From contig NZ_NQVN01000008.1 in the NCBI RefSeq assembly GCF_002770725.1, positions 1 to 64,000 on the forward strand: a stretch of DNA of 64,000 bases, given 5' to 3'. Of the stretch, positions 1 to 64,000 are shown in pieces. The notes beneath the pieces are model-generated. The model worked only from the letters and a program-made list of their open reading frames with translations, was not told the DNA's origin and did not search any database. Origin of the DNA: Pleomorphomonas carboxyditropha (GTDB taxonomy: Bacteria > Pseudomonadota > Alphaproteobacteria > Rhizobiales > Pleomorphomonadaceae). Made by a program: the position numbers and the translations under genes. Each line of letters opens with the position of its first letter. The first letter of the stretch is position 1.

Positions 1-90
1 GAGGGCGGTGATGCGTTTCAGCCGTTCGGCGACGGGAAGCGCCTTGAAGACCATTTCCGCGCAGACGGCGAGCGTGAAGGGCTGGGACAT
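1..90 (-). CDS. Sugar-phosphate isomerase/epimerase (TIM-barrel, hydroxypyruvate isomerase or IolE/IolI-like), N-terminal fragment
   Basis: Only the first 30 codons are inside the window; the gene runs off the left edge. The ATG reads MSQPFTLAVCAEMVFKALP and then a helix ending ERLKRITAL. This matches the first beta strand and alpha helix of xylose-isomerase-like TIM barrels; the AVCAEMVF stretch recalls hydroxypyruvate isomerase and inosose dehydratase/isomerase relatives. A purine-rich AGAGAG lies just upstream of the start. It follows a Gfo/Idh/MocA dehydrogenase on the same strand and overlaps the end of that reading frame by 73 bases, which fits an inositol or rare-sugar catabolic operon. 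Family call is moderate; exact substrate unknown because the protein is truncated. Confidence 0.6.
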   Translation of the reverse strand, partial: MSQPFTLAVCAEMVFKALPVAERLKRITAL

Positions 91-1079
91 ATCGATCTCT
101 CTTTTTGTCTTGTCTGTATGGCGGCCACCAGGTCCCGCAGGCCGTCCTCGCCGGTGACCGGCACTTCCGCCTCGCCGGCAACGGCGGAGAAGAAGGCGCC
201 AAGCTCGTTGAGATAGCTGTCGCGGTAGCGTTCGAGGAAGAAATACAGCGGCTTGTCGGTGGTGACCTCCGTCTCGGTCAGCACCTTGACCGTGTTCGGC
301 AGGTCGTTTTCGGCGACGACCGAGCCCTTGGAGCCGAACACCTCGAGGCGCTGGTCGTAGCCGTAGACCGCCTTGCGGGAATTATCGATGACGCCGATCG
401 CCCCGTTGGCGAAGCGCAGCGTCACCACGGCGGTGTCGACGTCTCCCGCCTTGCCGATCGCCTCGTCGACCAGCACGGCGCCGGAGGCGTAGACCTCGAC
501 CACTTCGCTGCCCGCCTGGAACCGGGCCATGTCGAAATCATGGATCATCATGTCGAGGAAGATGCCGCCGGAGACGGCGATGTAGGAAACCGGTGGGGGA
601 GCCGGGTCGCGGGAGGCGATCTTGACGAGATGAGGCGTGCCGATGGCGCCGGCCGCCACATGCTGGCGGGCGCGGGCGAAGTTGTGGTCGAAGCGGCGGT
701 TGAAGCCGACTTGCAGCTTGACGCCGGCCTTGCGCACGGCCGCCAGCGCCGCGACGACCTTGTCGAGCGTCAGGTCGACGGGCTTCTCGCAGAAGATATG
801 CTTGCCGGCCCTGGCGGCGTCGATCACCAGGTCGGCGTGGGTGTCGGTGGACGAGCAGATCAGCACCGCGTCGATCTCGGGATCGCCGAACAGCACGGCC
901 GGATCGCCGGTGACGGTTGCAAAGCCGAGCCCGGCGCCCCAGGCGGAAATCTCCGGCGTCAGGTTGGCTTCCACCACCGTCTTGACGCGGACGCTAGGGA
1001 AGAAGTTCTTGATGTTCTCGGCGTGCATCTTGCCGATGCGTCCGGCGCCGACAACGCCGACTGTAATGGGGGCAGGCAT
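18..1079 (-). CDS. Gfo/Idh/MocA family oxidoreductase (inositol 2-dehydrogenase-like)
   Basis: NAD(P)-dependent sugar/polyol dehydrogenase. Seen: an N-terminal Rossmann motif (VGVVGAGRIGKMHAENI, residues 7-23), the family EKPVDL motif near residue 98, and a GGIFLDMMIHDFDMARF segment carrying the conserved Asp/His pair of inositol dehydrogenases. An AGGAGAAT ribosome site precedes the ATG. Oddity: after residue ~325 the usual short C-terminal helix and strand (alanine/serine helix, then G..V.V) are missing. They are replaced by about 28 residues rich in Ser/Pro/Arg that lie over the start of the downstream isomerase gene, so the true C-terminus may be altered by a small deletion or frameshift. 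Substrate probably myo-inositol or a related polyol by context; not proven. Confidence 0.82.
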   Translation of the reverse strand: MPAPITVGVVGAGRIGKMHAENIKNFFPSVRVKTVVEANLTPEISAWGAGLGFATVTGDPAVLFGDPEIDAVLICSSTDTHADLVIDAARAGKHIFCEKPVDLTLDKVVAALAAVRKAGVKLQVGFNRRFDHNFARARQHVAAGAIGTPHLVKIASRDPAPPPVSYIAVSGGIFLDMMIHDFDMARFQAGSEVVEVYASGAVLVDEAIGKAGDVDTAVVTLRFANGAIGVIDNSRKAVYGYDQRLEVFGSKGSVVAENDLPNTVKVLTETEVTTDKPLYFFLERYRDSYLNELGAFFSAVAGEAEVPVTGEDGLRDLVAAIQTRQKERSICPSPSRSPSARKWSSRRFPSPNG

Positions 1080-1249
1080 CGAATTCTCCTGTTGGGATCT
1101 GGATGGCCGTCCGGGCGTGCTGGCCGCCGAAGCGCTCCCGCAGAACAGGGAGCCGAAGGATCACGGAGGGCCGGCCGAATGGAATCCTTGCGAAAGGGCG
1201 TGGCGGCCGTCCCGCGTCCTCGCCGGGCGGCCGCCGTTGTGCGTTGGCG

Positions 1250-2194
1250 CTACTGCAGGAGGCTCGCCTTGAAGTCGAGGAACTCCTGGGCGTTGTCCTT
1301 GGTGATCAGCGTGGTGCCGCTGTCGATGCGCTTTTCCACCGGCTTGCCGGCGATGGTGTCGAGCGCCTTCTCGACGGCGAGCTGGCCCATCTTGTAGTTG
1401 CCCTGCGCGATGGTGCCGTACATGTCGCCGGCCAGGATGGCCTTGACGGCGTCGTTGTCGCCGTCGACGGCGATCACCGGCACGGTCTTGCCGCTCTGCT
1501 TCAGGGCGCGCATCGAGCCGAGGGCCTGTTCGTCGCTGCCGGAGAACACGCCGGCGAGGTCGGGATTGGACTGCAGGGCCGCCTGGGTGGCCGAGTAGGC
1601 CTTCTCGCGATCGCTGAAGGCGGGCAGCCGGGCGGCAACGACCATGCCGGCGGCCTCCAGCACCTCGGCGGCGCCGTCGATGCGGCGGTTCATCGAGGGA
1701 TTGCCGGGCGTTCCGTCAAGCAGAAGCGCCTTGTCGCCTTTCTTCAGCAGCGCGGCGAGCGCCTCGCCGCCCATCTTTCCGGCGGCGAAGTTGTCGGTGC
1801 CGATATAGGTGACGTAATCCTCGAACCCGTCCGGCATGCCGGTGTCGACCAAGATGACCGGAATTCCGGCCTCCTTGGCCTTGAGCAGCACGTTGACGGC
1901 GGCGGCCGGCTGCGATGGCGCGAAGATCAGGGCGTCGGGCTGCTGTGAAATGGCGTCCTGCACCATGTTGATCTGCTGCTCGACGGCATCCTCCGTCGGC
2001 GGCCCGAGCAGGACGAGGTCGACATTGCTCTTGGCGCTGGCATCCTTGATGGCCTTGCCGAGGATCTGCCAATAGGGCGTGCTCAGCGTCTTCAGCACGG
2101 CCGCTATCTTGACGTCGGCGGCGGACGCTCCCGGTGCCGACACGGTGAATGACAGGAGAACGGCGGCGAGAGCCGCAAGCATTTTCTTGGTCAT
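1250..2194 (-). CDS. Sugar ABC transporter periplasmic substrate-binding protein (RbsB-like, CUT2 type)
   Basis: About 314 residues. A Sec signal peptide (MTKKMLAALAAVLLSFTVSA, cleavage near ASA-ADVK, residue ~25) is followed by a Peripla_BP_4 fold: KIAAVLKTLSTPYWQ, the GPPTEDAVEQQINMVQDA linker, and the DTGMPDG and VDGDNDA ligand-pocket segments. It captures a monosaccharide or polyol in the periplasm for a CUT2 importer whose ATPase and permease are not in the window. The start at 2194 is chosen over one nine codons upstream because GGAGGAACC directly precedes it. First gene of the left-edge operon, followed by the dehydrogenase and the isomerase fragment, so the ligand is probably the substrate of those enzymes. 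Two LacI-type palindromes lie about 260-300 bases upstream. Confidence 0.85.
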   Translation of the reverse strand: MTKKMLAALAAVLLSFTVSAPGASAADVKIAAVLKTLSTPYWQILGKAIKDASAKSNVDLVLLGPPTEDAVEQQINMVQDAISQQPDALIFAPSQPAAAVNVLLKAKEAGIPVILVDTGMPDGFEDYVTYIGTDNFAAGKMGGEALAALLKKGDKALLLDGTPGNPSMNRRIDGAAEVLEAAGMVVAARLPAFSDREKAYSATQAALQSNPDLAGVFSGSDEQALGSMRALKQSGKTVPVIAVDGDNDAVKAILAGDMYGTIAQGNYKMGQLAVEKALDTIAGKPVEKRIDSGTTLITKDNAQEFLDFKASLLQ

Positions 2195-2614
2195 GGTTCC
2201 TCCACTTGGATTGCGCCGCAACCCGACCCACCCGTCGGTCCGCTCCTCCAGCGGGTCGATGGGAAAAACGCGGTCAGGCGGGCGGCTCGATAAGCTCTTC
2301 CCAGTGTTATGGCATCAAAGATCATTCGATAAGCTGCCGCCTATCGATCATGGACTTGGCATGCCAATAGAAATCGCCGGTCCGATCATGGTTTCCTTTT
2401 GAAGAAGGTCTATCGATCGGGCCGGCGACCTCGTTTGGGGGTGAGATACTTGTTTGCACCCGGGTGCAAAACGGATTGCAACCGGGTGCAAACGAGATTT
2501 TACTACGCCGATATCAGTCCGCCGTCAACCGCTTTGTCGATTGGGCGGCAGGCTCCGGTAGGGGTAGCCGTGGAGCCTGCGAATGGCGGTCTTCGTTCCC
2601 GCGGGCTGGCCCGG
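2195..2614. other. Intergenic region holding the control region of the left-edge operon
   Basis: No convincing gene. It holds the paired LacI-type operators (2453-2491) and short repeats of the form TCGATAAGCT (around 2287 and 2328) and TATCGATC. No clear -35/-10 pair could be fixed by eye. Confidence 0.6.
2453..2491. promoter_or_regulatory. Tandem LacI-family operator pair
   Basis: TTTGCACCCGGGTGCAAA at 2453-2470 is a perfect 18-bp palindrome with a central C|G step, the hallmark of LacI/GalR operators. At 2476-2491 lies TTGCAACCGGGTGCAA, the same palindrome with one mismatch. Centres are 22 bp apart, about two helical turns, so two dimers would sit on one face. The pair lies upstream of the minus-strand binding-protein operon and just beyond the 3' end of the glycine-rich protein gene. 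The cognate regulator is not evident in the window. Confidence 0.7.
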
Positions 2615-3298
2615 TCAGTCGCTGTCGGAGGAGCGATGGCCCAATCCGAGGCCCATGCCCATGCCCATTCCGCCGCCGCCCATGGCGCCCATGCCGCCGC
2701 CGCCGCCACCTCCACCGCCGCCGGACCCTTCGCCGCCGCCCTTGCCGCCCTTGCCGGCATTGCCCTGCTGGCGGGTCGGCCCTTGCAGCGGGATGGCCAC
2801 GTCGGCCGGCACCGGTCCCAGATCGAGCGCCTTGCGGATGTAGTCGCGCAGCGAGACGACCAGTTCGTCCGTGCGCACGGCCTGGCCCGCCGCCATGTCC
2901 CTGGCCGCCCGGGCCGCCAGGCGGACGTGTTCCTCGGTTCCCAGAAGGATGATGTCCGACAGCGCGGCCTCCACCGTGTCCCGGATGCGCCGGGTGCGCT
3001 CGGAGCCGGACGGCGACATGCCGCCTGCCTCGCTCTCCTCATCGCGGGCGCGCAGCCGCAGATCGCGCAGATGGGTCGGATCCACGCTCAGCTCGCCGGT
3101 GAAGGAGCCGCCGAGCGTCTTGTAGGCGGCGATCAGCGTCCGCAGGCGCTCGTTGATCTGGCGGTTCATCCGCTGCTGGCGCTGCTGGACGGTCAGCATC
3201 ATCACCACCCGGATGCCGACGCCGATCAGGGTGAAGATCGCCAGTCCCAGGATGGTGGTGAGAATTCCCTGCCATGAGCTGAAATCGAAAGAACGCAT
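2615..3298 (-). CDS. Hypothetical single-pass membrane protein with glycine-rich C-terminal tail
   Basis: 227 residues, not recognised. Seen in order: a short N-terminus, one strong transmembrane segment (about residues 12-36, ILTTILGLAIFTLIGVGIRV), a positively charged helical region with QRQQRMNRQINERLRTLIAAYKT, a mixed helical domain to about residue 175, then a low-complexity tail of about 45 residues made almost wholly of Gly and Met, ending HRSSDSD. The soluble part should be cytoplasmic by the positive-inside rule. No motif shows a reaction. It sits alone, downstream of metI with about 100 bases between. Real-gene support is the single long frame with ordered composition; function unknown. 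Confidence 0.65.
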   Translation of the reverse strand: MRSFDFSSWQGILTTILGLAIFTLIGVGIRVVMMLTVQQRQQRMNRQINERLRTLIAAYKTLGGSFTGELSVDPTHLRDLRLRARDEESEAGGMSPSGSERTRRIRDTVEAALSDIILLGTEEHVRLAARAARDMAAGQAVRTDELVVSLRDYIRKALDLGPVPADVAIPLQGPTRQQGNAGKGGKGGGEGSGGGGGGGGGGMGAMGGGGMGMGMGLGLGHRSSDSD

Positions 3299-3397
3299 CG
3301 GGGCCCTCGCTGCCTCTCGTGCCGCAGCTAGCCTGTCCGTCGGATGAAGGACAGACGACGCACTCCACCATGATATTCGGATTCGCGGGGGCCGAAA

Positions 3398-4054
3398 TCA
3401 GCCGCGGTGATCGAGGCGGGCGACCAGCCGGTCGCCCAGCCACTGGATGCCCGACACCAGCACGATCAGCACCGCGACGACGGCGATCATCACGCCGGTC
3501 TCGAAGCGCTGGTAGCCGTAGCGGATGGCAAGGTCGCCGAGGCCGCCGGCGCCGATCGCCCCGGCCATGGCCGAGGCGCCGACCAGGGTGACCAACGTCA
3601 CCGTGAAGCCGGCGACGATGCCCGGCAGCGCCTCCGGCACCAGCACCTCGCGCACGATGGTCCAGCGGTTGCCGCCCATGGCGCGCGCCGCCTCGATCAG
3701 GCCGGGATCGACCTCGCGCAGCGACACCTCGGCGACGCGGGCATAGTAGGGCGCCGCGGCGATGGCCAGCGGCACGATGGCCGCCGCCGTGCCGAGCGAG
3801 GTGCCGACGATCAGCCGGGTCAGCGGGATCAGCGCCACCAAGAGGATGATGAAGGGCACCGAGCGGAAGCCGTTGATCACCCAGCCGAACGCCCGGTTGA
3901 CGACGAGGTTCTCGGCGATGCCGCCGCGATCGGTGGCGATCAGCACCAGCGCCAGCGGCAGGCCGGCGACGAAGGAGATGACGCCGGCGGCCAGCGTCAT
4001 GATCACCGTCTCCCAGATCGACTGGAGCAGCAGGTTAAACAGGACGGGAGACAT
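3398..4054 (-). CDS. metI: D-methionine ABC transporter permease
   Basis: 218 residues, the normal MetI length. Five or so membrane helices surround the EAA coupling-helix motif (EAARAMGGNRWTIVREVLVPEALPGI, residues ~120-145), which docks on MetN. Together with MetN and MetQ it forms the MUT-family importer for D/L-methionine in the inner membrane. The ATG overlaps the 3' end of metN by 20 bases, showing translational coupling in a metQ-metN-metI operon. Typical MetI residues such as NGFRSVPFIILLVALIPLTR near the N-terminal half support the family call over other amino-acid permeases. Confidence 0.92.
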   Translation of the reverse strand: MSPVLFNLLLQSIWETVIMTLAAGVISFVAGLPLALVLIATDRGGIAENLVVNRAFGWVINGFRSVPFIILLVALIPLTRLIVGTSLGTAAAIVPLAIAAAPYYARVAEVSLREVDPGLIEAARAMGGNRWTIVREVLVPEALPGIVAGFTVTLVTLVGASAMAGAIGAGGLGDLAIRYGYQRFETGVMIAVVAVLIVLVSGIQWLGDRLVARLDHRG

Positions 4055-5141
4055 GGCCGAGCACCTCGACGCGGGCGTTGATGGACCGGAGATAGCGGGC
4101 GGCCTCGTCGGCGAGGACGGCCGGCTCGCGCGGCACGGTCAGGAAGAAGCGGGCGACCGGCTGGTCGTGAATGTGGTCGATGCCGCCGTGCAGGAGGTGG
4201 GCCGACGACGGCAACTGCGCCAGGATTTCGGCGAACAGGCCATTGCCTAGGGCGGGGTCGGTGAGGTCGACGCCGAGCACCGTCTCGTCGCCGTCGGCGG
4301 CGAGCCGCGCGGCGATATGCGCCGGCAACTGCGGCCGCACGCCGGAGAGCAGGCTCTGCGTCAGCTCCGTCTTCGGATCGGAGAAGACGTGCCAGACCTC
4401 GCCTTCCTCGACGATGCGGCCCTCCTCGATCACCGCCACGCGGTCGCCGATCGTCCGCACCACTTCCATCTCGTGGGTGATCAGCACGACGGTGACGCCG
4501 AGCTTGCGGTTGATGTCTTTCAGGAGGGTGAGGATCGAGCGGGTGGTCTCGGGATCGAGGGCCGATGTCGCTTCGTCGGACAGCAGCAGCGCCGGCCGGG
4601 CCGACAGCGCGCGGGCGATGCCGACGCGCTGCTTCTGGCCGCCCGACAGCGCCGCCGGGTAGGAGCCGGCCTTGTCGGACAGGCCGACGAGGTCGAGGAG
4701 CTCCAACGCCCGCGCCCGCCGCTCGGCCTTGGCCCAGCCGGCGATCTTCAGCGGCAGGGCGACGTTGTCCAGCACCGTCTTGGCGGACATCAGGTTGAAG
4801 TGCTGGAAGATCATGCCGATCTTGCGGCGGATCGGCTGCAGCTCGCCTTCGGTGAGGCCGACGATGTTGCGTCCCTCGATCTCGATGCGGCCGCTGTCGG
4901 GGCGCTCGAGGCCGTTGAGGCAGCGGATCAGCGTCGACTTGCCGGCGCCGGAGCGGCCGATGATGCCGAGGATCTCGCCGCGCCGCACGGTGAGCGACAG
5001 ATCGTCGAGCGCGCGCGTCGGGCCGAAGCTGCGGCTGACGCCGGAAAGCGCAACGACCGGCGCTTCCGGGGCGCCGGTTGTAGAATCCACGGCCGCGAAG
5101 GCTGTGGCGGACGGCTGCGAGTTCACGTTTCTTCCAGTCAT
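4035..5141 (-). CDS. metN: D-methionine ABC transporter ATP-binding protein
   Basis: About 368 residues. Walker A GRSGAGKST at ~62-70, Q-loop FQHFNLMSAKTV, signature LSGGQKQR at ~165, Walker B LLLSDEATSALD at ~186-195, H-loop LITHEM. The MSAKTVLDNVALPLKIAGW segment is diagnostic for MetN. A C-terminal NIL domain (from ~residue 270) is the methionine-binding regulatory domain that causes trans-inhibition. The first ~28 residues before the ABC domain are an extra, low-complexity N-terminal extension. The start at 5141 has a GGACGAG ribosome site; an in-frame start six codons earlier is possible. Second gene of metQNI. Confidence 0.92.
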   Translation of the reverse strand: MTGRNVNSQPSATAFAAVDSTTGAPEAPVVALSGVSRSFGPTRALDDLSLTVRRGEILGIIGRSGAGKSTLIRCLNGLERPDSGRIEIEGRNIVGLTEGELQPIRRKIGMIFQHFNLMSAKTVLDNVALPLKIAGWAKAERRARALELLDLVGLSDKAGSYPAALSGGQKQRVGIARALSARPALLLSDEATSALDPETTRSILTLLKDINRKLGVTVVLITHEMEVVRTIGDRVAVIEEGRIVEEGEVWHVFSDPKTELTQSLLSGVRPQLPAHIAARLAADGDETVLGVDLTDPALGNGLFAEILAQLPSSAHLLHGGIDHIHDQPVARFFLTVPREPAVLADEAARYLRSINARVEVLGHVSRPV

Positions 5142-5184
5142 GTCTCGTCCGGCGAGCACCGCGATCGGGTACCCCCGATGAACA

Positions 5185-5209
5185 CGGTCCGGCGGAAGCC
5201 GCCGGACCG
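5185..5209 (-). promoter_or_regulatory. Intercistronic hairpin between metQ and metN
   Basis: An 11-bp perfect stem (CGGTCCGGCGG / CCGCCGGACCG) with a 3-base loop lies in the 96-base gap after metQ. Without a T-run it is unlikely to be a full terminator. Such hairpins after binding-protein genes usually protect the upstream mRNA and lower expression of the membrane components. Confidence 0.6.
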
Positions 5210-5237
5210 CTTCTTCAACGGCTTTCTGCCCCGCCGG

Positions 5238-6077
5238 TCAATAGGCGGCGACGCCGGTACCCTTGTAAACCTGGTCGAAGACGGCCTTGACCGTCGGATT
5301 CTGGTAGGCGGCGACCAGCTTGGTCACCCAGGGTTCCTTGGCGTCGGCCTCGCGCACGGCGATGAAGTTGCGGTAGGGATTGTCGGCGATCGCCTCCTGG
5401 GCGATGCGGTTCTCCGGCGTCAGGCCGGCCTTCAGCGCCCAGTCGGTATTGACCACGGCGCCATCGAGATCGTCGATGGCCCGGCCGACCACGCCGGCGT
5501 CGAGCTCCTTGATCTCGAGGTTCTTCGGATTCTCGGAAATGTCGGCGACGGTGGCGAGAATGCCGGTGCCGTCCTTCAGCTTGATCAGGCCCTGCTGCTC
5601 CAGCACCTTGAGGGCGCGGCCCTCGTTGGACGGATCGTTCGGCACGCCGATGCTGGCGCCGTCCTTGAGGTCGGAGACCTTGGCGTGGGTCTTCGAATAG
5701 AGGCCGATCGGCCACAGGCCCGTGTAGCCGGCGACCACGATGTGATAGCCGTTCTGCTGGATCTGGTTGTCGAGATAGGGCTTGTGCTGGAAGGCGTTGG
5801 CGTCGATCTCGCCGCGCTCCAGCGCCTCGTTGGGCTGGGTGTAGTCGTTGAAGGTGATCAGCTCGAGCTTGAGGCCGGCCTTCTCGGCCTCGGCCGCCGC
5901 CGCCCGCCAGACGTCCTCGTCCTCGCCCGACATGATGCCGACCTTCAGCGAGGTCTTGTCGGCGGCGAGCGCCGCCGTCGTGCCGAAGGCGGCGACCGAG
6001 GCCAGCGCGGCGGCGCCGAAAAGGGCGGCGAGGCCGGCCCGGCGGGTGAGGGAGGCAGCGAGCAGGGTGTTGGTCAT
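5238..6077 (-). CDS. metQ: Methionine-binding periplasmic protein (NlpA family)
   Basis: 279 residues. The N-terminus is a Sec (possibly Tat-like, LTRRAGLAALFG) signal peptide ending near ALA-ADKTSL, residue ~39. It lacks the lipobox cysteine of E. coli MetQ, so the protein is probably free in the periplasm. NlpA motifs: KVGIMSGEDEDVWRAAA, FNDYTQPNEALERGEIDANAFQHKPYL, a classic MetQ signature, and VPNDPSNEGRALKVLEQQGLI. It delivers methionine to MetNI. First gene of metQNI. The upstream region (6078-6458) shows no SAM riboswitch I could recognise. Confidence 0.9.
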   Translation of the reverse strand: MTNTLLAASLTRRAGLAALFGAAALASVAAFGTTAALAADKTSLKVGIMSGEDEDVWRAAAAEAEKAGLKLELITFNDYTQPNEALERGEIDANAFQHKPYLDNQIQQNGYHIVVAGYTGLWPIGLYSKTHAKVSDLKDGASIGVPNDPSNEGRALKVLEQQGLIKLKDGTGILATVADISENPKNLEIKELDAGVVGRAIDDLDGAVVNTDWALKAGLTPENRIAQEAIADNPYRNFIAVREADAKEPWVTKLVAAYQNPTVKAVFDQVYKGTGVAAY

Positions 6078-6458
6078 CTCGAAAATTCCTGTGCGATATC
6101 CGGCAGCCGGACTTCAGAACGACGGCGTCGTCTTCGCTTGAGACTATGGCAGATGCCGATTATCCGGGCGACGAAGTGCATAGCTCTTGTGCATTGTGCC
6201 CACGAAAAGTTCTCCCAACATTCCCGGTGCATGCGGATGAATTTTCTACGAGCCCGCGCTCAACGGTGCTCATAGTCACAACCCCGCTCCTTCACCCGCC
6301 TATGTTGCCCGAAAATCGGAGAGATGCCGGTACGCGCGAGGCGTATCCCGGCCGCAGGCGAGGACATCATGGTCGCCGTCGGACTGCTTTCGGAAAGCGA
6401 CACCACCAACGGCCGATCGGCCGTGCTGCCGCATGCGCCGGGGGCCGAGCCGCCGGGC
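6078..6458. other. Intergenic region between metQ and the RND pump
   Basis: No gene supported. On the minus strand it must hold the metQ promoter, but I could not fix -35/-10 boxes. A perfect 16-bp palindrome (ACGGCCGATCGGCCGT, 6409-6424) and a small GCTTTC/GGAAAGC hairpin (around 6386-6399) lie just after the end of the RND gene and may act in its termination. Confidence 0.5.
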
Positions 6459-9400
6459 TTACGCCCGTTCGGCCTTGCCGGCGTTCGCCGCCGGCTTCAG
6501 TCCGCCGGTGATCCGCTGGATGGTGACGAACAGCAGCGGCACGAAGAACACGCCGAGCAGCGTGGCCGAGATCATGCCGCCCATCACGCCGATGCCGATG
6601 GCGTTCTGCGCCGCCGAGCCGGCGCCGGTGGCGCGGGCCAGCGGCGTCACGCCCAGCACGAAGGCGAGCGAGGTCATGACGATCGGCCTCAAACGCAGCC
6701 GCGCCGCCTCGACGACCGCCTCGACCGGGCCGCGTCCGCGTTCCATCAGGTCCTTGGCGAACTCGACGATCAGGATGGCGTTCTTGGCGGTGAGACCGAT
6801 GGTGGTGAGTAGGCCCACCTTGAAGTAGACGTCGTTCGACTGGCCGAACAGCTTGGCGAAGGCGAGGGCGCCGAACACGCCGACCGGCACGGCGAGCAGC
6901 ACCGAGAACGGGATCGACCAGCTCTCGTAGAGCGCGGCGAGGCACAGGAAGACAACGACCAGCGACACGCCGTAGAGCAGCATCTCCTGCGAGCCGGCGA
7001 GGCGTTCCTGGTAGGAGAGGCCCGACCAGGCCGTCGAATAGCCGCCGTCGAGGTCGGCCACCAGCGTTTCCGCCGCCGTCATGGCATCGCCCGAGCTGAC
7101 GCCGCTCGCCGCGGTGCCGTCGATGGCCACGGCCGCCGTGCCGTTGAAGCGGGCGAGCGACGGCGAGCCCTTGGCCCAGCCGGTGCTGGCCAGCGCCGAC
7201 AGCGGCACCATCTCGCTGCTGTCGTTGCGGACGTACCAATGGTCGATGTCGTCCGGCTGCATGCGGAAGGGCGCGTCGCCCTGCACGTAGACCGGCTTGA
7301 TCTCGCCGCGGTAGACGAAGTCGTTGACGTCGGTGCCGGAGAAGACGGTGGTGATCAGGCTGTTGATGTCCGAGAGCTCGACGCCGAGCGCGCCGGCCTT
7401 CTGCCGGTCGACGTTGATCCTGAGCTGCGATTCCAGGGTGCGCGTGTTGCCCCTGACGTAGGCGATCGACGCATCGGTCGCCGCCTTGTCGGCCAGCGTG
7501 TTGGCGGCGGCGTTGAGCGCGTCGCGGCCCTGGTTGCCGCTGTCCTGCAGATACATCGAGAAGCCGCTGGTCTGGCCGAGGCCCTGGATGGCCGGCGGCG
7601 CCATCACGTAGACCTCGGCGTCGCGGATCTGGCCGAAGCGCGCCGAGGCGCGGGCGGCGACGGCGCTCGCCGACAGGCGGCTGTCGGTGCGATCGTCGAA
7701 GTCCTTCAGGCGGACGAAACCCATGGCCGTGTTCTCGCCGCTGCCGGAAAGGCCGAAGCCCAGCGTCATGAACACGCTCTGGACGGCGTCCTTCTCCTCG
7801 TTGAGGTAATAGTCCTGCACCGTGTCGATCACCGCCTGGGTGCGGGCGGCGTTGGCGCCGGCCGGCAGGGTGATCATGGTCATCAGGACGCCCTGGTCTT
7901 CCTCCGGCAGGAAGGAGGTCGGCAGGGCCTTGTAGAGGCCGTAGGCGCCGGCGATCAGCGCCAGGAACACGGCGAACATCCGGACGGGCCTCAGCACCAG
8001 GCCGCCGACCGAGCGGGCGTAGCCGCCGGTCAGCCGCGCGAAGCCGCGGTCGAACCAGCCGAGCCAGCGGGCGATCGGGCCGTGATGGCTGGGCTTGAGC
8101 AGCAGCGCGCAGAGCGCCGGCGTCAGGATGACGGCGACCAGCACGGAGAGCAGCATGGCGCTGGCGATCGTCACCGAGAACTGGCGGTAGATGACGCCGA
8201 CCGAGCCCGAGAAGAAGGCCATGGGGATGAACACGGCGGTCAGCACCATCGCGATGCCGATCAGCGCGCCGGTGATCTCGCCCATCGACTTTTCCGTCGC
8301 CTCGCGCGGCGGGAGATGCTCCTCGCGCATGATGCGCTCGACGTTCTCGACGACGACGATGGCGTCGTCGACCAGAAGGCCGATGGCCAGCACCATGGCG
8401 AACATGGTCAGCATGTTGATCGAGTAGTCGAGGGCGGCGAGGACGCCGAAGGTGCCGAGCAGCACCACCGGCACGGCGATCATCGGGATCAGCGTGGCGC
8501 GGATGTTCTGCAGGAACAACAGCAGCACCAGGAACACCAGCACCACCGCCTCGATCAGCGTCTCCACCACCTTCTCGATGGACAGCTCCACGAAGGGCGT
8601 CGTCTCGTAGGAATAGGCGATCTCAACGCCTTCCGGCAGCGAATCCTTGAGGCTGTCCAGTTCGGCATGGACGAGATTGGCGGTGGAGATGGCGTTGGCG
8701 CCCGAGGCGAGCTGCACGCCGAAGCCGGCGGCCGGCATGCCGTTGAAGCTCGAGCTCTGGCCGTAGCTCTCGAGGCCGATCTCGACGCGCGCCACGTCGG
8801 CAAGGCGCACCACCGAGCCGTCCGAGGCGGTCTTCAGGCTGATGCGGTTGAATTCGTCGACCGAGGTCATCTGCGACTGGGCGACGATGCTGGCCTTGAT
8901 CTGCTGGCCCTTGACGACCGGCACGGCGCCGATCGAGCCGGCCGCCACCTGGGCGTTCTGCGCCTCGATGGCCGACGTCACGTCGCTTGGCTGGAGCTGG
9001 TATTTCAACATGGCCGCCGGGTCGAGCCAGATGCGCATGGCGTAGCCGGAGCCGAAGGACTGGATGCTGCCGACGCCGTCGAGCCGTTCGATGCGGTCCT
9101 CGATGCGGCTCGACATGATGTCGGACAGCTCGTCGGAGGTGTAGCGGCCGTCGCGCGAGATGATGTTGCCGATCATCAGGATGCCCGACGGCGACCGGCT
9201 GACCCGCACGCCGGCGTCCTGCACTGCGTCGGGGAGCTGCGATTCGACGCGCGACAGCTTGTTCTGCACCTCGACCTGGGCGAACTCGGGATCGGTGCCG
9301 CTGGTGAACGTCAGCTCGATCGAGGCGGAACCGGTGGTCGACGACGACTCCATGTAGAGGAGGCCGTCGAAGCCGGTCATGGCGCTCTCGATCTTCTTGG

Positions 9401-9611
9401 TCACCGAATTCTCCACCGCCTCGGCGGTGGCGCCGGTATAGGTGGCGCTGATGCGCACCGTCACCGGCGCGATGTCGGGATATTGCGAGATCGACAGCGA
9501 ATAGATGCCCATGGCGCCGGCGAGCAGCGTGGCGATGGCCAGCACGATGGCGAACACCGGCCGGGCGATGAAGAAGCTGGCGAGCGCGTTGCGCGGCGAA
9601 GCGAGGGTCAT
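6459..9611 (-). CDS. RND efflux transporter, HAE1 family (AcrB/MexB-like inner-membrane pump)
   Basis: 1050 residues, full length for an AcrB-type pump. Visible: first helix FFIARPVFAIVLAIATLLAG, periplasmic porter domains, and the proton-relay motif GLLVDDAIVVVENVERI in TM4 with the paired aspartates. Further along, FSGSVGVIYRQFSVTIASAMLLSVLVA and a second periplasmic half starting FLPEEDQGVLMTMITLPAGA are all standard. It exports hydrophobic compounds by proton antiport as a trimer with the adaptor encoded upstream (ATG overlapping the adaptor stop by 4 bases). No outer-membrane channel gene is adjacent, so a TolC-like protein from elsewhere would be needed. Drug specificity cannot be read from sequence. 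Confidence 0.95.
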   Translation of the reverse strand: MTLASPRNALASFFIARPVFAIVLAIATLLAGAMGIYSLSISQYPDIAPVTVRISATYTGATAEAVENSVTKKIESAMTGFDGLLYMESSSTTGSASIELTFTSGTDPEFAQVEVQNKLSRVESQLPDAVQDAGVRVSRSPSGILMIGNIISRDGRYTSDELSDIMSSRIEDRIERLDGVGSIQSFGSGYAMRIWLDPAAMLKYQLQPSDVTSAIEAQNAQVAAGSIGAVPVVKGQQIKASIVAQSQMTSVDEFNRISLKTASDGSVVRLADVARVEIGLESYGQSSSFNGMPAAGFGVQLASGANAISTANLVHAELDSLKDSLPEGVEIAYSYETTPFVELSIEKVVETLIEAVVLVFLVLLLFLQNIRATLIPMIAVPVVLLGTFGVLAALDYSINMLTMFAMVLAIGLLVDDAIVVVENVERIMREEHLPPREATEKSMGEITGALIGIAMVLTAVFIPMAFFSGSVGVIYRQFSVTIASAMLLSVLVAVILTPALCALLLKPSHHGPIARWLGWFDRGFARLTGGYARSVGGLVLRPVRMFAVFLALIAGAYGLYKALPTSFLPEEDQGVLMTMITLPAGANAARTQAVIDTVQDYYLNEEKDAVQSVFMTLGFGLSGSGENTAMGFVRLKDFDDRTDSRLSASAVAARASARFGQIRDAEVYVMAPPAIQGLGQTSGFSMYLQDSGNQGRDALNAAANTLADKAATDASIAYVRGNTRTLESQLRINVDRQKAGALGVELSDINSLITTVFSGTDVNDFVYRGEIKPVYVQGDAPFRMQPDDIDHWYVRNDSSEMVPLSALASTGWAKGSPSLARFNGTAAVAIDGTAASGVSSGDAMTAAETLVADLDGGYSTAWSGLSYQERLAGSQEMLLYGVSLVVVFLCLAALYESWSIPFSVLLAVPVGVFGALAFAKLFGQSNDVYFKVGLLTTIGLTAKNAILIVEFAKDLMERGRGPVEAVVEAARLRLRPIVMTSLAFVLGVTPLARATGAGSAAQNAIGIGVMGGMISATLLGVFFVPLLFVTIQRITGGLKPAANAGKAERA

Positions 9612-10789
9612 TTGCCGCCCTCCGCCGCCGCCTTCAGATGGACCACGCCGTCGTCGTCGATGGTCGCCTCGACCGGCTCCACCTCGCTGCCGTTGGAGAA
9701 TTTCTGGAAGCCGTCGACGATCAGCCGATCGCCGGCGGCGACGCCGTCGGTGACGATCCAGGCGTTGCCGGAGGTGCCGAGGGTGGTGAGCCGCTTCAGC
9801 TCGGCCTTGCCGTCGGACGACACGACGTAGAGCGTGGCGACGCCGTCGTCGCCGCGCGTCACCGCCCGCTGCGGCACCAGGAAGGCGCCGGAAAGCGTGC
9901 CGAGGTCCACCTTGGCCGTGACGAACATGCCCGGCAGCAGCACCGGCGGGCTGTTGGGGAAGGTGGCCCGGAGCGTGAAGGTGCCGGTGCTCTCGCTCAC
10001 CGCGATCTCGGTCAGCGAGATGGTGCCGGCTTTGTCGTAGGGCTTGCCGTTCTCGAGCGTCAGCGTCACCGCCGGCCGCTTGCCGTTCTCGCGGCCCAGC
10101 CGGCCGCTGTCCACCTCGTCGCGGATGCGCAGGAGGTTGGCGCTGGAATCGACGAGGTCGACGTTGATCGGGTCGATCTGGCGGATGGTGGCCAGCGCGT
10201 CGGTCTGGTTCTCGGTGACCAGCGCGCCGACGCTGACCGACGATACGCCGATGATGCCGCCGATCGGCGCCCGGATGGTGGCGTTCTCAAGATTGATGCG
10301 CGCCGTTTCGAGGTCGGCCCGCGCCGCTTCCTCGTCGGCCTCGGCCTGCAGCAGCGTCGAGCGGGATTCTTCCACCGTCTGGGTGGAGACGGCATTGCTC
10401 TCGGAGAGCTTCTGGTTGCGCTCGAAGGTCGTCCGGTCGCCGGCTGTCGCCGCTTCCGCCTTCTTCACCGCGGCCGCCGCCGCCGCATAGGCCGCCTTGA
10501 ACTTGGCGTCGTCGAGCTCGTAGAGCACGTCGCCGGCCTTCACCGTGCCGCCTTCCTTGAAAGCGACCTTGCGGACGATGCCGTCGACCTGCGGCCGGAT
10601 TTCCGCCGTCGCCAGCGCCACGATGCGGCCGGGCAGCTCGATGGTGCGTGGCACCGAAGTCGGCTGCAGCGTCACATAGCCGACCTGGATCTTGCCGGCC
10701 GGCGCCGGTCCGGACTGGCTGCTTGGCTGACAGGCGGCAATGAAAGCCAGCATGAGCAGCACACCGCCGCTTCTTCCGATGTTGCGCAT
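9608..10789 (-). CDS. RND efflux periplasmic adaptor lipoprotein (AcrA/MexA-like)
   Basis: 393 residues. Lipoprotein signal peptide with lipobox FIAAC (Cys near residue 20), then beta-barrel/lipoyl halves (VRPQVDG-like EIRPQVDGIVRKVAFKEGG; NATIRAPIGGIIGVSSVSVGALV) flanking a long Ala/Glu-rich coiled-coil hairpin (~100-170). A membrane-proximal domain then contains LLPGMFVTAKVDLG. It links the RND pump to an outer-membrane channel. First gene of a two-gene operon with a 4-base overlap to the pump. A candidate sigma-70 promoter lies ~85 bases upstream. No adjacent repressor gene, so control is not apparent. Confidence 0.93.
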   Translation of the reverse strand: MRNIGRSGGVLLMLAFIAACQPSSQSGPAPAGKIQVGYVTLQPTSVPRTIELPGRIVALATAEIRPQVDGIVRKVAFKEGGTVKAGDVLYELDDAKFKAAYAAAAAAVKKAEAATAGDRTTFERNQKLSESNAVSTQTVEESRSTLLQAEADEEAARADLETARINLENATIRAPIGGIIGVSSVSVGALVTENQTDALATIRQIDPINVDLVDSSANLLRIRDEVDSGRLGRENGKRPAVTLTLENGKPYDKAGTISLTEIAVSESTGTFTLRATFPNSPPVLLPGMFVTAKVDLGTLSGAFLVPQRAVTRGDDGVATLYVVSSDGKAELKRLTTLGTSGNAWIVTDGVAAGDRLIVDGFQKFSNGSEVEPVEATIDDDGVVHLKAAAEGGK

Positions 10790-10869
10790 GTTTCTTCGCT
10801 GCTCCAGCCGTGAATACCGCGGTCAAAGGCCCGCGGAACCAAGTCATCGAACGACAGTCCGGAGGGGGA

Positions 10870-10899
10870 TCAATAATTTCCCGTGCTTCGATAAGTCAA
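10870..10899 (-). promoter_or_regulatory. Candidate sigma-70-like promoter of the RND operon
   Basis: On the minus strand TTGACT (10899-10894), an 18-base spacer, and TATTGA (10875-10870) upstream of the adaptor start at 10789. The match is partial and not unique in an AT-richer gap of about 270 bases. Confidence 0.4.
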
Positions 10900-11060
10900 T
10901 GCAGTGCCGGATAGTAATGGTAACCGGATATACAATTGTCGCAAGTCGGAAAAGAAACCAATCAAATAGGCAAAAGGGCCATGGACAGCATTTCGCGGAC
11001 GATCGTTTCCGATCGCCCGCGTCATTGATGATTATCAGGAGGGTTTGCTGTCCGGCAGGA

Positions 11061-12512
11061 TCACAGCCCGAAGATGGCCGGCCACCAGCCGAAGCCGACG
11101 AACAGGCTGCCGGCGATGCCCGGGACCAGCGGCAGCCAGCGCCTTGAAGGCGCCAGTCCCTGCCGCCGCAGGATGCGGTCGCCGAGCCAGATGCTCCAGA
11201 CGACGCCGATCAGGAACAGGCCGCCGCGGATGACGTGCACGCCCTCCATGCCGACGAAGGTGTAGCGGAGCGGCATCAGCAGCTCGGCGCCGAGGCCGAT
11301 GATCAGGCTCATCAAGGCGACCGGCGCATACTGGTAGCCGAGTTCGGTGAAGACCTGGCCGAAGCTGCCGTCGGCGCCGAGCCGGCGGGCGATCATCGTG
11401 CCGACGGCGGTGAGACAGGCGAGCACGGCGGTGAGCACCGCCATGGTGCCGAGCATGAAGCCGACGATCATGATGAAGTCGAGCCACAGGAAGGTCTCGG
11501 CGCGCGCCGGATGCACGCTCATCAGCCAGGACGGACCGATGCGGGTGATCCAGTCGACGTGGTTCTGGATCGCCCAGACGCCGAGGCCCTGGCGCATCGC
11601 CTGGTACTGCGGCAGCACCAGCCACAGGAAGCCGCCGAGCGCCACGCCGGTGTCGAGGAACAGGAACCAGGCTTCGGCCGGATTGGCCCGGTGGTCGCGG
11701 ATCTCCTCCACCTCGGCGCCCGGCCGGCGCATCTCGAGGCGTATGCTGCCGGCCGCCTTCGGATTGACGCAGCGGAAGCATTCGATGCAGTGGCGGCTCT
11801 CGCACTTGCGCGGCAGGTCGATCATGGTCGGGCAGGCGCCGCGCTCGGTATAGGCGTCGCCGCCGCTGAGCCGGGCCTTCGGCGTGAACTGCACGGCGCC
11901 GAGCCGGGAATACAGGCCGAGCACGCGGCCGATCGGGCAGAGATGGCGGCACCAGACGCGCTTGTTGCGGCCGTAGAGGCCGCCGATGGCGATGGCCAGC
12001 AGCATGGTGCCGCCGAACAGGCCGGCCGCTGCCTCGGGATGGTCGCGCACGCCGAGCGTCTGGCCGTAGAGCGTCATGATGATGAAGCTGAGCGCCGGCG
12101 TGCCTTCCCACTTGATCCAGCCGGGAATGGCCCGCTGCAGGCCGTATTTGTTGGCGAGCTCCGAAGCGGCGCCCATCGGGCAGAGCGTGCCGCACCACAG
12201 GCGGCCGAGCACGATCACCGACAGGAACACCAGGGGGAACCAGATGCCCCACAGCAGATAGCTCAGGAAGTGCGTCGGATTGGAGAGGATGCCGCTTTCG
12301 GCCGGCGGATCGGGCAACAGTATCGGCAGGCCGATCACCACCAGAAAGACGCCGAACATCGCCACCTGGACCCAGCCGAAGTGCCGCCTCCAGCGGACGA
12401 ACAGCGTCTCGACGTTGCGGGTGAAGGAACTGCGGGAGTCGATGCCTCCGACTTCGGTCATGGATCTCACGGCCGGGCCGACGAAGGCGTCGCCACGGAC
12501 AAGCCTGTTCAT
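11061..12512 (-). CDS. ftrD: Membrane-bound 4Fe-4S polyferredoxin of the FtrABCD/P19 iron uptake system (FtrD-like)
   Basis: About 483 residues. Several membrane helices carry cysteine motifs of the NapH/RdxA type: RLWCGTLCPMGAASEL, WCRHLCPIGRVLGLYSR and the ferredoxin-like pair CESRHCIECFRCVNPK. In Bordetella-type FtrABCD the D subunit is a membrane ferredoxin thought to pass electrons needed for ferrous/ferric cycling during uptake. The start at 12512 is preferred over one nine codons upstream because GGAGGG sits seven bases before it. Unusually it is transcribed divergently from ftrABC, across a 269-base control region, instead of being the fourth gene. A general NosR/NapH-type electron transfer protein is the alternative; the neighbours make the iron role more likely. 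Confidence 0.8.
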   Translation of the reverse strand: MNRLVRGDAFVGPAVRSMTEVGGIDSRSSFTRNVETLFVRWRRHFGWVQVAMFGVFLVVIGLPILLPDPPAESGILSNPTHFLSYLLWGIWFPLVFLSVIVLGRLWCGTLCPMGAASELANKYGLQRAIPGWIKWEGTPALSFIIMTLYGQTLGVRDHPEAAAGLFGGTMLLAIAIGGLYGRNKRVWCRHLCPIGRVLGLYSRLGAVQFTPKARLSGGDAYTERGACPTMIDLPRKCESRHCIECFRCVNPKAAGSIRLEMRRPGAEVEEIRDHRANPAEAWFLFLDTGVALGGFLWLVLPQYQAMRQGLGVWAIQNHVDWITRIGPSWLMSVHPARAETFLWLDFIMIVGFMLGTMAVLTAVLACLTAVGTMIARRLGADGSFGQVFTELGYQYAPVALMSLIIGLGAELLMPLRYTFVGMEGVHVIRGGLFLIGVVWSIWLGDRILRRQGLAPSRRWLPLVPGIAGSLFVGFGWWPAIFGL

Positions 12513-12720
12513 GATGTGTCCCTCCGACACCGAATTCAAAGCGGCGCCGCTTCACCCGTCCGCGAAGGACACCAAAATGCTAACTGCTCGCACTCGCACC
12601 ATGTGATCAAGCTGGTGGTTTCCCTCATCTTTTGCCGGAAATGTGCATAACTATAGGAAAGCTGTTCGAGATCAGTGCGTTAATCGGGTCCACCTTCGGC
12701 CATCAGGAGTTTCCCCACGG

Positions 12721-12765
12721 TTGACGTGTCCGCACGATCGAAAATACTCCTGACAATCATTAGCA
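12721..12765 (+). promoter_or_regulatory. ftrABC promoter with Fur-like box
   Basis: TTGACG (12721-12726), 16-base spacer, AATACT (12743-12748), followed at 12751-12765 by TGACAATCATTAGCA. The last reads as an interrupted palindrome TGnnAATnATTnnCA and matches 12 of 14 positions of the 7-1-7 Fur consensus (TGATAAT-N-ATTATCA). It sits 16 bases before the ftrA start, so a bound regulator would block transcription. In Rhizobiales iron control often uses RirA or Irr, so the binder is not certain. Confidence 0.55.
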
Positions 12766-12781
12766 AAATGGGGCAACTAAA

Positions 12782-13321
12782 ATGCGTATCCTGAGCGGAT
12801 TGGTCATGGCTTCGGCCGCCTTCGGCTTCGCGACGAGCGCCTACGCGCTCGAATATCCGATCGGCGAGCCGCAGTTCGGCGGCGGCATGGAAGTGGCGGC
12901 CGTCTACCTGCAGCCGATCGAGATGGAGCCGGCCGGCATGATGCTGGCCGCCGAGAAGGCCGACATCCACCTCGAGGCCGATATCCACGCCACCAAGGAT
13001 AACGTCAACGGCTTCGCCAACGGCGACTGGGTGCCCAACCTCGAAGTCACCTACAAGCTGGTCAAGGAAGGCAAGACTGTCGCCGAAGGCCCGGCCATGT
13101 CCATGGTCGCCTCCGACGGTCCGCACTACGGCGACAACATCAAGCTCGACGGCCCGGGCAACTACACGCTCACCTTCCGCATCGCGCCGCCGTCGGGCAC
13201 CGGCCACATGGCCTTCGGCCGCCACGTCGACGAGGAGACCGGCGTCGCCCCGTGGTTCGAGCCCTTCGAGACGAACTACGAGTTCACCTTCGCCGGCACG
13301 GGGAAGAAGGGTGGCTACTGA
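12782..13321 (+). CDS. ftrA: Periplasmic P19/FtrA/Tp34-family iron-binding protein
   Basis: 179 residues with a Sec signal peptide (cleavage AYA-LEYPIG near residue 22). P19 family features: GGGMEVAAVYLQPIEMEP (metal-binding Met/Glu), the HLEADIHA histidines, DGPHYGDN and GTGHMAFGRHVDE. In Campylobacter P19 and Bordetella FtrA this protein binds Cu/Fe in the periplasm and is required for Fe2+ uptake at acidic pH. First gene of ftrABC; its stop overlaps the GTG start of ftrB by 11 bases. The promoter just upstream carries a Fur-like box, suggesting induction by iron shortage. Confidence 0.9.
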   Translation: MRILSGLVMASAAFGFATSAYALEYPIGEPQFGGGMEVAAVYLQPIEMEPAGMMLAAEKADIHLEADIHATKDNVNGFANGDWVPNLEVTYKLVKEGKTVAEGPAMSMVASDGPHYGDNIKLDGPGNYTLTFRIAPPSGTGHMAFGRHVDEETGVAPWFEPFETNYEFTFAGTGKKGGY

Positions 13322-13682
13322 GCCAATCCCCAGCACGACGCACCGGCGGCGGCTCTGCCAGGCCGCCGGCTGCCTGCTCGTGGTTCTCGCGGCGGCCGCA
13401 CCGGCCGCCGCCGAGGACGATCCGGTGTTCCGCATCGAGTTCAACGACGGCACCATGACGCCGAGCCGCATCGAAGTGCCGGCCGACACCCGCTTCGAAT
13501 TGCAGCTCGTCAATCTCGGCAAGACGCCGGCCGAATTCGAAAGCGTGCCGCTCCGCAAGGAGAAGGTGATCGGCCCGGGGGTGACCACCTCCATGGTGAT
13601 CAAGTATCTCGATCCGGGCGAATATTCCTTCTTCGACGACTTCCATCCGGAAGCGCCGCCCGCCGTGCTGATCGCCAAGTGA
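13311..13682 (+). CDS. ftrB: Cupredoxin-domain protein of the ferrous iron uptake system (FtrB-like)
   Basis: 123 residues. GTG start inside the end of ftrA with GGGAAGAAGG directly before it. Signal peptide of about 34 residues (LLVVLAAAAPAAA-ED), then a single cupredoxin_1 domain: FRIEFNDGTMTPSRIEVPA, ELQLVNLGKTPAEFES, PGEYSFFDDFHPE. FtrB is proposed to oxidise Fe2+ to Fe3+ in the periplasm with copper, feeding the FTR1 permease. Some classical copper ligands are replaced (the usual Cys/Met loop is not seen), as in known FtrB-like proteins. Position between P19 and FTR1 genes supports the call. Confidence 0.85.
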   Translation: MATEPIPSTTHRRRLCQAAGCLLVVLAAAAPAAAEDDPVFRIEFNDGTMTPSRIEVPADTRFELQLVNLGKTPAEFESVPLRKEKVIGPGVTTSMVIKYLDPGEYSFFDDFHPEAPPAVLIAK

Positions 13683-13720
13683 GCGGACGGGCGTGACGGG
13701 CCAAGACGAGGTCTGATTCA

Positions 13721-14557
13721 ATGTTCGGCTCCATAGCCTTCGTGGTCTGGCGCGAAAGCGTCGAGGCGCTGCTGGTCATCGGCATTCTCGATGCCTGGCT
13801 GCGCGCCGAGACGCGCGACACCGGCCGCGCCCGCATGTTCCTGTGGGGCGGCGTCGTCGCCGGCCTGGCCTTTGCCGGCGTCCTGGCTGCCCTGTTGGTC
13901 GGGCTCGGCGACGCCATTTCCGAGGAGGCGCAGCTCACCTACACGACGACCGTGGTGCTGATCGCCGCCGCGCTGATCCTCCAGATGGTGTTCTGGATGC
14001 GCAAGCACGGCCGCTCCATGAAGCGCGACCTCGAGACGCAGCTCTCCACGGCTGTCGACCGCCAATCCTGGTGGGGCGTCTTCATATTGGCGCTGGTGGC
14101 CGTCGCCCGCGAGGGCAGCGAGACGGTGATCTTCCTTTACGGCATCCTGTCGTCGGGCGCCGCCGGCGGTCTCATGTCCGGCATCGGCGCCGGCCTGTTC
14201 GGTTTTGCCCTGGCGCTGCTCAGCTACGGCCTGCTGCAGGCCGGCAGCCGCGTGCTTTCCTGGCGCCTGTTCTTCCGCATTACCGAAATCATGCTGCTGT
14301 TCCTCGCCTGCGCTCTGCTGATGACCGGCGTCGACGGCCTGATCGATCTGGAGATCCTGCCGCGCCTGTCCCGCCGCCTGTGGGATAGCGGCTGGCTGCT
14401 CTCCGACGGCGATGCGACGGGCGGTTTCATCTCGGCGCTGACCGGCTATCGGGCGACGCCCAACCTGATGGAGCTCATCGTCTTCGTCGGCTACTGGGTC
14501 TTGGTGCTGTTCCTGATCTACCGTCCGAAGCGGCGGACGACGCCGGTCGCCGCCTGA
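13721..14557 (+). CDS. ftrC: FTR1-family high-affinity iron permease
   Basis: 278 residues, seven hydrophobic helices. Two REXXE iron-translocation motifs are present: RESVE at residues 11-15 and REGSE at 130-134, spaced as in bacterial FTR1/EfeU. It moves Fe3+ across the inner membrane after periplasmic oxidation by the cupredoxin partner. Third gene of ftrABC, 38 bases after ftrB. A strong hairpin terminator follows 22 bases downstream, so ftrABC is a closed transcription unit and ftrD is expressed separately from the other strand. Confidence 0.93.
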   Translation: MFGSIAFVVWRESVEALLVIGILDAWLRAETRDTGRARMFLWGGVVAGLAFAGVLAALLVGLGDAISEEAQLTYTTTVVLIAAALILQMVFWMRKHGRSMKRDLETQLSTAVDRQSWWGVFILALVAVAREGSETVIFLYGILSSGAAGGLMSGIGAGLFGFALALLSYGLLQAGSRVLSWRLFFRITEIMLLFLACALLMTGVDGLIDLEILPRLSRRLWDSGWLLSDGDATGGFISALTGYRATPNLMELIVFVGYWVLVLFLIYRPKRRTTPVAA

Positions 14558-14579
14558 CGGCGCACGGCCCTGCGATCTC

Positions 14580-14625
14580 GGCCATCCCGGCGTTCCCTTT
14601 TCGGAGCGCCGGGATGGCCGTTTTC
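14580..14625 (+). terminator. Rho-independent terminator after ftrC
   Basis: 13-bp perfect stem (GGCCATCCCGGCG / CGCCGGGATGGCC, 14580-14592 and 14607-14619), 14-base loop, followed by GTTTTC. Confidence 0.85.
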
Positions 14626-14799
14626 ATTTATGGCCGGCATTTTCAGGGTCCGTGAAAGGCGGAAAACGCCCGCCTGACGGTGCCTTCGTTCCGCCGCTTC
14701 CACCTTAATGCGTCTTCGGCGACGAGCCCGGCGGACGGCCGCTCCAGCCCGGTTCCAGCGCGCTTCGCTACGAAAGCTGGCGAATATTTGCTGCCGAAG

Positions 14800-14825
14800 G
14801 GAACCAACAGGTCGTTGGACGTGTT
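14800..14825 (+). promoter_or_regulatory. Weak candidate EcfG promoter in the 14558-14906 gap
   Basis: GGAAC at 14800-14804, 17-base spacer, TGTT at 14822-14825; one mismatch to GGAAC-N16/17-CGTT. It would give an ~80-base leader before the microprotein at 14907. The rest of the 349-base gap holds only the ftrC terminator and no supported gene. Confidence 0.35.
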
Positions 14826-14906
14826 TCCCTAGCGAAGATCGGATGTTCACCGAACTTCGCCTGTCACGCCGGTGTATTCGATCCGGCATCAGCTTGGGGA
14901 GACGTC

Positions 14907-15053
14907 ATGAACCGTCAGATTCTTGTTGCCGTCATTGTTCTGCTCGCCGCCGGCGTCGGCGTGCTCGGCTATCAGCTCTACGAAGAGAAGAAACAGCCGG
15001 ACGGTGTCGAGATTTCGATCGGCGAAAACGGCGTGTCAGTCGAAGGGAAATAG
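14907..15053 (+). CDS. Small membrane-anchored protein (48 aa), unknown function
   Basis: ATG preceded by GGGGAGA at good spacing. It encodes MNRQILVAVIVLLAAGVGVLGYQLYEE and ends GVEISIGENGVSVEGK. One N-terminal transmembrane helix (about 5-24), then a short charged linker and a beta-like tail with alternating hydrophobics. This layout recurs in small rhizobial proteins as I recall them, but I know no function. It stands alone between the ftr terminator and the next small gene, at the edge of the stress-response island. Confidence 0.65.
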   Translation: MNRQILVAVIVLLAAGVGVLGYQLYEEKKQPDGVEISIGENGVSVEGK

Positions 15054-15147
15054 CCGGCGGTAACGCCGGTCCCGACGGTCCCTGCCTGCAATCGGCACCG
15101 CCCGTCCGCCTCGCGGCCCGGTCGGAGCGAAAGAGAGGATCAAGCCA

Positions 15148-15366
15148 ATGTCCACCCTTGCCCTCGTTGAGCAGTCCGCCCTTTCCAGTCTGCCGGTAGT
15201 GACCGGTCCCGAAGTGACGGCGCTGGCCGCCCAGTTTCTGGCGCTGGCGCCGCTTATCGCGGCGGTGATCCTGCTGGTGGCGGCCCTGGCTGCCGGCGGA
15301 CGCCGGGTTCCGGCGGCCGAGATTGTCCCCCGCCGGTCGACGCGCGAACGGAAAATCGGGAGATAG
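15148..15366 (+). CDS. Hypothetical small membrane protein (72 aa)
   Basis: ATG with GAGAGGA upstream. Residues ~26-49 (ALAAQFLALAPLIAAVILLVAALAAG) form one hydrophobic helix; the C-terminal tail is strongly basic (RRVPAAEIVPRRSTRERKIGR), which would face the cytoplasm. Not recognised. It follows the 48-aa membrane protein by 94 bases on the same strand and is closed by a bidirectional terminator at 15394. Confidence is limited by its length. Confidence 0.5.
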   Translation: MSTLALVEQSALSSLPVVTGPEVTALAAQFLALAPLIAAVILLVAALAAGGRRVPAAEIVPRRSTRERKIGR

Positions 15367-15393
15367 TCCAAGTGTCCTGCAGCCTTCGGTTAT

Positions 15394-15425
15394 AAGCCCG
15401 GCTTTGAAAGAAGCCGGGCTTTTTC
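15394..15425. terminator. Bidirectional Rho-independent terminator
   Basis: Stem AAGCCCGGCTT / AAGCCGGGCTT (15394-15404 and 15411-15421) with a 6-base loop and TTTTC following on the plus strand. It lies between convergent genes (15148-15366 plus, 15436-16512 minus). Confidence 0.85.
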
Positions 15426-15435
15426 ATGCATGGCG

Positions 15436-16512
15436 TCAGCTCGTCTGGCGATGATCGCCCAGCCCGACGAGCGCGTGCACGAATTCCAGCTTGGACAGAA
15501 TTTCCGCCGAGAGGACGAAGGGATAGAAGTCCCGCTGGCCGAGCGATCGATTGATCTCGTTGATGGCCACGGTGAGCGGCGGCCAGGCGTTGGCCAGCGC
15601 CGAGAAGTCCTTCTGGCGATAAGGCGCGAAATCGACCTCGAGATCGAGTTGTTCGGGCGCTGCCACCCGCGGCGAAATCGCCAGGCCGAGGGCATGGGCC
15701 GTTTCGAGCGCATCGACCATGTGGACGTAGTGGGCGAAGGTTTCCGCGAAATCCTCCCAGGGGTGGCAGGCCGCATAGGAACTGACGAACCGGTTCTGCC
15801 AGTCGGCCGGCGGCCCGTCGCGATAGTTTCGCTCCAGCGCCTCGGTATAGTCCTGCCGCTCGTCGCCGAACAGCTCCCGGAAGGCGTCGAGGCGGCCGCC
15901 GTCGCGCACCAGCCGGTCCCAGTAATAGTGGCCGATCTCGTGCCGGAAATGGCCGAGAAGCGTCCGGTAGGGCTCTCCGAGGCCGACCCGGCGCTTCTCG
16001 CGCGCCGCGTCGTCGGCCTCGGCGATCGACAGGGTGATGACGCCGTCGGCATGCCCGGTCATCACCGGCACGACGGCGCCGTCCGGCCCGATTTCGTCGG
16101 CGAGAAAATCGAAGGCCAGGCCGGCCTCGGCGTCCTCAGTCTTGTCGGGTATCGGCAGGCGCCAGGCGAGAAGCGAATAGAACAGGTGCCGCTCGGCCGA
16201 CACCACGCGCCGGAAGGCGTCGATCGCCTTGTCGTCGCTGAGCGCGGGAATGGTGCGATTGTGCCGGCAGGCCGGACAGAGCTCGCCCGCCCGCTCGGCC
16301 GGCAGCAGCCAGTTGCAGGCGCCCACCTCGGCATTGAGGCAAAAGGCAAAGGCCTGTCCGAGCGCCGGCGAGGTCCAGCCGTCTCCCGAGGGCTCGAGGG
16401 ACGTCATGCTCGCGCTGGCCGGAAGATAGCCGAGCCGTCTGCTGCAGGACACGCAGGCGCCATTGTCGAAATGGACGGTGTTGCCGCAATTGTCGCAGGA
16501 AAAAAGCCGCAT
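15436..16512 (-). CDS. Putative zinc-binding metallopeptidase with N-terminal zinc ribbon
   Basis: 358 residues. Zinc-ribbon Cys pairs at the N-terminus (C6-x2-C9 and C20-x2-C23) and further Cys in ELCPACRHNRTIP. The core holds the gluzincin motif HEIGHYYWD, then SSYAACHPWEDFAETFAHYVHMVDALET, which supplies the third ligand Glu. This matches the 'putative zinc-binding metallo-peptidase' family (PF15887). No signal peptide, so cytoplasmic. The start is chosen at the zinc ribbon, with GAGGGAG upstream. It lies downstream of a 24-aa microprotein and an EcfG promoter on the same strand, so it may be stress induced by read-through. Natural substrate unknown. Confidence 0.85.
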   Translation of the reverse strand: MRLFSCDNCGNTVHFDNGACVSCSRRLGYLPASASMTSLEPSGDGWTSPALGQAFAFCLNAEVGACNWLLPAERAGELCPACRHNRTIPALSDDKAIDAFRRVVSAERHLFYSLLAWRLPIPDKTEDAEAGLAFDFLADEIGPDGAVVPVMTGHADGVITLSIAEADDAAREKRRVGLGEPYRTLLGHFRHEIGHYYWDRLVRDGGRLDAFRELFGDERQDYTEALERNYRDGPPADWQNRFVSSYAACHPWEDFAETFAHYVHMVDALETAHALGLAISPRVAAPEQLDLEVDFAPYRQKDFSALANAWPPLTVAINEINRSLGQRDFYPFVLSAEILSKLEFVHALVGLGDHRQTS

Positions 16513-16647
16513 CGATTTTCTCCCTCGGGATTTCGCCAGGGGCTGGCAGGGGCCTGTCGGCAAAAAGCCGCCGGTCCTGAGGGCAGGACCGGCAGCGAAG
16601 ATGTCTGTCGTCGGGGAGCGGCGCGCCGTCCGGTCCGAATGCCGACG

Positions 16648-16722
16648 TCAGCGGTAGAGAAGGGCGATCAGGATGATGATGGGAATCGGAACGCCGAGAA
16701 ACCAGAGAAGGATGCTTCGCAT
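16648..16722 (-). CDS. Conserved-type membrane microprotein (24 aa)
   Basis: A 24-codon frame encoding MRSILLWFLGVPIPIIILI then ALLYR. GGAGCAGG lies eight bases before the ATG. The peptide is one membrane helix with a central GxPxP break and an Arg at each end. I recall near-identical tiny proteins (MRSILLWLLGIPIPIIILI-like) widely in proteobacteria, often near stress genes; function unknown to me. A perfect EcfG promoter lies 77 bases upstream on the same strand, back to back with the EcfG promoter of the DUF1328 gene. Confidence 0.7.
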   Translation of the reverse strand: MRSILLWFLGVPIPIIILIALLYR

Positions 16723-16798
16723 GGTGCCTGCTCCATTGCTGATGAGAACGAAGGCCCGTCCGGGACCGGTCCCTCGTCCGTGGGCTTTCGACGATTAC

Positions 16799-16823
16799 AA
16801 CGCTCCATCGTCTCGTCGGTTCC
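16799..16823 (-). promoter_or_regulatory. EcfG (general stress sigma) promoter, minus strand
   Basis: Read on the minus strand: GGAAC (16823-16819), 16-base spacer, CGTT (16802-16799). Exact match to the EcfG consensus; points to the 24-aa microprotein and then the metallopeptidase. Confidence 0.85.
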
Positions 16824-16880
16824 GAAGTCGCCGGACGACTGTTTTCTTGTGACAATTTCGGAGGCAAGCCGGCTCCGGGG

Positions 16881-16905
16881 GGAACCGTCCCGGTGATCCG
16901 GCGTT
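16881..16905 (+). promoter_or_regulatory. EcfG (general stress sigma) promoter, plus strand
   Basis: GGAAC (16881-16885), 16-base spacer, CGTT (16902-16905). Exact consensus, ~37 bases before the DUF1328 start. Confidence 0.88.
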
Positions 16906-16941
16906 GTCCAATCCGAAACGCATTAAATGGAGTTTTTTGTC

Positions 16942-17103
16942 ATGCTTTACTGGTCTCTCGTCTTTCTTGTCGTCGCCCTGATCGCCGCCGTCTTCGGCTT
17001 TTCCGGTATTGCCGCGGCTTCGGCGGGTATTGCGCGGGTCCTGTTCGGCCTGTTCCTCATCCTGTTCGTGGTGAGCTTTGTCTTCCAGCTGCTCCACGCC
17101 TGA
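16942..17103 (+). CDS. DUF1328 (YtjA-family) small membrane protein
   Basis: 53 residues, [20 protein letters not shown] then a glycine/alanine-rich stretch ([15 protein letters not shown]) and a second helix [14 protein letters not shown]. Two membrane spans with the GFxGIA turn define DUF1328. Family function is not established; members are frequent among general-stress-regulated genes. GGAG lies nine bases before the ATG. A perfect EcfG promoter immediately upstream supports stress control here. It is followed after 118 bases by the CHASE3 kinase gene, which may be partly read from the same promoter. Confidence 0.9.
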
Positions 17104-17221
17104 TGACACCCGCCGGGCTCTCGCCCCATGAAGGAGCGTTTGACAGGATGAAACTTGCAGTTTCCCGGTTCGCAGGCAGAATGCGTAGGGTGTGTCAGGG
17201 CGAGCGGGGGGAAACCGGGAG

Positions 17222-18730
17222 ATGCTGAGATTGGGTGGCGGCCGGTTCGTCGGCTATAATCTCCTGCTCCTGGCGGGCGGGGCGGTCGTCCTGTTGATGA
17301 TCGTCTCGGCCGCCTTCATTTTTTCTTCCCGTTCCCAGGTGCACGCCACCGAAGCCTTGCGGGCGGCCCGGGTCGACCGGCTGGTGCTGGAGTTCATCTC
17401 CGACCTGGTCGACGCCGAAACCGCCCAACGCGGCTACATCATCACCAGCAACCCGACCTACCTCGAACCGTATGAGAAGGCGCTCGGTCAATTCACCGAG
17501 GATTCGGCCGATCTTCGTCTGCGCGCCGCGGAAGTCGACGAGGGCAGGGCCATCGCGCCCGAACCGGTGGAAGAGCTGATCAAGCTCGGTCAGACCAAGA
17601 TGGACCTCGTCGGACGCAACCTTGCCGAATTCCGGGCGGGACATCTCGACCAGCTGCGGCTCGTCCTCGCCTCCGACCAGGGCCGCGTGCTGATGGACCA
17701 GATCCGCCAGAAGGGGGCGGTCATCCGCGATATCGCCGCCTCGGTGCGCGTTGCCCGCGCCGCCGCCATGCGCGACGCCGCCTTCATGCTCACCACCATG
17801 ATCACCCTCGGCGTCGCCATGATCGTCGTGCTGACGGCTGGCGCCACCATGGTGATGATCCGCCATATCAAGCAGATCGACGAGGCGCGGCAGGAACTCA
17901 TCGAGAATAACCAGGAGCTGGAGTCGCGGGTCCGCGAGCGCACCGAGGCGGTGATGCGCACCAACGACGAGTTGCAACGCTACGCCTATATCGTCAGCCA
18001 CGATCTCAGGGCGCCGCTCGTCAACATCATGGGCTTCACGTCGGAGCTCGAGTCGGCGACCGAGCGGCTCACCACCTATGTGCGGAAGGTCGACGGCGAC
18101 GACGAGAATCCGGACCGGGCCGACGCCCTGCTGGCCGTCGACGAGGATATTCCCGAGGCGCTCGGGTTCATCCATTCGTCGATGAAGCGCATGGACGGCC
18201 TCATCAACGAAATCCTGAAGCTGTCTCGCGCCGGCCGCCGGGTGCTTGAACCGGTGCCCCTGGACATGCAAGGCTTGGTCTCGGAGTGCATCGACTCGAT
18301 TCGCCAGCGTTTCGATGAGGCGGGGGCGGAGGTGCGGATCGAGGGGCGCCTGCCGGATGTCGTTTCCGACAGGTCCGCCTTGCAGCAAATCTTCACCAAC
18401 CTGCTCGACAATGCCACCAAATATCTCAAGGATGGGCGGCCGGGGCAGATCGCCGTTCGTGGCCGGCTCGAGCGCGGATCGGCGGTATTCGAGGTCGAGG
18501 ACAATGGCCGTGGCATCGCCGAAGCGGATTTCGAGCGCATCTTCGAGTTGTTTCGCCGTGCGGGCATCCAGGACAAGCCGGGAGAAGGCATCGGCCTTGC
18601 CCACACGCGCATGCTCTCCCGCCGTCTCGGCGGCGACGTGAGCGTGAGAAGCGACGGCGAGACAGGGACGACCTTCATCGTGACAATCGCCCGTGACCTA
18701 GTACTGCGTATGGGGAGAAACGAAACGTGA
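17222..18730 (+). CDS. CHASE3-domain sensor histidine kinase
   Basis: About 502 residues. TM1 (NLLLLAGGAVVLLMIVSAAFIF), a CHASE3 extracellular domain with its signature DAETAQRGYIITSNPTYLEPYE, TM2 (~AAFMLTTMITLGVAMIVVL), then a coiled-coil linker RERTEAVMRTNDELQRYAY. HisKA box with phospho-His IVSHDLRAPLVNIMGF, then HATPase with N box IFTNLLDNATKYLKDG and G boxes DNGRGIAEADF and GEGIGLAHTRML. All catalytic residues are present. Membrane sensor of an unknown periplasmic cue. A GTG start ten codons earlier is possible; the ATG at 17222 has only a distant GGGGGGA. The stop overlaps the next gene (receiver protein), its likely partner. Confidence 0.9.
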   Translation: MLRLGGGRFVGYNLLLLAGGAVVLLMIVSAAFIFSSRSQVHATEALRAARVDRLVLEFISDLVDAETAQRGYIITSNPTYLEPYEKALGQFTEDSADLRLRAAEVDEGRAIAPEPVEELIKLGQTKMDLVGRNLAEFRAGHLDQLRLVLASDQGRVLMDQIRQKGAVIRDIAASVRVARAAAMRDAAFMLTTMITLGVAMIVVLTAGATMVMIRHIKQIDEARQELIENNQELESRVRERTEAVMRTNDELQRYAYIVSHDLRAPLVNIMGFTSELESATERLTTYVRKVDGDDENPDRADALLAVDEDIPEALGFIHSSMKRMDGLINEILKLSRAGRRVLEPVPLDMQGLVSECIDSIRQRFDEAGAEVRIEGRLPDVVSDRSALQQIFTNLLDNATKYLKDGRPGQIAVRGRLERGSAVFEVEDNGRGIAEADFERIFELFRRAGIQDKPGEGIGLAHTRMLSRRLGGDVSVRSDGETGTTFIVTIARDLVLRMGRNET

Positions 18731-19173
18731 GCAAAGAACCCAAGCCCGTAGCCATCATCATGATCGAGGATGACGAAGGTCACGCCCGGCTCATCGAGAA
18801 GAACATCCGCCGCGCCGGCGTCACCAACGAAATCATCTCGTTCCGCAACGGCACCAGCGCCATCACCTATCTGTTGGGAGCCGACGGCTCGGGACAGGCC
18901 GCCGTCGGCCGGCCCTCGCTGGTTCTGCTCGACCTCAACCTGCCCGACATGACCGGCATCGACATCCTCGCCCGCCTCAAGGCCAACGAGCATACGCGGC
19001 GCACGCCGGTGATCGTCCTCACTACCACCGACGACGTGCGCGAGATCCAGCGCTGCTACGATCTCGGCGCCAATGTTTACATCACCAAGCCTCTGAATTA
19101 CGAGAGTTTTGCCAACGCCATCCGTCAGCTCGGCCTGTTCCTGTCCGTGATGCAGATTCCGGAGCTAGATTGA
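18727..19173 (+). CDS. Single-domain response regulator (Rcp1-like receiver)
   Basis: 148 residues, one REC domain and no output domain. Acidic pocket IMIEDDEGHARLIEKNIRRAG, phospho-acceptor Asp in LVLLDLNLPDMTGIDIL, Thr/Ser VIVLTTTDD, Lys in NVYITKPLNYESFANAI. The KNIRRAG...LRGxxx spacing and the EIQRCYDLGANVYITKP tail are typical of Rcp1/phytochrome-type regulators. The GTG start overlaps the kinase stop by 4 bases, so the two are co-translated and probably cognate. The next gene, a REC-HWE kinase, starts two bases after this stop, suggesting a phosphorelay or cross-regulated trio. Confidence 0.9.
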   Translation: MSKEPKPVAIIMIEDDEGHARLIEKNIRRAGVTNEIISFRNGTSAITYLLGADGSGQAAVGRPSLVLLDLNLPDMTGIDILARLKANEHTRRTPVIVLTTTDDVREIQRCYDLGANVYITKPLNYESFANAIRQLGLFLSVMQIPELD

Positions 19174-19174
19174 A

Positions 19175-20230
19175 TTGCCATATGGAACCGATCTCAAGGA
19201 GTCCATCAAGGTTCTGCACGTCGAGGACGATGTCGCCCTTGCCGTGTTGGTCCGCAAGGCTCTGGCCCGGCGTGGCCACGAGACGGTGCACGTCACGACC
19301 GGCGACGAGGCGCTGAAGCTCATCGCCGAGGGCGGCGTCGACATCGTCGCCCTCGACCACACGCTGGCCGCCGAGACCGGGCTCGACATCCTCGCCCGCA
19401 TGGGGCCGCGCGGCGCCCGCCCGCCGGTCGTCTATGTCACCGGCTCGATGGATGCCCGGCTGGCCATAGAGGCCCTCAAGCAGGGGGCCGACGATTATGT
19501 GATCAAGGATACGTCGGAGGAATTCTTCGACCTTCTGGTCGCCGCCCTCGAGCAGGCCTTCGAGCGCTGGCGGCTCAAGAGCGCGCGGGTGCGCGACCAG
19601 CAGTTGATCCGGGAGGCGCGGGACCGCGCCGAGATGCTGCTGAAGGAAGTCAATCATCGCGTCGCCAATTCGCTGGGCCTCGTCGCCGCCATGGTCCGCA
19701 TGCAGGCCGCCGCGGTCAGCGATCCGCATGCCCGCCATGCTCTCGAGGAGACCCAGAGCCGAATTTCGGCGGTTGCCGGCGTGCACCGCCACCTCTACAC
19801 CTCCGACAACATCGGCGAGGTGGATATCGGCGCCTATCTCAACCATCTCGTCGGCGAGCTGGCGGCCTCCCTGGCCGGCAACGGTGCCCTGCGCATGGTC
19901 AAGACCGAACTCATCCCGATATCGCTGCCGACCGACAAGGCGGTCACGCTTGGCGTCATGGTCGGCGAACTGGTGACCAACGCGTTCAAATACGCCTACC
20001 CCGAGGATACCAGCGGCGAGATCCGCGTCCGTTCCAGCAGGCTGGACAACGGGCGGCTGCAAATCTGCGTCGAGGACGACGGCATAGGCTGGGACGGAAC
20101 CGGCCCGGCCCAGGGAACCGGCATCGGCTCGAAGGTATTGCGGGCGATGGCGCGCAATCTCGACGCCGAGATTTCCTATTCCCAGCTCAATCCCGGCACC
20201 TTCGTCTGCATCGAGTTTCCGGCCGGCTGA
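19175..20230 (+). CDS. Response regulator-histidine kinase hybrid (REC + HWE/HisKA_2 kinase)
   Basis: 351 residues. N-terminal receiver (VLHVEDDVALAVLVRKAL, phospho-Asp in DIVALDHTLAAETGLDIL, Lys in DYVIKDTSEEF), a coiled linker, then a HisKA_2/HWE-type kinase with phospho-His LLKEVNHRVANSLGLVAAMV (residues ~150-170). An intact N box GELVTNAFKYAYP and G boxes follow. Cytoplasmic, no membrane segment. The only upstream start that keeps the receiver intact is TTG at 19175, two bases after the preceding stop, with GGAG about 12 bases upstream. In alphaproteobacteria such HWE kinases often feed the PhyR general stress response; the phyR module is 3 kb away. Its direct partner is not shown by sequence. 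Confidence 0.87.
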   Translation: MPYGTDLKESIKVLHVEDDVALAVLVRKALARRGHETVHVTTGDEALKLIAEGGVDIVALDHTLAAETGLDILARMGPRGARPPVVYVTGSMDARLAIEALKQGADDYVIKDTSEEFFDLLVAALEQAFERWRLKSARVRDQQLIREARDRAEMLLKEVNHRVANSLGLVAAMVRMQAAAVSDPHARHALEETQSRISAVAGVHRHLYTSDNIGEVDIGAYLNHLVGELAASLAGNGALRMVKTELIPISLPTDKAVTLGVMVGELVTNAFKYAYPEDTSGEIRVRSSRLDNGRLQICVEDDGIGWDGTGPAQGTGIGSKVLRAMARNLDAEISYSQLNPGTFVCIEFPAG

Positions 20231-20244
20231 TTCCCTGGCCGGCC

Positions 20245-20643
20245 TCAGCGTCGGGTGGCGTTGCGGGCCAGCCAGAACCCGACGCCGACGGCGGCAACCA
20301 CAGCCGCGAGGCGGGTATGGCGGGACGCCAGCGACAGCGCGGTCGGCGCGAAGGCCACGGCGGCGCTCGACGATATGGCCGCCTTCATCTCGCGTTGCGC
20401 CTTGTTCAGCACCAGCCGGGCGATCACCAGGGCGATCAGCGCGATCAGCAGCAGCGATCCTGCCACGATCAGCGCTGCGATCTCCGGGTCGAAGCGGCGG
20501 GAAAGCGCGATATGGCCGGCAAAAGCGGCGAAGCCCACAGCCAGTACCGCCGTGACGATGGCGATCGCCGCGGCGACGGCCGCAAGGCCGCCGCGCCGCT
20601 TGAGATGAGGTACATCGACGCCGAAAAGCCGCGCGACGTTCAT
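20245..20643 (-). CDS. Small membrane protein, phage-holin/YqjE-like (stress-associated)
   Basis: 132 residues with two strong membrane helices (about 20-46 and 57-79) and a possible third near the C-terminus (AAVVAAVGVGFWLARN). The ATG overlaps the stop of the upstream DUF883 gene by 4 bases. This pairing resembles the elaB/yqjD-yqjE stress gene pairs, where the second protein is a holin-superfamily membrane protein. Transcribed with the DUF883 gene from an EcfG promoter at 21262. The family assignment rests on context and topology, not on a clear motif. Confidence 0.7.
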   Translation of the reverse strand: MNVARLFGVDVPHLKRRGGLAAVAAAIAIVTAVLAVGFAAFAGHIALSRRFDPEIAALIVAGSLLLIALIALVIARLVLNKAQREMKAAISSSAAVAFAPTALSLASRHTRLAAVVAAVGVGFWLARNATRR

Positions 20644-21167
20644 GCGCGCGGCCCGCTGCGCGAGGCGAGGCCGACCAGGAGACCGACGCCGAGGGCAATG
20701 CCCAGCGCCGTCATCGGCCGCTTGGCGACCGCCTCGGCCACGCCGTCGAGGCCTTCCTTGCCAAGGGTGCTGGCGCCGCTCAGCGCCGCGCCGAGATGAT
20801 CGGCCGTCTCGGCGCCGGTCGCCTTGACCGTGTCGAGCGCCTCGGACGCCGTGACGCCGGTCTTGGCGGCGAATTGATCGATGATCCGCCGCATCTCGCC
20901 CAGCGCTTCCTGGGCGGCCACGGCCACGTCGCCGGCCTTGCCGGCGAGGTCGCTGCCGGCAGCGCCGAGATCCTTCTTTATCTTGGCCGCGTTGTCGGCA
21001 ACGGTGCGAGCGCCTGACGTTTCAGACATACCGAGGTCCTTTTCGATCGTATCCGCCGTATCGGCGATGGCCGCCTTGGCGGCGGAAGCTGCGGAAGCCG
21101 TGTCTTTCCTGATCTTTTCGGAAGTATCGGAACCAATCTTGCTGGCGGGGGGCTCGAGAGGCGGCAT
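20640..21167 (-). CDS. DUF883 (ElaB/YqjD-like) stress membrane protein
   Basis: 175 residues. The N-terminal two-thirds are amphipathic, lysine/alanine-rich helices in which SEKIRKDTASAASAAKAAIADT and ETSGARTVADNAAKIKKDL are near-repeats, as in late-embryogenesis-like and apolipoprotein-like stress proteins. The C-terminus has the DUF883 glycine-zipper helix ALGIALGVGLLVGLASRS. ElaB/YqjD proteins are tail-anchored and bind ribosomes in E. coli; that role is only suggested here. The start at 21167 is preferred to several upstream ATGs because AGGA lies eight bases before it. A perfect EcfG promoter ends about 95 bases upstream. Confidence 0.82.
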   Translation of the reverse strand: MPPLEPPASKIGSDTSEKIRKDTASAASAAKAAIADTADTIEKDLGMSETSGARTVADNAAKIKKDLGAAGSDLAGKAGDVAVAAQEALGEMRRIIDQFAAKTGVTASEALDTVKATGAETADHLGAALSGASTLGKEGLDGVAEAVAKRPMTALGIALGVGLLVGLASRSGPRA

Positions 21168-21261
21168 CGGCTTCGTCCTTTCTTCTCGCATGCGTCCGGA
21201 ATCCGGGCGGGCCGGGGCATTGACGAAAGCCCGTCCATTCCCGACGGGCGTCTGCTTCAAC

Positions 21262-21286
21262 AACGTCCGACTTCGCGTCGGGTTCC
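21262..21286 (-). promoter_or_regulatory. EcfG promoter of the DUF883 operon
   Basis: Minus strand: GGAAC (21286-21282), 16-base spacer, CGTT (21265-21262); exact consensus. A plus-strand near-match (GGAAC 21309-21313, N16, CATT 21330-21333) could serve the divergent AI-2E family gene. Confidence 0.87.
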
Positions 21287-21452
21287 GCCGCATTCGGAAC
21301 GGTTGCAAGGAACCGGAGCGCCGCTGGCGCATTGGTGGGGGAAGTATTTCGCCGCGTTCCTCACGATGCGGCACTCATGCGACGGAGGGGCTTCCTTGAG
21401 ATACATCGTTCGTCGGACGCCCTTCGACCGGCAGCTACCGGAGGAGCGGGCC

Positions 21453-22517
21453 GTGCAGGAGGGCAACAGGTGGTCCGAGACCCGCCGAACGCTCACCGAG
21501 CTGTCGACCATCGGGTTGTTCGTGCTGGCGCTGCTTGTGGCCCTGCATGCCGCCGCCTCCATGGTGGTGCCCATGGTGGCGGCGATCATCGTCGGCAGCG
21601 TCGTCGCTCACGCGGGCGACCGCGGCCAACGCATCGGCATCCCGCCGATGGTGGCCGGCCTGGCGCTGACCGCCGTGCTGGGCGTCGGCATGTTCCTGCT
21701 GATCGAGGCGATCGCCGAGCCGATCTCGGCGCTGGTCGAGCGGTTGCCGCAGGTGTTGCCGCGTCTCGCCGCGGCCTTCGGCGACCTGCTGGCGCCCTTC
21801 ACCACGCTGCAGGCGCGCCTGACCGGCGGCAACTCGCTGCCCGACGGCGGCGTTGCCAGCCTGGAGAAGATGCTGGGATCGCTGGACCTCGGCGTGGTGG
21901 CCAGCTTTCTCGGCGGGCTGACGCCGGCCTTCGGCGAGTTCCTGATCTTTCTCGCCACCCTGGTGTTTTACGTCGCCGGCCGGGCGCAGCTCAGGCGGCA
22001 GTCGATTCTCGCCTTTGTCGGTCGCGAGGAACGGCTGGCCGCCATCCGCATCTTCAACGCGACGGAAGCCTCGCTGACCCATTATTTCGGAACGACGTCG
22101 GTCATCTATGCCGGCGTCGGCCTCGCCACCGGCCTGATCGCCATGGCGGCCGGTCTGCCGGCGCCGGTGCTTTGGGGTCTGTTCGCCTTTGCTATGAGCT
22201 TCGTGCCGTTCCTCGGGCCGGCCGTCGTGTCGCTGGCCATCGCCTCGGGCGGTCTGCTGCTCGATTACGGCATGCTGGCCGTTCTGTGGCCGGTCGGCGC
22301 CTTCATGACGGTGCATCTCATCTGCGAGAATGCGGTCGTTCCCGCGGTCCTGGGGCGCCGCTTCGAGATCAACCCCTTCCTCGTCTTCGTGTCGATCATT
22401 TTCTGGACGTGGATGTGGGGCGCTATCGGCGCCGTTCTGGCGGTGCCCATGCTGTTGATCGCCCGCACCATCCGCAGCGAATTCAAGGTCGAGAACCGGG
22501 CGTCGCTGCCATCGTAA
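21453..22517 (+). CDS. AI-2E family transporter (PerM/YdiK-like membrane protein)
   Basis: About 354 residues, about eight membrane helices with the family's central amphipathic insertion (PQVLPRLAAAFGDLLAPFTTLQ) and C-terminal signatures PVLWGLFAFAMSFVPFLGPAVVSL and LVFVSIIFWTWMWGAIGAVLAVPML. The family includes TqsA and PerM; substrates in alphaproteobacteria are mostly unknown. The start is chosen at the GTG at 21453 because GGAGG lies eight bases before it; upstream in-frame codons would add an unlikely basic leader. Divergent from the EcfG-driven DUF883 operon and convergent with ecfG. Confidence 0.88.
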   Translation: MQEGNRWSETRRTLTELSTIGLFVLALLVALHAAASMVVPMVAAIIVGSVVAHAGDRGQRIGIPPMVAGLALTAVLGVGMFLLIEAIAEPISALVERLPQVLPRLAAAFGDLLAPFTTLQARLTGGNSLPDGGVASLEKMLGSLDLGVVASFLGGLTPAFGEFLIFLATLVFYVAGRAQLRRQSILAFVGREERLAAIRIFNATEASLTHYFGTTSVIYAGVGLATGLIAMAAGLPAPVLWGLFAFAMSFVPFLGPAVVSLAIASGGLLLDYGMLAVLWPVGAFMTVHLICENAVVPAVLGRRFEINPFLVFVSIIFWTWMWGAIGAVLAVPMLLIARTIRSEFKVENRASLPS

Positions 22518-22524
22518 GTCGCAT

Positions 22525-22553
22525 AAAAAGGCCGGCGCAGTCGCGCGCCGGCC
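22525..22553 (-). terminator. Rho-independent terminator of nepR-ecfG
   Basis: Stem GGCCGGCGC / GCGCCGGCC (22530-22538, 22545-22553). On the minus strand it is followed by TTTTTA. Lies between the convergent ecfG and AI-2E family genes. Confidence 0.85.
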
Positions 22554-22576
22554 GGATGCCTACGGAAAAGGGAGGA

Positions 22577-23080
22577 TCAGAGATCGGCGGCGCTCTGGAT
22601 CGCCATCAGTTGCAGCAGCTTCTGGCGCGCCCGGTTGACGCGGCTCTTGATGGTGCCGACGGCGCAGCCGCAGATCTCGGCGGCCTCTTCGCAGGAAAAG
22701 CCGGACGCTCCCACCAGAATGAGCGCTTCGCGCTGGTCGTCCGGCAGCTTGTCAAGCGCCGTGCGGAAATCGGCCAGGTCGAGATGGCCATCCTGGGCCG
22801 GCGCCGAGACCAGGCGGGCCGCCGCTTCGCCGTCGCTGTCCTGAACTTCGCGGCGGGCCTTGCGGTACTGGCTGAAATAGGTGTTGCGCATGATGGTGAA
22901 CAGCCAGGCCCTGAGGCTTGTCCCCGGGATGAAACTGGCGTGGGCGCCCCAAGCCTTCATCACCGTTTCCTGCACGAGATCGTCGGCGTGGTCATGGCTG
23001 CCGGACAGAGAGATGGCGAAAGCGCGCAACGACGGAAGCTCTGCCAGAAGGGCGGATTTGAAGGCCGCAACGGCTGTCAT
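22577..23080 (-). CDS. ecfG: General stress response ECF sigma factor EcfG
   Basis: 167 residues. Sigma2 region with the EcfG hallmark FAISLSGSHDHADDLVQETVMKAW and the -10 binding segment TSLRAWLFTIMRNTYFSQYRK; linker; sigma4 LDKLPDDQREALILVGASGFSCEEAAEICGCAVGTIKSRVNRARQ. It directs RNA polymerase to GGAAC-N16-CGTT promoters, five of which are seen between 16.8 and 23.5 kb, including its own. Its ATG overlaps nepR by 4 bases. It is held inactive by NepR until phosphorylated PhyR takes NepR away (partner switching). Confidence 0.95.
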   Translation of the reverse strand: MTAVAAFKSALLAELPSLRAFAISLSGSHDHADDLVQETVMKAWGAHASFIPGTSLRAWLFTIMRNTYFSQYRKARREVQDSDGEAAARLVSAPAQDGHLDLADFRTALDKLPDDQREALILVGASGFSCEEAAEICGCAVGTIKSRVNRARQKLLQLMAIQSAADL

Positions 23081-23286
23081 CGATCGCCACTCCCATCGAC
23101 GGTCCCCGACAGGCCTTCCCGCTCCTTTCGTTCGGCCTTTTCGAGTTGGTCGAGCAGCATGGTAAGCTTCTCGGGAATGGGCTCGGACAAGATGGAGCCG
23201 TAGAGTTTCTTCAACTGATCGCCGAGATGGGCCTGGATCGGTGGCTCCAGGGCGGGATGCTCTGACGTTTCTTTTTTATCTGACAT
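23077..23286 (-). CDS. nepR: Anti-sigma factor NepR
   Basis: 69 residues. The core helices IQAHLGDQLKKLYGSILSEPIPEKLTMLLDQLEKAE hold the NepR signature (LGxxLRxxYxxxxxEPIPxxLxxLLxxL). It binds EcfG directly, or the sigma-like domain of phosphorylated PhyR. First gene of nepR-ecfG, transcribed from an EcfG promoter about 87 bases upstream, so the module is autoregulated. Charged, disordered ends are normal in the family. Confidence 0.95.
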   Translation of the reverse strand: MSDKKETSEHPALEPPIQAHLGDQLKKLYGSILSEPIPEKLTMLLDQLEKAERKEREGLSGTVDGSGDR

Positions 23287-23372
23287 GGCGGCTCTTTCAG
23301 GACGAGACTACAAGACGACCGTTCTATCGACGATCTCGCGGGCAGGGGCGGCAGATAACATCTTGTTGCGTG

Positions 23373-23397
23373 AACGCCGGTCGTGAATTCCGGTTCC
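23373..23397 (-). promoter_or_regulatory. EcfG promoter of nepR-ecfG
   Basis: Minus strand: GGAAC (23397-23393), 16-base spacer, CGTT (23376-23373). Exact consensus. Confidence 0.9.
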
Positions 23398-23428
23398 GAT
23401 CGCTTCTTAAAAAGAATCGGATAGAAAG

Positions 23429-23453
23429 GGAACCGGCCATCTTTTCCGGCGTT
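23429..23453 (+). promoter_or_regulatory. EcfG promoter of phyR
   Basis: GGAAC (23429-23433), 16-base spacer, CGTT (23450-23453), about 58 bases before the phyR ATG. Exact consensus; back to back with the nepR promoter. Confidence 0.9.
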
Positions 23454-23511
23454 TTCACGCAGGATAGCACTCTGTAGTTTATTGCTCGTTTAAGCGTTGG
23501 AAAGGCTTCTC

Positions 23512-24312
23512 ATGTCTCTCACGTCCCTGATCGCGCCGCAGCTTCCCCTTCTTCGCCGCTATGCGCGAGCCCTGAGTGGCAGCCAGGCGAGTGGTGACAG
23601 CCATGTCGTGGCCATGTTGGAGCATCTGGTGGCCGATCCCGATGGCTTCGACAGGTCGCTCGATCCACGTCTTGGCGTCTACAAATTGTTCTCTTCGGTG
23701 TGGAACGCCAACCCGATGAACTACATGCGGATGGAAGAGGACGATCGCCCGGCTGCCGATCGCCGCCTCGACGCCATCACGCCGCTGCCGCGGCAAGCCT
23801 TCCTGCTGACGGCCATGGAAGGCTTCTCTCCCTTCGATGCGTCGCGCATCCTCGACGTCGGGCCGGAAGCCTTCTCGGCCCTGTTGTCGGAGGCGGCGCG
23901 CCAGATCGGCGAACAGGTCGCCTCGCGCGTCCTCATCATCGAGGACGAGCCGCTGATCGCCATGGATCTCGAAGGGCTGGTCGAGGGCCTAGGCCACACA
24001 GTGGTCGGCAATGCGCGCACCCGCGACGAAGCGGTCGCCATGGCCAACAGCGAGCGCCCCGGCCTCATCCTCGCGGACATCCGTCTCGCCGACGGTTCCT
24101 CGGGGCTCGACGCCGTCAACGACATCCTGACCAGTTTCGAGGTACCGGTCATCTTCATCACGGCTTACCCTGAATCGCTGCTGACGGGCGAGCGACCCGA
24201 GCCGACGTTCCTGATCGCCAAGCCGTTCCGCGAGGAGATGGTGAAGGCGGTGATCTCTCAGGCGCTGTTCTTCGACAAGGTCGCGTCGCTGCGACTGAAG
24301 GACAACGTTTGA
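23512..24312 (+). CDS. phyR: General stress response anti-anti-sigma regulator PhyR
   Basis: 266 residues. N-terminal sigma-like domain (LPLLRRYARALSGSQASGD; LGVYKLFSSVWNA; LPRQAFLLTAMEGFSPFDASRIL) that mimics EcfG and binds NepR. C-terminal receiver with acidic pair ASRVLIIEDEPLIAMDLEGLV, phospho-Asp in GLILADIRLADGSSGLDAV, and the FAT GUY family motif seen as FLIAKPFREEMV. Phosphorylation by HWE kinases opens the protein to sequester NepR. The start at 23512 has AAAGG before it. Divergent from nepR-ecfG; a kinase-like gene follows 57 bases downstream. Confidence 0.95.
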   Translation: MSLTSLIAPQLPLLRRYARALSGSQASGDSHVVAMLEHLVADPDGFDRSLDPRLGVYKLFSSVWNANPMNYMRMEEDDRPAADRRLDAITPLPRQAFLLTAMEGFSPFDASRILDVGPEAFSALLSEAARQIGEQVASRVLIIEDEPLIAMDLEGLVEGLGHTVVGNARTRDEAVAMANSERPGLILADIRLADGSSGLDAVNDILTSFEVPVIFITAYPESLLTGERPEPTFLIAKPFREEMVKAVISQALFFDKVASLRLKDNV

Positions 24313-24369
24313 CGGCTGGACGATCCAGACGAACGTCCCGAACGTCGTCCGGCTGACGCGGAGGGCAAG

Positions 24370-25761
24370 GTGCAGCCCGATGACCTTGAGACCGTTGAGA
24401 CGCTGGCGAGAGTCATAACCGTGGCTGCCTGCGCCTCGGTGTCGGCCGGCCTCGTGACGTATCTTGTTCGCATGCGTCACCGCAACGGCGGGCTTGTGGG
24501 CACCTCGGCGCTGCTCTGCGTCTTCGTGCTGGCGCTGGCGATCGGCACCATCGGCCAGATGCTGTCCGAGTCGACCGGCGGAGGAATCTTCATCCTGGTC
24601 GAAATGGTGACGGCGGTCATCGCCTTCGTCGTCGGCATCGCCGTCTGGCCGATGATTCCGCGGCTGATCGGCCAGCCGACGCGTCAGGAGGCCAACGAGG
24701 CCAATGCGTTGCTTATGGAGGGGCAGGAGGCGAACAGGAAGCTGATCGCTCAACTCAGCGATCTCAACCGCGACCTCGAAAGCCGGGTCGCCTGGCGAAC
24801 CGCCGAATTGGAAACGGTGCGGCACCGGTTCGAGGTGGCGCTGGAGGGCTCCGACATCTCCGTCCTGGAACTCGATGCCGACCTCGTCTTCACCTGGGTG
24901 CACAATCCGCCCGAGCCGCTCACCGAGGACGATATCCTGGGCCGTCAGCCGGCAGAGCTGCTGCTGCCCGCCGAGGCCGCCGAGTTCATGAATATCGGCC
25001 GGCGCGTGCTCGCCGGCAGCAAGGCGGAGCGCTTCGAGATTTCGCTGACGCTCGGCGGCCGCCAGCGCTGGTTCGAGGGCTTCATCGAGCCGCTGAGGAC
25101 GGACGGCTCGGTTGGCGGCATCCTGGCGGCGGCCATCGACATTTCGCGCTACAAGGAGCACGAGCGCGAGATGCGCGACATCCTGCGCGAGCTCACGCAC
25201 CGGTCCAAGAACCTTCTGGCCGTGGTGCAGGGCATCGCCCGCCAGAGCGTCGAGGGCAGCCCGGAGGCCGCCGCCTTCCTGGCGCCGTTCGGCAGCCGCC
25301 TGCTGGCATTGTCGGCCGCCCACGAGTTGTTGGTGCAGAACGGATGGCGCGGCATCCCGCTGGACGAGGTGGTGACGCGTGCCTGGGCCGATGTCGAGGG
25401 CACCATGGCGATCCGGGTGGAAATCGACGGGCCGCGCGTCCTGCTCGGCCCCGACGTGGCGCAGAACGTGATGCTCGGTGCCCACGAACTGGTCGCCGCG
25501 GCCGCCGCCGCCGAACAGCCGCCCGAACGGGTGCTGGTGTCCTGGGCCTTGCTGCCGGATGGCGGCTTTCGCCTCGATTGGCGAATGTTCGGGACGTCTT
25601 CGATCAAGGTCAGCGGCTTCGGCCAGCGTCTTCTGCGCACCGTCTTGCCCGTCGTCCTCGGCGGCGAGGTGACGACGCTCGGCATCTCGGATGCCGGCTT
25701 TGCCTACGGGGTAAGGGGGCGGATCGGCCCGCAGCTTCATCTCATCCAGCGGCCCGCGTAG
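24370..25761 (+). CDS. HWE-type sensor kinase homologue with degenerate ATP-binding domain (PhyK-locus protein)
   Basis: 463 residues. GTG start with GGAGGGCAAG upstream. Three hydrophobic segments (ARVITVAACASVSAGLVTYLV; TSALLCVFVLALAIGTIGQML; IFILVEMVTAVIAFVVGIAVW), coiled coil (~115-150), PAS domain (RFEVALEGSDISVLELDADLVFTWV; ILAAAIDISRYKEHEREMRDIL). Then a recognisable HWE dimerisation box LTHRSKNLLAVVQGIARQS with the phospho-His. The catalytic domain is unusual: the N box, normally HELATNAxKYGAL, reads HELVAAAAAAEQPPE with no Asn or Lys, and the G1 box GGP is replaced (WRMFGTSSIKV), though GFGQRLL remains. It may be unable to bind ATP and act as a phosphatase, scaffold or inhibitor of PhyR signalling. 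The 3' end overlaps the convergent rhaK gene by 25 bases. Confidence 0.85.
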   Translation: MQPDDLETVETLARVITVAACASVSAGLVTYLVRMRHRNGGLVGTSALLCVFVLALAIGTIGQMLSESTGGGIFILVEMVTAVIAFVVGIAVWPMIPRLIGQPTRQEANEANALLMEGQEANRKLIAQLSDLNRDLESRVAWRTAELETVRHRFEVALEGSDISVLELDADLVFTWVHNPPEPLTEDDILGRQPAELLLPAEAAEFMNIGRRVLAGSKAERFEISLTLGGRQRWFEGFIEPLRTDGSVGGILAAAIDISRYKEHEREMRDILRELTHRSKNLLAVVQGIARQSVEGSPEAAAFLAPFGSRLLALSAAHELLVQNGWRGIPLDEVVTRAWADVEGTMAIRVEIDGPRVLLGPDVAQNVMLGAHELVAAAAAAEQPPERVLVSWALLPDGGFRLDWRMFGTSSIKVSGFGQRLLRTVLPVVLGGEVTTLGISDAGFAYGVRGRIGPQLHLIQRPA

Positions 25762-27107
25762 TCTTCGAGGCCGGAGAGGTCGTAGGCGCCGCCGACCGGT
25801 CGGTCGGGCGGAAGATTGGGACGCCCCTCGGGACCGAGCGCCAGCATGGCGGCGCCGGTCGACGTGCCGGTGGTCCCCGCGGCGATCAGCACCGGCCGGC
25901 CCGTCAGGCGCTGCAGCGCTTCGGCGAACAGCGTGTCGCGGCCGAATGGCCCTTCGACGACGATCGGTCCGGCGGTGCCGGCCACCGCCATGGCGGCGCG
26001 CGCCACCAGCGCCAGGTAGAGACTGACGGCGGCGGTGCGCACGCCGGCGGGAAGCGAGGCCGGCTCGACGCTCCAGCTTCCCGTTTCGTCCGGGAACGGG
26101 CCGCAGCCGGGCACGAAGGTCGGCCGCAGCATGACGCCGCCGTCGACGACGGCGCGGACGTCCGCGGCGGTCGGCTTTTGGGCGTGGCCTTCCGTCAACA
26201 GGTCGAATTCCCGGCCGCCCATGAAGCGCGACGACGGCACCGGGTTGCCGAAGGCATCGACGTTGCAGAGCCCGTCGCGGCCGGCATCGAGCGCCGAGGC
26301 GCTGCCGCCGACGGCGAAAATAATCACCCATGTGCCGGTGGAAAGCACCGTGAACGGCGGCTTCCTGCTGAGAAGATGCGGCAGCAGCGAGGCGTTGGAA
26401 TCGTGGATGCCGCAATAGACAGGCGTGTCGGGGGACAGGCCGGTGCGGGCGGCGATGTCGGCCGTCACCGTGCCGAGCCGGTCGAAGGCCGACCTGAGCG
26501 GCGCGAACAGCCGGTTCCAGCCCTCGGCGTTGGCGAAGGACGAGAAGGCGCGCCTTTCCGGTGCCCAGAGATCGGTGTGCACGCCGAGAGACGTCGGCTC
26601 GCTCGCCAGCACGCCGGTGAAGCGGAAGGCCCAGTATTGCGGGTAGGGGACGATGGCCGTCGCCCTGGCGAAGGCGTCCGGGAAGGCGCGGGCCTGCCAG
26701 TAAAGCTGGGCGCCGGCGTTGAGGCCACCGGGCAGGCGCGGCGTGAAGCTCTCGGCGAACGGCGGCCGCGCGACGGCGTAGGCGTCGTCGAGGGCGTCGG
26801 GACCGAGGAACTCGTAGTCGAGGATCGGCAACGCCAGTCGGTCGCCGGCCAGCAGGACGAAGGTGGCGCCATGGGTGGTGAAGGAGAGGGCATCGATCCG
26901 CTGGACCGCCGCCGCCTCCTTCAGCGTGTCGAGAAAGAACGCCCACATGCCCTCGACGTCGTAGTGGGGGTAGGGCGGCGCGTCGACGACGGCGTTGGGC
27001 CGCGTGCGGACGAACACGTCGCCGCCGGTCTCGAGGTCGTGGACCACCAGCTTGACGTTGGTCTTGCCCACATCGAGAACCGCGATGAACCTCGGCGTCG
27101 TCGACAT
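25737..27107 (-). CDS. rhaK: L-rhamnulose kinase, rhizobial RhaK type (FGGY family)
   Basis: 456 residues. FGGY N-domain phosphate loop AVLDVGKTNVKLVVHD, catalytic-type segment LLAGDRLALPILDYE, HDSNASLLPHL in the C-domain and the adenosine site IVVEGPFGRDTLFAEALQRLTG. It phosphorylates L-rhamnulose to L-rhamnulose-1-phosphate. The sequence resembles the Rhizobium RhaK kinase rather than enteric RhaB as I recall them. In R. leguminosarum RhaK is also needed for activity of the RhaSTPQ importer. Last gene of the minus-strand rhaADRSTPQK series, 27 bases after rhaQ. Confidence 0.87.
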   Translation of the reverse strand: MSTTPRFIAVLDVGKTNVKLVVHDLETGGDVFVRTRPNAVVDAPPYPHYDVEGMWAFFLDTLKEAAAVQRIDALSFTTHGATFVLLAGDRLALPILDYEFLGPDALDDAYAVARPPFAESFTPRLPGGLNAGAQLYWQARAFPDAFARATAIVPYPQYWAFRFTGVLASEPTSLGVHTDLWAPERRAFSSFANAEGWNRLFAPLRSAFDRLGTVTADIAARTGLSPDTPVYCGIHDSNASLLPHLLSRKPPFTVLSTGTWVIIFAVGGSASALDAGRDGLCNVDAFGNPVPSSRFMGGREFDLLTEGHAQKPTAADVRAVVDGGVMLRPTFVPGCGPFPDETGSWSVEPASLPAGVRTAAVSLYLALVARAAMAVAGTAGPIVVEGPFGRDTLFAEALQRLTGRPVLIAAGTTGTSTGAAMLALGPEGRPNLPPDRPVGGAYDLSGLEDYAGRWMR

Positions 27108-27134
27108 TGCCTTTTCCCTTATCCTCGAAGTGGC

Positions 27135-28142
27135 TCAGCGGCGGCGGTTGTTGATCCGCTGCACGACGAGCGGCAGGGCGATCACCAGGATCAGCATCAG
27201 GCCCATGAAGATGCTCATGACGATGCCGGGCACGTTCAGCAGGCCGAGGCCGAAGGTGACGAGGCCCATCACGAAGGCGGCGATGACGACGCCGAGGATG
27301 TTACCGGTGCCGCCGTTGATGCCGACGCCGCCGAGCACCGCCATGGTCACCGCGTCGAGCTCCCAGCCGACGGCGATCGACGGCCGGGTCGAGCCGAGGC
27401 GCGAGGTCAGCATCACCGAGGCGAGGCCGGCGGCGACGCCGGTCATCAGGAAGACGATGAACTTGATGCGCCGCACCTTGACGCCGGAGAAGCTGGCGGC
27501 CAGCGCGTTGTTGCCGACGGCGTAGACCTGCCGGCCGAAGATCGTCTTGTGCAGCACCACGCCGGCGATCAGCGCCAGAACGAGGAAGGTGACGAACTCG
27601 ATCGAGAAGATCCAGAAGGCGTAGCCCTGGCCGAACACGGCGAAGTCGGCCGGATAGTTCTTGTAGACCTGGTCGCCGAGCACGACGTAGGCGATGCCGC
27701 GGTAAAGGCTCATGGTGCCGATGGTGGCGACGATGGCCGGCAGGCCGAGCCTTGCCACCAGGAAGCCGTTGAACAGGCCGCAGCAAAGGCCGGTGCCGAG
27801 GCCGATCAGCAGCAGCAGCGGCGTGCCGGCTCCCGCTTCGGCGGCGGCGCCCATCGCCGTCGAGGCCAGCGCGATGATCGAGGCCACCGAGAGGTCGATC
27901 TCGCCGGTGACGATCACGAAGGTCATGGCCAGCGCGATGATGGCCTTTTCCGTGAAGTTGAACGTGGCGTCCGACAGGTTCCAGGGATCGAGGAAATAGG
28001 GCGAGGCCAGCGAGTTGGCGATGGCGATGGCGATCGCCACGGCGAGCAGCAGCGTCTCCCAGCTCTTCAGCGCCCGCTTGAACGGTCCGTCGAGGCGGTC
28101 GGGAATGTGGCGCGGCGAAAGGATGGCGGATTGATCGCTCAT
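27135..28142 (-). CDS. rhaQ: L-rhamnose ABC transporter permease RhaQ
   Basis: 335 residues; BPD_transp_2 (RbsC-like) permease with about 10 helices. Signatures: VIVTGEIDLSVASIIALAS, PAIVATIGTMSLYRGIAYVVLG and AVLGGVGINGGTGNILG. The start MSDQSAIL overlaps the rhaP stop by 4 bases, so the two permeases are coupled and probably form a heterodimer in the inner membrane. CUT2-type importer with RhaT ATPase and RhaS binding protein. Assigned RhaQ by order as in Rhizobium. Confidence 0.9.
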   Translation of the reverse strand: MSDQSAILSPRHIPDRLDGPFKRALKSWETLLLAVAIAIAIANSLASPYFLDPWNLSDATFNFTEKAIIALAMTFVIVTGEIDLSVASIIALASTAMGAAAEAGAGTPLLLLIGLGTGLCCGLFNGFLVARLGLPAIVATIGTMSLYRGIAYVVLGDQVYKNYPADFAVFGQGYAFWIFSIEFVTFLVLALIAGVVLHKTIFGRQVYAVGNNALAASFSGVKVRRIKFIVFLMTGVAAGLASVMLTSRLGSTRPSIAVGWELDAVTMAVLGGVGINGGTGNILGVVIAAFVMGLVTFGLGLLNVPGIVMSIFMGLMLILVIALPLVVQRINNRRR

Positions 28143-29128
28143 AGCGGAAGTTCCTTGCGGCGGAGGATGATCCGGCCCTTGACGCGTTCGCCGCGGGCAT
28201 TGATGACGACGGCGGCGATGATGATGGCGCCCGAAATGGCCATCTGCCAGAAGGGCGAGATGCCGATCACCGGCAGCGCGTTCTTGATGATGCCGAGGAA
28301 CAGCGCCCCCAGCACGACGCCGCCGACCGTGCCGACGCCGCCGATGGTCGAGACGCCGCCGATGACGCAGGCGGCGATGGTGTCGAGTTCGAAGCCCGAG
28401 GCGACGTCGACATAGGCGACGGCGTAGCGCGACACCCAGAGATAGCCGCAGAGACCCGAGATGGTGCCCGACAGCACGAAGGCGAGGAAGCGCGTCTTGC
28501 CGACGTCGATGCCGGTGTAGACGGCGGCGACGGCGTTGCCGCCGGTGGCGTAGAAGGCGCGGCCGACGCCGGTGCGGGTGAACAGCAGCACGGCGAGCAC
28601 GATGGCAAGGATGCCGACCCAAGAGAGCACGGGCAGGCCGAGGATCAGCGTGCGCGGCAGTTCCAGGAAGGCCGGCGACATCTCGTGGGCGTTGACCCAG
28701 GCGCCGCCGGATTCGACGAAGGCGAGGCCGCGGAAGATGGTCATGGTGCCGAGCGTCACCACGATCGCCGGAATGTCGAGCCACCAGACCAGGAAGCCGT
28801 TGATGGCGCCGAGCAGCATGCCCATGCCCAAGGCGATCAGGATCAGCACGACGAGCGGCAGGCCGGGCACGAGGTGGTTCAGCATGGCCACCGTCATGCC
28901 GGTCAGCGCCACGTTGGCGGCGACGGAGAGGTCGATCGACTTGGTCAGGATCACCGCCGACTGGCCGAGCGCCATCATGATCAGGATCGAGGTGTCGTTG
29001 AAGACGCCGGCGAGATTGCGCGGCGTCGAGAAGGCGGGGAAGCGGGCGGTGATGGCGACGAGCAGCAGGAGGCAGGCCAGCACCAGGAGCGCTTCGCGCC
29101 GCGCGAGAAGGCTGCGGATGGTATTCAT
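28139..29128 (-). CDS. rhaP: L-rhamnose ABC transporter permease RhaP
   Basis: 329 residues; RbsC-like permease. AVILTKSIDLSVAANVALTGM, PAIVVTLGTMTIFRGLAFVESGG and CVIGGVSTIGGVGTVGGVVLGALF are family signatures. Membrane partner of RhaQ. Lies 46 bases after rhaT and overlaps rhaQ by 4 bases. Two related but non-identical permeases are normal for the rhizobial rhamnose importer. Confidence 0.9.
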   Translation of the reverse strand: MNTIRSLLARREALLVLACLLLLVAITARFPAFSTPRNLAGVFNDTSILIMMALGQSAVILTKSIDLSVAANVALTGMTVAMLNHLVPGLPLVVLILIALGMGMLLGAINGFLVWWLDIPAIVVTLGTMTIFRGLAFVESGGAWVNAHEMSPAFLELPRTLILGLPVLSWVGILAIVLAVLLFTRTGVGRAFYATGGNAVAAVYTGIDVGKTRFLAFVLSGTISGLCGYLWVSRYAVAYVDVASGFELDTIAACVIGGVSTIGGVGTVGGVVLGALFLGIIKNALPVIGISPFWQMAISGAIIIAAVVINARGERVKGRIILRRKELPL

Positions 29129-29174
29129 CGGAAAAGCTCCGGGGCGGGGATTGCGGGGCGGACGGGGCGGCAGG

Positions 29175-30707
29175 TCACGCGGCGGCCTCCTTGTTGCCGG
29201 TTGCGGCGCGCACCAGCGCTTCCGGCGTCAGACCCTCGCGCTCGAAGGTGCCGGCCATCCGGCCTTCGCGCATGACGATGACGCGGTCGCTCATGCCGAG
29301 GATCTCCGGGATCTCGCTCGACACCATAATCACTGCGAGGCCCTCGACGGCGAGCTGGCTCATGAAGGCGTGCACGGCGGCCTTGGAGCCGATGTCGATG
29401 CCCTTGGTCGGCTCGTCGAGGATGATCACCTTGGGCAGGGTCGCCAGCCACTTGCCGATCACCACCTTCTGCTGGTTGCCGCCCGACAGCGTGCCGACCG
29501 GCTGGCTGAGCGAGGCGGCGCGGAGGTCGAGGCGTTCGGCGTATTTGCGGGCGAGATCGAATTCCTCGGCCATGCGCAGGAAGTTCTTGCGGCTGGTCAC
29601 CTTCAGCGACGGCAGCGAGATGTTGGAGACGATCGACATGGCGGTGATGGCGCCGTGGCGGCCGCGCTCCTCCGGCACGTAGACGATGCCGGCGTCGATG
29701 GCGTCGGACGGCGAGCGCACGGCCAGCGGCTTGCCGGACAGCGTCACCGTGCCGGCCGACGGCCGGGTGACGCCGAACAGCGCCTGGCAGAATTCCGAGC
29801 GGCCGGCGCCGACCAGGCCGTAGAGGCCGAGGATCTCGCCGCGCCTGAGCTCCAGCGACACCTGGTCGAACTCGGTGGGATGGCAGTAGCCGTCGACCTT
29901 CAGCACCACCTCGCCGATGTCGGCCTTGAGCTTGGGGAAGGCCTGCGTCACGTCGCGGCCGACCATCAGCTTGACGAGGTCGTTGTGCGACACCTCGTCG
30001 AGCCGGCCGGCGCCGACCTGGCGGCCGTCGCGGAACACGGCGAAATACTCGCAGATCTGCCAAACTTCCTCGAACTTGTGGCTGATGAACAGGATCGCCT
30101 TGCCGGCCTTCTTCAGCCGGTCGATGATGGCGAACAGCTCCTCCACCTCCTTGTAGGAGAGGGCGGCGGTCGGCTCGTCCATGATGACGATGCGGGCGTC
30201 GATGGACAGCGCGCGGGCGATCGCCACCAGATGCCGCTGGGCGATGGAAAGATCCTTGAGGCGGGTGCGCGTCGAAATCGGCGCGTCGATGCCGTGCAGG
30301 ATGGCGGCGGCGCGCGCATGCATGGCCGTCCAGTCGATCAGGCCGTAGCGGTTGCGCGGCTGATGGCCGATGTAGATGTTCTCGGCCACCGTCAGTTCGT
30401 CGAACAGCACCGTCTCCTGGTGGATGGCGGTGATGCCGAGTTCCTGCGCCGCGTCGGCGGTCGGAAGGGTGACCTCCTTGCCGTCGATCAGGATGGAGCC
30501 GCCGTCCGGCTGGTAGATGCCGGTGAGGATCTTGACCAGCGTCGACTTGCCGGCGCCGTTCTCGCCGATCAGCGCGGTGACGTGGCCGGGGCGGAGCTCG
30601 AGCGCCACGTCGGACAGCGCCTTGACGCCGGGGAAGGTCTTGGAGATGCCCGTCATCTTCAGGATGGGCTCTGTCGTGGGTGTGTCCGTTGCAAGCATGA
30701 CGTTCAT
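29175..30707 (-). CDS. rhaT: L-rhamnose ABC transporter ATP-binding protein (double ABC domain)
   Basis: About 510 residues, two fused ABC domains as in RbsA/XylG. Domain 1: Walker A GENGAGKST (~48-56), LSIAQRHLV signature variant KDLSIAQRHL, Walker B RIVIMDEPTAALS. Domain 2: degenerate Walker A GLVGAGRSE, intact signature LSGGNQQKV, Walker B VIILDEPTKGID. This asymmetry is normal for the family. Energises RhaPQ. The start at 30707 is the first ATG of the ordered protein; an ATG three codons in is possible. Separated from rhaS by 454 bases filled with intergenic repeats. Confidence 0.9.
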   Translation of the reverse strand: MNVMLATDTPTTEPILKMTGISKTFPGVKALSDVALELRPGHVTALIGENGAGKSTLVKILTGIYQPDGGSILIDGKEVTLPTADAAQELGITAIHQETVLFDELTVAENIYIGHQPRNRYGLIDWTAMHARAAAILHGIDAPISTRTRLKDLSIAQRHLVAIARALSIDARIVIMDEPTAALSYKEVEELFAIIDRLKKAGKAILFISHKFEEVWQICEYFAVFRDGRQVGAGRLDEVSHNDLVKLMVGRDVTQAFPKLKADIGEVVLKVDGYCHPTEFDQVSLELRRGEILGLYGLVGAGRSEFCQALFGVTRPSAGTVTLSGKPLAVRSPSDAIDAGIVYVPEERGRHGAITAMSIVSNISLPSLKVTSRKNFLRMAEEFDLARKYAERLDLRAASLSQPVGTLSGGNQQKVVIGKWLATLPKVIILDEPTKGIDIGSKAAVHAFMSQLAVEGLAVIMVSSEIPEILGMSDRVIVMREGRMAGTFEREGLTPEALVRAATGNKEAAA

Positions 30708-31161
30708 CGGCGCTTTTCGCTGCTGGAGGCTTGTGGCCCGAAGGGTCGGGGCGGCGATCGGATGGTTGCCGTCGCGGCGGCGATCTCGCCGGAACGATGG
30801 CCGGCTTGGATCGGATCGGCGGAACGACCCCCTCTCCCTGTCCCTCCCGACAACAGGGGAGGGAACCCTGCCATGATCCTGAAAGCGCGCTGGAGGGTGC
30901 GCGTCGGACTGGACGTCGGAAGCCGGGAGGAGGGAGCTCCGGTCGGTGGCAACCGCGTCCCCTCGCCCTTGCTGGGGGAGGGACAGGGAGAAGGGGCCTG
31001 GTCTCGAGCTGGAGCGGCATGCGATCTGGCGAACGCGAGCTTCCGCTCCAGTTCCTTGTCGTCGCACCGTTTTGGCGGAAAACCGGTTCCCGCTTTTCCG
31101 CACGATGCTCTCGTCGAGTGCCGGACCCGGCCGGAGCCGGGCCCGGAGATTTCACGCCGGA
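30708..31161. other. Non-coding gap inside the rhamnose operon
   Basis: No gene supported. Almost the whole gap is made of inverted-repeat modules (see the repeat entry at 30828). Near the rhaS end a CCCGGC/GCCGGG hairpin (around 31126-31145) could protect the rhaS transcript. Confidence 0.6.
30828..31101. repeat. Mosaic intergenic repeat (REP/RIME-like) between rhaS and rhaT
   Basis: Three nested palindromic modules. First, arms TCTCCCTGTCCCTCCC-type at 30829-30848 and the complement GGGAGGGACAGGGAGA at ~30976-30991. Second, TGGAGCGG / CCGCTCCA (31010-31017, 31043-31050). Third, GCGGAAAA / TTTTCCGC (31075-31082, 31094-31101) around CCGGTTCCC. The last module is the common alphaproteobacterial GGAAAACCGGTTCCC..TTTTCCGC element as I recall it. 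It probably lowers rhaTPQK expression relative to rhaS. Confidence 0.65.
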
Positions 31162-32157
31162 TCAGAAGATCTTGGCGAATTCCTCGACGTTGCCGGCGTC
31201 GTAGACGAACGGGTCGGCCATCGCCGCCTCGTTGTTGGCGTCGAGCTTGATCTTGCCCATGCGGCCGATGGAAATCTCGGCGTCCGGCTTGGCTTCGGCC
31301 TTGCCGGTCTTCAGCTCGTAGGCGATGTAGGTCGCCGAATAGCCGAGGTCGATCGGATTCCAGATGGCGAAGGACTTGGTCGAGCCGGCCTTGACGTGGC
31401 CGGCCATCTCCGACGGCAGGCCGAGGCCGGTGACGTTGATCTGGCCGACCTTGCCGGCGTCTTCCACGGCCTGGGCGGCGGCGACGATGCCGACCGACGT
31501 CGGTGCGATGATCGCCTTGAGGTTGGGATACTTGGCGATCAGGCCCTGCGTCTCGCGATAGGACTTGTCGGCGAGGTCGTCGCCGTAGACCGTGTCGACG
31601 AGGTTGACGTTCGGATAGTCGGGCAGGACCTTCTTCATCTCCTCGATCCAGATGTTCTGGTTGGTCGCCGTCGAGGCGGCCGAGAGGATGGCGACGTCGC
31701 CCTTCTCCGAGCCGAGGCCGTCGGAGGCCAGCTTGACGCACATGTTGCCGATCAGCGGGTTGGACGACGGGTTGAGGTGCACCTGGCGGCCTTCCGGCGC
31801 CACGCCCGAATCCCAGGAGATGACGGTGATGCCGCGCTGCATGGCCTTCTTGAGGGCCGGCACCAGGGCGTCCTTGTCGTTGGCGGAGATGGCGATGGCG
31901 TCGACCTTCTGGGCGATCAGCGAGTTGACGACGTCGATCTGCGCCTCGGCGGTCGAGGTGGTCGGGCCGGTGTAGATGATGTCGACGTCGCCGAGCTCCT
32001 TGGCCGCTTCCTGGGCGCCCTTGTGGGCGGCGTCGAAGAAGCCGTTGCCGAGCGTCTTGGCCACGATGGCGATCTTGAGGTTGTCGGCGCTGGCCGGGCC
32101 GGCCATCAGGGCGATGGCGGCGGCCGTGGTAACGATCAGTTTCTTGAACAGGGTCAT
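31162..32157 (-). CDS. rhaS: L-rhamnose ABC transporter periplasmic binding protein
   Basis: 331 residues. Signal peptide MTLFKKLIVTTAAAIALMAG, cleavage near ASA-DNLKIA (~residue 24), then a Peripla_BP_4 fold: AKTLGNGFFDAAHKGAQEA, SANDKDALVPALKKA, SWDSGVAPEGRQVHLNPS, and the unusual conserved STATNQNIWIEEM. This is the rhizobial RhaS binding protein, unrelated to the E. coli regulator of the same name. The start at 32157 has GGAGGAG seven bases upstream. First transporter gene after rhaR, 52 bases away. Confidence 0.9.
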   Translation of the reverse strand: MTLFKKLIVTTAAAIALMAGPASADNLKIAIVAKTLGNGFFDAAHKGAQEAAKELGDVDIIYTGPTTSTAEAQIDVVNSLIAQKVDAIAISANDKDALVPALKKAMQRGITVISWDSGVAPEGRQVHLNPSSNPLIGNMCVKLASDGLGSEKGDVAILSAASTATNQNIWIEEMKKVLPDYPNVNLVDTVYGDDLADKSYRETQGLIAKYPNLKAIIAPTSVGIVAAAQAVEDAGKVGQINVTGLGLPSEMAGHVKAGSTKSFAIWNPIDLGYSATYIAYELKTGKAEAKPDAEISIGRMGKIKLDANNEAAMADPFVYDAGNVEEFAKIF

Positions 32158-32209
32158 TTGGGGTCTCCTCCCGTTGCGACCTTCCGTCGACCTCCGCCTC
32201 ATTCCTCTT

Positions 32210-33022
32210 CTAGGCGACGGTCGGGGATTGCTGGATGTCCTCTTGCCGGTCCGTGGACGCGACGATCAGCTCGATGCCGGAGGCTTCCACCATCCGGCGG
32301 TCGCGCTCGTCGATGCCGTCGTCCGTGATGATCGTGCTCACCCGTTCGAGCGGGCAGAGGATCAGGCTGGACCGTGTCTTGAATTTGGAGCTGTCGACCA
32401 GGACGACGAGTTCGTCGGCCTGGCGCATCAGCCGCTGCTCGGACTGGATGATCAGCGAGTCCGATTCCATGATGCCGAGCGGCGACACGCCGCGGGCGCC
32501 CATGAAGAAGCGGCGGGCATAGAAATGGCCGGTGCCGTCGCTGTCGAAGGGCGACAGGATGATGTTCTGCTCGCGATAGACGGCGCCGGCCGGCAGCATC
32601 ACCGTGCATTTCGAATGCTTGATCAGGTGCTCGGCGATCGGAAACGAGTTGGTCATCACCTGCAGGCGCATCTGCGCGAGGTAATGCACCATCGGAAAGG
32701 TGGTGGTGCCGCCGTTGATGGTGATGGCTTCGCCGTCGTGGCAGAGCTTCACCGCCTCGCGGGCGATGGCGCGCTTCTGCGCTGAGTTGACCGTCTCGTC
32801 GGCGCGGAACGACCGGGCGGCCAGCACGCCGATCTGCGGCGGATGCAAGGCCTCGGCGCCGCCGCGCACCTTCTTCAGCCGGTTCTGGAGCGCCAGCGCG
32901 CTGATGTCGCGGCGGATCGTCGCCTCGGAGGCGTCGGTCAGCTCGACGATGTCCTGCACCGTCAGGATCGGACGCTCCTGGACGGCGGACAGGATGATGC
33001 GGTGGCGTTCGCGTTCGTGCAT
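32210..33022 (-). CDS. rhaR: DeoR-family transcriptional regulator of rhamnose genes
   Basis: 270 residues. N-terminal DeoR helix-turn-helix (RHRIILSAVQERPILTVQDIV then ASEATIRRDISAL) and C-terminal DeoR sugar-phosphate sensor domain with INGGTTTFPM, LPAGAVYREQNII and VDSSKFKTRSSL. It likely represses the rha operons until a rhamnose intermediate binds, as for Rhizobium RhaR. It sits between rhaD and rhaS on the same strand. Phased ATCA repeats upstream of rhaA are candidate operators. Confidence 0.87.
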   Translation of the reverse strand: MHERERHRIILSAVQERPILTVQDIVELTDASEATIRRDISALALQNRLKKVRGGAEALHPPQIGVLAARSFRADETVNSAQKRAIAREAVKLCHDGEAITINGGTTTFPMVHYLAQMRLQVMTNSFPIAEHLIKHSKCTVMLPAGAVYREQNIILSPFDSDGTGHFYARRFFMGARGVSPLGIMESDSLIIQSEQRLMRQADELVVLVDSSKFKTRSSLILCPLERVSTIITDDGIDERDRRMVEASGIELIVASTDRQEDIQQSPTVA

Positions 33023-33100
33023 GGCTCGGTCTCGGCTCCGGGATGTGGGGCAGGGACGATGGCGCGCCGGCGCCGCGGGGGCAAGCGCCGGCGCGGGAAA

Positions 33101-33958
33101 TCAGACGGTCTTGGGGCCGGCCAGCTTCCAGCCGTCGAGCGCGACGGCCTCGGGCTGCGGCACCACCTTGAAGCGGGCGGCGAGGTCGATCAGGTCCTGC
33201 GTCGTCATGGTCTGGCGCGGGCCGCCCATCGACAGCACCTTCACCAGGATCTCGGCCGCCTTCTCGGCGGTGTCGATCAGGCCGAAGGCGTCGTCGAGCG
33301 TCGGGCCGACGCCGAACACGCCGTGGAACGGCCACAGCACCAGCGGCCTTTTCGCCAGCAGCCTGGCGGTGGCGTCGCCCATCTGGTCGGTGCCCGGCAC
33401 CAGCCAGGGCATGGTGCCGACGCCGTCGGGGAACACCACCAGGCATTCGGTGGAGCCTTCCCAGAGGGCGCGCGTCACGTTGGCGTCGCTCCAGTCGAGC
33501 ACGTAGGTGAGCGCGATCAGGTTGGTGGCGTGGCAGTGCAGCACGACGCGGTCGGCGCCGTTGGTGGCGGTCTGCCGGGCGATGTGGCCCTTGAAGTGGC
33601 TGGAGAATTCCGAGGTCGGGCCACCGCCGTCACGATAGCCCCACAGCACTTCGATGAAGCTGCCGTCGGCGCCGACCCGCACGACGCCGAGATTGTTCTC
33701 GGGGTCCAGCTGGACGTTGCGGAAGAACTTGCCGGTACCGGTGACGATATAGCTCTGGCCGGCGATGGCCGGCAGCGGCTCGGTCATCGGCACGCGGCGC
33801 GGCTCGCGGATGCCCGCAAGATAGGGCGCGATGTCGTCGTCGGTGAGACGCAGGCTGATGTTGCCGCCGTTGCGCTCGTCCCAGCCCTTGTCCCAGCAGT
33901 CCGTCGTGGCCTTCACCATCGCCTTGACGAACCAGGCATCGATCATATTCGCAGTCAT
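33101..33958 (-). CDS. rhaD: Rhamnulose-1-phosphate aldolase (class II, enteric RhaD-like)
   Basis: 285 residues. The class II aldolase/adducin fold shows zinc ligands in [17 protein letters not shown] and the distal His in [11 protein letters not shown], with [19 protein letters not shown] and [14 protein letters not shown]. It cleaves L-rhamnulose-1-P to DHAP and L-lactaldehyde. [13 protein letters not shown] and the blocks above match E. coli RhaD almost residue for residue from memory. It lacks the fused dehydrogenase domain of the larger rhizobial RhaD. Six bases after rhaA. Confidence 0.93.
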
Positions 33959-33964
33959 AGTGGC

Positions 33965-35233
33965 TCAGGACTCCCGCTTGGCGAGCACGTCGCGTTCATA
34001 GGCCTTGACGACGTCGAACCAGGCGGCGCCGACCGGCACGTTCCGGCTTTGGCAATAGTGATCCCAGACGGCCGCCCAGGGGCTCGTCTTGTGTTCCTCG
34101 AACAGCGCCATCCGCAGCGCGTAGTCGCCGGACGTCTCGGCCGCCTTGAGCTTGGCCGCCGGCTCCAGCATGGCTTTCAACAGCGCCTTGCGCATGTTGC
34201 GCATGCCAATCACCCAGGCGGCGATGCGGTTGATCGAGGCATCGAAATAGTCGAGGCCGATGGCGGTACGGTCGAGCGTGCCGCCGCGCACCAGCTCGTT
34301 GGCGATCGCCTGCAACTCGTCGTCGAACAGCACGACGTGGTCGCTGTCCCAGCGCATCGGCCGCGACACGTGCAGCAGCACGCGGTCGACATACTGGAAG
34401 ACGGCCGAGAGCTTGTCGGACACCACCTCGGTCGGGTGGAAGTGGCCGGCGTCGAGGCAGAGCATGGTGCCGCGCGTCGCCGCGTAGCCGAGGTAGAACT
34501 CGTTGGAGCCGACGGTGTAGGCCTCGGCGCCGATGCCGAACAGCTTGCTCTCGACGGCGTCGTAGTGGAACTCCTTGGAGATCTTCTCGGCGATCACCTC
34601 GTCGAGGGCGGCCTTCAGGATCTCGCGCGGCCCGTAGCGGTCGAAGGGATAGTCCTTGGAGCCGTCGGGGATCCAGATGTTCATCACCGAGGCGGTGCCG
34701 AGCGAGCGGCCGAAATGCTCGGACACCTTGCGGCTGGCCTTGCAGTGGTCGATCCAGAACTGGCGGATGCCGGCGTCGGGATGGCTGAGCGTGCGGTTGT
34801 CGGCGCTCTTCGGGTGCGAGAAGCAGGACGGATTGAAGTCGAGGCCGAGGCCGCGCTCCTTCGCCCAGTCCACCCAGCGCTGGAAATGCTTCGGCTCGAT
34901 GGCGTCGCGCTCCACCTTGCGGTCGGCCTCGAGGTAGAGGGCGTGCAGGTTGAGCCGCTTGGCGCCGGGGATCAGCGACATCGCCTTGTCGAGGTCGGCG
35001 CGCAACTGGTCGGGGGTGCGGGCCCGGCCGGGATAGTTGCCGGAGACCTGGATGCCGCCGGTGAGCTCGCCATCGGGATTCTCGAACCCCTTGACGTCGT
35101 CGCCCTGCCAGCAGTGCATGGATACGGGAATGGTGTCGAGCTTGCCGAGGACGGCCTCGGTGTCGATGCCGTCGCGGGAGAAATGCTCGCGGGCAAGTTC
35201 GTAGGCTTTGGTGATCTGCGATTGTTCGGACAT
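33965..35233 (-). CDS. rhaA: L-rhamnose isomerase (RhaA type)
   Basis: 422 residues, close to the 419 of E. coli RhaA. Diagnostic blocks: [52 protein letters not shown], the metal-site segments [20 protein letters not shown] and [16 protein letters not shown], and the [13 protein letters not shown] segment. Converts L-rhamnose to L-rhamnulose. This is the enteric/Bacillus RhaA family, not the shorter rhizobial RhaI-type isomerase. First gene of the minus-strand operon; about 395 bases separate it from divergent rhaM. Confidence 0.95.
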
Positions 35234-35628
35234 GACCGGCGGTTTCCTCCCATTGGCTCCGCTGCCAGCGCCGCTTTATGGCGCTGCCACTATCAATCAT
35301 ATTCCATCACTAACGATCAAGTACGATCATATCCGTAGCCTGCGCCACACCTCCGATCGGCCTATCCTGTCTGTCATTGGAAAGACGGTCTTATGCTTGA
35401 AAAGGCTGGAAGAAATTGATTTTTCTTTACGGATCGGCGTAAAAATGCTTATCGCCAAAAGTTCTATTCGGCCCTGGGGAAATTAGCACAAGCGATCAAA
35501 CGTTCGAGGTGCGATTGAAAATGATTGGGTTTGCGTAATCATCCCACTGGGCGTGATCGGACGGGACCGAATATGATTTGCCGCAACGGCGCCGGCCGCG
35601 GCATCGGGCCGGCAGGGGAGGAAGCAGC
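35234..35628. other. Divergent rhaA-rhaM control region
   Basis: No gene. Clearly AT-richer than the surroundings, especially 35380-35560. Contains phased ATCA repeats on the rhaA side and, on the rhaM side, GATTG at 35513 and 35523 (10 bp apart) with GATCA at 35494. Promoter boxes not fixed by eye. Confidence 0.6.
35296..35329. promoter_or_regulatory. Four ATCA repeats phased at 10 bp (candidate RhaR operator)
   Basis: ATCA occurs at 35296, 35306, 35316 and 35326, exactly 10 bp apart. The last two lie in identical ACGATCA heptamers (35313-35319, 35323-35329). They are 63-96 bases before the rhaA start. Phased direct repeats are a common binding pattern of DeoR-family regulators. Confidence 0.5.
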
Positions 35629-35943
35629 ATGATCAGGAAAGCCTTCGTCATGTGGGTCAATCCGGACGCCCACGCGGAATACAAGCGCCGCCACGACGAG
35701 ATCTGGCCGGAGCTGTCGGCCGTTCTCAAGGCGCACGGCGCCCACAACTACGCCATCTATCTCGAGCCGAGCACGTCGACGCTGTTCGCCACCGTCGAGA
35801 TCGAGTCGGAAGAGCGCTGGGATGCGGTGGCCTCGACCGACGTCTGCCAGAAATGGTGGAAATACATGGCCGACGTCATGCCGTCGAACCCGGACAACAG
35901 CCCGAAGTCGGCGGATCTCCGCGAGGTGTTCTTCCTCGCCTGA
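35629..35943 (+). CDS. rhaM: L-rhamnose mutarotase
   Basis: 104 residues, the exact length of E. coli Rha[23 protein letters not shown], the active-site His in the [21 protein letters not shown] block, and [25 protein letters not shown] are near-identical to the enteric protein from memory. Interconverts alpha- and beta-L-rhamnopyranose to supply the anomer used by RhaA. GGGGAGGAAGC precedes the ATG. It is divergent from rhaADRSTPQK and ends 3 bases before the convergent lacI-type gene. Called rhaU in rhizobia. Confidence 0.95.
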
Positions 35944-35946
35944 CCG

Positions 35947-36969
35947 TCAGCCCGGCGTTGGAACGGGACCGGTCGACCCCTTCACGTCGAGGCGCGGCGG
36001 CAGGACGAAATGCCGTTCCTCTCTCCGTCCCTCGATGCGCTCGATCAAGAGTTTCATGGCCTCGCTTCCGAGCCGATGGCCGGACTGGTCGACCGAGGTG
36101 AGGGACAACTGGGGCAGCGCGGCGAGACGGCTATTGTCGTAACCGATCACCGACAGGTCTTCCGGTATCCGGAGGCCGAGCCTTAGCGCCTCGGCCATCA
36201 GGGTGAACGCCACCAGGTCGGTCCAGCAGAATACGGCCGTCGGGCGCCGCTCGCGCGCCAGGATACGCCGGGCCACCTCCTCGTCGTAGTGCTCGCCGCG
36301 GAAATGGGTGCCCTCGAAAACCGAAATGCAGTCGGCGAGGCCATGGGCCGTCATGGCCTCCCGATAGCCCACCAGGCGCAGGGTGGTGGAATTGTTCGGC
36401 GCGGCGGATCCCGGTTCGAGGCCGAAATAGGCGATGTCGCGATGACCGAGCGATATCAGGTGCTCGACGGCGAGGCGCGCGCCGGCCCGATCGTCGTTGT
36501 TGACGGTGTCATAGCCGCAGTCGCGATCGTGACGGCCGATCATCACCGTCGGCACCGACGTGGCGACGGTGGTGAGGTAGGATTCCTCGAGACGCGGCGC
36601 GACCATCAGGAAGCCGTCGATCTTGTGATCGAGCATGGTGTCGATGGCGTGCTTCTCGGTGGCTTCGGCCGTCGGGCGGAAGCCGATCAGCGGCTCGTAG
36701 CTGCTGCTCCGGAGCGTCGAGATGACGCCGTCGATGATGTCGGGGAAGAAGGGATTGCGCATGTCCGGCAGCACGACGCCGAGCGTATAGGTCCGTCCCC
36801 TGAGCCCGCGCGCCGCCGTCTGCGGCCGGTAGTTGAGGGCGGTCATCGCCGCCTCGACGCGGGCGCGCATGTCGTCGGACAGGCCATAGGCGTTGCGCAG
36901 CACCTTGGAGACGGCGGCGCGCGACACGCCGGCCGCTTCCGCCACGTCCTTGATCGTCGCGCGCTTCAT
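35947..36969 (-). CDS. LacI-family transcriptional regulator of the rhamnoside cluster
   Basis: 340 residues. LacI HTH and hinge: ATIKDVAEAAGVSRAAVSKVLRN then ALNYRPQTAARGLRGR. Effector domain with LGVVLPDMRNPFFPDIIDG, VMIGRHDRDCGYDTVNNDD and SVIGYDNSRLAALPQLSLTSVDQ. Last gene of the minus-strand rhamnosidase-transporter run, 73 bases after the second permease. Its likely targets are the TGTAnACnnGTnTACA-type palindromes at 42685-42766. Effector probably a rhamnoside or rhamnose; inferred from context. Confidence 0.9.
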   Translation of the reverse strand: MKRATIKDVAEAAGVSRAAVSKVLRNAYGLSDDMRARVEAAMTALNYRPQTAARGLRGRTYTLGVVLPDMRNPFFPDIIDGVISTLRSSSYEPLIGFRPTAEATEKHAIDTMLDHKIDGFLMVAPRLEESYLTTVATSVPTVMIGRHDRDCGYDTVNNDDRAGARLAVEHLISLGHRDIAYFGLEPGSAAPNNSTTLRLVGYREAMTAHGLADCISVFEGTHFRGEHYDEEVARRILARERRPTAVFCWTDLVAFTLMAEALRLGLRIPEDLSVIGYDNSRLAALPQLSLTSVDQSGHRLGSEAMKLLIERIEGRREERHFVLPPRLDVKGSTGPVPTPG

Positions 36970-37042
36970 GATGCCTCGCCCGTTTCCCGCCCGTTTCCAA
37001 GGTTTCCTCTATACACTCGGCGGTTTGCCGGCAACGTCCAAC

Positions 37043-37876
37043 TCAGCCTTTCACGGCGCCGGCCGTCATGCCCTCGACGATCTGCCGGTTGAAGAACAGG
37101 AACATGATCAGCGGCGGGATGGTGATGATCAGGATGTTCATGAAAAGGAGATTGTAGGAGGTGTTGAACATGCTCTGGAAGTTGAACAGCGTCAGTTGCA
37201 CCGTGGCGTTCTTGGCCCCCGGCAGATAGTAGAGCGGGTTGGTGAAGTCGTTGAAGATCGCCACCGACTGCACGACGATCACCGTCACCGCCACCGGCTT
37301 CAGGAGCGGCAGCACGATGCGGAAGAACAGCGTGAACGGCCCGGCGCCTTCCAGGATCGCCGCCTCGTCGAGCTCGCGGGGAATGGTGGCGATGAAGGCG
37401 CGGAACAACAGCACCGAGAAGGACAGGCTGTAGGCGATCTCGATCAGGATCAGCCCGGAGAGCGTCTTGAACAGGCCGAGCCACTGGAGCAGCCAGATGG
37501 TCGGCACCACGGCCGGCGGCATGATCAGGCCGGCCAGAACCATGAAGTTGATGAGGCCGTTCCAGCGCGACGGCCGCCGCTGCAGCACGAAGCCGACCAT
37601 GGCGCCGAACACCACGAGGCCGGCCACCGCCACCACCGTCAGGACGATCGAATTGACGAAGGCGGTGATCAGCATGTAGTCGCGCGCCTGAACCACGGCG
37701 GCGAGGTTGTCCCAGAAGTGGGTCTCGGTCGGCCAGGTGAAATGCAGCCGCGACGCCTCCGGCTTGTCCTTCAGCGCGTTGACGACGATGAACAGGAAGG
37801 GCACCACGAAGACGACGAAGGCGATGGCGAGCGACAGGATGCCCGTCGCGTAATACCTGAGCTTTCTGGCGGTCAT
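37043..37876 (-). CDS. Carbohydrate ABC transporter permease (MalG-like, CUT1)
   Basis: 277 residues, six helices. EAA loop IPRELDEAAILEGAGPFTLFFRIVLPLLKP near residues 165-195, and PPAVVPTIWLLQWLGLFKTLSGLIL earlier. The start MTARKLRYY overlaps the first permease gene by 4 bases. Inner-membrane half of an oligosaccharide importer with the permease, binding protein and ATPase described around it; rhamnosides are the likely cargo because of the GH78 gene. Confidence 0.92.
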   Translation of the reverse strand: MTARKLRYYATGILSLAIAFVVFVVPFLFIVVNALKDKPEASRLHFTWPTETHFWDNLAAVVQARDYMLITAFVNSIVLTVVAVAGLVVFGAMVGFVLQRRPSRWNGLINFMVLAGLIMPPAVVPTIWLLQWLGLFKTLSGLILIEIAYSLSFSVLLFRAFIATIPRELDEAAILEGAGPFTLFFRIVLPLLKPVAVTVIVVQSVAIFNDFTNPLYYLPGAKNATVQLTLFNFQSMFNTSYNLLFMNILIITIPPLIMFLFFNRQIVEGMTAGAVKG

Positions 37877-38763
37877 GCCTCGACCTCCTTGCGGTTGAGC
37901 ACGAAGGACAGCGGCACGACGATCGCCGCCACCAGCACGAACAGCACGACGTTGCCGGTGGTGGACAGGCCGTAGAAGCCGGCCTGGTACTGCTTGTAGA
38001 TCACCGAGGCCACGACGTCGGTGGTGAACCCCGGTCCGCCCTTGGTCATCGCCCAGATCAGGTCGAAGGACCGGAGGCCGCCGATCAGGCTCAAGATGAT
38101 CACCGTGACGGTGGCCGGCCGGGCGAGCGGCAGCGTGACGTTCCAGAAGCGTTGCAGCGCGTTGGCGCCGTCCATCTTGGCCGCCTCGTAATATTCGGCC
38201 GGAATGGAGACGATGCCGGCGATATAGATGACGGTGGCAAGGCCGACGCCTTTCCAGACGTCGACGAAGGCGACCGACAGCAGGGCGAAGCGCGGATCGG
38301 TCAGCCAGGCCGGCCCCTTCAGGCCGAAGGCGGCGATGACGTCGTTGATCAGGCCGTTGGTCGGGTGCATCAGCATGGTGAAGGTGATGCCGACGCCGAT
38401 CGTCGACACCAGCACCGGGAAGAACACGACGGCGCGCAGCAGGCCGCGCGCCATGACGTTGGAGGTGAGCAGGATGCCCAGGAGCATGCCGAGCACCACC
38501 TTCGAGCCCGACGTGACGACGGCGTAGATCAGCGTGTTGACGAGGCCCCAGACCAGGAACGGCTCGCTGAAGAATTGCCGGAAATTGGCGAGCCCGATGA
38601 ACGAATACTGGAACAGCGTCCAGCGGGTCAGGCTGAAGAACAGCGAGGCGAAGGTGGGGAACAGAAACAGCACGCCGAAGATGACGGCGGCCGGCAGGTA
38701 GAACCAGCTCGGATAGGCCGCCGCGAACCTGCGGCGGAGGCCTTTCTTTCCATGGGTCGTCAT
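37873..38763 (-). CDS. Carbohydrate ABC transporter permease (MalF-like, CUT1)
   Basis: 296 residues, six helices; PSWFYLPAAVIFGVLFLFPTFASLFFS at the N-terminus and the EAA loop SIPAEYYEAAKMDGANALQRFWNVTLPLARPA. Pairs with the MalG-like permease. Follows the binding-protein gene by 96 bases on the same strand. Normal length and motifs. Confidence 0.92.
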   Translation of the reverse strand: MTTHGKKGLRRRFAAAYPSWFYLPAAVIFGVLFLFPTFASLFFSLTRWTLFQYSFIGLANFRQFFSEPFLVWGLVNTLIYAVVTSGSKVVLGMLLGILLTSNVMARGLLRAVVFFPVLVSTIGVGITFTMLMHPTNGLINDVIAAFGLKGPAWLTDPRFALLSVAFVDVWKGVGLATVIYIAGIVSIPAEYYEAAKMDGANALQRFWNVTLPLARPATVTVIILSLIGGLRSFDLIWAMTKGGPGFTTDVVASVIYKQYQAGFYGLSTTGNVVLFVLVAAIVVPLSFVLNRKEVEA

Positions 38764-38859
38764 GAGGGCACTCCAGCACCATCGTCCGCTCGGGCGCGGC
38801 CTCGCGTCAACGCGGGGCCGCTTCTTCGGGGAGGAATAGATCTGGCCGGTCGGGACGGC

Positions 38860-40158
38860 TCATTCCCAGCCGGGCAGGCCGAGCTGCAGCGCCTGCTTGC
38901 GCACGTCCTCGTCGTAGAGCTTGGCGCCGTCGAGCGGCGAGCGGATGCCCGAGCCGATCTCGACGGTGATCTGCTCGAGGGCCGGTCCCTTGACCGGCGA
39001 CAGGAATTCCAGGGCCGGCGCGTTCCTGCCGCCTTCGGCGAAGTAGGCGACCAGATCCTTGGTGGCCGGCGGCACGTCGTCGGGCAGCGTGCAGGACTTG
39101 GTCATGTAGGGGCCGATGGCGCCGACCGCCTCGGTCTGGGTATCGCAGCCCTCCTTGCCGGCGACGAAGGCGATGAACTTCTTCACCTCGTCCGGATATT
39201 CGGTCTGGGCGTAGCCGTAGATGCCGTTGGCCATCCAGGCGGTAAGGCCGTTGGTGGCGGCGTCGTCGCCCGGCAGGGCGAAGAAGCCGACATTGTCGAT
39301 GTCGTCCCTGTAGTTCTCGAAGAGATTGCCGATGGCGAACGTCAGCATCGGATAGTGGGCGCCTTCACCCTTCGACACCATGCGCAGGCCGTCGTCATAG
39401 CTGGCCGACCCGAAGTCCTCGTTGAGGTAGCCGGCGTTGAACACCTCCGCCTGATGCTCGAAACCCCGGAGGGCGGCGGGCGTCGTCGCGTATTTGATCT
39501 GGTTGGCGGTGTATTTCTCGGGAAAGTCGGGCACCGCCTGCAGTACGTTGTAGAAGTCGCCGAGCACGAACAACTGCGACGTCCAGGTGTCCCGGAAGGT
39601 CTGGATGACCGGCGCCACGCCGCCCTTGGCCTTGATCGCCTCGTTGTTCTTCATGAACTCGGCCCAGGTCTTCGGAACCTCGAGGCCCAACTCGGCATAG
39701 ATCTTCCTGTTGTAGAGCACGCCGCCGCCCATCGCCGTCTGGAAGGGAGCGCCGTAGATGCGGTCGTTCTCGCTCACCACCGCCTTGAAGGTGTCCATGA
39801 TGTCGGACTGATAGGGCTCGTCGGTGAGGTCGAGCATGTTCTGCTGCGGGTTGAGCGCATGGAACAGCGAGCCGGCGTTGTACATGAAGACGTCGGTCAT
39901 CTCGCCGGTGGCGAGCCGGGTCTTGACGATGTTGTCGCCCTCGCCGCCGGCGGCGCGCGCCTCGACCTCGATGGTGATGTCGGGATTCCTGGCGTGGAAG
40001 GCGGCGGCCAGCGCTTCCGCGGCCTTGACGGTCGCCGGCGCGTTGTCGACGAGGAAGGCGAGCTTCACCTCGGCCTGGGCCGAAGCGGCAAAGGACAGCG
40101 CCAGAGCGCAGCCGGCGGCCGCGGCCGCCAGATAATGGCGTGAGATCGTGTAAGCCAT
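38860..40158 (-). CDS. Extracellular solute-binding protein (CUT1 oligosaccharide/rhamnoside)
   Basis: About 432 residues. Signal peptide (YLAAAAAGCALALSFAASAQA-EV, cleavage ~29), then an SBP_bac_1 fold with FHARNPDITIEVEARAAGGEGDN, TGEMTDVFMYNAGSLF, APFQTAMGGGVLYNRKIYAELG and a C-terminal AVGAIGPYMTKSC region. Binds the transported sugar in the periplasm. The start at 40158 has GGGAGGAAAACC before it. 72 bases after the GH78 gene, which suggests that the ligand is a rhamnose-containing oligosaccharide or glycoside. Confidence 0.9.
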   Translation of the reverse strand: MAYTISRHYLAAAAAGCALALSFAASAQAEVKLAFLVDNAPATVKAAEALAAAFHARNPDITIEVEARAAGGEGDNIVKTRLATGEMTDVFMYNAGSLFHALNPQQNMLDLTDEPYQSDIMDTFKAVVSENDRIYGAPFQTAMGGGVLYNRKIYAELGLEVPKTWAEFMKNNEAIKAKGGVAPVIQTFRDTWTSQLFVLGDFYNVLQAVPDFPEKYTANQIKYATTPAALRGFEHQAEVFNAGYLNEDFGSASYDDGLRMVSKGEGAHYPMLTFAIGNLFENYRDDIDNVGFFALPGDDAATNGLTAWMANGIYGYAQTEYPDEVKKFIAFVAGKEGCDTQTEAVGAIGPYMTKSCTLPDDVPPATKDLVAYFAEGGRNAPALEFLSPVKGPALEQITVEIGSGIRSPLDGAKLYDEDVRKQALQLGLPGWE

Positions 40159-40230
40159 GGTTTTCCTCCCAGTTGCCATCCGCCCGGCCGTCCTCCCGGC
40201 CGAGGCGGAAGATAGGTTCGCCGGCCCTCC

Positions 40231-42588
40231 TCAGCGGGCGACGGCGAAAGTGACGACGTGGCGCCCGCTTTCGACAGCGAGACGCTGCTTGCCCTCTCCG
40301 GCGGCCGGCGGGACCGGCCGGCCGTCGAGGATGACGTTCCGGGCGCCGGCCGGCACGATCAGCGTGCCGTGCGCGCCCTCGGGGACGACGGTTTCCCACG
40401 TGACGGTGTCGTTCTCGATGCGCCAGCCCGCCTCGATACGGCCGGCGGCCGAGTCATGGGCGGCGGCGACCGGCGACAGCGCCGGAATGATCGCCGGCTC
40501 GAACAGGACATGCCGGAAGCCCGGCTCGTCCTCGTCGGGCCTGAGGCCGGCCACCTCCTCGAACAGCCACTGGCAGACCGCGCCGTAGGCATAGTGGTTG
40601 TAGGAGTTCATCGCCGGATCGAACACCGATCCGTCGGCCTGGATGGCGTCCCAGCGCTCCCAGATGGTGGTGGCGCCGTTCTTCACCTGATAGAGCCAGC
40701 CCGGCACCTCCTCCTGCAGGAAGACGGCGCCGGCAAGCTCCGGCTCGCCGATCCTGAGAAGCGCCGGCAGCAGGGCGGGGGTGCCGATGAAGCCGGTGCC
40801 GATGCGGCCGCCGGCCCGGGCGATGGTCGCCTTGAAATAGTCCCCGGCCGCCGCGCGCTTGTCCTCGGGAACGAGGTCGTGCAGGAAGGCGAGGGCATAG
40901 GAGGTCTGGTCGTCGTAGGCGAGGCGGCCCGACGGCGTGACGAACTCGTGCGCGAAGGCCGCCTTCACCGCCGCCGCCCGGTCCGATAGTCGCTTTTCCG
41001 TCGCCTTGTCGCCGACCAGCCCGGCGATCTTCGCCGTCAGCTTGGCGGCGATGTAGAGATAGATGGTCGCCGCCGCGTCGTCGCCGATGGTCGGCAGCGG
41101 CTTCTCGCTCGGTCCCTTCGGTTGCAGCCAGTCGCCGAACGAGAAGCCGCGCGCTGCCCAGGGGCGCGGCGGTCGGACGATCGGGCCATCGCTGATCGAC
41201 CACACGAAGTCGTTCCAGCGGACCATGGCCGGCAGCGTTTCCCTGAGGATGTCGAGATCGCCGTAGTGGCGGTAGAGCGTATGGGGCACGATGGCGATGG
41301 CGTCGCCCCAGCCGGTCGAGCCGTAGAAGCGGGGATAGACATCCTCGTGGCCGCGCGTCGGGTCGGGCACCACATGGGCGATCTCGCCGGCCTGCCGCTG
41401 GTCGGCCATCACGTCGCGCAGCCATTTGACGAAGAAGTCGTGGCTGTCGTGTAGATAGCAGGCCGTCGCCGCGAACACCTGGGCGTCGCCGGTCCAGCCG
41501 AGACGCTCGTCGCGCTGCGGGCAGTCGGTCGGCACGTCGACGAAGTTGGAGCGCTGCGACCAGAGCGCATTCTCGACGAGGCGGTTGACCAGCGGATGGC
41601 CGGTGGTGAGCCAGCCGGTGCGCGTCACCGCCGAGGAGATCGGCATCGAGGCGATGTCGGCGATCTCCACCTTGCCGGTCAGCGTGACGCGGGCGAAGCG
41701 GAAGCCCTGGAAGGTGAAGGCCGGCCGGTAGCTCTCGCGGCCTTCACCCTTCAGCACATAGGTGATGCGGCAGGGCGCCGAGCGCAGGTTGCTGTTGCAG
41801 AACGCGCCCTTGTCGAGGATTTCCGAATGCTCGACCGTCACCGTCGCGCCGGCCTCGCCGGTCACGGTGAAGGCGACATAGGCGGCGGCGTTCTGGCCGA
41901 AATCGTAGATGGTGCGGCCCTCGGCGTCGGTGAAGGACGAGACGGGCGGCAGCGCGGCGAGTTCCTTGACGCCGTTCACCTCATGGGCAACCAGCACGGA
42001 AGGGTCGAAATCCTCATGGAGCGCGGCGCCCTGGTCGGCCGGGGCGTTCTCCAGCCGCGCGTCATAGGTCTCGCCGAAGTAGATGCCGGATTTCAGGATC
42101 GGGGTGAGGCCGCTCGACCAATCGACGTCGGAGGCGAGGATCGTCTGGCCGTCCGCCTCGATCTCGGCGATGGCCGCGATGCGGTCGCCCCAGGTGTTGA
42201 AGAGGGCGTGCTGGTGCGCCCACATCATCTGCGAGCGGTACCAGCCGTCGCCCAGCCAGATGTCGATGACGTTGTCGCCGTCGGCGAGCAGGCCGCCGAC
42301 CTCGTAGGTCTGGTAGCTGAGACGATCGTTGTAGGAGGTCCAGCCGGGCGTGAGCAGGTCGTCGCCGACCCGCCGGCCGTTGATGAAGGCGCGGTAGAGG
42401 CCGAGCGCGCTGATGCGCAGGATCGCGCGACCGCCGCCCTTCGCCCGGAAGGTCTTGCGCAGGAACGGTTGCCGCGTCCCGACGCCGGCGTCGGCAAGCG
42501 GACGGATCATCCGCGCCGTCCAGACGTGCCGTTCGGCGGCGCGCGACGTCCCGGCGGTCATCCGGGAGCCCGATCCCATCATATTCAT
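40231..42588 (-). CDS. Alpha-L-rhamnosidase, GH78, cytoplasmic
   Basis: About 785 residues. N-terminal Bac_rhamnosid_N beta-domain (SALGLYRAFINGRRVGDDLLTPGWTSY), concanavalin-like domain (IYDFGQNAAAYVAFTV; VEHSEILDKGAF), (alpha/alpha)6 catalytic barrel with the GH78 signature FVDVPTDCPQRDERLGWTGDAQ holding catalytic Asp/Glu residues, and a C-terminal beta-domain. No signal peptide, so it hydrolyses rhamnosides after import. The start at 42588 has GGAGG nine bases upstream. First gene of the minus-strand operon, behind two LacI-type operators; releases L-rhamnose for the adjacent rha pathway. Confidence 0.93.
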   Translation of the reverse strand: MNMMGSGSRMTAGTSRAAERHVWTARMIRPLADAGVGTRQPFLRKTFRAKGGGRAILRISALGLYRAFINGRRVGDDLLTPGWTSYNDRLSYQTYEVGGLLADGDNVIDIWLGDGWYRSQMMWAHQHALFNTWGDRIAAIAEIEADGQTILASDVDWSSGLTPILKSGIYFGETYDARLENAPADQGAALHEDFDPSVLVAHEVNGVKELAALPPVSSFTDAEGRTIYDFGQNAAAYVAFTVTGEAGATVTVEHSEILDKGAFCNSNLRSAPCRITYVLKGEGRESYRPAFTFQGFRFARVTLTGKVEIADIASMPISSAVTRTGWLTTGHPLVNRLVENALWSQRSNFVDVPTDCPQRDERLGWTGDAQVFAATACYLHDSHDFFVKWLRDVMADQRQAGEIAHVVPDPTRGHEDVYPRFYGSTGWGDAIAIVPHTLYRHYGDLDILRETLPAMVRWNDFVWSISDGPIVRPPRPWAARGFSFGDWLQPKGPSEKPLPTIGDDAAATIYLYIAAKLTAKIAGLVGDKATEKRLSDRAAAVKAAFAHEFVTPSGRLAYDDQTSYALAFLHDLVPEDKRAAAGDYFKATIARAGGRIGTGFIGTPALLPALLRIGEPELAGAVFLQEEVPGWLYQVKNGATTIWERWDAIQADGSVFDPAMNSYNHYAYGAVCQWLFEEVAGLRPDEDEPGFRHVLFEPAIIPALSPVAAAHDSAAGRIEAGWRIENDTVTWETVVPEGAHGTLIVPAGARNVILDGRPVPPAAGEGKQRLAVESGRHVVTFAVAR

Positions 42589-42684
42589 CTGTCCTGTCCT
42601 CCCGAGGGGCGAGCCTGCCGTTACGCAGTCGGTGCGTCCCCGCTTGTTGGTCCGCGCTGTCCTCCAGCGGGCTTTCGGTCGTTG

Positions 42685-42700
42685 TGGAGACCGGTTTACA
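42685..42700. promoter_or_regulatory. LacI-type operator 1 of the rhamnoside cluster
   Basis: TGGAGACCGGTTTACA, an imperfect palindrome centred on C|G; its right half gives consensus TGTAAACCGGTTTACA. Confidence 0.6.
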
Positions 42701-42750
42701 TCAAGGGCAATCGAACCCGCCCGACCTTGCCGACCTGACTTGCAAAAAAG

Positions 42751-42766
42751 TGTAGACCAGTTTACA
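42751..42766. promoter_or_regulatory. LacI-type operator 2 of the rhamnoside cluster
   Basis: TGTAGACCAGTTTACA, same half-sites as operator 1, 66 bp away centre to centre; allows looping and shared control of the divergent operons. Confidence 0.6.
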
Positions 42767-42919
42767 AAATTGTAAAGAGGGACGGCGACGGAAAGCGCCG
42801 GTACCAAAGTCGGGGGGTGGGCGGATGGGAGCCGCCGCACCGGAGGCCCGACCGAACATCCAGGTTTCCGGCCGCTCTCCGCGCGCCCGGTGACGTAAAT
42901 CGGCCGGCGGGAGGACAGC

Positions 42920-43999
<1,080 letters not shown>

Positions 44000-44008
44000 G
44001 CCCCGCAG

Positions 44009-44653
44009 TTAGCCTGCGGCAAGGCCGTTTAGGATCATGTCGGCGGACGCCTTCACCCAGTCGCGCTGTTCGGCCTCGGTGAGCGGCCCCCGCAGGCCGA
44101 GCAGAATCTGGCGTTGCGCCTCGTTGATCGTGCCGCGCAGCAGATGCGCCGTCGTTTCGACATTGCCGGCGCGGAGGAAGCCGCTTTGCTGGTGTTCCCG
44201 AACCCAGGCCTCGAAGGCGCCGGTTATGCGAGCCGTCGCCTGCCGATAGCTGTCGGCGAGCGCCGGCACCTCCTGGCGCTCGGCGGCGATGAGGCGCGTG
44301 AGCCGCACGGCCTCGTCGGATAGGGCAAGGCCGGCATAGCTCGAAAGCAGCGCTTCGAGACTTGCGCGGGGATCGGCTTCGGCGGCCCGCGCCGCGTCGA
44401 GGCTGCCGAAGGCTGCGCCGATCCGCGCCTCCATGGCTTCCTTCAACAGGTCTTCCTTGGCGGAGAACAGCCGATAGAGCGTCCGCGTCGACACGCCGGC
44501 ATCGCGGGCGATGGTGTCGATCCCGGTGCGGACATATCCCGTTTCCAGAAAGGCCCGCGCCGCCGCCGCGATGATCAGGGCGCGCGTCTCGTCCTCGCTT
44601 CTGATGGGCGGCCGCCCGGGGCCGCGCGGTGGGATCTGATTGCTGTCGACCAT
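44009..44653 (-). CDS. TetR-family transcriptional regulator
   Basis: 214 residues. After a disordered RGPGRPPIRSEDETRALI leader, the TetR HTH reads AFLETGYVRTGIDTIARDAGVSTRTLYRLF. The C-terminal domain is of the TetR_C type common with HlyD-type exporters. The start at 44653 has GAGGAAAGC before it. Divergent from the HlyD-ABC-2 operon, with 118 bases between that hold the likely operator (GAAAA..TTTTC near 44697-44712). Likely repressor of the exporter; inducer unknown. Confidence 0.88.
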   Translation of the reverse strand: MVDSNQIPPRGPGRPPIRSEDETRALIIAAAARAFLETGYVRTGIDTIARDAGVSTRTLYRLFSAKEDLLKEAMEARIGAAFGSLDAARAAEADPRASLEALLSSYAGLALSDEAVRLTRLIAAERQEVPALADSYRQATARITGAFEAWVREHQQSGFLRAGNVETTAHLLRGTINEAQRQILLGLRGPLTEAEQRDWVKASADMILNGLAAG

Positions 44654-44668
44654 CTGCTTTCCTCTTCC

Positions 44669-44697
44669 TTGACACAAGGTGGCTGCCGGAAATAAAG
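44669..44697 (+). promoter_or_regulatory. Promoter of the HlyD-ABC-2 operon
   Basis: TTGACA (44669-44674), 16-17-base spacer, AATAAA/ATAAAG (44691-44697). A perfect -35 with a weak -10, followed by a small GAAAA/TTTTC palindrome that may be the TetR site. Confidence 0.55.
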
Positions 44698-44771
44698 AAA
44701 ACAATGATTTTCCAAATTATCGCAAGCCGAATCGGATTTCGAGCCGGCTGCGATGCGCAAGGATGAGATCC

Positions 44772-45764
44772 GTGTCCGCTTGGCGTCCCCTCGTTATCGC
44801 CGGACTGGCCGCCGCCGGCCTCGGGCTTGCCGTCGTCTGGGCGGTCGATCACCCCGAGCCGCTGCTGTTGCAGGGCGAGGTGGAGGCGACGCGCGTCGAT
44901 CTCGCGGCCCGCGTCGCCGGCCGTGTCGTCCGGACGCCGGTCGACGTCGGCGACCGGGTCGCCGCCGACGGCGTGGTGGTCGAACTCGACAGCCCCGCGC
45001 TCCGGGCCGGGCTCGAGACCTCGAAGGCGGCGCTCGCCGTCGCCCGCTCCAACCGCGATCTCGCCTTCTCGACGCGGCAGGAGATGATCGATGCCCGCCG
45101 GGCCGAGCGGGAGAAAGCCGAGGCCGACGTGCTCTTGGCGCGGAAGACCTACGATCGCGTCAGCCGGTTGCAGGAGCGTTCCTTCGCCTCCGAGCAGGTG
45201 CTCGACGAGGCGTCCAACAAGCTCGACGCCGCCCTGAAGGCCCGCGCCGCCGCCGAGGCCAACCTGCAGCTCGCCGTCAAGGGCAACAGCGCCGAGCAGA
45301 AGGCGGTGGCGGTGGCCCAGGTCGAGCAGGCGGCGGCCGCCGTCGCCCAGATCGAGACCGATCTTGCCGAACTCACGGTCAAGGCGCCGATGGCCGGCGA
45401 GGTGACGGCCCGCACCGCCGAAATTGGCGAGCTGTTCGGCGCCGGTACGCCGCTCGTCTCGATCGTCGACGTCGACAATGCCTGGTTCACCTTCAACGTT
45501 CGGGAGGACCTGCTGAACGGCCTCGCCGTCGGCGATCGGCTGAAGGTGCGCGTGCCGGCGCTGGGCGGCCGCGAGATCGACGCGCGCGTCACCGTCATCA
45601 ACGCGCAGGGCTCTTACGCCAACTGGCGCGCCACCAAGGCGACCGGCGATTTCGATCTGCGGACCTTCGAGGTGCGGGCACGGCCCGACGGCCCGGTCGA
45701 GGGCCTGCGCCCCGGCATGAGCGGGCTGATCGACTGGTCCGGACCTCGGTTCGTGGATCGCTGA
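44772..45764 (+). CDS. HlyD-family periplasmic adaptor subunit
   Basis: About 330 residues. Uncleaved N-terminal helix (PLVIAGLAAAGLGLAVVWAV), biotinyl/lipoyl half LQGEVEATRVDLAARVAGRVVRTPVDVGD, long Ala-rich coiled coil (~90-200, with LARKTYDRVSRLQERSFASEQVLDEA), second lipoyl half LAELTVKAPMAGEVTARTAEIGEL, and beta-barrel. Resembles YhiI/YbhG adaptors. The GTG start at 44772 is chosen because AAGGA lies eight bases upstream; ATG at 44763 is an alternative. Operon with two ABC-2 permeases (3-base gap). Confidence 0.88.
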   Translation: MSAWRPLVIAGLAAAGLGLAVVWAVDHPEPLLLQGEVEATRVDLAARVAGRVVRTPVDVGDRVAADGVVVELDSPALRAGLETSKAALAVARSNRDLAFSTRQEMIDARRAEREKAEADVLLARKTYDRVSRLQERSFASEQVLDEASNKLDAALKARAAAEANLQLAVKGNSAEQKAVAVAQVEQAAAAVAQIETDLAELTVKAPMAGEVTARTAEIGELFGAGTPLVSIVDVDNAWFTFNVREDLLNGLAVGDRLKVRVPALGGREIDARVTVINAQGSYANWRATKATGDFDLRTFEVRARPDGPVEGLRPGMSGLIDWSGPRFVDR

Positions 45765-45767
45765 ACC

Positions 45768-46967
45768 ATGGCGCGGCGAGCCCATCTCGCGGCCGGCTTC
45801 CGGCGGGTTCTTCTCGCCGAGTTGCGGCAGATCGGCGCGCGGCCGGGGCTGATGTTCATGCTGGCGCCGTTTCCGCTGCTGCTGTTCGCGCTGCTCGCCG
45901 TGGTGTTCCATCTCGGCCTGCCGCGCGACCTGCCGATCGCCGTCGTCGACCTGGACCGCTCGACCCTGTCGCGCCAGATGGTGCGCATGGTGGACGCCGC
46001 GCCGGACGTGGCGGTCGCCCGTGAGGCCGGCACGCTGGCCGAAGGCCGGCAACTGCTTCTGTCGGGCAAAGCCTATGCGGTGGTGCTGATTCCGGTTCGC
46101 ACCGAGCGCGACGTGCTGGCCGGCCGCCGGCCGGAAGTTGTGCTGTTCTACAACAACCAGTACATGACGCCGGGCAGCCTCGTCGCCCGGTCCGTCGGCG
46201 GCGTTCTCGGCACGGTGGCGGCCGGTATCTCGGTCGAGGCGCGCGTCGCCCGCGGCGCCGATGTCGAAAGCGCCACCCAGGCGGTAACGCCCGTACCGGT
46301 GCGGCAGAGCGCGCTGTTCAATCCCAGCCTCGAATACGTCCAGTTCCTGCTGGCGGCGGTGATGCCGACGGTGTTGCAGATCTTCATCGGCGCCAGCGCC
46401 GCGCTGTCCTTTGCCCGCGACCGGCAGGGCGTGGCCGGTCTCGGCCGGTCGCTGCGGCTCGGCGGCACACTCTTCAGGACGACGGCCGGCAAGCTCGCGC
46501 CCTACACGCTCGCCTATCTTCTCGTGCTGTGGGGAGCCGATGCGCTGCTGTTCGGCCCGATGGGCGCGCGGTTTGGCGGCAGCCTCGCCTTTCACGCCGC
46601 CTACGGCCTCGTCTTCGTGCTCGCCTCGCAGATGCTCGGCGCGGCGGCGGCGCTTGTCGCCCGCGACACGGTGTCGGCGCTCGCCGCCGTCGGCGTCATC
46701 GCCAGCCCGGCCTTCGGGTTTACCGGCATAACCTTTCCGCGCCTTTCCATGAACGGTTTCTCGCGCTTCTGGGCCGACCTCCTGCCGGTGACCCACTATC
46801 TCGAACTCCGCACCGACAACATCCTGCGCGGCGCGCCGCTCGAAACGTCCCTGCCGGCCTTCGGCTGTCTCCTGGGGCTGGCGCTGATCTACGGCGGCGT
46901 GGCGCTGCTTCTCCTCTGGCGCCATGGCCGCCCGCGGCCGGTCAGCGCCGTGGAGGCCGGCCGATGA
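45768..46967 (+). CDS. ABC-2 type exporter permease, subunit 1
   Basis: 399 residues. N-terminal helix FMLAPFPLLLFALLAVVFHLG, large periplasmic domain with DLPIAVVDLDRSTLSRQMVRM and FYNNQYMTPGSLVARSVGG, then five C-terminal helices with GFTGITFPRLSMNGFSRFWADLLPVTHYL. This is the YhhJ/YbhR-type layout. Works with the HlyD adaptor to export an unknown compound. No ATP-binding protein gene is in this operon. Stop overlaps the next permease start by 4 bases. Confidence 0.9.
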   Translation: MARRAHLAAGFRRVLLAELRQIGARPGLMFMLAPFPLLLFALLAVVFHLGLPRDLPIAVVDLDRSTLSRQMVRMVDAAPDVAVAREAGTLAEGRQLLLSGKAYAVVLIPVRTERDVLAGRRPEVVLFYNNQYMTPGSLVARSVGGVLGTVAAGISVEARVARGADVESATQAVTPVPVRQSALFNPSLEYVQFLLAAVMPTVLQIFIGASAALSFARDRQGVAGLGRSLRLGGTLFRTTAGKLAPYTLAYLLVLWGADALLFGPMGARFGGSLAFHAAYGLVFVLASQMLGAAAALVARDTVSALAAVGVIASPAFGFTGITFPRLSMNGFSRFWADLLPVTHYLELRTDNILRGAPLETSLPAFGCLLGLALIYGGVALLLLWRHGRPRPVSAVEAGR

Positions 46968-48082
46968 TCGCCGCTTTCTGCCGCGAGATCGTCGCGGCGC
47001 TCGGCGCCATCTGGACCGATAAGGGCGCCCGCTCGACCATGCTGGGCGCGACGCTGTTCTTCTCGGCCTTCTTCCCGCAGCCCTACCTCAACGAGGTGGT
47101 GCGCGACCTGCCGGTGGCGGTGATCGACCAGGACGGCTCGACGCTGAGCCGCGAACTGGTCCGCCGCATCGATGCCGCCGACGCGGTGGCCGTCGCCCGC
47201 TATGCGCCCGACATGCCCTCGGCCCGTTCCCTCTTCCTGAAGCGCGAGGTCCACGGCATCGTCGTCATACCGCCGAGGTTCGAGCGCGATCTCCTGGCCG
47301 GCCGTGCCGCGCCGATCGCCTCCTTCTCCGATGGCGGCTATTTCCTGCTGAATTCGTCGATGTCGTCGGCGCTTTCCAACGCCGCGCGCAGCCTCGGCGC
47401 CGAAGTGCAGATTGGCAGGCTCGCCGCTTCCGGCGTCGACATGGCCGAGGCCATGGCCATCGTCGAGCCGCTGCGCGTCACCACCATACCGCTGTTCAAC
47501 CCGGCCGGCGGCTATGCCAGCTTCGTGCTGCCGGCCGTTTTCGTGCTGATCCTGCAACAGACCCTGCTGATGGGCATCGGCAACCTCAAGGCCGGCCGCC
47601 GTCCCGGCGCAGCCCTTTCCACCCTGGCCGACGCCATCGTCTATGTCGGCCTCTACAGCCTGTGGGCCGGCGTCGTGCTGGTGTGGCTGCCGTGGGTCTA
47701 CCGGCTGCCCCGCATCGGCGATGTCGCCGTCATGTACGCGGTGGTGGTGCCGTTTCTTGCCGCCGTCACGGCGATGGGTATCGCCGTTGCCCGGCTGATC
47801 CCGACGAAGGAAGGCGTCATCTTCTTCCTGGTGGTGCTCGGCATGCCGCTGTTCTTCCTGTCCGGCGTCTCCTGGCCGGCCGAGGCGATGCCGGGCCTTC
47901 TGCACGCCATCGCCTTCGTCATTCCCTCGACGACGGCGGTGCCGGCGTTGGTGCGCGTCAACCAGATGGGCGCCGACATACGCAGTGTCGAGACGACGAT
48001 CTTCGTGCAACTCGGACTTTGCCTGGCCTATTCTCTGCTCGCCGTGCTCGTGGAACGGGCGAAGGGGAGGCCGGCCGCCTGA
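46964..48082 (+). CDS. ABC-2 type exporter permease, subunit 2
   Basis: 372 residues, same architecture as subunit 1: TM1 followed by DLPVAVIDQDGSTLSRELVRRIDAADAV, LFLKREVHGIVVIPPRFERDLL, and C-terminal helices with FFLSGVSWPAEAMPGLLHAIAFVIPSTTAVPALV. The two permeases share the DLPIAV(V/I)D(L/Q)DxSTLSR block and probably arose by duplication, forming a heterodimer. The ATG at 46964 overlaps subunit 1. Followed 63 bases on by a Kef-type antiporter gene on the same strand. Confidence 0.9.
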   Translation: MIAAFCREIVAALGAIWTDKGARSTMLGATLFFSAFFPQPYLNEVVRDLPVAVIDQDGSTLSRELVRRIDAADAVAVARYAPDMPSARSLFLKREVHGIVVIPPRFERDLLAGRAAPIASFSDGGYFLLNSSMSSALSNAARSLGAEVQIGRLAASGVDMAEAMAIVEPLRVTTIPLFNPAGGYASFVLPAVFVLILQQTLLMGIGNLKAGRRPGAALSTLADAIVYVGLYSLWAGVVLVWLPWVYRLPRIGDVAVMYAVVVPFLAAVTAMGIAVARLIPTKEGVIFFLVVLGMPLFFLSGVSWPAEAMPGLLHAIAFVIPSTTAVPALVRVNQMGADIRSVETTIFVQLGLCLAYSLLAVLVERAKGRPAA

Positions 48083-48145
48083 TGCCGCTTGCGCGTGCGG
48101 GTGGTTTGGGCCCACATTCGGCAAAACACGCAGGCGGGGTTCGGT

Positions 48146-49936
48146 ATGGCAGCGGCGGGGCTCGGGTCGACGATCGGTCCGGTGGTGGTGCTTCTCTCGG
48201 CGGGCGTGCTGGCGGTGCCGCTGTTCCGCCGGCTCGGTCTCGGCTCGGTGCTGGGCTATTTCGCGGCCGGCGCTCTGGTCGGCCCGTCGGCCTTCGGCCT
48301 GTTTCCGGACCCGGCGGCCATTCTGCACGTCTCGGAACTCGGCGTGGTGATGTTCCTGTTCCTGATCGGACTGGAGCTGAGGCCGCAGAAGCTTTGGGCG
48401 ATGCGCGGCCAGATCTTCGGCCTCGGCCTTGCCCAGGTGGTTGCCTGCATCGGTCTGCTGACCGCCGTCGGCATCCTGATGTTCGGCCTTAAGCCGATCC
48501 CCGCCTTCATTGCCGGCGCCGGATTCGTCCTGTCGTCGACGGCGGTCATCATGTCGATGCTTCAGGAGCGCGGCGAACTGGCCGGTCCCGGCGGGCAGAA
48601 GGCGGTGTCGATCCTGCTGTTCGAGGATCTCTCCATCGTGCCGCTCCTGGCTCTCGTGGCGTGGCTGGCGCCGGACGACCATGGCGGCGCCAGCTGGACC
48701 AGCGTTGGGCTCGGCGCGGCGGCCGTGGCGGCGCTGCTGATCGCCGGCCGGTACCTCATCGATCCCTTCTTCGGCCTGCTCGCCCGGGCGCGCGCCCGCG
48801 AAGTGCTGACCGCCGGCGCGCTGCTGGTGGTGCTCGGCGCGGCGCTGCTGATGGAGGCGGCCGGCCTGTCCATGGCCATGGGCACCTTCCTTGCCGGCGT
48901 CATGCTGTCCGGGTCGAGCTATCGGCATCAGGTCGAGGCGGACGTCGAGCCGTTCAAGGGCCTGTTGATGGGCCTGTTCTTCCTCGCCGTCGGCATGTCG
49001 CTCGACGTGGGCGTCGTCGTGGCGCGCTGGCCGCTGCTGATCGGCCTGCTGCTCGCCTTCGCCGTGGTGAAGGCGCTCGGCATCTACGCGGTGGCGCGCC
49101 TGTTCGGCTCTCCCCACGGGCCGGCGTTCCGCCGCGCCCTGATGTTCGCCCAGGGCGGCGAGTTCGCCTTCGTGCTCTACACGGCGGCGGCCGGCGGCGG
49201 CGTCATCCCGCCCGGCGACGCCGCTCTGTTCTCGACGGTGATCATCCTCTCCATGGCGCTGACGCCGCTGGTGCTGGCGATCGCCGGCCGTTTCCGCCGC
49301 GAGGAAAAGAAATCGCTCGACGGCATCGAGGAGGCGCGCGACCTCAGGGGGCGGGTGCTTTTGATCGGCTTCGGCCGCTTCGGCCAGATCGCCGCGCAAC
49401 TGCTGCTCACGCGCGGCGTCGACGTCTCGATGATCGAGAACGATCCCGACCGCATCCGCGAGGCCGGCCGCTTCGGCTTCCGCATCTTCTACGGCGACGG
49501 CACCCGGCTCGACACGCTCCACCATTCCGGCGCCGCCGAGGCGGAGGTGATCATGGTTTGCGTCGACGACCGCAAGGCGGCGAACCGCATCGTCGAGCTC
49601 GTCAAGGCCCATTTCCCGCTGGCGCGGCTGCTGGTCCGCTCCTACGACCGCATCCATTCGATCGAGCTGATCCGGGCCGGCGTCGATATCGAGGTGCGCG
49701 AGACCTTCGATGCGGCGCTGCGCCTCGGCGCCGAGGGACTGAGGGCGCTCGGCTGCAGCGAGGAGCGGACGGCGGAGGCGCTCGCCACCATCCGCCGGCT
49801 CGATGCCGAGCGGCTGACGGCGCAGGTGCAGGGCGACGTCATGGCCGGCCGCGAGCAAATGCCGACGCGGCCGGTGCCCGAGCCGTTGACGCCACCCCTT
49901 GCGCCGCCGCCGCGGGCGGCTGTCGAGGAAGGCTGA
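48146..49936 (+). CDS. Kef-type monovalent cation:proton antiporter (CPA2) with TrkA-N domain
   Basis: About 596 residues. N-terminal Na_H_exchanger domain of about 12 helices (LGYFAAGALVGPSAFGLF; GVVMFLFLIGLELRPQKLW; FVLSSTAVIMSMLQERGEL; FAQGGEFAFVLYT), then a cytosolic RCK/TrkA-N domain with the NAD loop VLLIGFGRFGQIAAQLLLTRG and acidic IENDPDRI. KefB/KefC-like potassium efflux activated under electrophile or alkaline stress. The HALT-like regulatory loop residues were not checked. The start at 48146 precedes the first helix; a TTG/GTG nineteen or fewer codons upstream is possible. No KefF/KefG partner adjacent. Confidence 0.9.
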   Translation: MAAAGLGSTIGPVVVLLSAGVLAVPLFRRLGLGSVLGYFAAGALVGPSAFGLFPDPAAILHVSELGVVMFLFLIGLELRPQKLWAMRGQIFGLGLAQVVACIGLLTAVGILMFGLKPIPAFIAGAGFVLSSTAVIMSMLQERGELAGPGGQKAVSILLFEDLSIVPLLALVAWLAPDDHGGASWTSVGLGAAAVAALLIAGRYLIDPFFGLLARARAREVLTAGALLVVLGAALLMEAAGLSMAMGTFLAGVMLSGSSYRHQVEADVEPFKGLLMGLFFLAVGMSLDVGVVVARWPLLIGLLLAFAVVKALGIYAVARLFGSPHGPAFRRALMFAQGGEFAFVLYTAAAGGGVIPPGDAALFSTVIILSMALTPLVLAIAGRFRREEKKSLDGIEEARDLRGRVLLIGFGRFGQIAAQLLLTRGVDVSMIENDPDRIREAGRFGFRIFYGDGTRLDTLHHSGAAEAEVIMVCVDDRKAANRIVELVKAHFPLARLLVRSYDRIHSIELIRAGVDIEVRETFDAALRLGAEGLRALGCSEERTAEALATIRRLDAERLTAQVQGDVMAGREQMPTRPVPEPLTPPLAPPPRAAVEEG

Positions 49937-49945
49937 CAGCCGGCG

Positions 49946-50752
49946 TCAGACGTCCCGGATCGCCGCGTTGGCCTGGAGACCCGCGAGGTCGAGGGCATGG
50001 AGCGCGTCGCAGAGCTCCTGCGGCAGGAAGCCCGGCCCCTTGACCCGCTTGCCGGCGATGGCGCCGGCCGCCGCGTAGGTGGCGAGCGCCGCCACCGTGC
50101 CTTCGAAGGCCGGCGCGACGGCGACGAAGGCGCCGACAAGGCCGGTCAGCGCGCAGCCGAGCGCCGTCGACAGCGGCATCAGTTCGTGGCCGCCCTCCAC
50201 AGCGACGGTGCGGCTGCCATCGGTGACGTAGTCGATCTCGCCGGTGACGGCGACCACCGCGCCGCTCGAGCGGGCGAGGGCGAGGGCGCTGTCGAGAGCG
50301 GCATTGGAGCTCGCCGAGCTGTCGACACCCTTCGAGGCGAGACCGGCGACGCCGGACAGCGCCATGATCTCGGAGGCATTGCCGCGGATCACCGTCGGCC
50401 CGAGGGCGACGAGGTCGGCGGCGGCCGTGTTGCGGAGGCGCGTCGCGCCGACGGCGACCGGGTCGAACACGACCGGTTTGCCGGCTGCCTTGTAGACGCT
50501 GGCCGCCAGCTTCATGCCGGCGATCCAGTCGGACGACAGCGTGCCGATGTTGAGCGTCAGCGCGCGGGCGATGCGGCCGAAGTCCTCGACCTCGTCCACT
50601 GAATGCACCATGGCCGGCGAAGCGCCGGCGGCGAGCAGCACGTTGGCGGCGATGGTCATCGCCACGAAATTGGTGATGTTGTGCACCAGCGGCCGTTCGG
50701 TGCGCACCTTCTCGTGAAGGGCGTGAACGTCGGCAAGCGTCAGGGTGGTCAT
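49946..50752 (-). CDS. thiM: Hydroxyethylthiazole kinase
   Basis: 268 residues, normal ThiM length. Ribokinase-like fold: PLVHNITNFVAMTIAANVLLAAGASPAM, LNIGTLSSDWIAGM, PVVFDPVAVGATRLR, VIRGNASEIMAL and the ATP/anion-hole region STALGCALTGLVGAF. Phosphorylates 4-methyl-5-hydroxyethylthiazole in thiamine salvage. The start at 50752 has AAGGAG before it. A TPP riboswitch lies 78 bases upstream. No thiD or thiE adjoins; they must lie elsewhere. Confidence 0.95.
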   Translation of the reverse strand: MTTLTLADVHALHEKVRTERPLVHNITNFVAMTIAANVLLAAGASPAMVHSVDEVEDFGRIARALTLNIGTLSSDWIAGMKLAASVYKAAGKPVVFDPVAVGATRLRNTAAADLVALGPTVIRGNASEIMALSGVAGLASKGVDSSASSNAALDSALALARSSGAVVAVTGEIDYVTDGSRTVAVEGGHELMPLSTALGCALTGLVGAFVAVAPAFEGTVAALATYAAAGAIAGKRVKGPGFLPQELCDALHALDLAGLQANAAIRDV

Positions 50753-50829
50753 CGCGGGCTCCTTCGGCGAAGATCGCCCGCGGACAAGAAGACGTGTGGC
50801 TGCCGGACAGGCCGGGCCGCCCGCCTCAA

Positions 50830-50908
50830 TCCCTCCGCCGGCATGATCCGGATCAGGTTCGTGGGGTTGGATCGCTCCTCTCAGTCCGGTCAAGCCGGAC
50901 ACCCCCTT
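50830..50908 (-). promoter_or_regulatory. TPP (THI-box) riboswitch
   Basis: Minus strand, 5' to 3': GGGGGTG, CTGAGAG (50884-50878), then ACCTGATCCGGATCATGCCG and GCGGAGGGA, the conserved TPP aptamer cores in correct order and spacing. Controls thiM, probably by hiding the AAGGAG site (complementary GC-rich segments follow). Confidence 0.95.
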
Positions 50909-50983
50909 GAGACGCATGGAGAATAGGCGGGAGAGGGGGGAAGCGCAAGGGAGGGGAGATGGCCGAGGGGGTAGATGGTTTTT

Positions 50984-52180
50984 CTACACCCGCACCACCG
51001 CCACCTCTTCCCCTGCATCCGCCGCTGGCGCGAATTCGCGCCGTACGATCAGCGCGTTCGCCTGCGCCAGCATGGAAAGCAGCGAGGAATCCTGTCTGGC
51101 GACCGGCGTGACGGTCAGGCGGCCGGCCTCGACGGCGAGACGGGCGCGCAGGAAGTCGCGGCGCATGTCGTTGGCGCGAAGCGGCGCCGTGAGCACGGCG
51201 GTCTCGTGATCGGGCAGCACGTCGGCCCGGCCGAGCATGGCCCTGACGAGCGGCGCCAGAAACAAGAGGCCGGTGATCAGCGTCGACACCGGATTGCCGG
51301 GCAGGCCGAGGGCATGGACGCGGCCGAGGCGGCCGTGCATCAGCGGCTTGCCCGGGCGCATGGCGATCTTCCAGAAGCCGGGCTCCATCCCCTCCGCCGC
51401 GAAGGCCGGACGGGTGTGGTCATGATCGCCCACCGACACGCCGCCGATCACCACGACGATGTCGGCGCCGCCGGTCACCGCCCCGCGGATATGGCTCCTG
51501 AGCGCGGAAAGATCGTCGGGGGCGATGCCCAGGTCGACCGCCTCGCCGCCGGCGTCGTGGATCAATTGGGCGAGCGCCACCGTCGATGAGGCGACGATCT
51601 GATGCGGCAGGCTGGCCGCTCCCGGCGCCACCAGTTCGTCGCCCGAGGCAATCAGCGCCACGCGCGGCCGCCGCCGCACCGGCAGGCGAGCGTGGTTCAT
51701 GGCGGCGGCCAGCCCAAGCGCACCGAAGCCGAGCCTCGTTCCGGCGGCAAGCCCCGTCTTGCCCTCGGTGAAGTCGATACCGCGCCGGCGTATGTTGCTG
51801 CCGGCCGGCGGCGGGTCTGCGAAGCGGACGCGATCGCCCTGCCGCTCGGCATCCTCCTGGATGGCCACCCGGTCGGCGCCGTCCGGCACCGGGGCGCCGG
51901 TGAAGATGCGCGCCGCCTCGCCGGGGCCGAGCGGCCGGCCGAAACCGTGGCCGGCGGCGGACTCGCCGACGACGGCATACCAGACGTCCGACGCAACGGG
52001 CGCGCCGAGCGCGTAGCCGTCCATGGCCGATAGGTCTGCCGGCGGCTGGGTGCGCAACGCGACGATATCGGCGGCCAGCGTCCGGCCACCGGCGGCGGCG
52101 AGATCCAGCCATTCGGTTTCGGTCGGCGCGACGCCGGCAAGCAGCGCGGCCTGGGCGTCATCGACGGACATCAGCGCCAT
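50984..52180 (-). CDS. moeA: Molybdopterin molybdenumtransferase
   Basis: 398 residues. Motifs: SAMDGYALGAP (domain I active site), ARIFTGAPVPDGADRVAIQED, ALIASGDELV, GGVSVGDHDHTRPAF, KIAMRPGKPLMHGRLG, ALGLPGNPVSTL. Inserts molybdate into adenylylated molybdopterin for Moco. GGAGAGCC before the ATG. 15 bases after moaC on the same strand. Confidence 0.95.
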   Translation of the reverse strand: MALMSVDDAQAALLAGVAPTETEWLDLAAAGGRTLAADIVALRTQPPADLSAMDGYALGAPVASDVWYAVVGESAAGHGFGRPLGPGEAARIFTGAPVPDGADRVAIQEDAERQGDRVRFADPPPAGSNIRRRGIDFTEGKTGLAAGTRLGFGALGLAAAMNHARLPVRRRPRVALIASGDELVAPGAASLPHQIVASSTVALAQLIHDAGGEAVDLGIAPDDLSALRSHIRGAVTGGADIVVVIGGVSVGDHDHTRPAFAAEGMEPGFWKIAMRPGKPLMHGRLGRVHALGLPGNPVSTLITGLLFLAPLVRAMLGRADVLPDHETAVLTAPLRANDMRRDFLRARLAVEAGRLTVTPVARQDSSLLSMLAQANALIVRREFAPAADAGEEVAVVRV

Positions 52181-52195
52181 TTGGCTCTCCTGGCC

Positions 52196-52678
52196 TTATT
52201 TGTCGGCGAGCCAGCGGCCCGATTTGCCGCCATCCTTTTCGAGAAGGCGGATGGCCTCGATGCGCACGTCCTTCTCGGCCGCCTTCACCATGTCGTAGAC
52301 GGTGAGGCAGGCGACGGAGACGGCGGTCAGCGCCTCCATCTCGACGCCGGTGTTGCCGGTGCAGCGGACGATGGCGGTGATTTCGAGGCCGGGCAACGTC
52401 GGGTCGGGCGAAATGTCGATCGCCGCCTTGCTGATCGGCAGCGGATGGCAGAGCGGGATCAGGTCGGACGTTTTCTTGGCGGCCATGATGCCGGCGAGGC
52501 GGGCGGTGGCGATGACGTCGCCCTTCGGCACCCGGCCGTCGATGATGAGCGCCAGCGTTTCGGCCTTCATCACCACCTTGCCGGCGGCGATGGCCGTGCG
52601 GGCGGTGGTCGCCTTGTCGCTGACGTCGACCATGTGGGCGGCGCCCTTCTCGTCGAGGTGGCTGAGAGGAGACGTCAT
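52196..52678 (-). CDS. moaC: Cyclic pyranopterin monophosphate synthase
   Basis: 160 residues. MoaC signatures [42 protein letters not shown] (catalytic Lys and Asp), ending KSGRWLADK. Makes cPMP from the MoaA product in Moco synthesis. Its ATG lies one base after the dihydroorotase stop, so the unit is dihydroorotase-moaC-moeA. Confidence 0.95.
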
Positions 52679-52679
52679 G

Positions 52680-54011
52680 TCAGGCTCCTCGCGGCAGGGC
52701 TTCGACGAAGCGGACCGGCTCGCCGATGGACGGCGTCACGACATCGCCCTCCCACATGACGCGGCGTCCGCGCACGACGGTGCCGACCGGCCAGCCGGTG
52801 ACCTCGACGCCGTCGTAGGGCGTCCAGCCGCAACGCGAAGCGATCCAGCCGTTGCGGATGGTCTCGCGGCGCTTCAGGTCGACGACGGTGAGGTCGGCGT
52901 CGTAGCCGACGGCGATGCGGCCCTTGCGCGCCATGCCGAAGATGCGTGCCGGACCGGCCGAGCTGAGGTCCACGAAGCGCTGCAGCGTCAGCCGGCCGGC
53001 GTTGACGTGGTCGAGCATGATCGGCACCAGCGTCTGGACGCCGGTCATGCCGGAGGGGCTGTCGGGGTAGGGCTTCGCCTTTTCCTCAAGGGTGTGCGGC
53101 GCGTGATCGGAGCCGAGCACGTCGGCGATGCCCTGCGTCACGCCCCGCCAGATGCGGTCGCGATGGGCGGCCGAGCGGACGGGCGGGTTCATCTGCACGA
53201 GCGTGCCGAGCCGCTGATGGTCGGTCTCGGTGAGCGTCAGGTGATGCGGCGTCACCTCGACCGTGGCGACGTCCTTGTGATCTTTCAGAAAGTCCATCTC
53301 CTCGCCGGTGGAGATGTGCAGGACGTGGATGCGGGCGCCCTTGTCGCGGGCGATGCGGACCAGCCGTTCGGTCGACCGGAGCGCCGCCTCCACGTCGCGC
53401 CAGACCGGATGGCTCGACGGATCGCCGACGACGCGCAGCGGCTTGCGCTCGACGAGGCGCGCCTCGTCCTCGGAATGGAAGGCGGCGCGGCGGCGCGTGG
53501 CACCGAGGATGGCGGCGACGCCGTCGTCGTCGGCCACCAGCAGGTCGCCGGTCGACGAGCCCATGAACACCTTGATGCCGGCGGCGCCGGGCAGCCGCTC
53601 CAGCTCGGGGATGTCGCGCACGTTGCCGTGCGTGCCACCGACCCAGAAGGCGAAGTCGCAGTGCATGCGATGGGTGCCGGCCGCCACCTTGTCGGCGAGG
53701 CGCTCGGCCGTGGTGGTCAGCGGATTGGTGTTGGGCATCTCGAAGACGGCCGTCACCCCGCCCATGACGGCGGCGCGGGAGCCCGTTTCGAGGTCTTCCT
53801 TATGGGTGGCGCCGGGTTCGCGGAAGTGCACCTGGCTGTCGATGACGCCGGGCAATATGGTCAGGCCGGCGCAGTCGATCGTCTCGCCGGCCGACGCGCG
53901 GGAGAGGTCGCCGATCTCGGCGATCCGGCCGTCGCGAAGGCCGATGTCGCGCTCGCCAATGCCGTCGTGGTTGACGACGGTGCCGTTTCTGAGGACGGTG
54001 TCGAAGGTCAT
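52680..54011 (-). CDS. pyrC: Dihydroorotase (class I-like, alphaproteobacterial subfamily)
   Basis: 443 residues, amidohydrolase fold. [32 protein letters not shown] (where the carbamylated Lys of the class would sit), [35 protein letters not shown] and [15 protein letters not shown]. Converts carbamoyl-aspartate to dihydroorotate, or a related cyclic amidase step. The usual metal motif HxH reads Q-V-H here; as I recall, this Gln is typical of an alphaproteobacterial subgroup. Allantoinase is the main alternative. Followed directly by moaC. Confidence 0.82.
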
Positions 54012-54297
54012 GGCGCGTTCGTGCTCCGGGGTGCGGCGGATGGTCGGCAGGAACGTCTTATCCGCCTTTCCACGTATCCGCTAGGTTACCCCTCTCTCCA
54101 ACTCTCCCCCGTTAAGGGGAAGAGGGCACGAATTGGTTCACGCTAGAACCTGTTTTGCCGGAAGGCCGTCGCCGTTTGGCCCGACGAGCCCTCTCCCTTG
54201 CGGGGGAGAGTTGGAGAGAGGGGGCAATGACCCGCCCTCCTGGCGGTGTCCGGGAAGAGGCGGCTCCGGCGCGGGAGAAGCGCCGAAGCCGATCTTG
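54012..54297. other. Intergenic region dominated by a large inverted repeat
   Basis: No gene supported. Holds the repeat at 54089-54223 and about 75 bases on each side without further signal. Confidence 0.6.
54089..54223. repeat. Intergenic palindromic element with 22-bp perfect arms
   Basis: Arms at 54089-54110 (CCCCTCTCTCCAACTCTCCC plus CC) and 54202-54223 are exact reverse complements. The pairing continues inward imperfectly (GTTAAGGGGAAGAGGGC with GCCCTCTCCCTTGC). The 91-base centre has no frame. Similar CCCTCTCC..GGAGAGGG elements are common between rhizobial genes; it may terminate tpiA. Confidence 0.75.
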
Positions 54298-55041
54298 TCA
54301 CTTGTAGGCGGCGGCGATGCCGAGGAAATCGGCAGCCTTCAGCGAGGCGCCGCCGACCAGCGCGCCGTTGACGTCCTCGACGGCCATCAGCTCGGCGGCG
54401 TTCGAAGGCTTCACCGAACCGCCGTAGAGGATGCGGATGCCGTTGGCGTCGGCGCCGAAGCGCTTGACCAGTTCCTTGCGGATGAAGTTGTGCACTTCCT
54501 TGACGTCGGCGGCGGTCGGCGTCAGGCCGGTGCCGATCGCCCACACCGGCTCGTAGGCGATGACGGTGTTGGCGGCCGTCGTGCCGTCGGGCAGCGAGCC
54601 GGCCACCTGGGTGCCGACGACGTCGAGCGTCTTGCCGCCGGTGCGCTCGGCATGCGTCTCGCCGACGCAGACGATGGCGATGAGGCCGGCGCGCCAGGCG
54701 GCTTCGGTCTTGGCCTTGACGATGGCGTCGGTCTCGGCGTGGTCGGTGCGGCGCTCGGAGTGGCCGACGATGACGTAGGTGGCGCCGGCGTCCTTCAGCA
54801 TCTCGGCCGAGGTGTCGCCCGTATGGGCGCCCGACACCTTGGCGTGGCAGTCCTGGCCGCCGACCGGCAGCAGACCCTTCTGGGCGAAGGCGGCGACGAG
54901 GGTGAAGGGGGGGCAGATGGCCAGCTCGGCCTTGGCCTTGAGGGCGGCGTCATAGCCGGCGGCGATGGCCTCGAATTCGGCGACGGAGGCCTTGAGGCCG
55001 TTCATTTTCCAGTTTCCGGCAACCAGCGGCTTGACCGACAT
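54298..55041 (-). CDS. tpiA: Triosephosphate isomerase
   Basis: 247 residues. Active-site Lys in VAGNWKMNG, His in [10 protein letters not shown], Glu in [13 protein letters not shown], phosphate loop [11 protein letters not shown] and LVGGASLKA. Interconverts DHAP and glyceraldehyde-3-P. The start at 55041 has AAGGAACGAG before it. Divergent from the YqhA-family and ppiD genes, the normal alphaproteobacterial neighbourhood with trpDC. Confidence 0.97.
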
Positions 55042-55199
55042 GCTCTCGTTCCTTCGATATGCGTTGCGTGGGCGTGGACCATCCCGAACCAGGCCCGGCG
55101 TGAATCCTCGAAAGCGGCCTGGAAGATGATCTTGTAGGCGAAAACCCGCAAGCGCATTTATATCCGGCAGATGCAAAACGCTAGCAAGGGCTATTGACT

Positions 55200-55694
55200 A
55201 TGAAGGCACTCGAGACGGTCGTTGAGCGTATCATTCTGGGAAGCCGCTGGATTCTCGTCGTCTTCCTCCTCGGTCTTGCGGTTGCGCTCGCCGTCTACGG
55301 TCTTTCCTTCGGCGTCAAGCTCTGGAAGGTCATCGGTAGCGTCTTCGTCTATGACGAGGCGGAGATGATTCTCGCCATGCTCGGTTTGATCGACGCGGCG
55401 CTGGTCGCCAGCCTGCTGGTGATGGTGATGATCGCCTCCTACGAGAATTTCGTCGGCCGCTTCGACGATCACGACGCCGAGATTCACTGGCTCGGCAAGC
55501 TCGACAGCGGCAGCCTGAAGATCAAGGTCGCCTCGTCGATCGTCGCCATCTCCTCGATCCATCTGCTGCAGGTCTTCCTGAACGCCAGCCAGTACACCGA
55601 AACCCAGATCATGTGGCAGGTGATCATGCACATCACCTTCGTGGTATCGGCGCTGATGCTGGGCGTGCTCGACAAGATCATGGCCAGGCATTGA
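55200..55694 (+). CDS. YqhA family (UPF0114) membrane protein
   Basis: 164 residues, four helices; LGSRWILVVFLLGLAVALAVYGL, EAEMILAMLGLIDAALVASLLVMVMIASYENFV and a final helix MHITFVVSALMLGVLDKIM. The AEMILAMLGLID and YENFVxR motifs define UPF0114. Function not established. AAGGG lies nine bases before the ATG; a TTG two codons earlier is possible. Sits between tpiA (divergent) and ppiD. Confidence 0.9.
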   Translation: MKALETVVERIILGSRWILVVFLLGLAVALAVYGLSFGVKLWKVIGSVFVYDEAEMILAMLGLIDAALVASLLVMVMIASYENFVGRFDDHDAEIHWLGKLDSGSLKIKVASSIVAISSIHLLQVFLNASQYTETQIMWQVIMHITFVVSALMLGVLDKIMARH

Positions 55695-55847
55695 TCGACG
55701 CCGGATTTCGGCGCTTTATCGGGCAAAACCGGCGCTTGCGGCATGAGGCCGCCGCCCCTATGATCCCGCGCGCCGAAGCGGTCCCTGCGAGACCGGTGGC
55801 GTGACTGGGATGGACGGGCGCGTCGCGCCCCCGAGACGGACGACACA

Positions 55848-57743
55848 ATGCTTGATTCAATGCGCCGCGGGGCGAACACGCTTCCTGCGAAAATCTTTCT
55901 GGGCCTGCTGACGCTATCCTTCATCGGCTGGGGGGTAGGGTCCCGCCTCGGAGCCTCGCATTCCGATACGCTGGCGACCGTGGGTGACACCAAGATTACG
56001 CTCGGCGAATTCCAGCGCGCCTATCAGCGGCAGTCGCAGGCGCTGTCGCGCCAGATCGGCCAGGCGCTGACGCCCGACATGGCCCGCTCCATCGGCCTGC
56101 CGCAACAGACGCTCGGCGCGCTGATGGCCGACGCCACCGTGGCCAACATGGCCGCCGCCACCGGGCTCGGCGTCTCCGACGAGCGTCTCGCGCAGGGGAT
56201 CGCCGACGACCCGCAGTTGAGGGCGCCGGGCGCCCAGAGCTTCAACCGCGACTATTTCGCCCAGCTTCTCAACCAGAACGGCATGAACGAGGCGATGTTC
56301 ATCGCCGAGCGGCGCAAGGAGGAGCTGAGCCAGCAGTTGGCCTTCGGCCTCGTCGGCGGCCTGACCGTGCCGAAGACCATGGTCGGCGCCATCTACCGCT
56401 ATCAGAACGAAGCCCGCGACATCCGCTATCTGACGCTGGCCCGCGCCCAAGTGGAGCCGATCGGCAAGCCGGCCGACGACGTGCTGGCCAAGTGGTACGA
56501 GGAGCACAAGGGCGAGTTCCGGGCGCCGGAATTTCGCGCCATTGAGGTATTGGCCCTGACGCCGGACGCCGTTGCCGATCCCTCGGCGGTGACCGACGAG
56601 GAGGTGTCGCGCGAATACGAGCGCACCAAGGACCAGTATGGGGCGCCCGAGCAGCGCCGCATCCAGCAATTGTTCTATGCGACGCCGGAAGAGGCGGCCG
56701 CCGCGGCGGCAAAGCTCAAGGCGGGCGCGAGCTTCGACCAGCTCATCGCCGACGCCGGCTCCAAGCCCGAGGATGTCGATCTCGGCCTCCTCGCCCGCGA
56801 CAAGGTGCTTGATCCGGCGGTGGCCGAGGCGGCTTTCGGCCTGGCGCTCGATACGCCGAGCGAACCGGTAAAGTCGTCCTTCGGCACGGTGCTGCTGCGC
56901 GTCACCGAGATTCAGCCGGCCCATACCAAGACGCTCTCCGAGGTGGCGCCCGACATCCGCAAGGCGATCGCCGCTAAGGCGGCCGAGCGCTCCGTGCTCG
57001 AAGTGCACGACGAAGTGGAGGATGCGCTGGCCGGTGGCGCGACGCTGCAGGAAGTGGCGAGCCGCTTCAAGCTGAAGCTCGTCACCGCCGAAGTGGATCC
57101 CGAGGGCAACGGCACCGACGATCAGCCGGTTGCCGGCCTGCCCGATCAGGCCGAGCTTCTGAAGGCGGCCTTCGCCGCCGACGAGGGCGGCGAGAACGAG
57201 CCGCTGTCCATCAATCACAGCTTCATCTGGTACAACGTCGCCAAGGTGACGCCGGGCCGCGAACGCGCGCTCGACGAGGTGAAGGACAAGGCGATCGTCG
57301 CATGGACCGATGCCGAGGCGCAGGTCCGCCTGACGGCCAAGGCCGACGAGATGGTGAAGGATCTGAAGGCCGGTACGCCGATCGATGCCCTTGCCGGAAC
57401 GGCTTCGGTGGAAGTCGAGACCGCGTCGGGCGTGACGCGCCAGGCGGGCGATGCCGGCCTCGGAGCCGACGGCGTCAACGCCGCCTTCGGCGGTCCGAAG
57501 GGGCATGTCGCCGCCGTCGCCGGCCCGGACGGCACGCGCATCGTGCTCGAGGTCGCCGAGGTGGTCAATCCGACGATGCCGGAAGGAGCCGGCGAGGCGG
57601 TCGACATTGCCGACAGGATTGCCACGGCGGTGGGGCAGGGCCTCTACGGGCAGTATCTGGCGGCGGCGCAGGAAGAGTTCGGCACCACCGTCAACCAGTC
57701 GCTGCTCAACGCGGCGATCGGCGCCGGCAACGCCAGCAACTGA
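55848..57743 (+). CDS. ppiD: Periplasmic folding chaperone PpiD-like (SurA_N/parvulin)
   Basis: 631 residues. Single N-terminal membrane anchor ([19 protein letters not shown], ~14-32), SurA_N-3 chaperone domain ([49 protein letters not shown]), parvulin-type domain ([42 protein letters not shown]), then a second SurA-like region. Anchored chaperone at the Sec exit. ATG at 55848. The same synteny, tpiA-ppiD-trpD-trpC, is found in many Rhizobiales. Confidence 0.92.
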
Positions 57744-57882
57744 TGCGGACACCGGTCCTAAGGGCCGGAGTTCCTCTGCGTTCCGCGGTCCGGAAATCCG
57801 GCGTGGGCAGGGATTTTGCGAAACCCTCTCCGGCATTGCGAGAGCAATTTGCCGGAGACTGCATGACGGGTGGGAACGAGCG

Positions 57883-58896
57883 ATGGCCGATTTCAAGACC
57901 CTGATCGCCAAGGTGGCTTCCGGGGCCAGCCTGAGCCGGGAGGAGGCGACGTCGGCCTTCGACATCATGATGACCGGCGAGGCGACGCCGTCGCAGATCG
58001 GTGGCTTCCTGATGGCGCTGAGGGTGCGCGGCGAAACCGTCGAGGAGATCGCCGGCGCCGTGTCGTCCATGCGCTCGCGCATGCTGACGGTGGAGGCGCC
58101 GGCGGATGCGGTCGATATCGTCGGCACCGGCGGCGACGCCTCCGGCAGCCTCAATATCTCCACCGCCTCGGCCCTCGTTGCCGCCGGCGCCGGCCTGCCC
58201 ATCGCCAAGCACGGCAACAGGGCGCTGTCGTCGAAATCCGGCGCCGCCGACGTGCTGATGGCGCTCGGCGTAAAGATCGACATCGGGCCGGACACCATCT
58301 CGGCCTGCATCCGCGAGGCGGGCGTCGGCTTCATGTTCGCGCCGGTGCACCATTCGGCGATGAAGCACGTCGGTCCGAGCCGCGTCGAGCTCGGCACCCG
58401 CACCGTCTTCAACATCCTCGGGCCGCTCTCCAACCCGGCCGGCGTGCGGCGCCAACTGGTCGGCGTCTTCGCGCGCGAATGGCTGCTGCCGGTGGCCGAG
58501 ACGCTGGCCGCCCTCGGCTCCGAAGCGGTCTGGGTGGTGCACGGCTCCGACGGTCTCGACGAGATGACGCTGTCCGGCCCCACCTATGTCGCGGAACTGA
58601 AAAACGGCGCCGTTCGCGCCTTCGAGGTGATGCCGGACGACGCCGGCCTGCCGCATCATTCTCCCGAAGCGGTGCGGGGCGGCTCGGCCGAGGACAATGC
58701 CCAGGCGCTGAGGGCGCTGCTCAACGGCGCCGGCGGCGCCTATCGCGACACGGTGCTGCTCAATGTCGCCGCCGCGCTGGTCATCGCCGACCGGGTGCCG
58801 ACGCTAAAGGACGGCGTGACGCTTGCCGCCGATGCCATCGACAGCGGCCGCGCCCTTGCCGCCCTCGACCGGCTGGTCGCCCGCTCCAACGCCTGA
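57883..58896 (+). CDS. trpD: Anthranilate phosphoribosyltransferase
   Basis: 337 residues. PRPP site [35 protein letters not shown], anthranilate-binding [33 protein letters not shown]. Adds phosphoribosyl to anthranilate in tryptophan synthesis. Not fused to trpG, and no trpG lies between it and ppiD. The ATG follows a 139-base gap without an evident leader peptide; trpC follows after 9 bases. Confidence 0.96.
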
Positions 58897-58905
58897 GGAA
58901 ACGCC

Positions 58906-59694
58906 GTGGCCGATATCCTCGCCCGTATCGAGGCCTACAAGCGGCAGGAGATCGCCGCCGCCGAGGCCGCGATCCCGCTTGCCGAAATCAAGGCGCTGGC
59001 CGCCGACCAGCCGCCGCCGCGCGGCTTCCGCGCCGCCATCGAGAAAAAGCACGCCGAGGGCCGCTACGCGCTGATCGCCGAGGTCAAGAAGGCCAGCCCG
59101 TCGAAGGGGCTGATCCGGCCGGACTTCGATCCGCCGGCGCTGGCCCGCGCCTACGAGGCGGGCGGGGCGGCCTGCCTTTCGGTGCTGACCGACGCGCCGT
59201 CGTTCCAGGGGCATCCCGACTATCTGAAGGCTGCCCGGGCGGCGACGGCGCTGCCGGCGCTCCGCAAGGATTTCCTGTTTTCGCCCTATCAGGTCTACGA
59301 GGCGCGGGCGTGGGGCGCCGACTGCATCCTGATCATCCTCGCCGCCGTCGACGACGATACCGCGAGGCGCCTCGAGGACACCGCCCTCGACCTCGGCATG
59401 GACGTGCTCCTCGAAGTGCACGACGCCGCCGAGCTCGAGCGGGCGCTGAAGCTGCGGTCGCCGCTTCTCGGCATCAACAACCGCAACCTCCGCACCTTCG
59501 AGACGCGGCTCGAAACCACGGAGGAGCTGTCGGAAAGCGTGCCGGGCGACCGTATCCTCGTCGCCGAGTCCGGCCTGTTCACGCCGGCCGACCTGGCGCG
59601 CCTGGCGCGCGTCGGTGCCCGGACTTTCCTGATCGGCGAAAGCCTGATGCGGCAGACCGACGTCGCCGCGGCGACCAAGGCACTGCTCGCCTGA
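58906..59694 (+). CDS. trpC: Indole-3-glycerol phosphate synthase
   Basis: 262 residues. [18 protein letters not shown] (catalytic Lys/Glu), [65 protein letters not shown]. Closes the indole ring from CdRP. Monofunctional, without trpF. GTG start. Co-transcribed with trpD; a long hairpin follows. Confidence 0.96.
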
Positions 59695-59696
59695 AT

Positions 59697-59731
59697 CCAG
59701 CGCCCGTTCGATCTTGTCGAACGGGCGCTGG
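59697..59731. terminator. Bidirectional terminator hairpin between trpC and the glyoxalase-superfamily gene
   Basis: 15-bp perfect stem (CCAGCGCCCGTTCGA / TCGAACGGGCGCTGG, 59697-59711 and 59717-59731) with a 5-base loop; lacks a strong T-run. Confidence 0.7.
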
Positions 59732-59744
59732 AAACTGGGTACCG

Positions 59745-60182
59745 TCAGGCCGTCAGCACCATGTGCGGCCGGCCGTTCGACGTTTTCGACGGGCTGACGC
59801 CCTCTTCGTCGATGGTGGCGGTGACGCGCTTGCGGAAGGCCGAGAAGCTCTCGAACTCCACCACGTCCACCGGCTCGTCGAAATCGACGGTGATGGTGTA
59901 GTAGCCGGGTACCGAGGTGACCGCTTGCAGCGCCCGCACGGTGCCTTCGAAGGCCTTGCCGAGATAGGTGCCTTTCACCCGGTCGCCGGGGTTCCAGGCG
60001 CGCCGGGGCGGCTCGTTGCCGACCTTGGCGTAGAGCGTGTTCCAGTCGGCAAAACCGTATTGCCGGGCCATCAGCTCCAGCGATTTCGAATGGCTGATAT
60101 CGCTGCCGGCTTCGGCGAGCGAGCTTCTGAGACGACGGGCCTGGGCTTTCAGCTCGTCGAGCGTTGGCAGTCGGGACGACAT
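59745..60182 (-). CDS. Glyoxalase-superfamily protein (Glyoxalase_8-like)
   Basis: 145 residues. The N-terminal helices LDELKAQARRLRSSLAEAGSDISHSKSLELMARQYGFADWNTLYA match small proteins with a 'HSxxLELxAxxxGFxDWNTL' signature, usually annotated glyoxalase superfamily (Glyoxalase_8). The C-terminal half is a beta-domain with PGDRVKGTYLGKAFEGTV and TITVDFDEPVDVVEFESF. No metal-binding glyoxalase residues identified, so enzyme activity is doubtful. The start at 60182 has GGAG before it. Monocistronic, convergent with trpC. Confidence 0.75.
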   Translation of the reverse strand: MSSRLPTLDELKAQARRLRSSLAEAGSDISHSKSLELMARQYGFADWNTLYAKVGNEPPRRAWNPGDRVKGTYLGKAFEGTVRALQAVTSVPGYYTITVDFDEPVDVVEFESFSAFRKRVTATIDEEGVSPSKTSNGRPHMVLTA

Positions 60183-60377
60183 GACCGTTCTCCAAATGGC
60201 ATCGGACATGACCGTAAGCAGGGTGCCCGCATTGCCGAGAGGTCTCGATGCCTGGAAAACGCAGCGATCGACGGGAGCTTCACCATGGCTTGCGCCGGCG
60301 GGCGGCTGGGGTCCCTCACCCATGGCCGGTCATCTAGGAGGGGCGGGCCGGATTGTCAAGGCGAGGGGATCGGAGGC

Positions 60378-60404
60378 AAAAAAAGCCGGGCTTTCGGCCC
60401 GGCC
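60378..60404 (-). terminator. Rho-independent terminator of fabI
   Basis: Stem GCCGGGC / GCCCGGC (60385-60391, 60397-60403), 5-base loop, followed on the minus strand by seven T. Confidence 0.92.
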
Positions 60405-60431
60405 TCTTCCCGATCCGGAAATCTGTGTCGT

Positions 60432-61250
60432 TCAGTCCTTGATGACCGAAATGTCCGGCGCATCCACGGCCTTCATGCCGACGGTATGATAGCCGCTGTC
60501 GACGTGCAGCACCTCGCCGGTGACGGCGCGGCCGAGATCGGACAGGAGGTAAAGCGAGCTGTCGCCCACTTCCTCGATGGTGACGGTGCGGCGCAGCGGC
60601 GCGTTATATTCGTTCCACTTGAGGATATAGCGGAAGTCGCCGATGCCGGAGGCGGCCAGCGTCTTGACCGGGCCGGCCGAGACGGCGTTGACGCGGATGT
60701 TCTGCGGGCCGAGGTCGACGGCGAGATACTTGACCGAGGCTTCCAGCGCCGCCTTGGCCACGCCCATCACGTTGTAGTTGGGCATCACCTTCTCGGCGCC
60801 GTAATAGGTCAGCGTCAGCATCGAGCCGCCTTCGGTCATCAGCTTCTCGGCGCGCCGGGCGACCGCCGTGAAGGAGTAGACCGAGATCAGCATGGTCTTC
60901 TGGAAATTGGCCTCGCTGGTGTCGACGTAGCGGCCGGTCAGTTCGTCCTTGTCGGAAAAGCCGATGGCGTGCACCAGGAAGTCGATCTTGCCCCATTTTT
61001 CGGCGAGCGTCGCGAAGACCGCGTCGATGGTGTCGGCCTCGGCCACGTCGCAGTGGCCCACCACCAGCGCGCCGATCTCGGCGGCCAGCGGCTCGACGCG
61101 CTTCCTCAGCGCGTCGCCCTGATAGGTCAGCGCGATCTCGGCGCCGGCGGCGTGAAGCGACTTGGCAATTCCCCAGGCCATGGAACGGTTGTTGGCCAAT
61201 CCCATGATCAGGCCACGCTTGCCCGCCATCAGACCCACAGCACCTGCCAT
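60432..61250 (-). CDS. fabI: Enoyl-[acyl-carrier-protein] reductase (NADH), FabI
   Basis: 272 residues, normal length. GLMAGKRGLIMGLANNRSMAWGIA (SDR cofactor loop), VHAIGFSDKDELTGRY, LTYYGAEKVMPNYNVMGVAKAALEASVKY with the Y-x6-K catalytic pair, and AGPVKTLAASGIGDF. Last reduction step of fatty acid elongation; triclosan-target family. The start at 61250 has GGGG before it. Closed by a strong terminator. Confidence 0.95.
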   Translation of the reverse strand: MAGAVGLMAGKRGLIMGLANNRSMAWGIAKSLHAAGAEIALTYQGDALRKRVEPLAAEIGALVVGHCDVAEADTIDAVFATLAEKWGKIDFLVHAIGFSDKDELTGRYVDTSEANFQKTMLISVYSFTAVARRAEKLMTEGGSMLTLTYYGAEKVMPNYNVMGVAKAALEASVKYLAVDLGPQNIRVNAVSAGPVKTLAASGIGDFRYILKWNEYNAPLRRTVTIEEVGDSSLYLLSDLGRAVTGEVLHVDSGYHTVGMKAVDAPDISVIKD

Positions 61251-61401
61251 TTTGTAACCCCGCCTAATCAAATCCGGATGTCGTGCTCGTATGACACAAG
61301 GATTATGACAATAGCAAGTCGCGGAGCGGCCTCGCCGGGACGCCTGTCGTGACCGCCGCCGACCCTCGACGGCGGCGGTTCGCGGCTGTAGGTTCCGCCG
61401 C

Positions 61402-62812
<1,411 letters not shown>

Positions 62813-62829
<17 letters not shown>

Positions 62830-63499
62830 ACAGCAGCCAGCGGCCGTCGGCGGCGATCTCCAGGCGGTAGAACTCGTAGGAGCCGACCGCGCGCATTTCC
62901 TCGAAATCGCCGGCCGTCAGCACGCGATAGACCTCGACGAGCTGGCGGCGATCGAGGGTGTCCGGCGGCAGCTCGGCGAAATAGGGCCAGACATAGCGGG
63001 CCTGTGGCGTGCCGTCGCCCTTCACCACCCAGCCGGCATCGAGCACGTCGAGCAGGATGGCCAGCACCTCGAGGCCGGCGGTATCGCCGGAGGCCGCCTT
63101 CAGGATGTCGATCGGATCGCCCTCGCCGGTCGAGGAGAACAGCGGCGGCGGGCTGGACAGGCCGATCACCGCCCGCATCTGCGTCTCGTCGCCGGATCGG
63201 GCGGCGGCGACGATCTTCTCGCGCATGGCCGCGACGGCCGGCGGCAGCGTCGAGAGATCGTAGCGCACCTCGGGGAGGGAAGCGGACGCCGCCTCGTCTG
63301 GAGGGGTCGCCAGGCCCGTACCGGTCCCGACGCCGGATCCGTCGTCCCCGGGAACGCTGAAGCCATAGCCGCTGCCCGGCGAGCGGCCGGTTTCCGGCGA
63401 CGACTGGAGGCCGAAGGCGAGGGCTGTCGACGCGGCGCATAGCGACAGGCTCACCGCGATCGCCGCGGCGAACAAGGGCGCTCCGATGGAAATCCGCAT
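62813..63499 (-). CDS. Exported hypothetical protein
   Basis: 228 residues. Signal peptide (MRISIGAPLFAAAIAVSLSL, cleavage near ALA-FGLQ, ~28), a low-complexity Gly/Ser/Pro linker, and a C-terminal domain with MREKIVAAARSGDETQMRAVIG, GLEVLAILLDVLDAGWVVKGDG, ARYVWPYFAELPPDTLDRRQLVEVYRVLTAGD and FYRLEIAADGRWLLFMTGE. The last segments resemble rhizobial periplasmic proteins of unknown function. GGGGGA lies before the ATG at 63499. Overlaps the 3' end of the FAD enzyme gene. Confidence 0.75.
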
Positions 63500-63536
63500 G
63501 TCGTCCCCCGGGCCTCGCGCGGCGGCCTGCCGCGCC

Positions 63537-63815
63537 TTACTGCAGGGTGCGCAGCAGCGTGTATCCGCCCGAGGAGATCTTCTCCGGCAGCTCGGCAACC
63601 AGCCGGGCCACGCTTTCCTCGCCGAAGCACTCGACAAGCGTCGTCAGGGCGGCGAACAGGGCCGCGTGGGCAACCGCGTCGACGGGAATGCCGTCGTCGT
63701 CGGCATCGTCGAAGGCGCGCTCCATGTGCGTCATGGCCCGATGCTTGAAATTATCGCCCACCGTGGCCTCGACCGGCTCAAGCAGTTCGTCCCGCATATC
63801 CGACATCGGCCCCAT
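63537..63815 (-). CDS. Conserved hypothetical protein (helical, ~92 aa)
   Basis: Reads MGPMSDMRDELLEPVEATV then DNFKHRAMTHMERAFDDADDDGIPVDAVAHAALFAALTTLVECFGEESVARLVAELPEKI. All-helical, acidic, no signal or membrane segment. Several ATGs are close together (63815, 63806, 63797); 63815 has AAGG five bases before it. Not recognised. Lies 37 bases upstream of the exported protein gene on the same strand and may be co-transcribed. The remaining 185 bases to the window end show no gene. Confidence 0.6.
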   Translation of the reverse strand: MGPMSDMRDELLEPVEATVGDNFKHRAMTHMERAFDDADDDGIPVDAVAHAALFAALTTLVECFGEESVARLVAELPEKISSGGYTLLRTLQ

Positions 63816-64000
63816 CCGCACCTTCTGGAATCGGTTCGCAGCACCAAGGCCGCCGCCGATCCGCATCATCGACGGGCGCCACACTATCATCGTTCCGCCA
63901 AGACGCAACGCCAACCGTTAAAGAGCGTTAACGAGTTTGAAGAAATGCGGTTAACGAACCGGTAACCATCAGCGGGCGGGCGCGACGGGCGAATCGCCGG

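Follow-up and report, generated by a model that had tools for sequence, protein, structure and literature searches.

PhyT (formerly PhyP) of Sphingomonas melonis Fr1, a membrane-anchored protein of the phyR locus, retains the HRxxN motif although its ATPase domain has degenerated. Its His relays phosphate from SdrG to PhyR; it also binds PhyR, tethers it to the membrane and acts as a negative regulator (PMC5898713). Loss of phyT is reportedly tolerated only in a background that lacks phyR. According to the available portion of that paper, no phosphatase activity of PhyT on PhyR was detected in vitro, dephosphorylation in vivo being left possible by its authors, and PhyT-type regulators extend beyond this one strain and are conserved among alphaproteobacteria, with RsiC of Sinorhizobium meliloti and BAB1_1673 of Brucella listed as PhyP-type proteins (PMC5898713). 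For PhyK of Caulobacter, the accessible text describes a relay of phosphate from MrrA to PhyK to PhyR that operates even with a mutated G1 or G2 box, and calls the reason for the retention of a non-catalytic CA domain unclear (PMC5964349). At the GSR locus of Brucella, neither of two kinases phosphorylates PhyR, as stated in the available part of that report (PMC4438053).

The window, i.e., the whole stretch of 64,000 nucleotides of Pleomorphomonas carboxyditropha DNA that was analysed, contains the full core set of the general stress response (GSR), the features of which are listed in Table 1. Two divergent promoters with the pattern GGAAC-N16-CGTT, which we take to be the EcfG consensus, were located by motif search between nepR and phyR, and the same N16 site lies 5' of phyR in all 12 PhyR-bearing Pleomorphomonas genomes (11 genomes plus the window). 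A looser N15-19 pattern gave eight matches in the window against 2.18 expected; one of 100 shuffled sequences also had eight. A three-gene set upstream, comprising a CHASE3 kinase, an Rcp1-like regulator and the REC-HisKA_2 kinase P0002, is also preceded by an EcfG-type motif; the set together with its motif was recovered in 11 of the 12 PhyR-bearing genomes, and in G011 a search next to the REC-HisKA_2 kinase gave neither the CHASE3 kinase nor the Rcp1-like regulator. This region (16881–20230) is a possible second input cascade to PhyR. A further EcfG-type motif (21262–21286, minus strand) was observed inside the 5' part of a DUF883-like frame (20640–21374, minus strand), with a similar motif near the DUF883-like gene in the other Pleomorphomonas loci; this gene is perhaps a GSR target with its start downstream of the motif.

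Table 1. Features of the phyR region, with positions counted from the first letter of the window.
Feature	Position	Strand	Remarks
EcfG-type motif, 287 bp 5' of the CHASE3 kinase frame	16881–16905	+	Motif search
CHASE3-HisKA histidine kinase	17192–18730	+	First gene of the upstream three-gene set
Rcp1-like single-domain response regulator	18727–19173	+	Possible alternative phosphodonor
REC-HisKA_2 kinase P0002	19175–20230	+	Intact N box GELVTNAFKYA; candidate upstream kinase
ECF sigma gene	22577–23080	-	Named ecfG from its position beside nepR and phyR
nepR, anti-sigma factor	23077–23286	-	Pfam NepR, 46.5 bits (cut-off 25.7)
EcfG-type promoter GGAAC-N16-CGTT before nepR and the sigma gene	23373–23397	-	Motif search
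EcfG-type promoter GGAAC-N16-CGTT before phyR and P0001	23429–23453	+	Motif search
phyR, anti-anti-sigma response regulator	23512–24312	+	266 aa; NCBIfam PRK09191, 351 bits (cut-off 240); Pfam PhyR_sigma2 and PhyR_sigma-like
HWE-family pseudokinase P0001	24370–25761	+	Single ORF, GTG start, 463 aa
H box of P0001, ELTHRSKNLL (residues 274–283, His277)	25189–25218	+	Intact; no variation among the 10 aligned rows
Degenerate N box of P0001, HELVAAAAAAEQPPE (residues 372–386)	25483–25527	+	Without Asn and without Lys
Lost G1/GGP box of P0001, WRMFGTSSI (residues 404–412)	25579–25605	+	Alignment

The first-pass annotation of this DNA had described a kinase-like protein directly after phyR that keeps its phospho-acceptor His region and has lost its N box and GGP box, and each of these statements was borne out. 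The P0001 gene begins 57 bp past the phyR stop codon (24312) on the same strand, with a GGAGGG stretch immediately 5' of its GTG. Pfam assigned PAS_4 to residues 160–260 and HWE_HK to residues 274–355 (76.3 bits, cut-off 22.8), and found no HATPase family in P0001, while P0002 from the same window does receive HATPase matches. The first 100 residues are predicted to form helices, with an ETR1_N-like match below cut-off, and by analogy the protein is predicted to be membrane-anchored. A DHp domain bearing the phospho-acceptor His277, in which the HRxxN motif reads HRSKN, is followed by a degenerate CA domain at approximately residues 346–455. Where the consensus of our survey of phyR loci (see below) is HELaTNAlKYGA, P0001 has HELVAAAAAAEQ, such that both the Asn and the Lys are gone, the loss of the Lys going beyond the first-pass annotation. 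At G1, the consensus WrEdGGp is replaced by WRMFGTS, the G1 Glu being lost as well; a G2-like GFG is kept in P0001, its first Gly being variable within Pleomorphomonas. The only solved structures whose sequences matched P0001 at E≤0.001 were two entries of Brucella LOV-HK (6ph4 and 5epv); VAAAA of P0001 aligns with ATNAV of that protein and no other alignment yields an Asn, which removes the objection that the residue might be retained in an alternative alignment. The NCBIfam PhyK model had no match to P0001 at E≤1.

The protein was found in 12 of 14 Pleomorphomonas genomes, our own included, the other 11 being at 74–81% identity, and its gene adjoins phyR in all 12 PhyR-bearing genomes of the genus. 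A separate search for related loci returned nine, from five Pleomorphomonas isolates, two Pleomorphomonas MAGs and two Proteobacteria MAGs; these are the same genomes as nine in the genus set and were counted once. The H box is unchanged in all 12 proteins and the N-box Asn is present in none of them, so that the orthologues at phyR loci share the loss, as evidenced by their alignment; the residues that replace the Asn, the Lys and G1 vary across the genus, as would be expected with nucleotide binding no longer under selection. The orthologue of G017 ends about three codons earlier than P0001. A frameshift, a sequencing slip or a misalignment behind the N-box loss was ruled out by the presence of the protein in 12 of the 14 genomes, each time without the Asn. 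The remaining two genomes, G010 and G018 (100% and 98% complete), yielded no PhyR, no NepR and no P0001 orthologue, nor any kinase of the P0001 superfamily (E≤0.001 with P0001 as query; E≤0.0001 with a PhyK/PhyT-type query). These two represent a Pleomorphomonas lineage apparently devoid of the general stress response. The pseudokinase hence goes with the GSR and is absent where PhyR is absent.

To place these losses, phyR loci were surveyed across the order. PhyR was searched for in 219 genomes at least 90% complete, of which 139 were positive at E≤1e-12, and a sample of 80 phyR loci from 77 genomes was drawn with one or a few per genus, other genera of our organism's own family included. Of the 80 loci, 63 had HWE/HisKA_2 proteins within the stretch retrieved, 92 proteins in total, 90 with a readable His motif. 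The Asn was absent from the N-box place in 16 of these 90, or 15 after the removal of L101 (3472–4950), which was dropped as an Asn loss when an intact N box was seen in a second overlapping frame and read as a frameshift. Thirteen of the 15 form a single type (ELHHR in 12, EIHHR in L144), and 11 of the 13 are encoded on the strand opposite phyR; the ELHHR proteins L139 and L150 keep the Asn. We refer to this type as PhyK/PhyT-type, a label that rests on a match of P0004, from a sister genus, to the NCBIfam PhyK model that lies below cut-off (146 bits over residues 119–511, cut-off 750); P0002 scored 118 bits against the same model (cut-off 750) over its DHp-CA part. Five loci from sister genera of the own family (L074, L076, L077, L078 and L079) carry PhyK/PhyT-type proteins whose N box is degenerate and whose genes run opposite to phyR.

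The other two Asn-less proteins of the survey are L120, from G042 (family f24, genus g29), and L133. The G042 protein is an orthologue with 43% identity to P0001 from another family that has also lost its Asn; among the other near relatives in f24, f42 and f28, the Asn is kept in 12 of 12 proteins with a readable N box. L133 (4318–5433; f37, g42) is a phyR neighbour from a group that we provisionally label RsiC-like, and its N box, HELVMKATRATS, is without Asn. Coming on top of the other losses, this single one may hint that kinases encoded beside phyR become non-kinases time and again.

The descent of P0001 was examined in a tree built from the PAS and DHp regions with the CA domain left out (116 rows, among them nine of the 12 Pleomorphomonas proteins and no named PhyT or PhyK row); it was made by a quick method with SH-aLRT support only and carried long-branch warnings. 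P0001 grouped with the g29 rows (SH-aLRT 93), among the ELTHRSKNLL proteins. The next branches are f24 proteins of g91 and g118 (fork 98), in which the Asn is kept and Thr replaces the Lys (HELxxNALTYGA), and outside those (fork 92) lie proteins of f24 g63 and g95 and f42 g47, whose N boxes are intact. Across the root split from P0001 stood all 13 PhyK/PhyT-type rows, in two groups of four and nine that may belong together, and P0001 thus fell outside the PhyK/PhyT lineage in this tree. By this placement, P0001 lost its ATP site independently of the PhyK/PhyT-type proteins, starting from a seemingly intact HWE kinase encoded at this very position. The N box of g29 reads HELFVEARGAGD in the one readable genome, the second g29 sequence ending before the N box; the Asn may have been lost once before the split of Pleomorphomonas and g29, or twice. 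That the Lys was lost first is only suggested by the order of branches, because the Lys is variable elsewhere in the survey too.

A quick rpoB tree of 27 genomes (29 were searched; G317 gave no match and the gene of G004 came in three pieces), for which the frames were picked by rpoB motifs, recovered the own family, f1, as one clade (98) and f24 as one clade (99), with G010 and G018 outside the PhyR-bearing Pleomorphomonas. The PhyR tree (90 rows) placed the Pleomorphomonas sequences as sister to those of f24 g29 (100/99), and this pair lay within a group of f24 and f42 g47 sequences (99/96) that excluded the other f1 genera. A constraint joining the PhyR of f1 genera g1, g2 and g6 was rejected (p-AU 0.00037; a subset with long branches, chosen after the tree had been seen), and one joining all f1 PhyR was rejected more strongly (p-AU 1.25e-66, with long branches in the set). 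Pleomorphomonas and G042 share an island of common order: CHASE3 kinase, Rcp1-like regulator, REC-HisKA_2 kinase, DUF883, AI-2E, sigma gene, nepR, phyR and pseudokinase. Taken together, the trees and gene order suggest that the phyR locus arrived horizontally, the simplest account being that an f24-like donor passed on the island. All five genomes of f1 genera g2, g4, g5 and g6 have PhyK/PhyT-type proteins (E≤1e-44), and the same type of query found nothing better than 4.7e-11 in the 14 Pleomorphomonas genomes and one g3 genome, the latter having an RsiC-like protein in its place. It is plausible that an older PhyK/PhyT-type protein was displaced in Pleomorphomonas.

Selection on the pseudokinase was estimated over 10 of the 12 loci, with synonymous differences high (0.4–0.7), which makes the ratios rough. 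In the DHp domain pN/pS came to 0.12 and in CA to 0.23; it was 0.03 in the CA helix preceding the N box and 0.27 across the N box plus lid. The live kinase P0002 in the same genomes gave 0.04, 0.18, 0.01 and 0.19 for these regions, respectively. A run on nine pseudokinase sequences agreed. The dead CA domain is therefore under weaker constraint than the live one, yet it is under purifying selection and hence maintained rather than decaying, and no stretch measured in the protein is more conserved than its helix preceding the N box. The AlphaFold model, built from 10 rows, had a mean pLDDT of 64, with values below 50 in the membrane region and in the helix that carries the His, and use of it was confined to the PAS and CA domains. 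In this model the CA fold is kept over residues 331–450 (block means 79–92 pLDDT), with only about eight residues between strand and helix at the expected position of the lid. Brucella LOV-HK 6ph4 was the top Foldseek match of the model, and 5epv appeared at ranks 13 and 15.

The genome was also examined for partners. Four HWE/HisKA_2 proteins were found in it, namely P0001 and three with intact N boxes (P0002 and one each on contigs C24 and C10). P0002 lies on the same contig in the same island in 11 of the 12 Pleomorphomonas genomes and in G042, where the CHASE3 kinase and the Rcp1-like regulator are likewise present; in G007 it is at the end of another contig. An SdrG-like single-domain regulator with an FAFMTG motif is encoded on another contig of the own genome (G000:C11:495-866), the motif published for SdrG-type regulators being PFXFATG(G/Y) in the source as available. 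Relatives at 59–100% identity to the query were found in 11 of the 12 PhyR-bearing Pleomorphomonas genomes, giving a candidate donor of the SdrG/MrrA type in the own genome and 10 others; none was found in G011 (89% complete) or in the two PhyR-less genomes. The best solved match of a query from a sister species was SdrG 5ieb (E 1.3e-14). At E≤1e-6, the f24 genomes G042, G278 and G317 gave no SdrG-like regulator, only PhyR plus a 1009-aa frame in G042. No EcfG motif was present within 400 bp 5' of the SdrG-like frames at 11 of 11 loci, nor in the 400 bp preceding the C24 and C10 kinase genes, and regulation of these genes by EcfG was rejected on that basis.

With the residues of its ATP site gone from the sequence, P0001 is probably not an autokinase. 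We propose, at about an even chance, that it is a separately evolved, membrane-anchored and PhyT-like protein which no longer autophosphorylates and serves as a histidine phosphotransferase (HPt) and as a holder of PhyR, each phosphotransfer and binding step being modelled on PhyT and PhyK. The intact HWE/HisKA_2 kinases of the cell would phosphorylate the SdrG-like regulator or, alternatively, the Rcp1-like one; the single-domain regulator would hand the phosphate to His277 of the pseudokinase, from which it would pass to the receiver domain of PhyR, and PhyR~P would then remove NepR from the sigma factor. Under no stress, the pseudokinase would keep PhyR at the membrane, shielded from stray phosphorylation. 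The loss of the ATP site combined with an H box identical in 12 of 12 Pleomorphomonas proteins would favor this reading, as would the purifying selection on the CA domain, the position of the gene beside phyR and its absence wherever PhyR is absent, the EcfG-type promoter, the three intact kinases and the candidate donors. Several observations stand against it. P0001 is apart from the PhyK/PhyT-type proteins, so the comparison would be one of role and place, not of descent; the SdrG-like regulator was not found in the three f24 genomes searched, including G042 with its Asn-less orthologue, or in G011; its genes have no EcfG motif in the 400 bp in front of them; constraint on DHp is roughly threefold weaker in the pseudokinase than in P0002 (pN/pS 0.12 vs. 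0.04); and the putative periplasmic sensor of PhyT has no recognised counterpart in P0001.

The first-pass annotation had put the protein forward as a possible phosphatase, scaffold or antagonist controlling the general stress response. What stands of this is a probable non-autokinase tied to PhyR, as judged from sequence, and the scaffold or antagonist idea has a precedent in PhyT; a histidine phosphotransferase role is a possibility that it missed. The phosphatase part is not preferred. A PhyR phosphatase or phosphate sink, in which His277 drains PhyR~P or the single-domain regulator and so makes the protein purely a negative regulator, would fit feedback through the EcfG-type promoter before phyR and P0001, and there are models for it: PhyP was first read in this way, with activity in vivo left possible by the PhyT authors in the accessible text (PMC5898713), and LovK with LovR, which drains MrrA in Caulobacter, is a documented sink in the part of that paper available (PMC5964349). 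Weighed against the lack of PhyT phosphatase activity on PhyR~P in vitro, as given in the same available text (PMC5898713), we consider it unlikely. The protein could instead be the acceptor subunit of a hetero-dimer, its DHp His receiving phosphate in trans from an intact kinase's CA domain (P0002, C24 or C10). Three such kinases were found in the genome and P0002 lies in the same island in 11 of the 12 Pleomorphomonas genomes and in G042; the sequence carries no sign of hetero-dimerisation, and many characterised HWE/HisKA2 kinases are said to be non-dimeric in the accessible portion of PMC12148442, which makes this account quite improbable.

A pure PhyR-binding scaffold or anchor with the His as a relic draws on the sequestration of PhyR by PhyT (PMC5898713, available portion) and on the strong conservation of the CA helix before the N box. 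An invariant H box argues against it, as does a pN/pS in DHp that is half that in CA, which a relic His would not predict, and we give it a low probability, of around one in ten. Retention of kinase activity with ATP bound in an unusual way has on its side the predicted CA fold, the match of that fold to 6ph4 and the GFG kept in P0001; with the Asn, Lys, G1 Glu and GGP all gone, and variously replaced across the genus, we regard this as very improbable. The loss of catalytic residues might also be taken as a sign of a decaying pseudogene, a view largely refuted by a long open frame in 12 of 12 genomes and by pN/pS well below 1 in every domain.

Compared with the described systems, P0001 as a candidate phosphotransferase is most like PhyT, in that both are proteins of the phyR locus with the HRxxN motif kept and the ATPase domain degenerate. 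It differs in having N-terminal helices and a PAS domain where PhyT has its putative sensor, and in its distance in the PAS+DHp tree from the PhyK/PhyT-type proteins at other phyR loci, the PhyT sequence itself being outside that comparison. The likeness to PhyK is that of a phosphotransferase of the PhyR pathway, the dispensable G1 or G2 box being a feature of PhyK; unlike P0001, which is an HWE protein with a degenerate CA domain, PhyK is a HisKA2 protein with a conserved one. The EVSHRSKNLL group presumably includes RsiC and BAB1_1673, and it differs from P0001 in that 13 of 14 sampled EV(S/T)HRSKN proteins keep the Asn and the short ones form a separate clade, the named proteins being outside the tree. 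Brucella LOV-HK, the closest solved match in both sequence and fold, has kept its N box (ATNAV) and carries a LOV sensor. A search of titles and the openings of abstracts, with most subscription papers outside its range, returned no published report of the P0001 lineage and no literature linking Pleomorphomonas to the general stress response, the one pertinent paper on a degenerate ATPase domain in a PhyR-linked kinase being that on PhyT. Most likely, the role would be one already known from PhyT and PhyK and the protein lineage a different one.

The cases of PhyT and PhyK illustrate that supposed PhyR kinases can turn out to be phosphotransferases. We tentatively suggest, at somewhat less than an even chance, that the PhyT-like dead-kinase phosphotransferase evolved at least twice from different kinase lineages, once from the PhyK/PhyT-type and once from the ELTHRSKNLL HWE proteins, the second type travelling with the phyR island into Pleomorphomonas. 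The P0001 lineage offers a natural series, from an intact N box through one with the Lys replaced to one with both Asn and Lys lost, in which to ask why a relay is used over a direct kinase, and the same series is suited to the question of why a non-catalytic CA domain persists.
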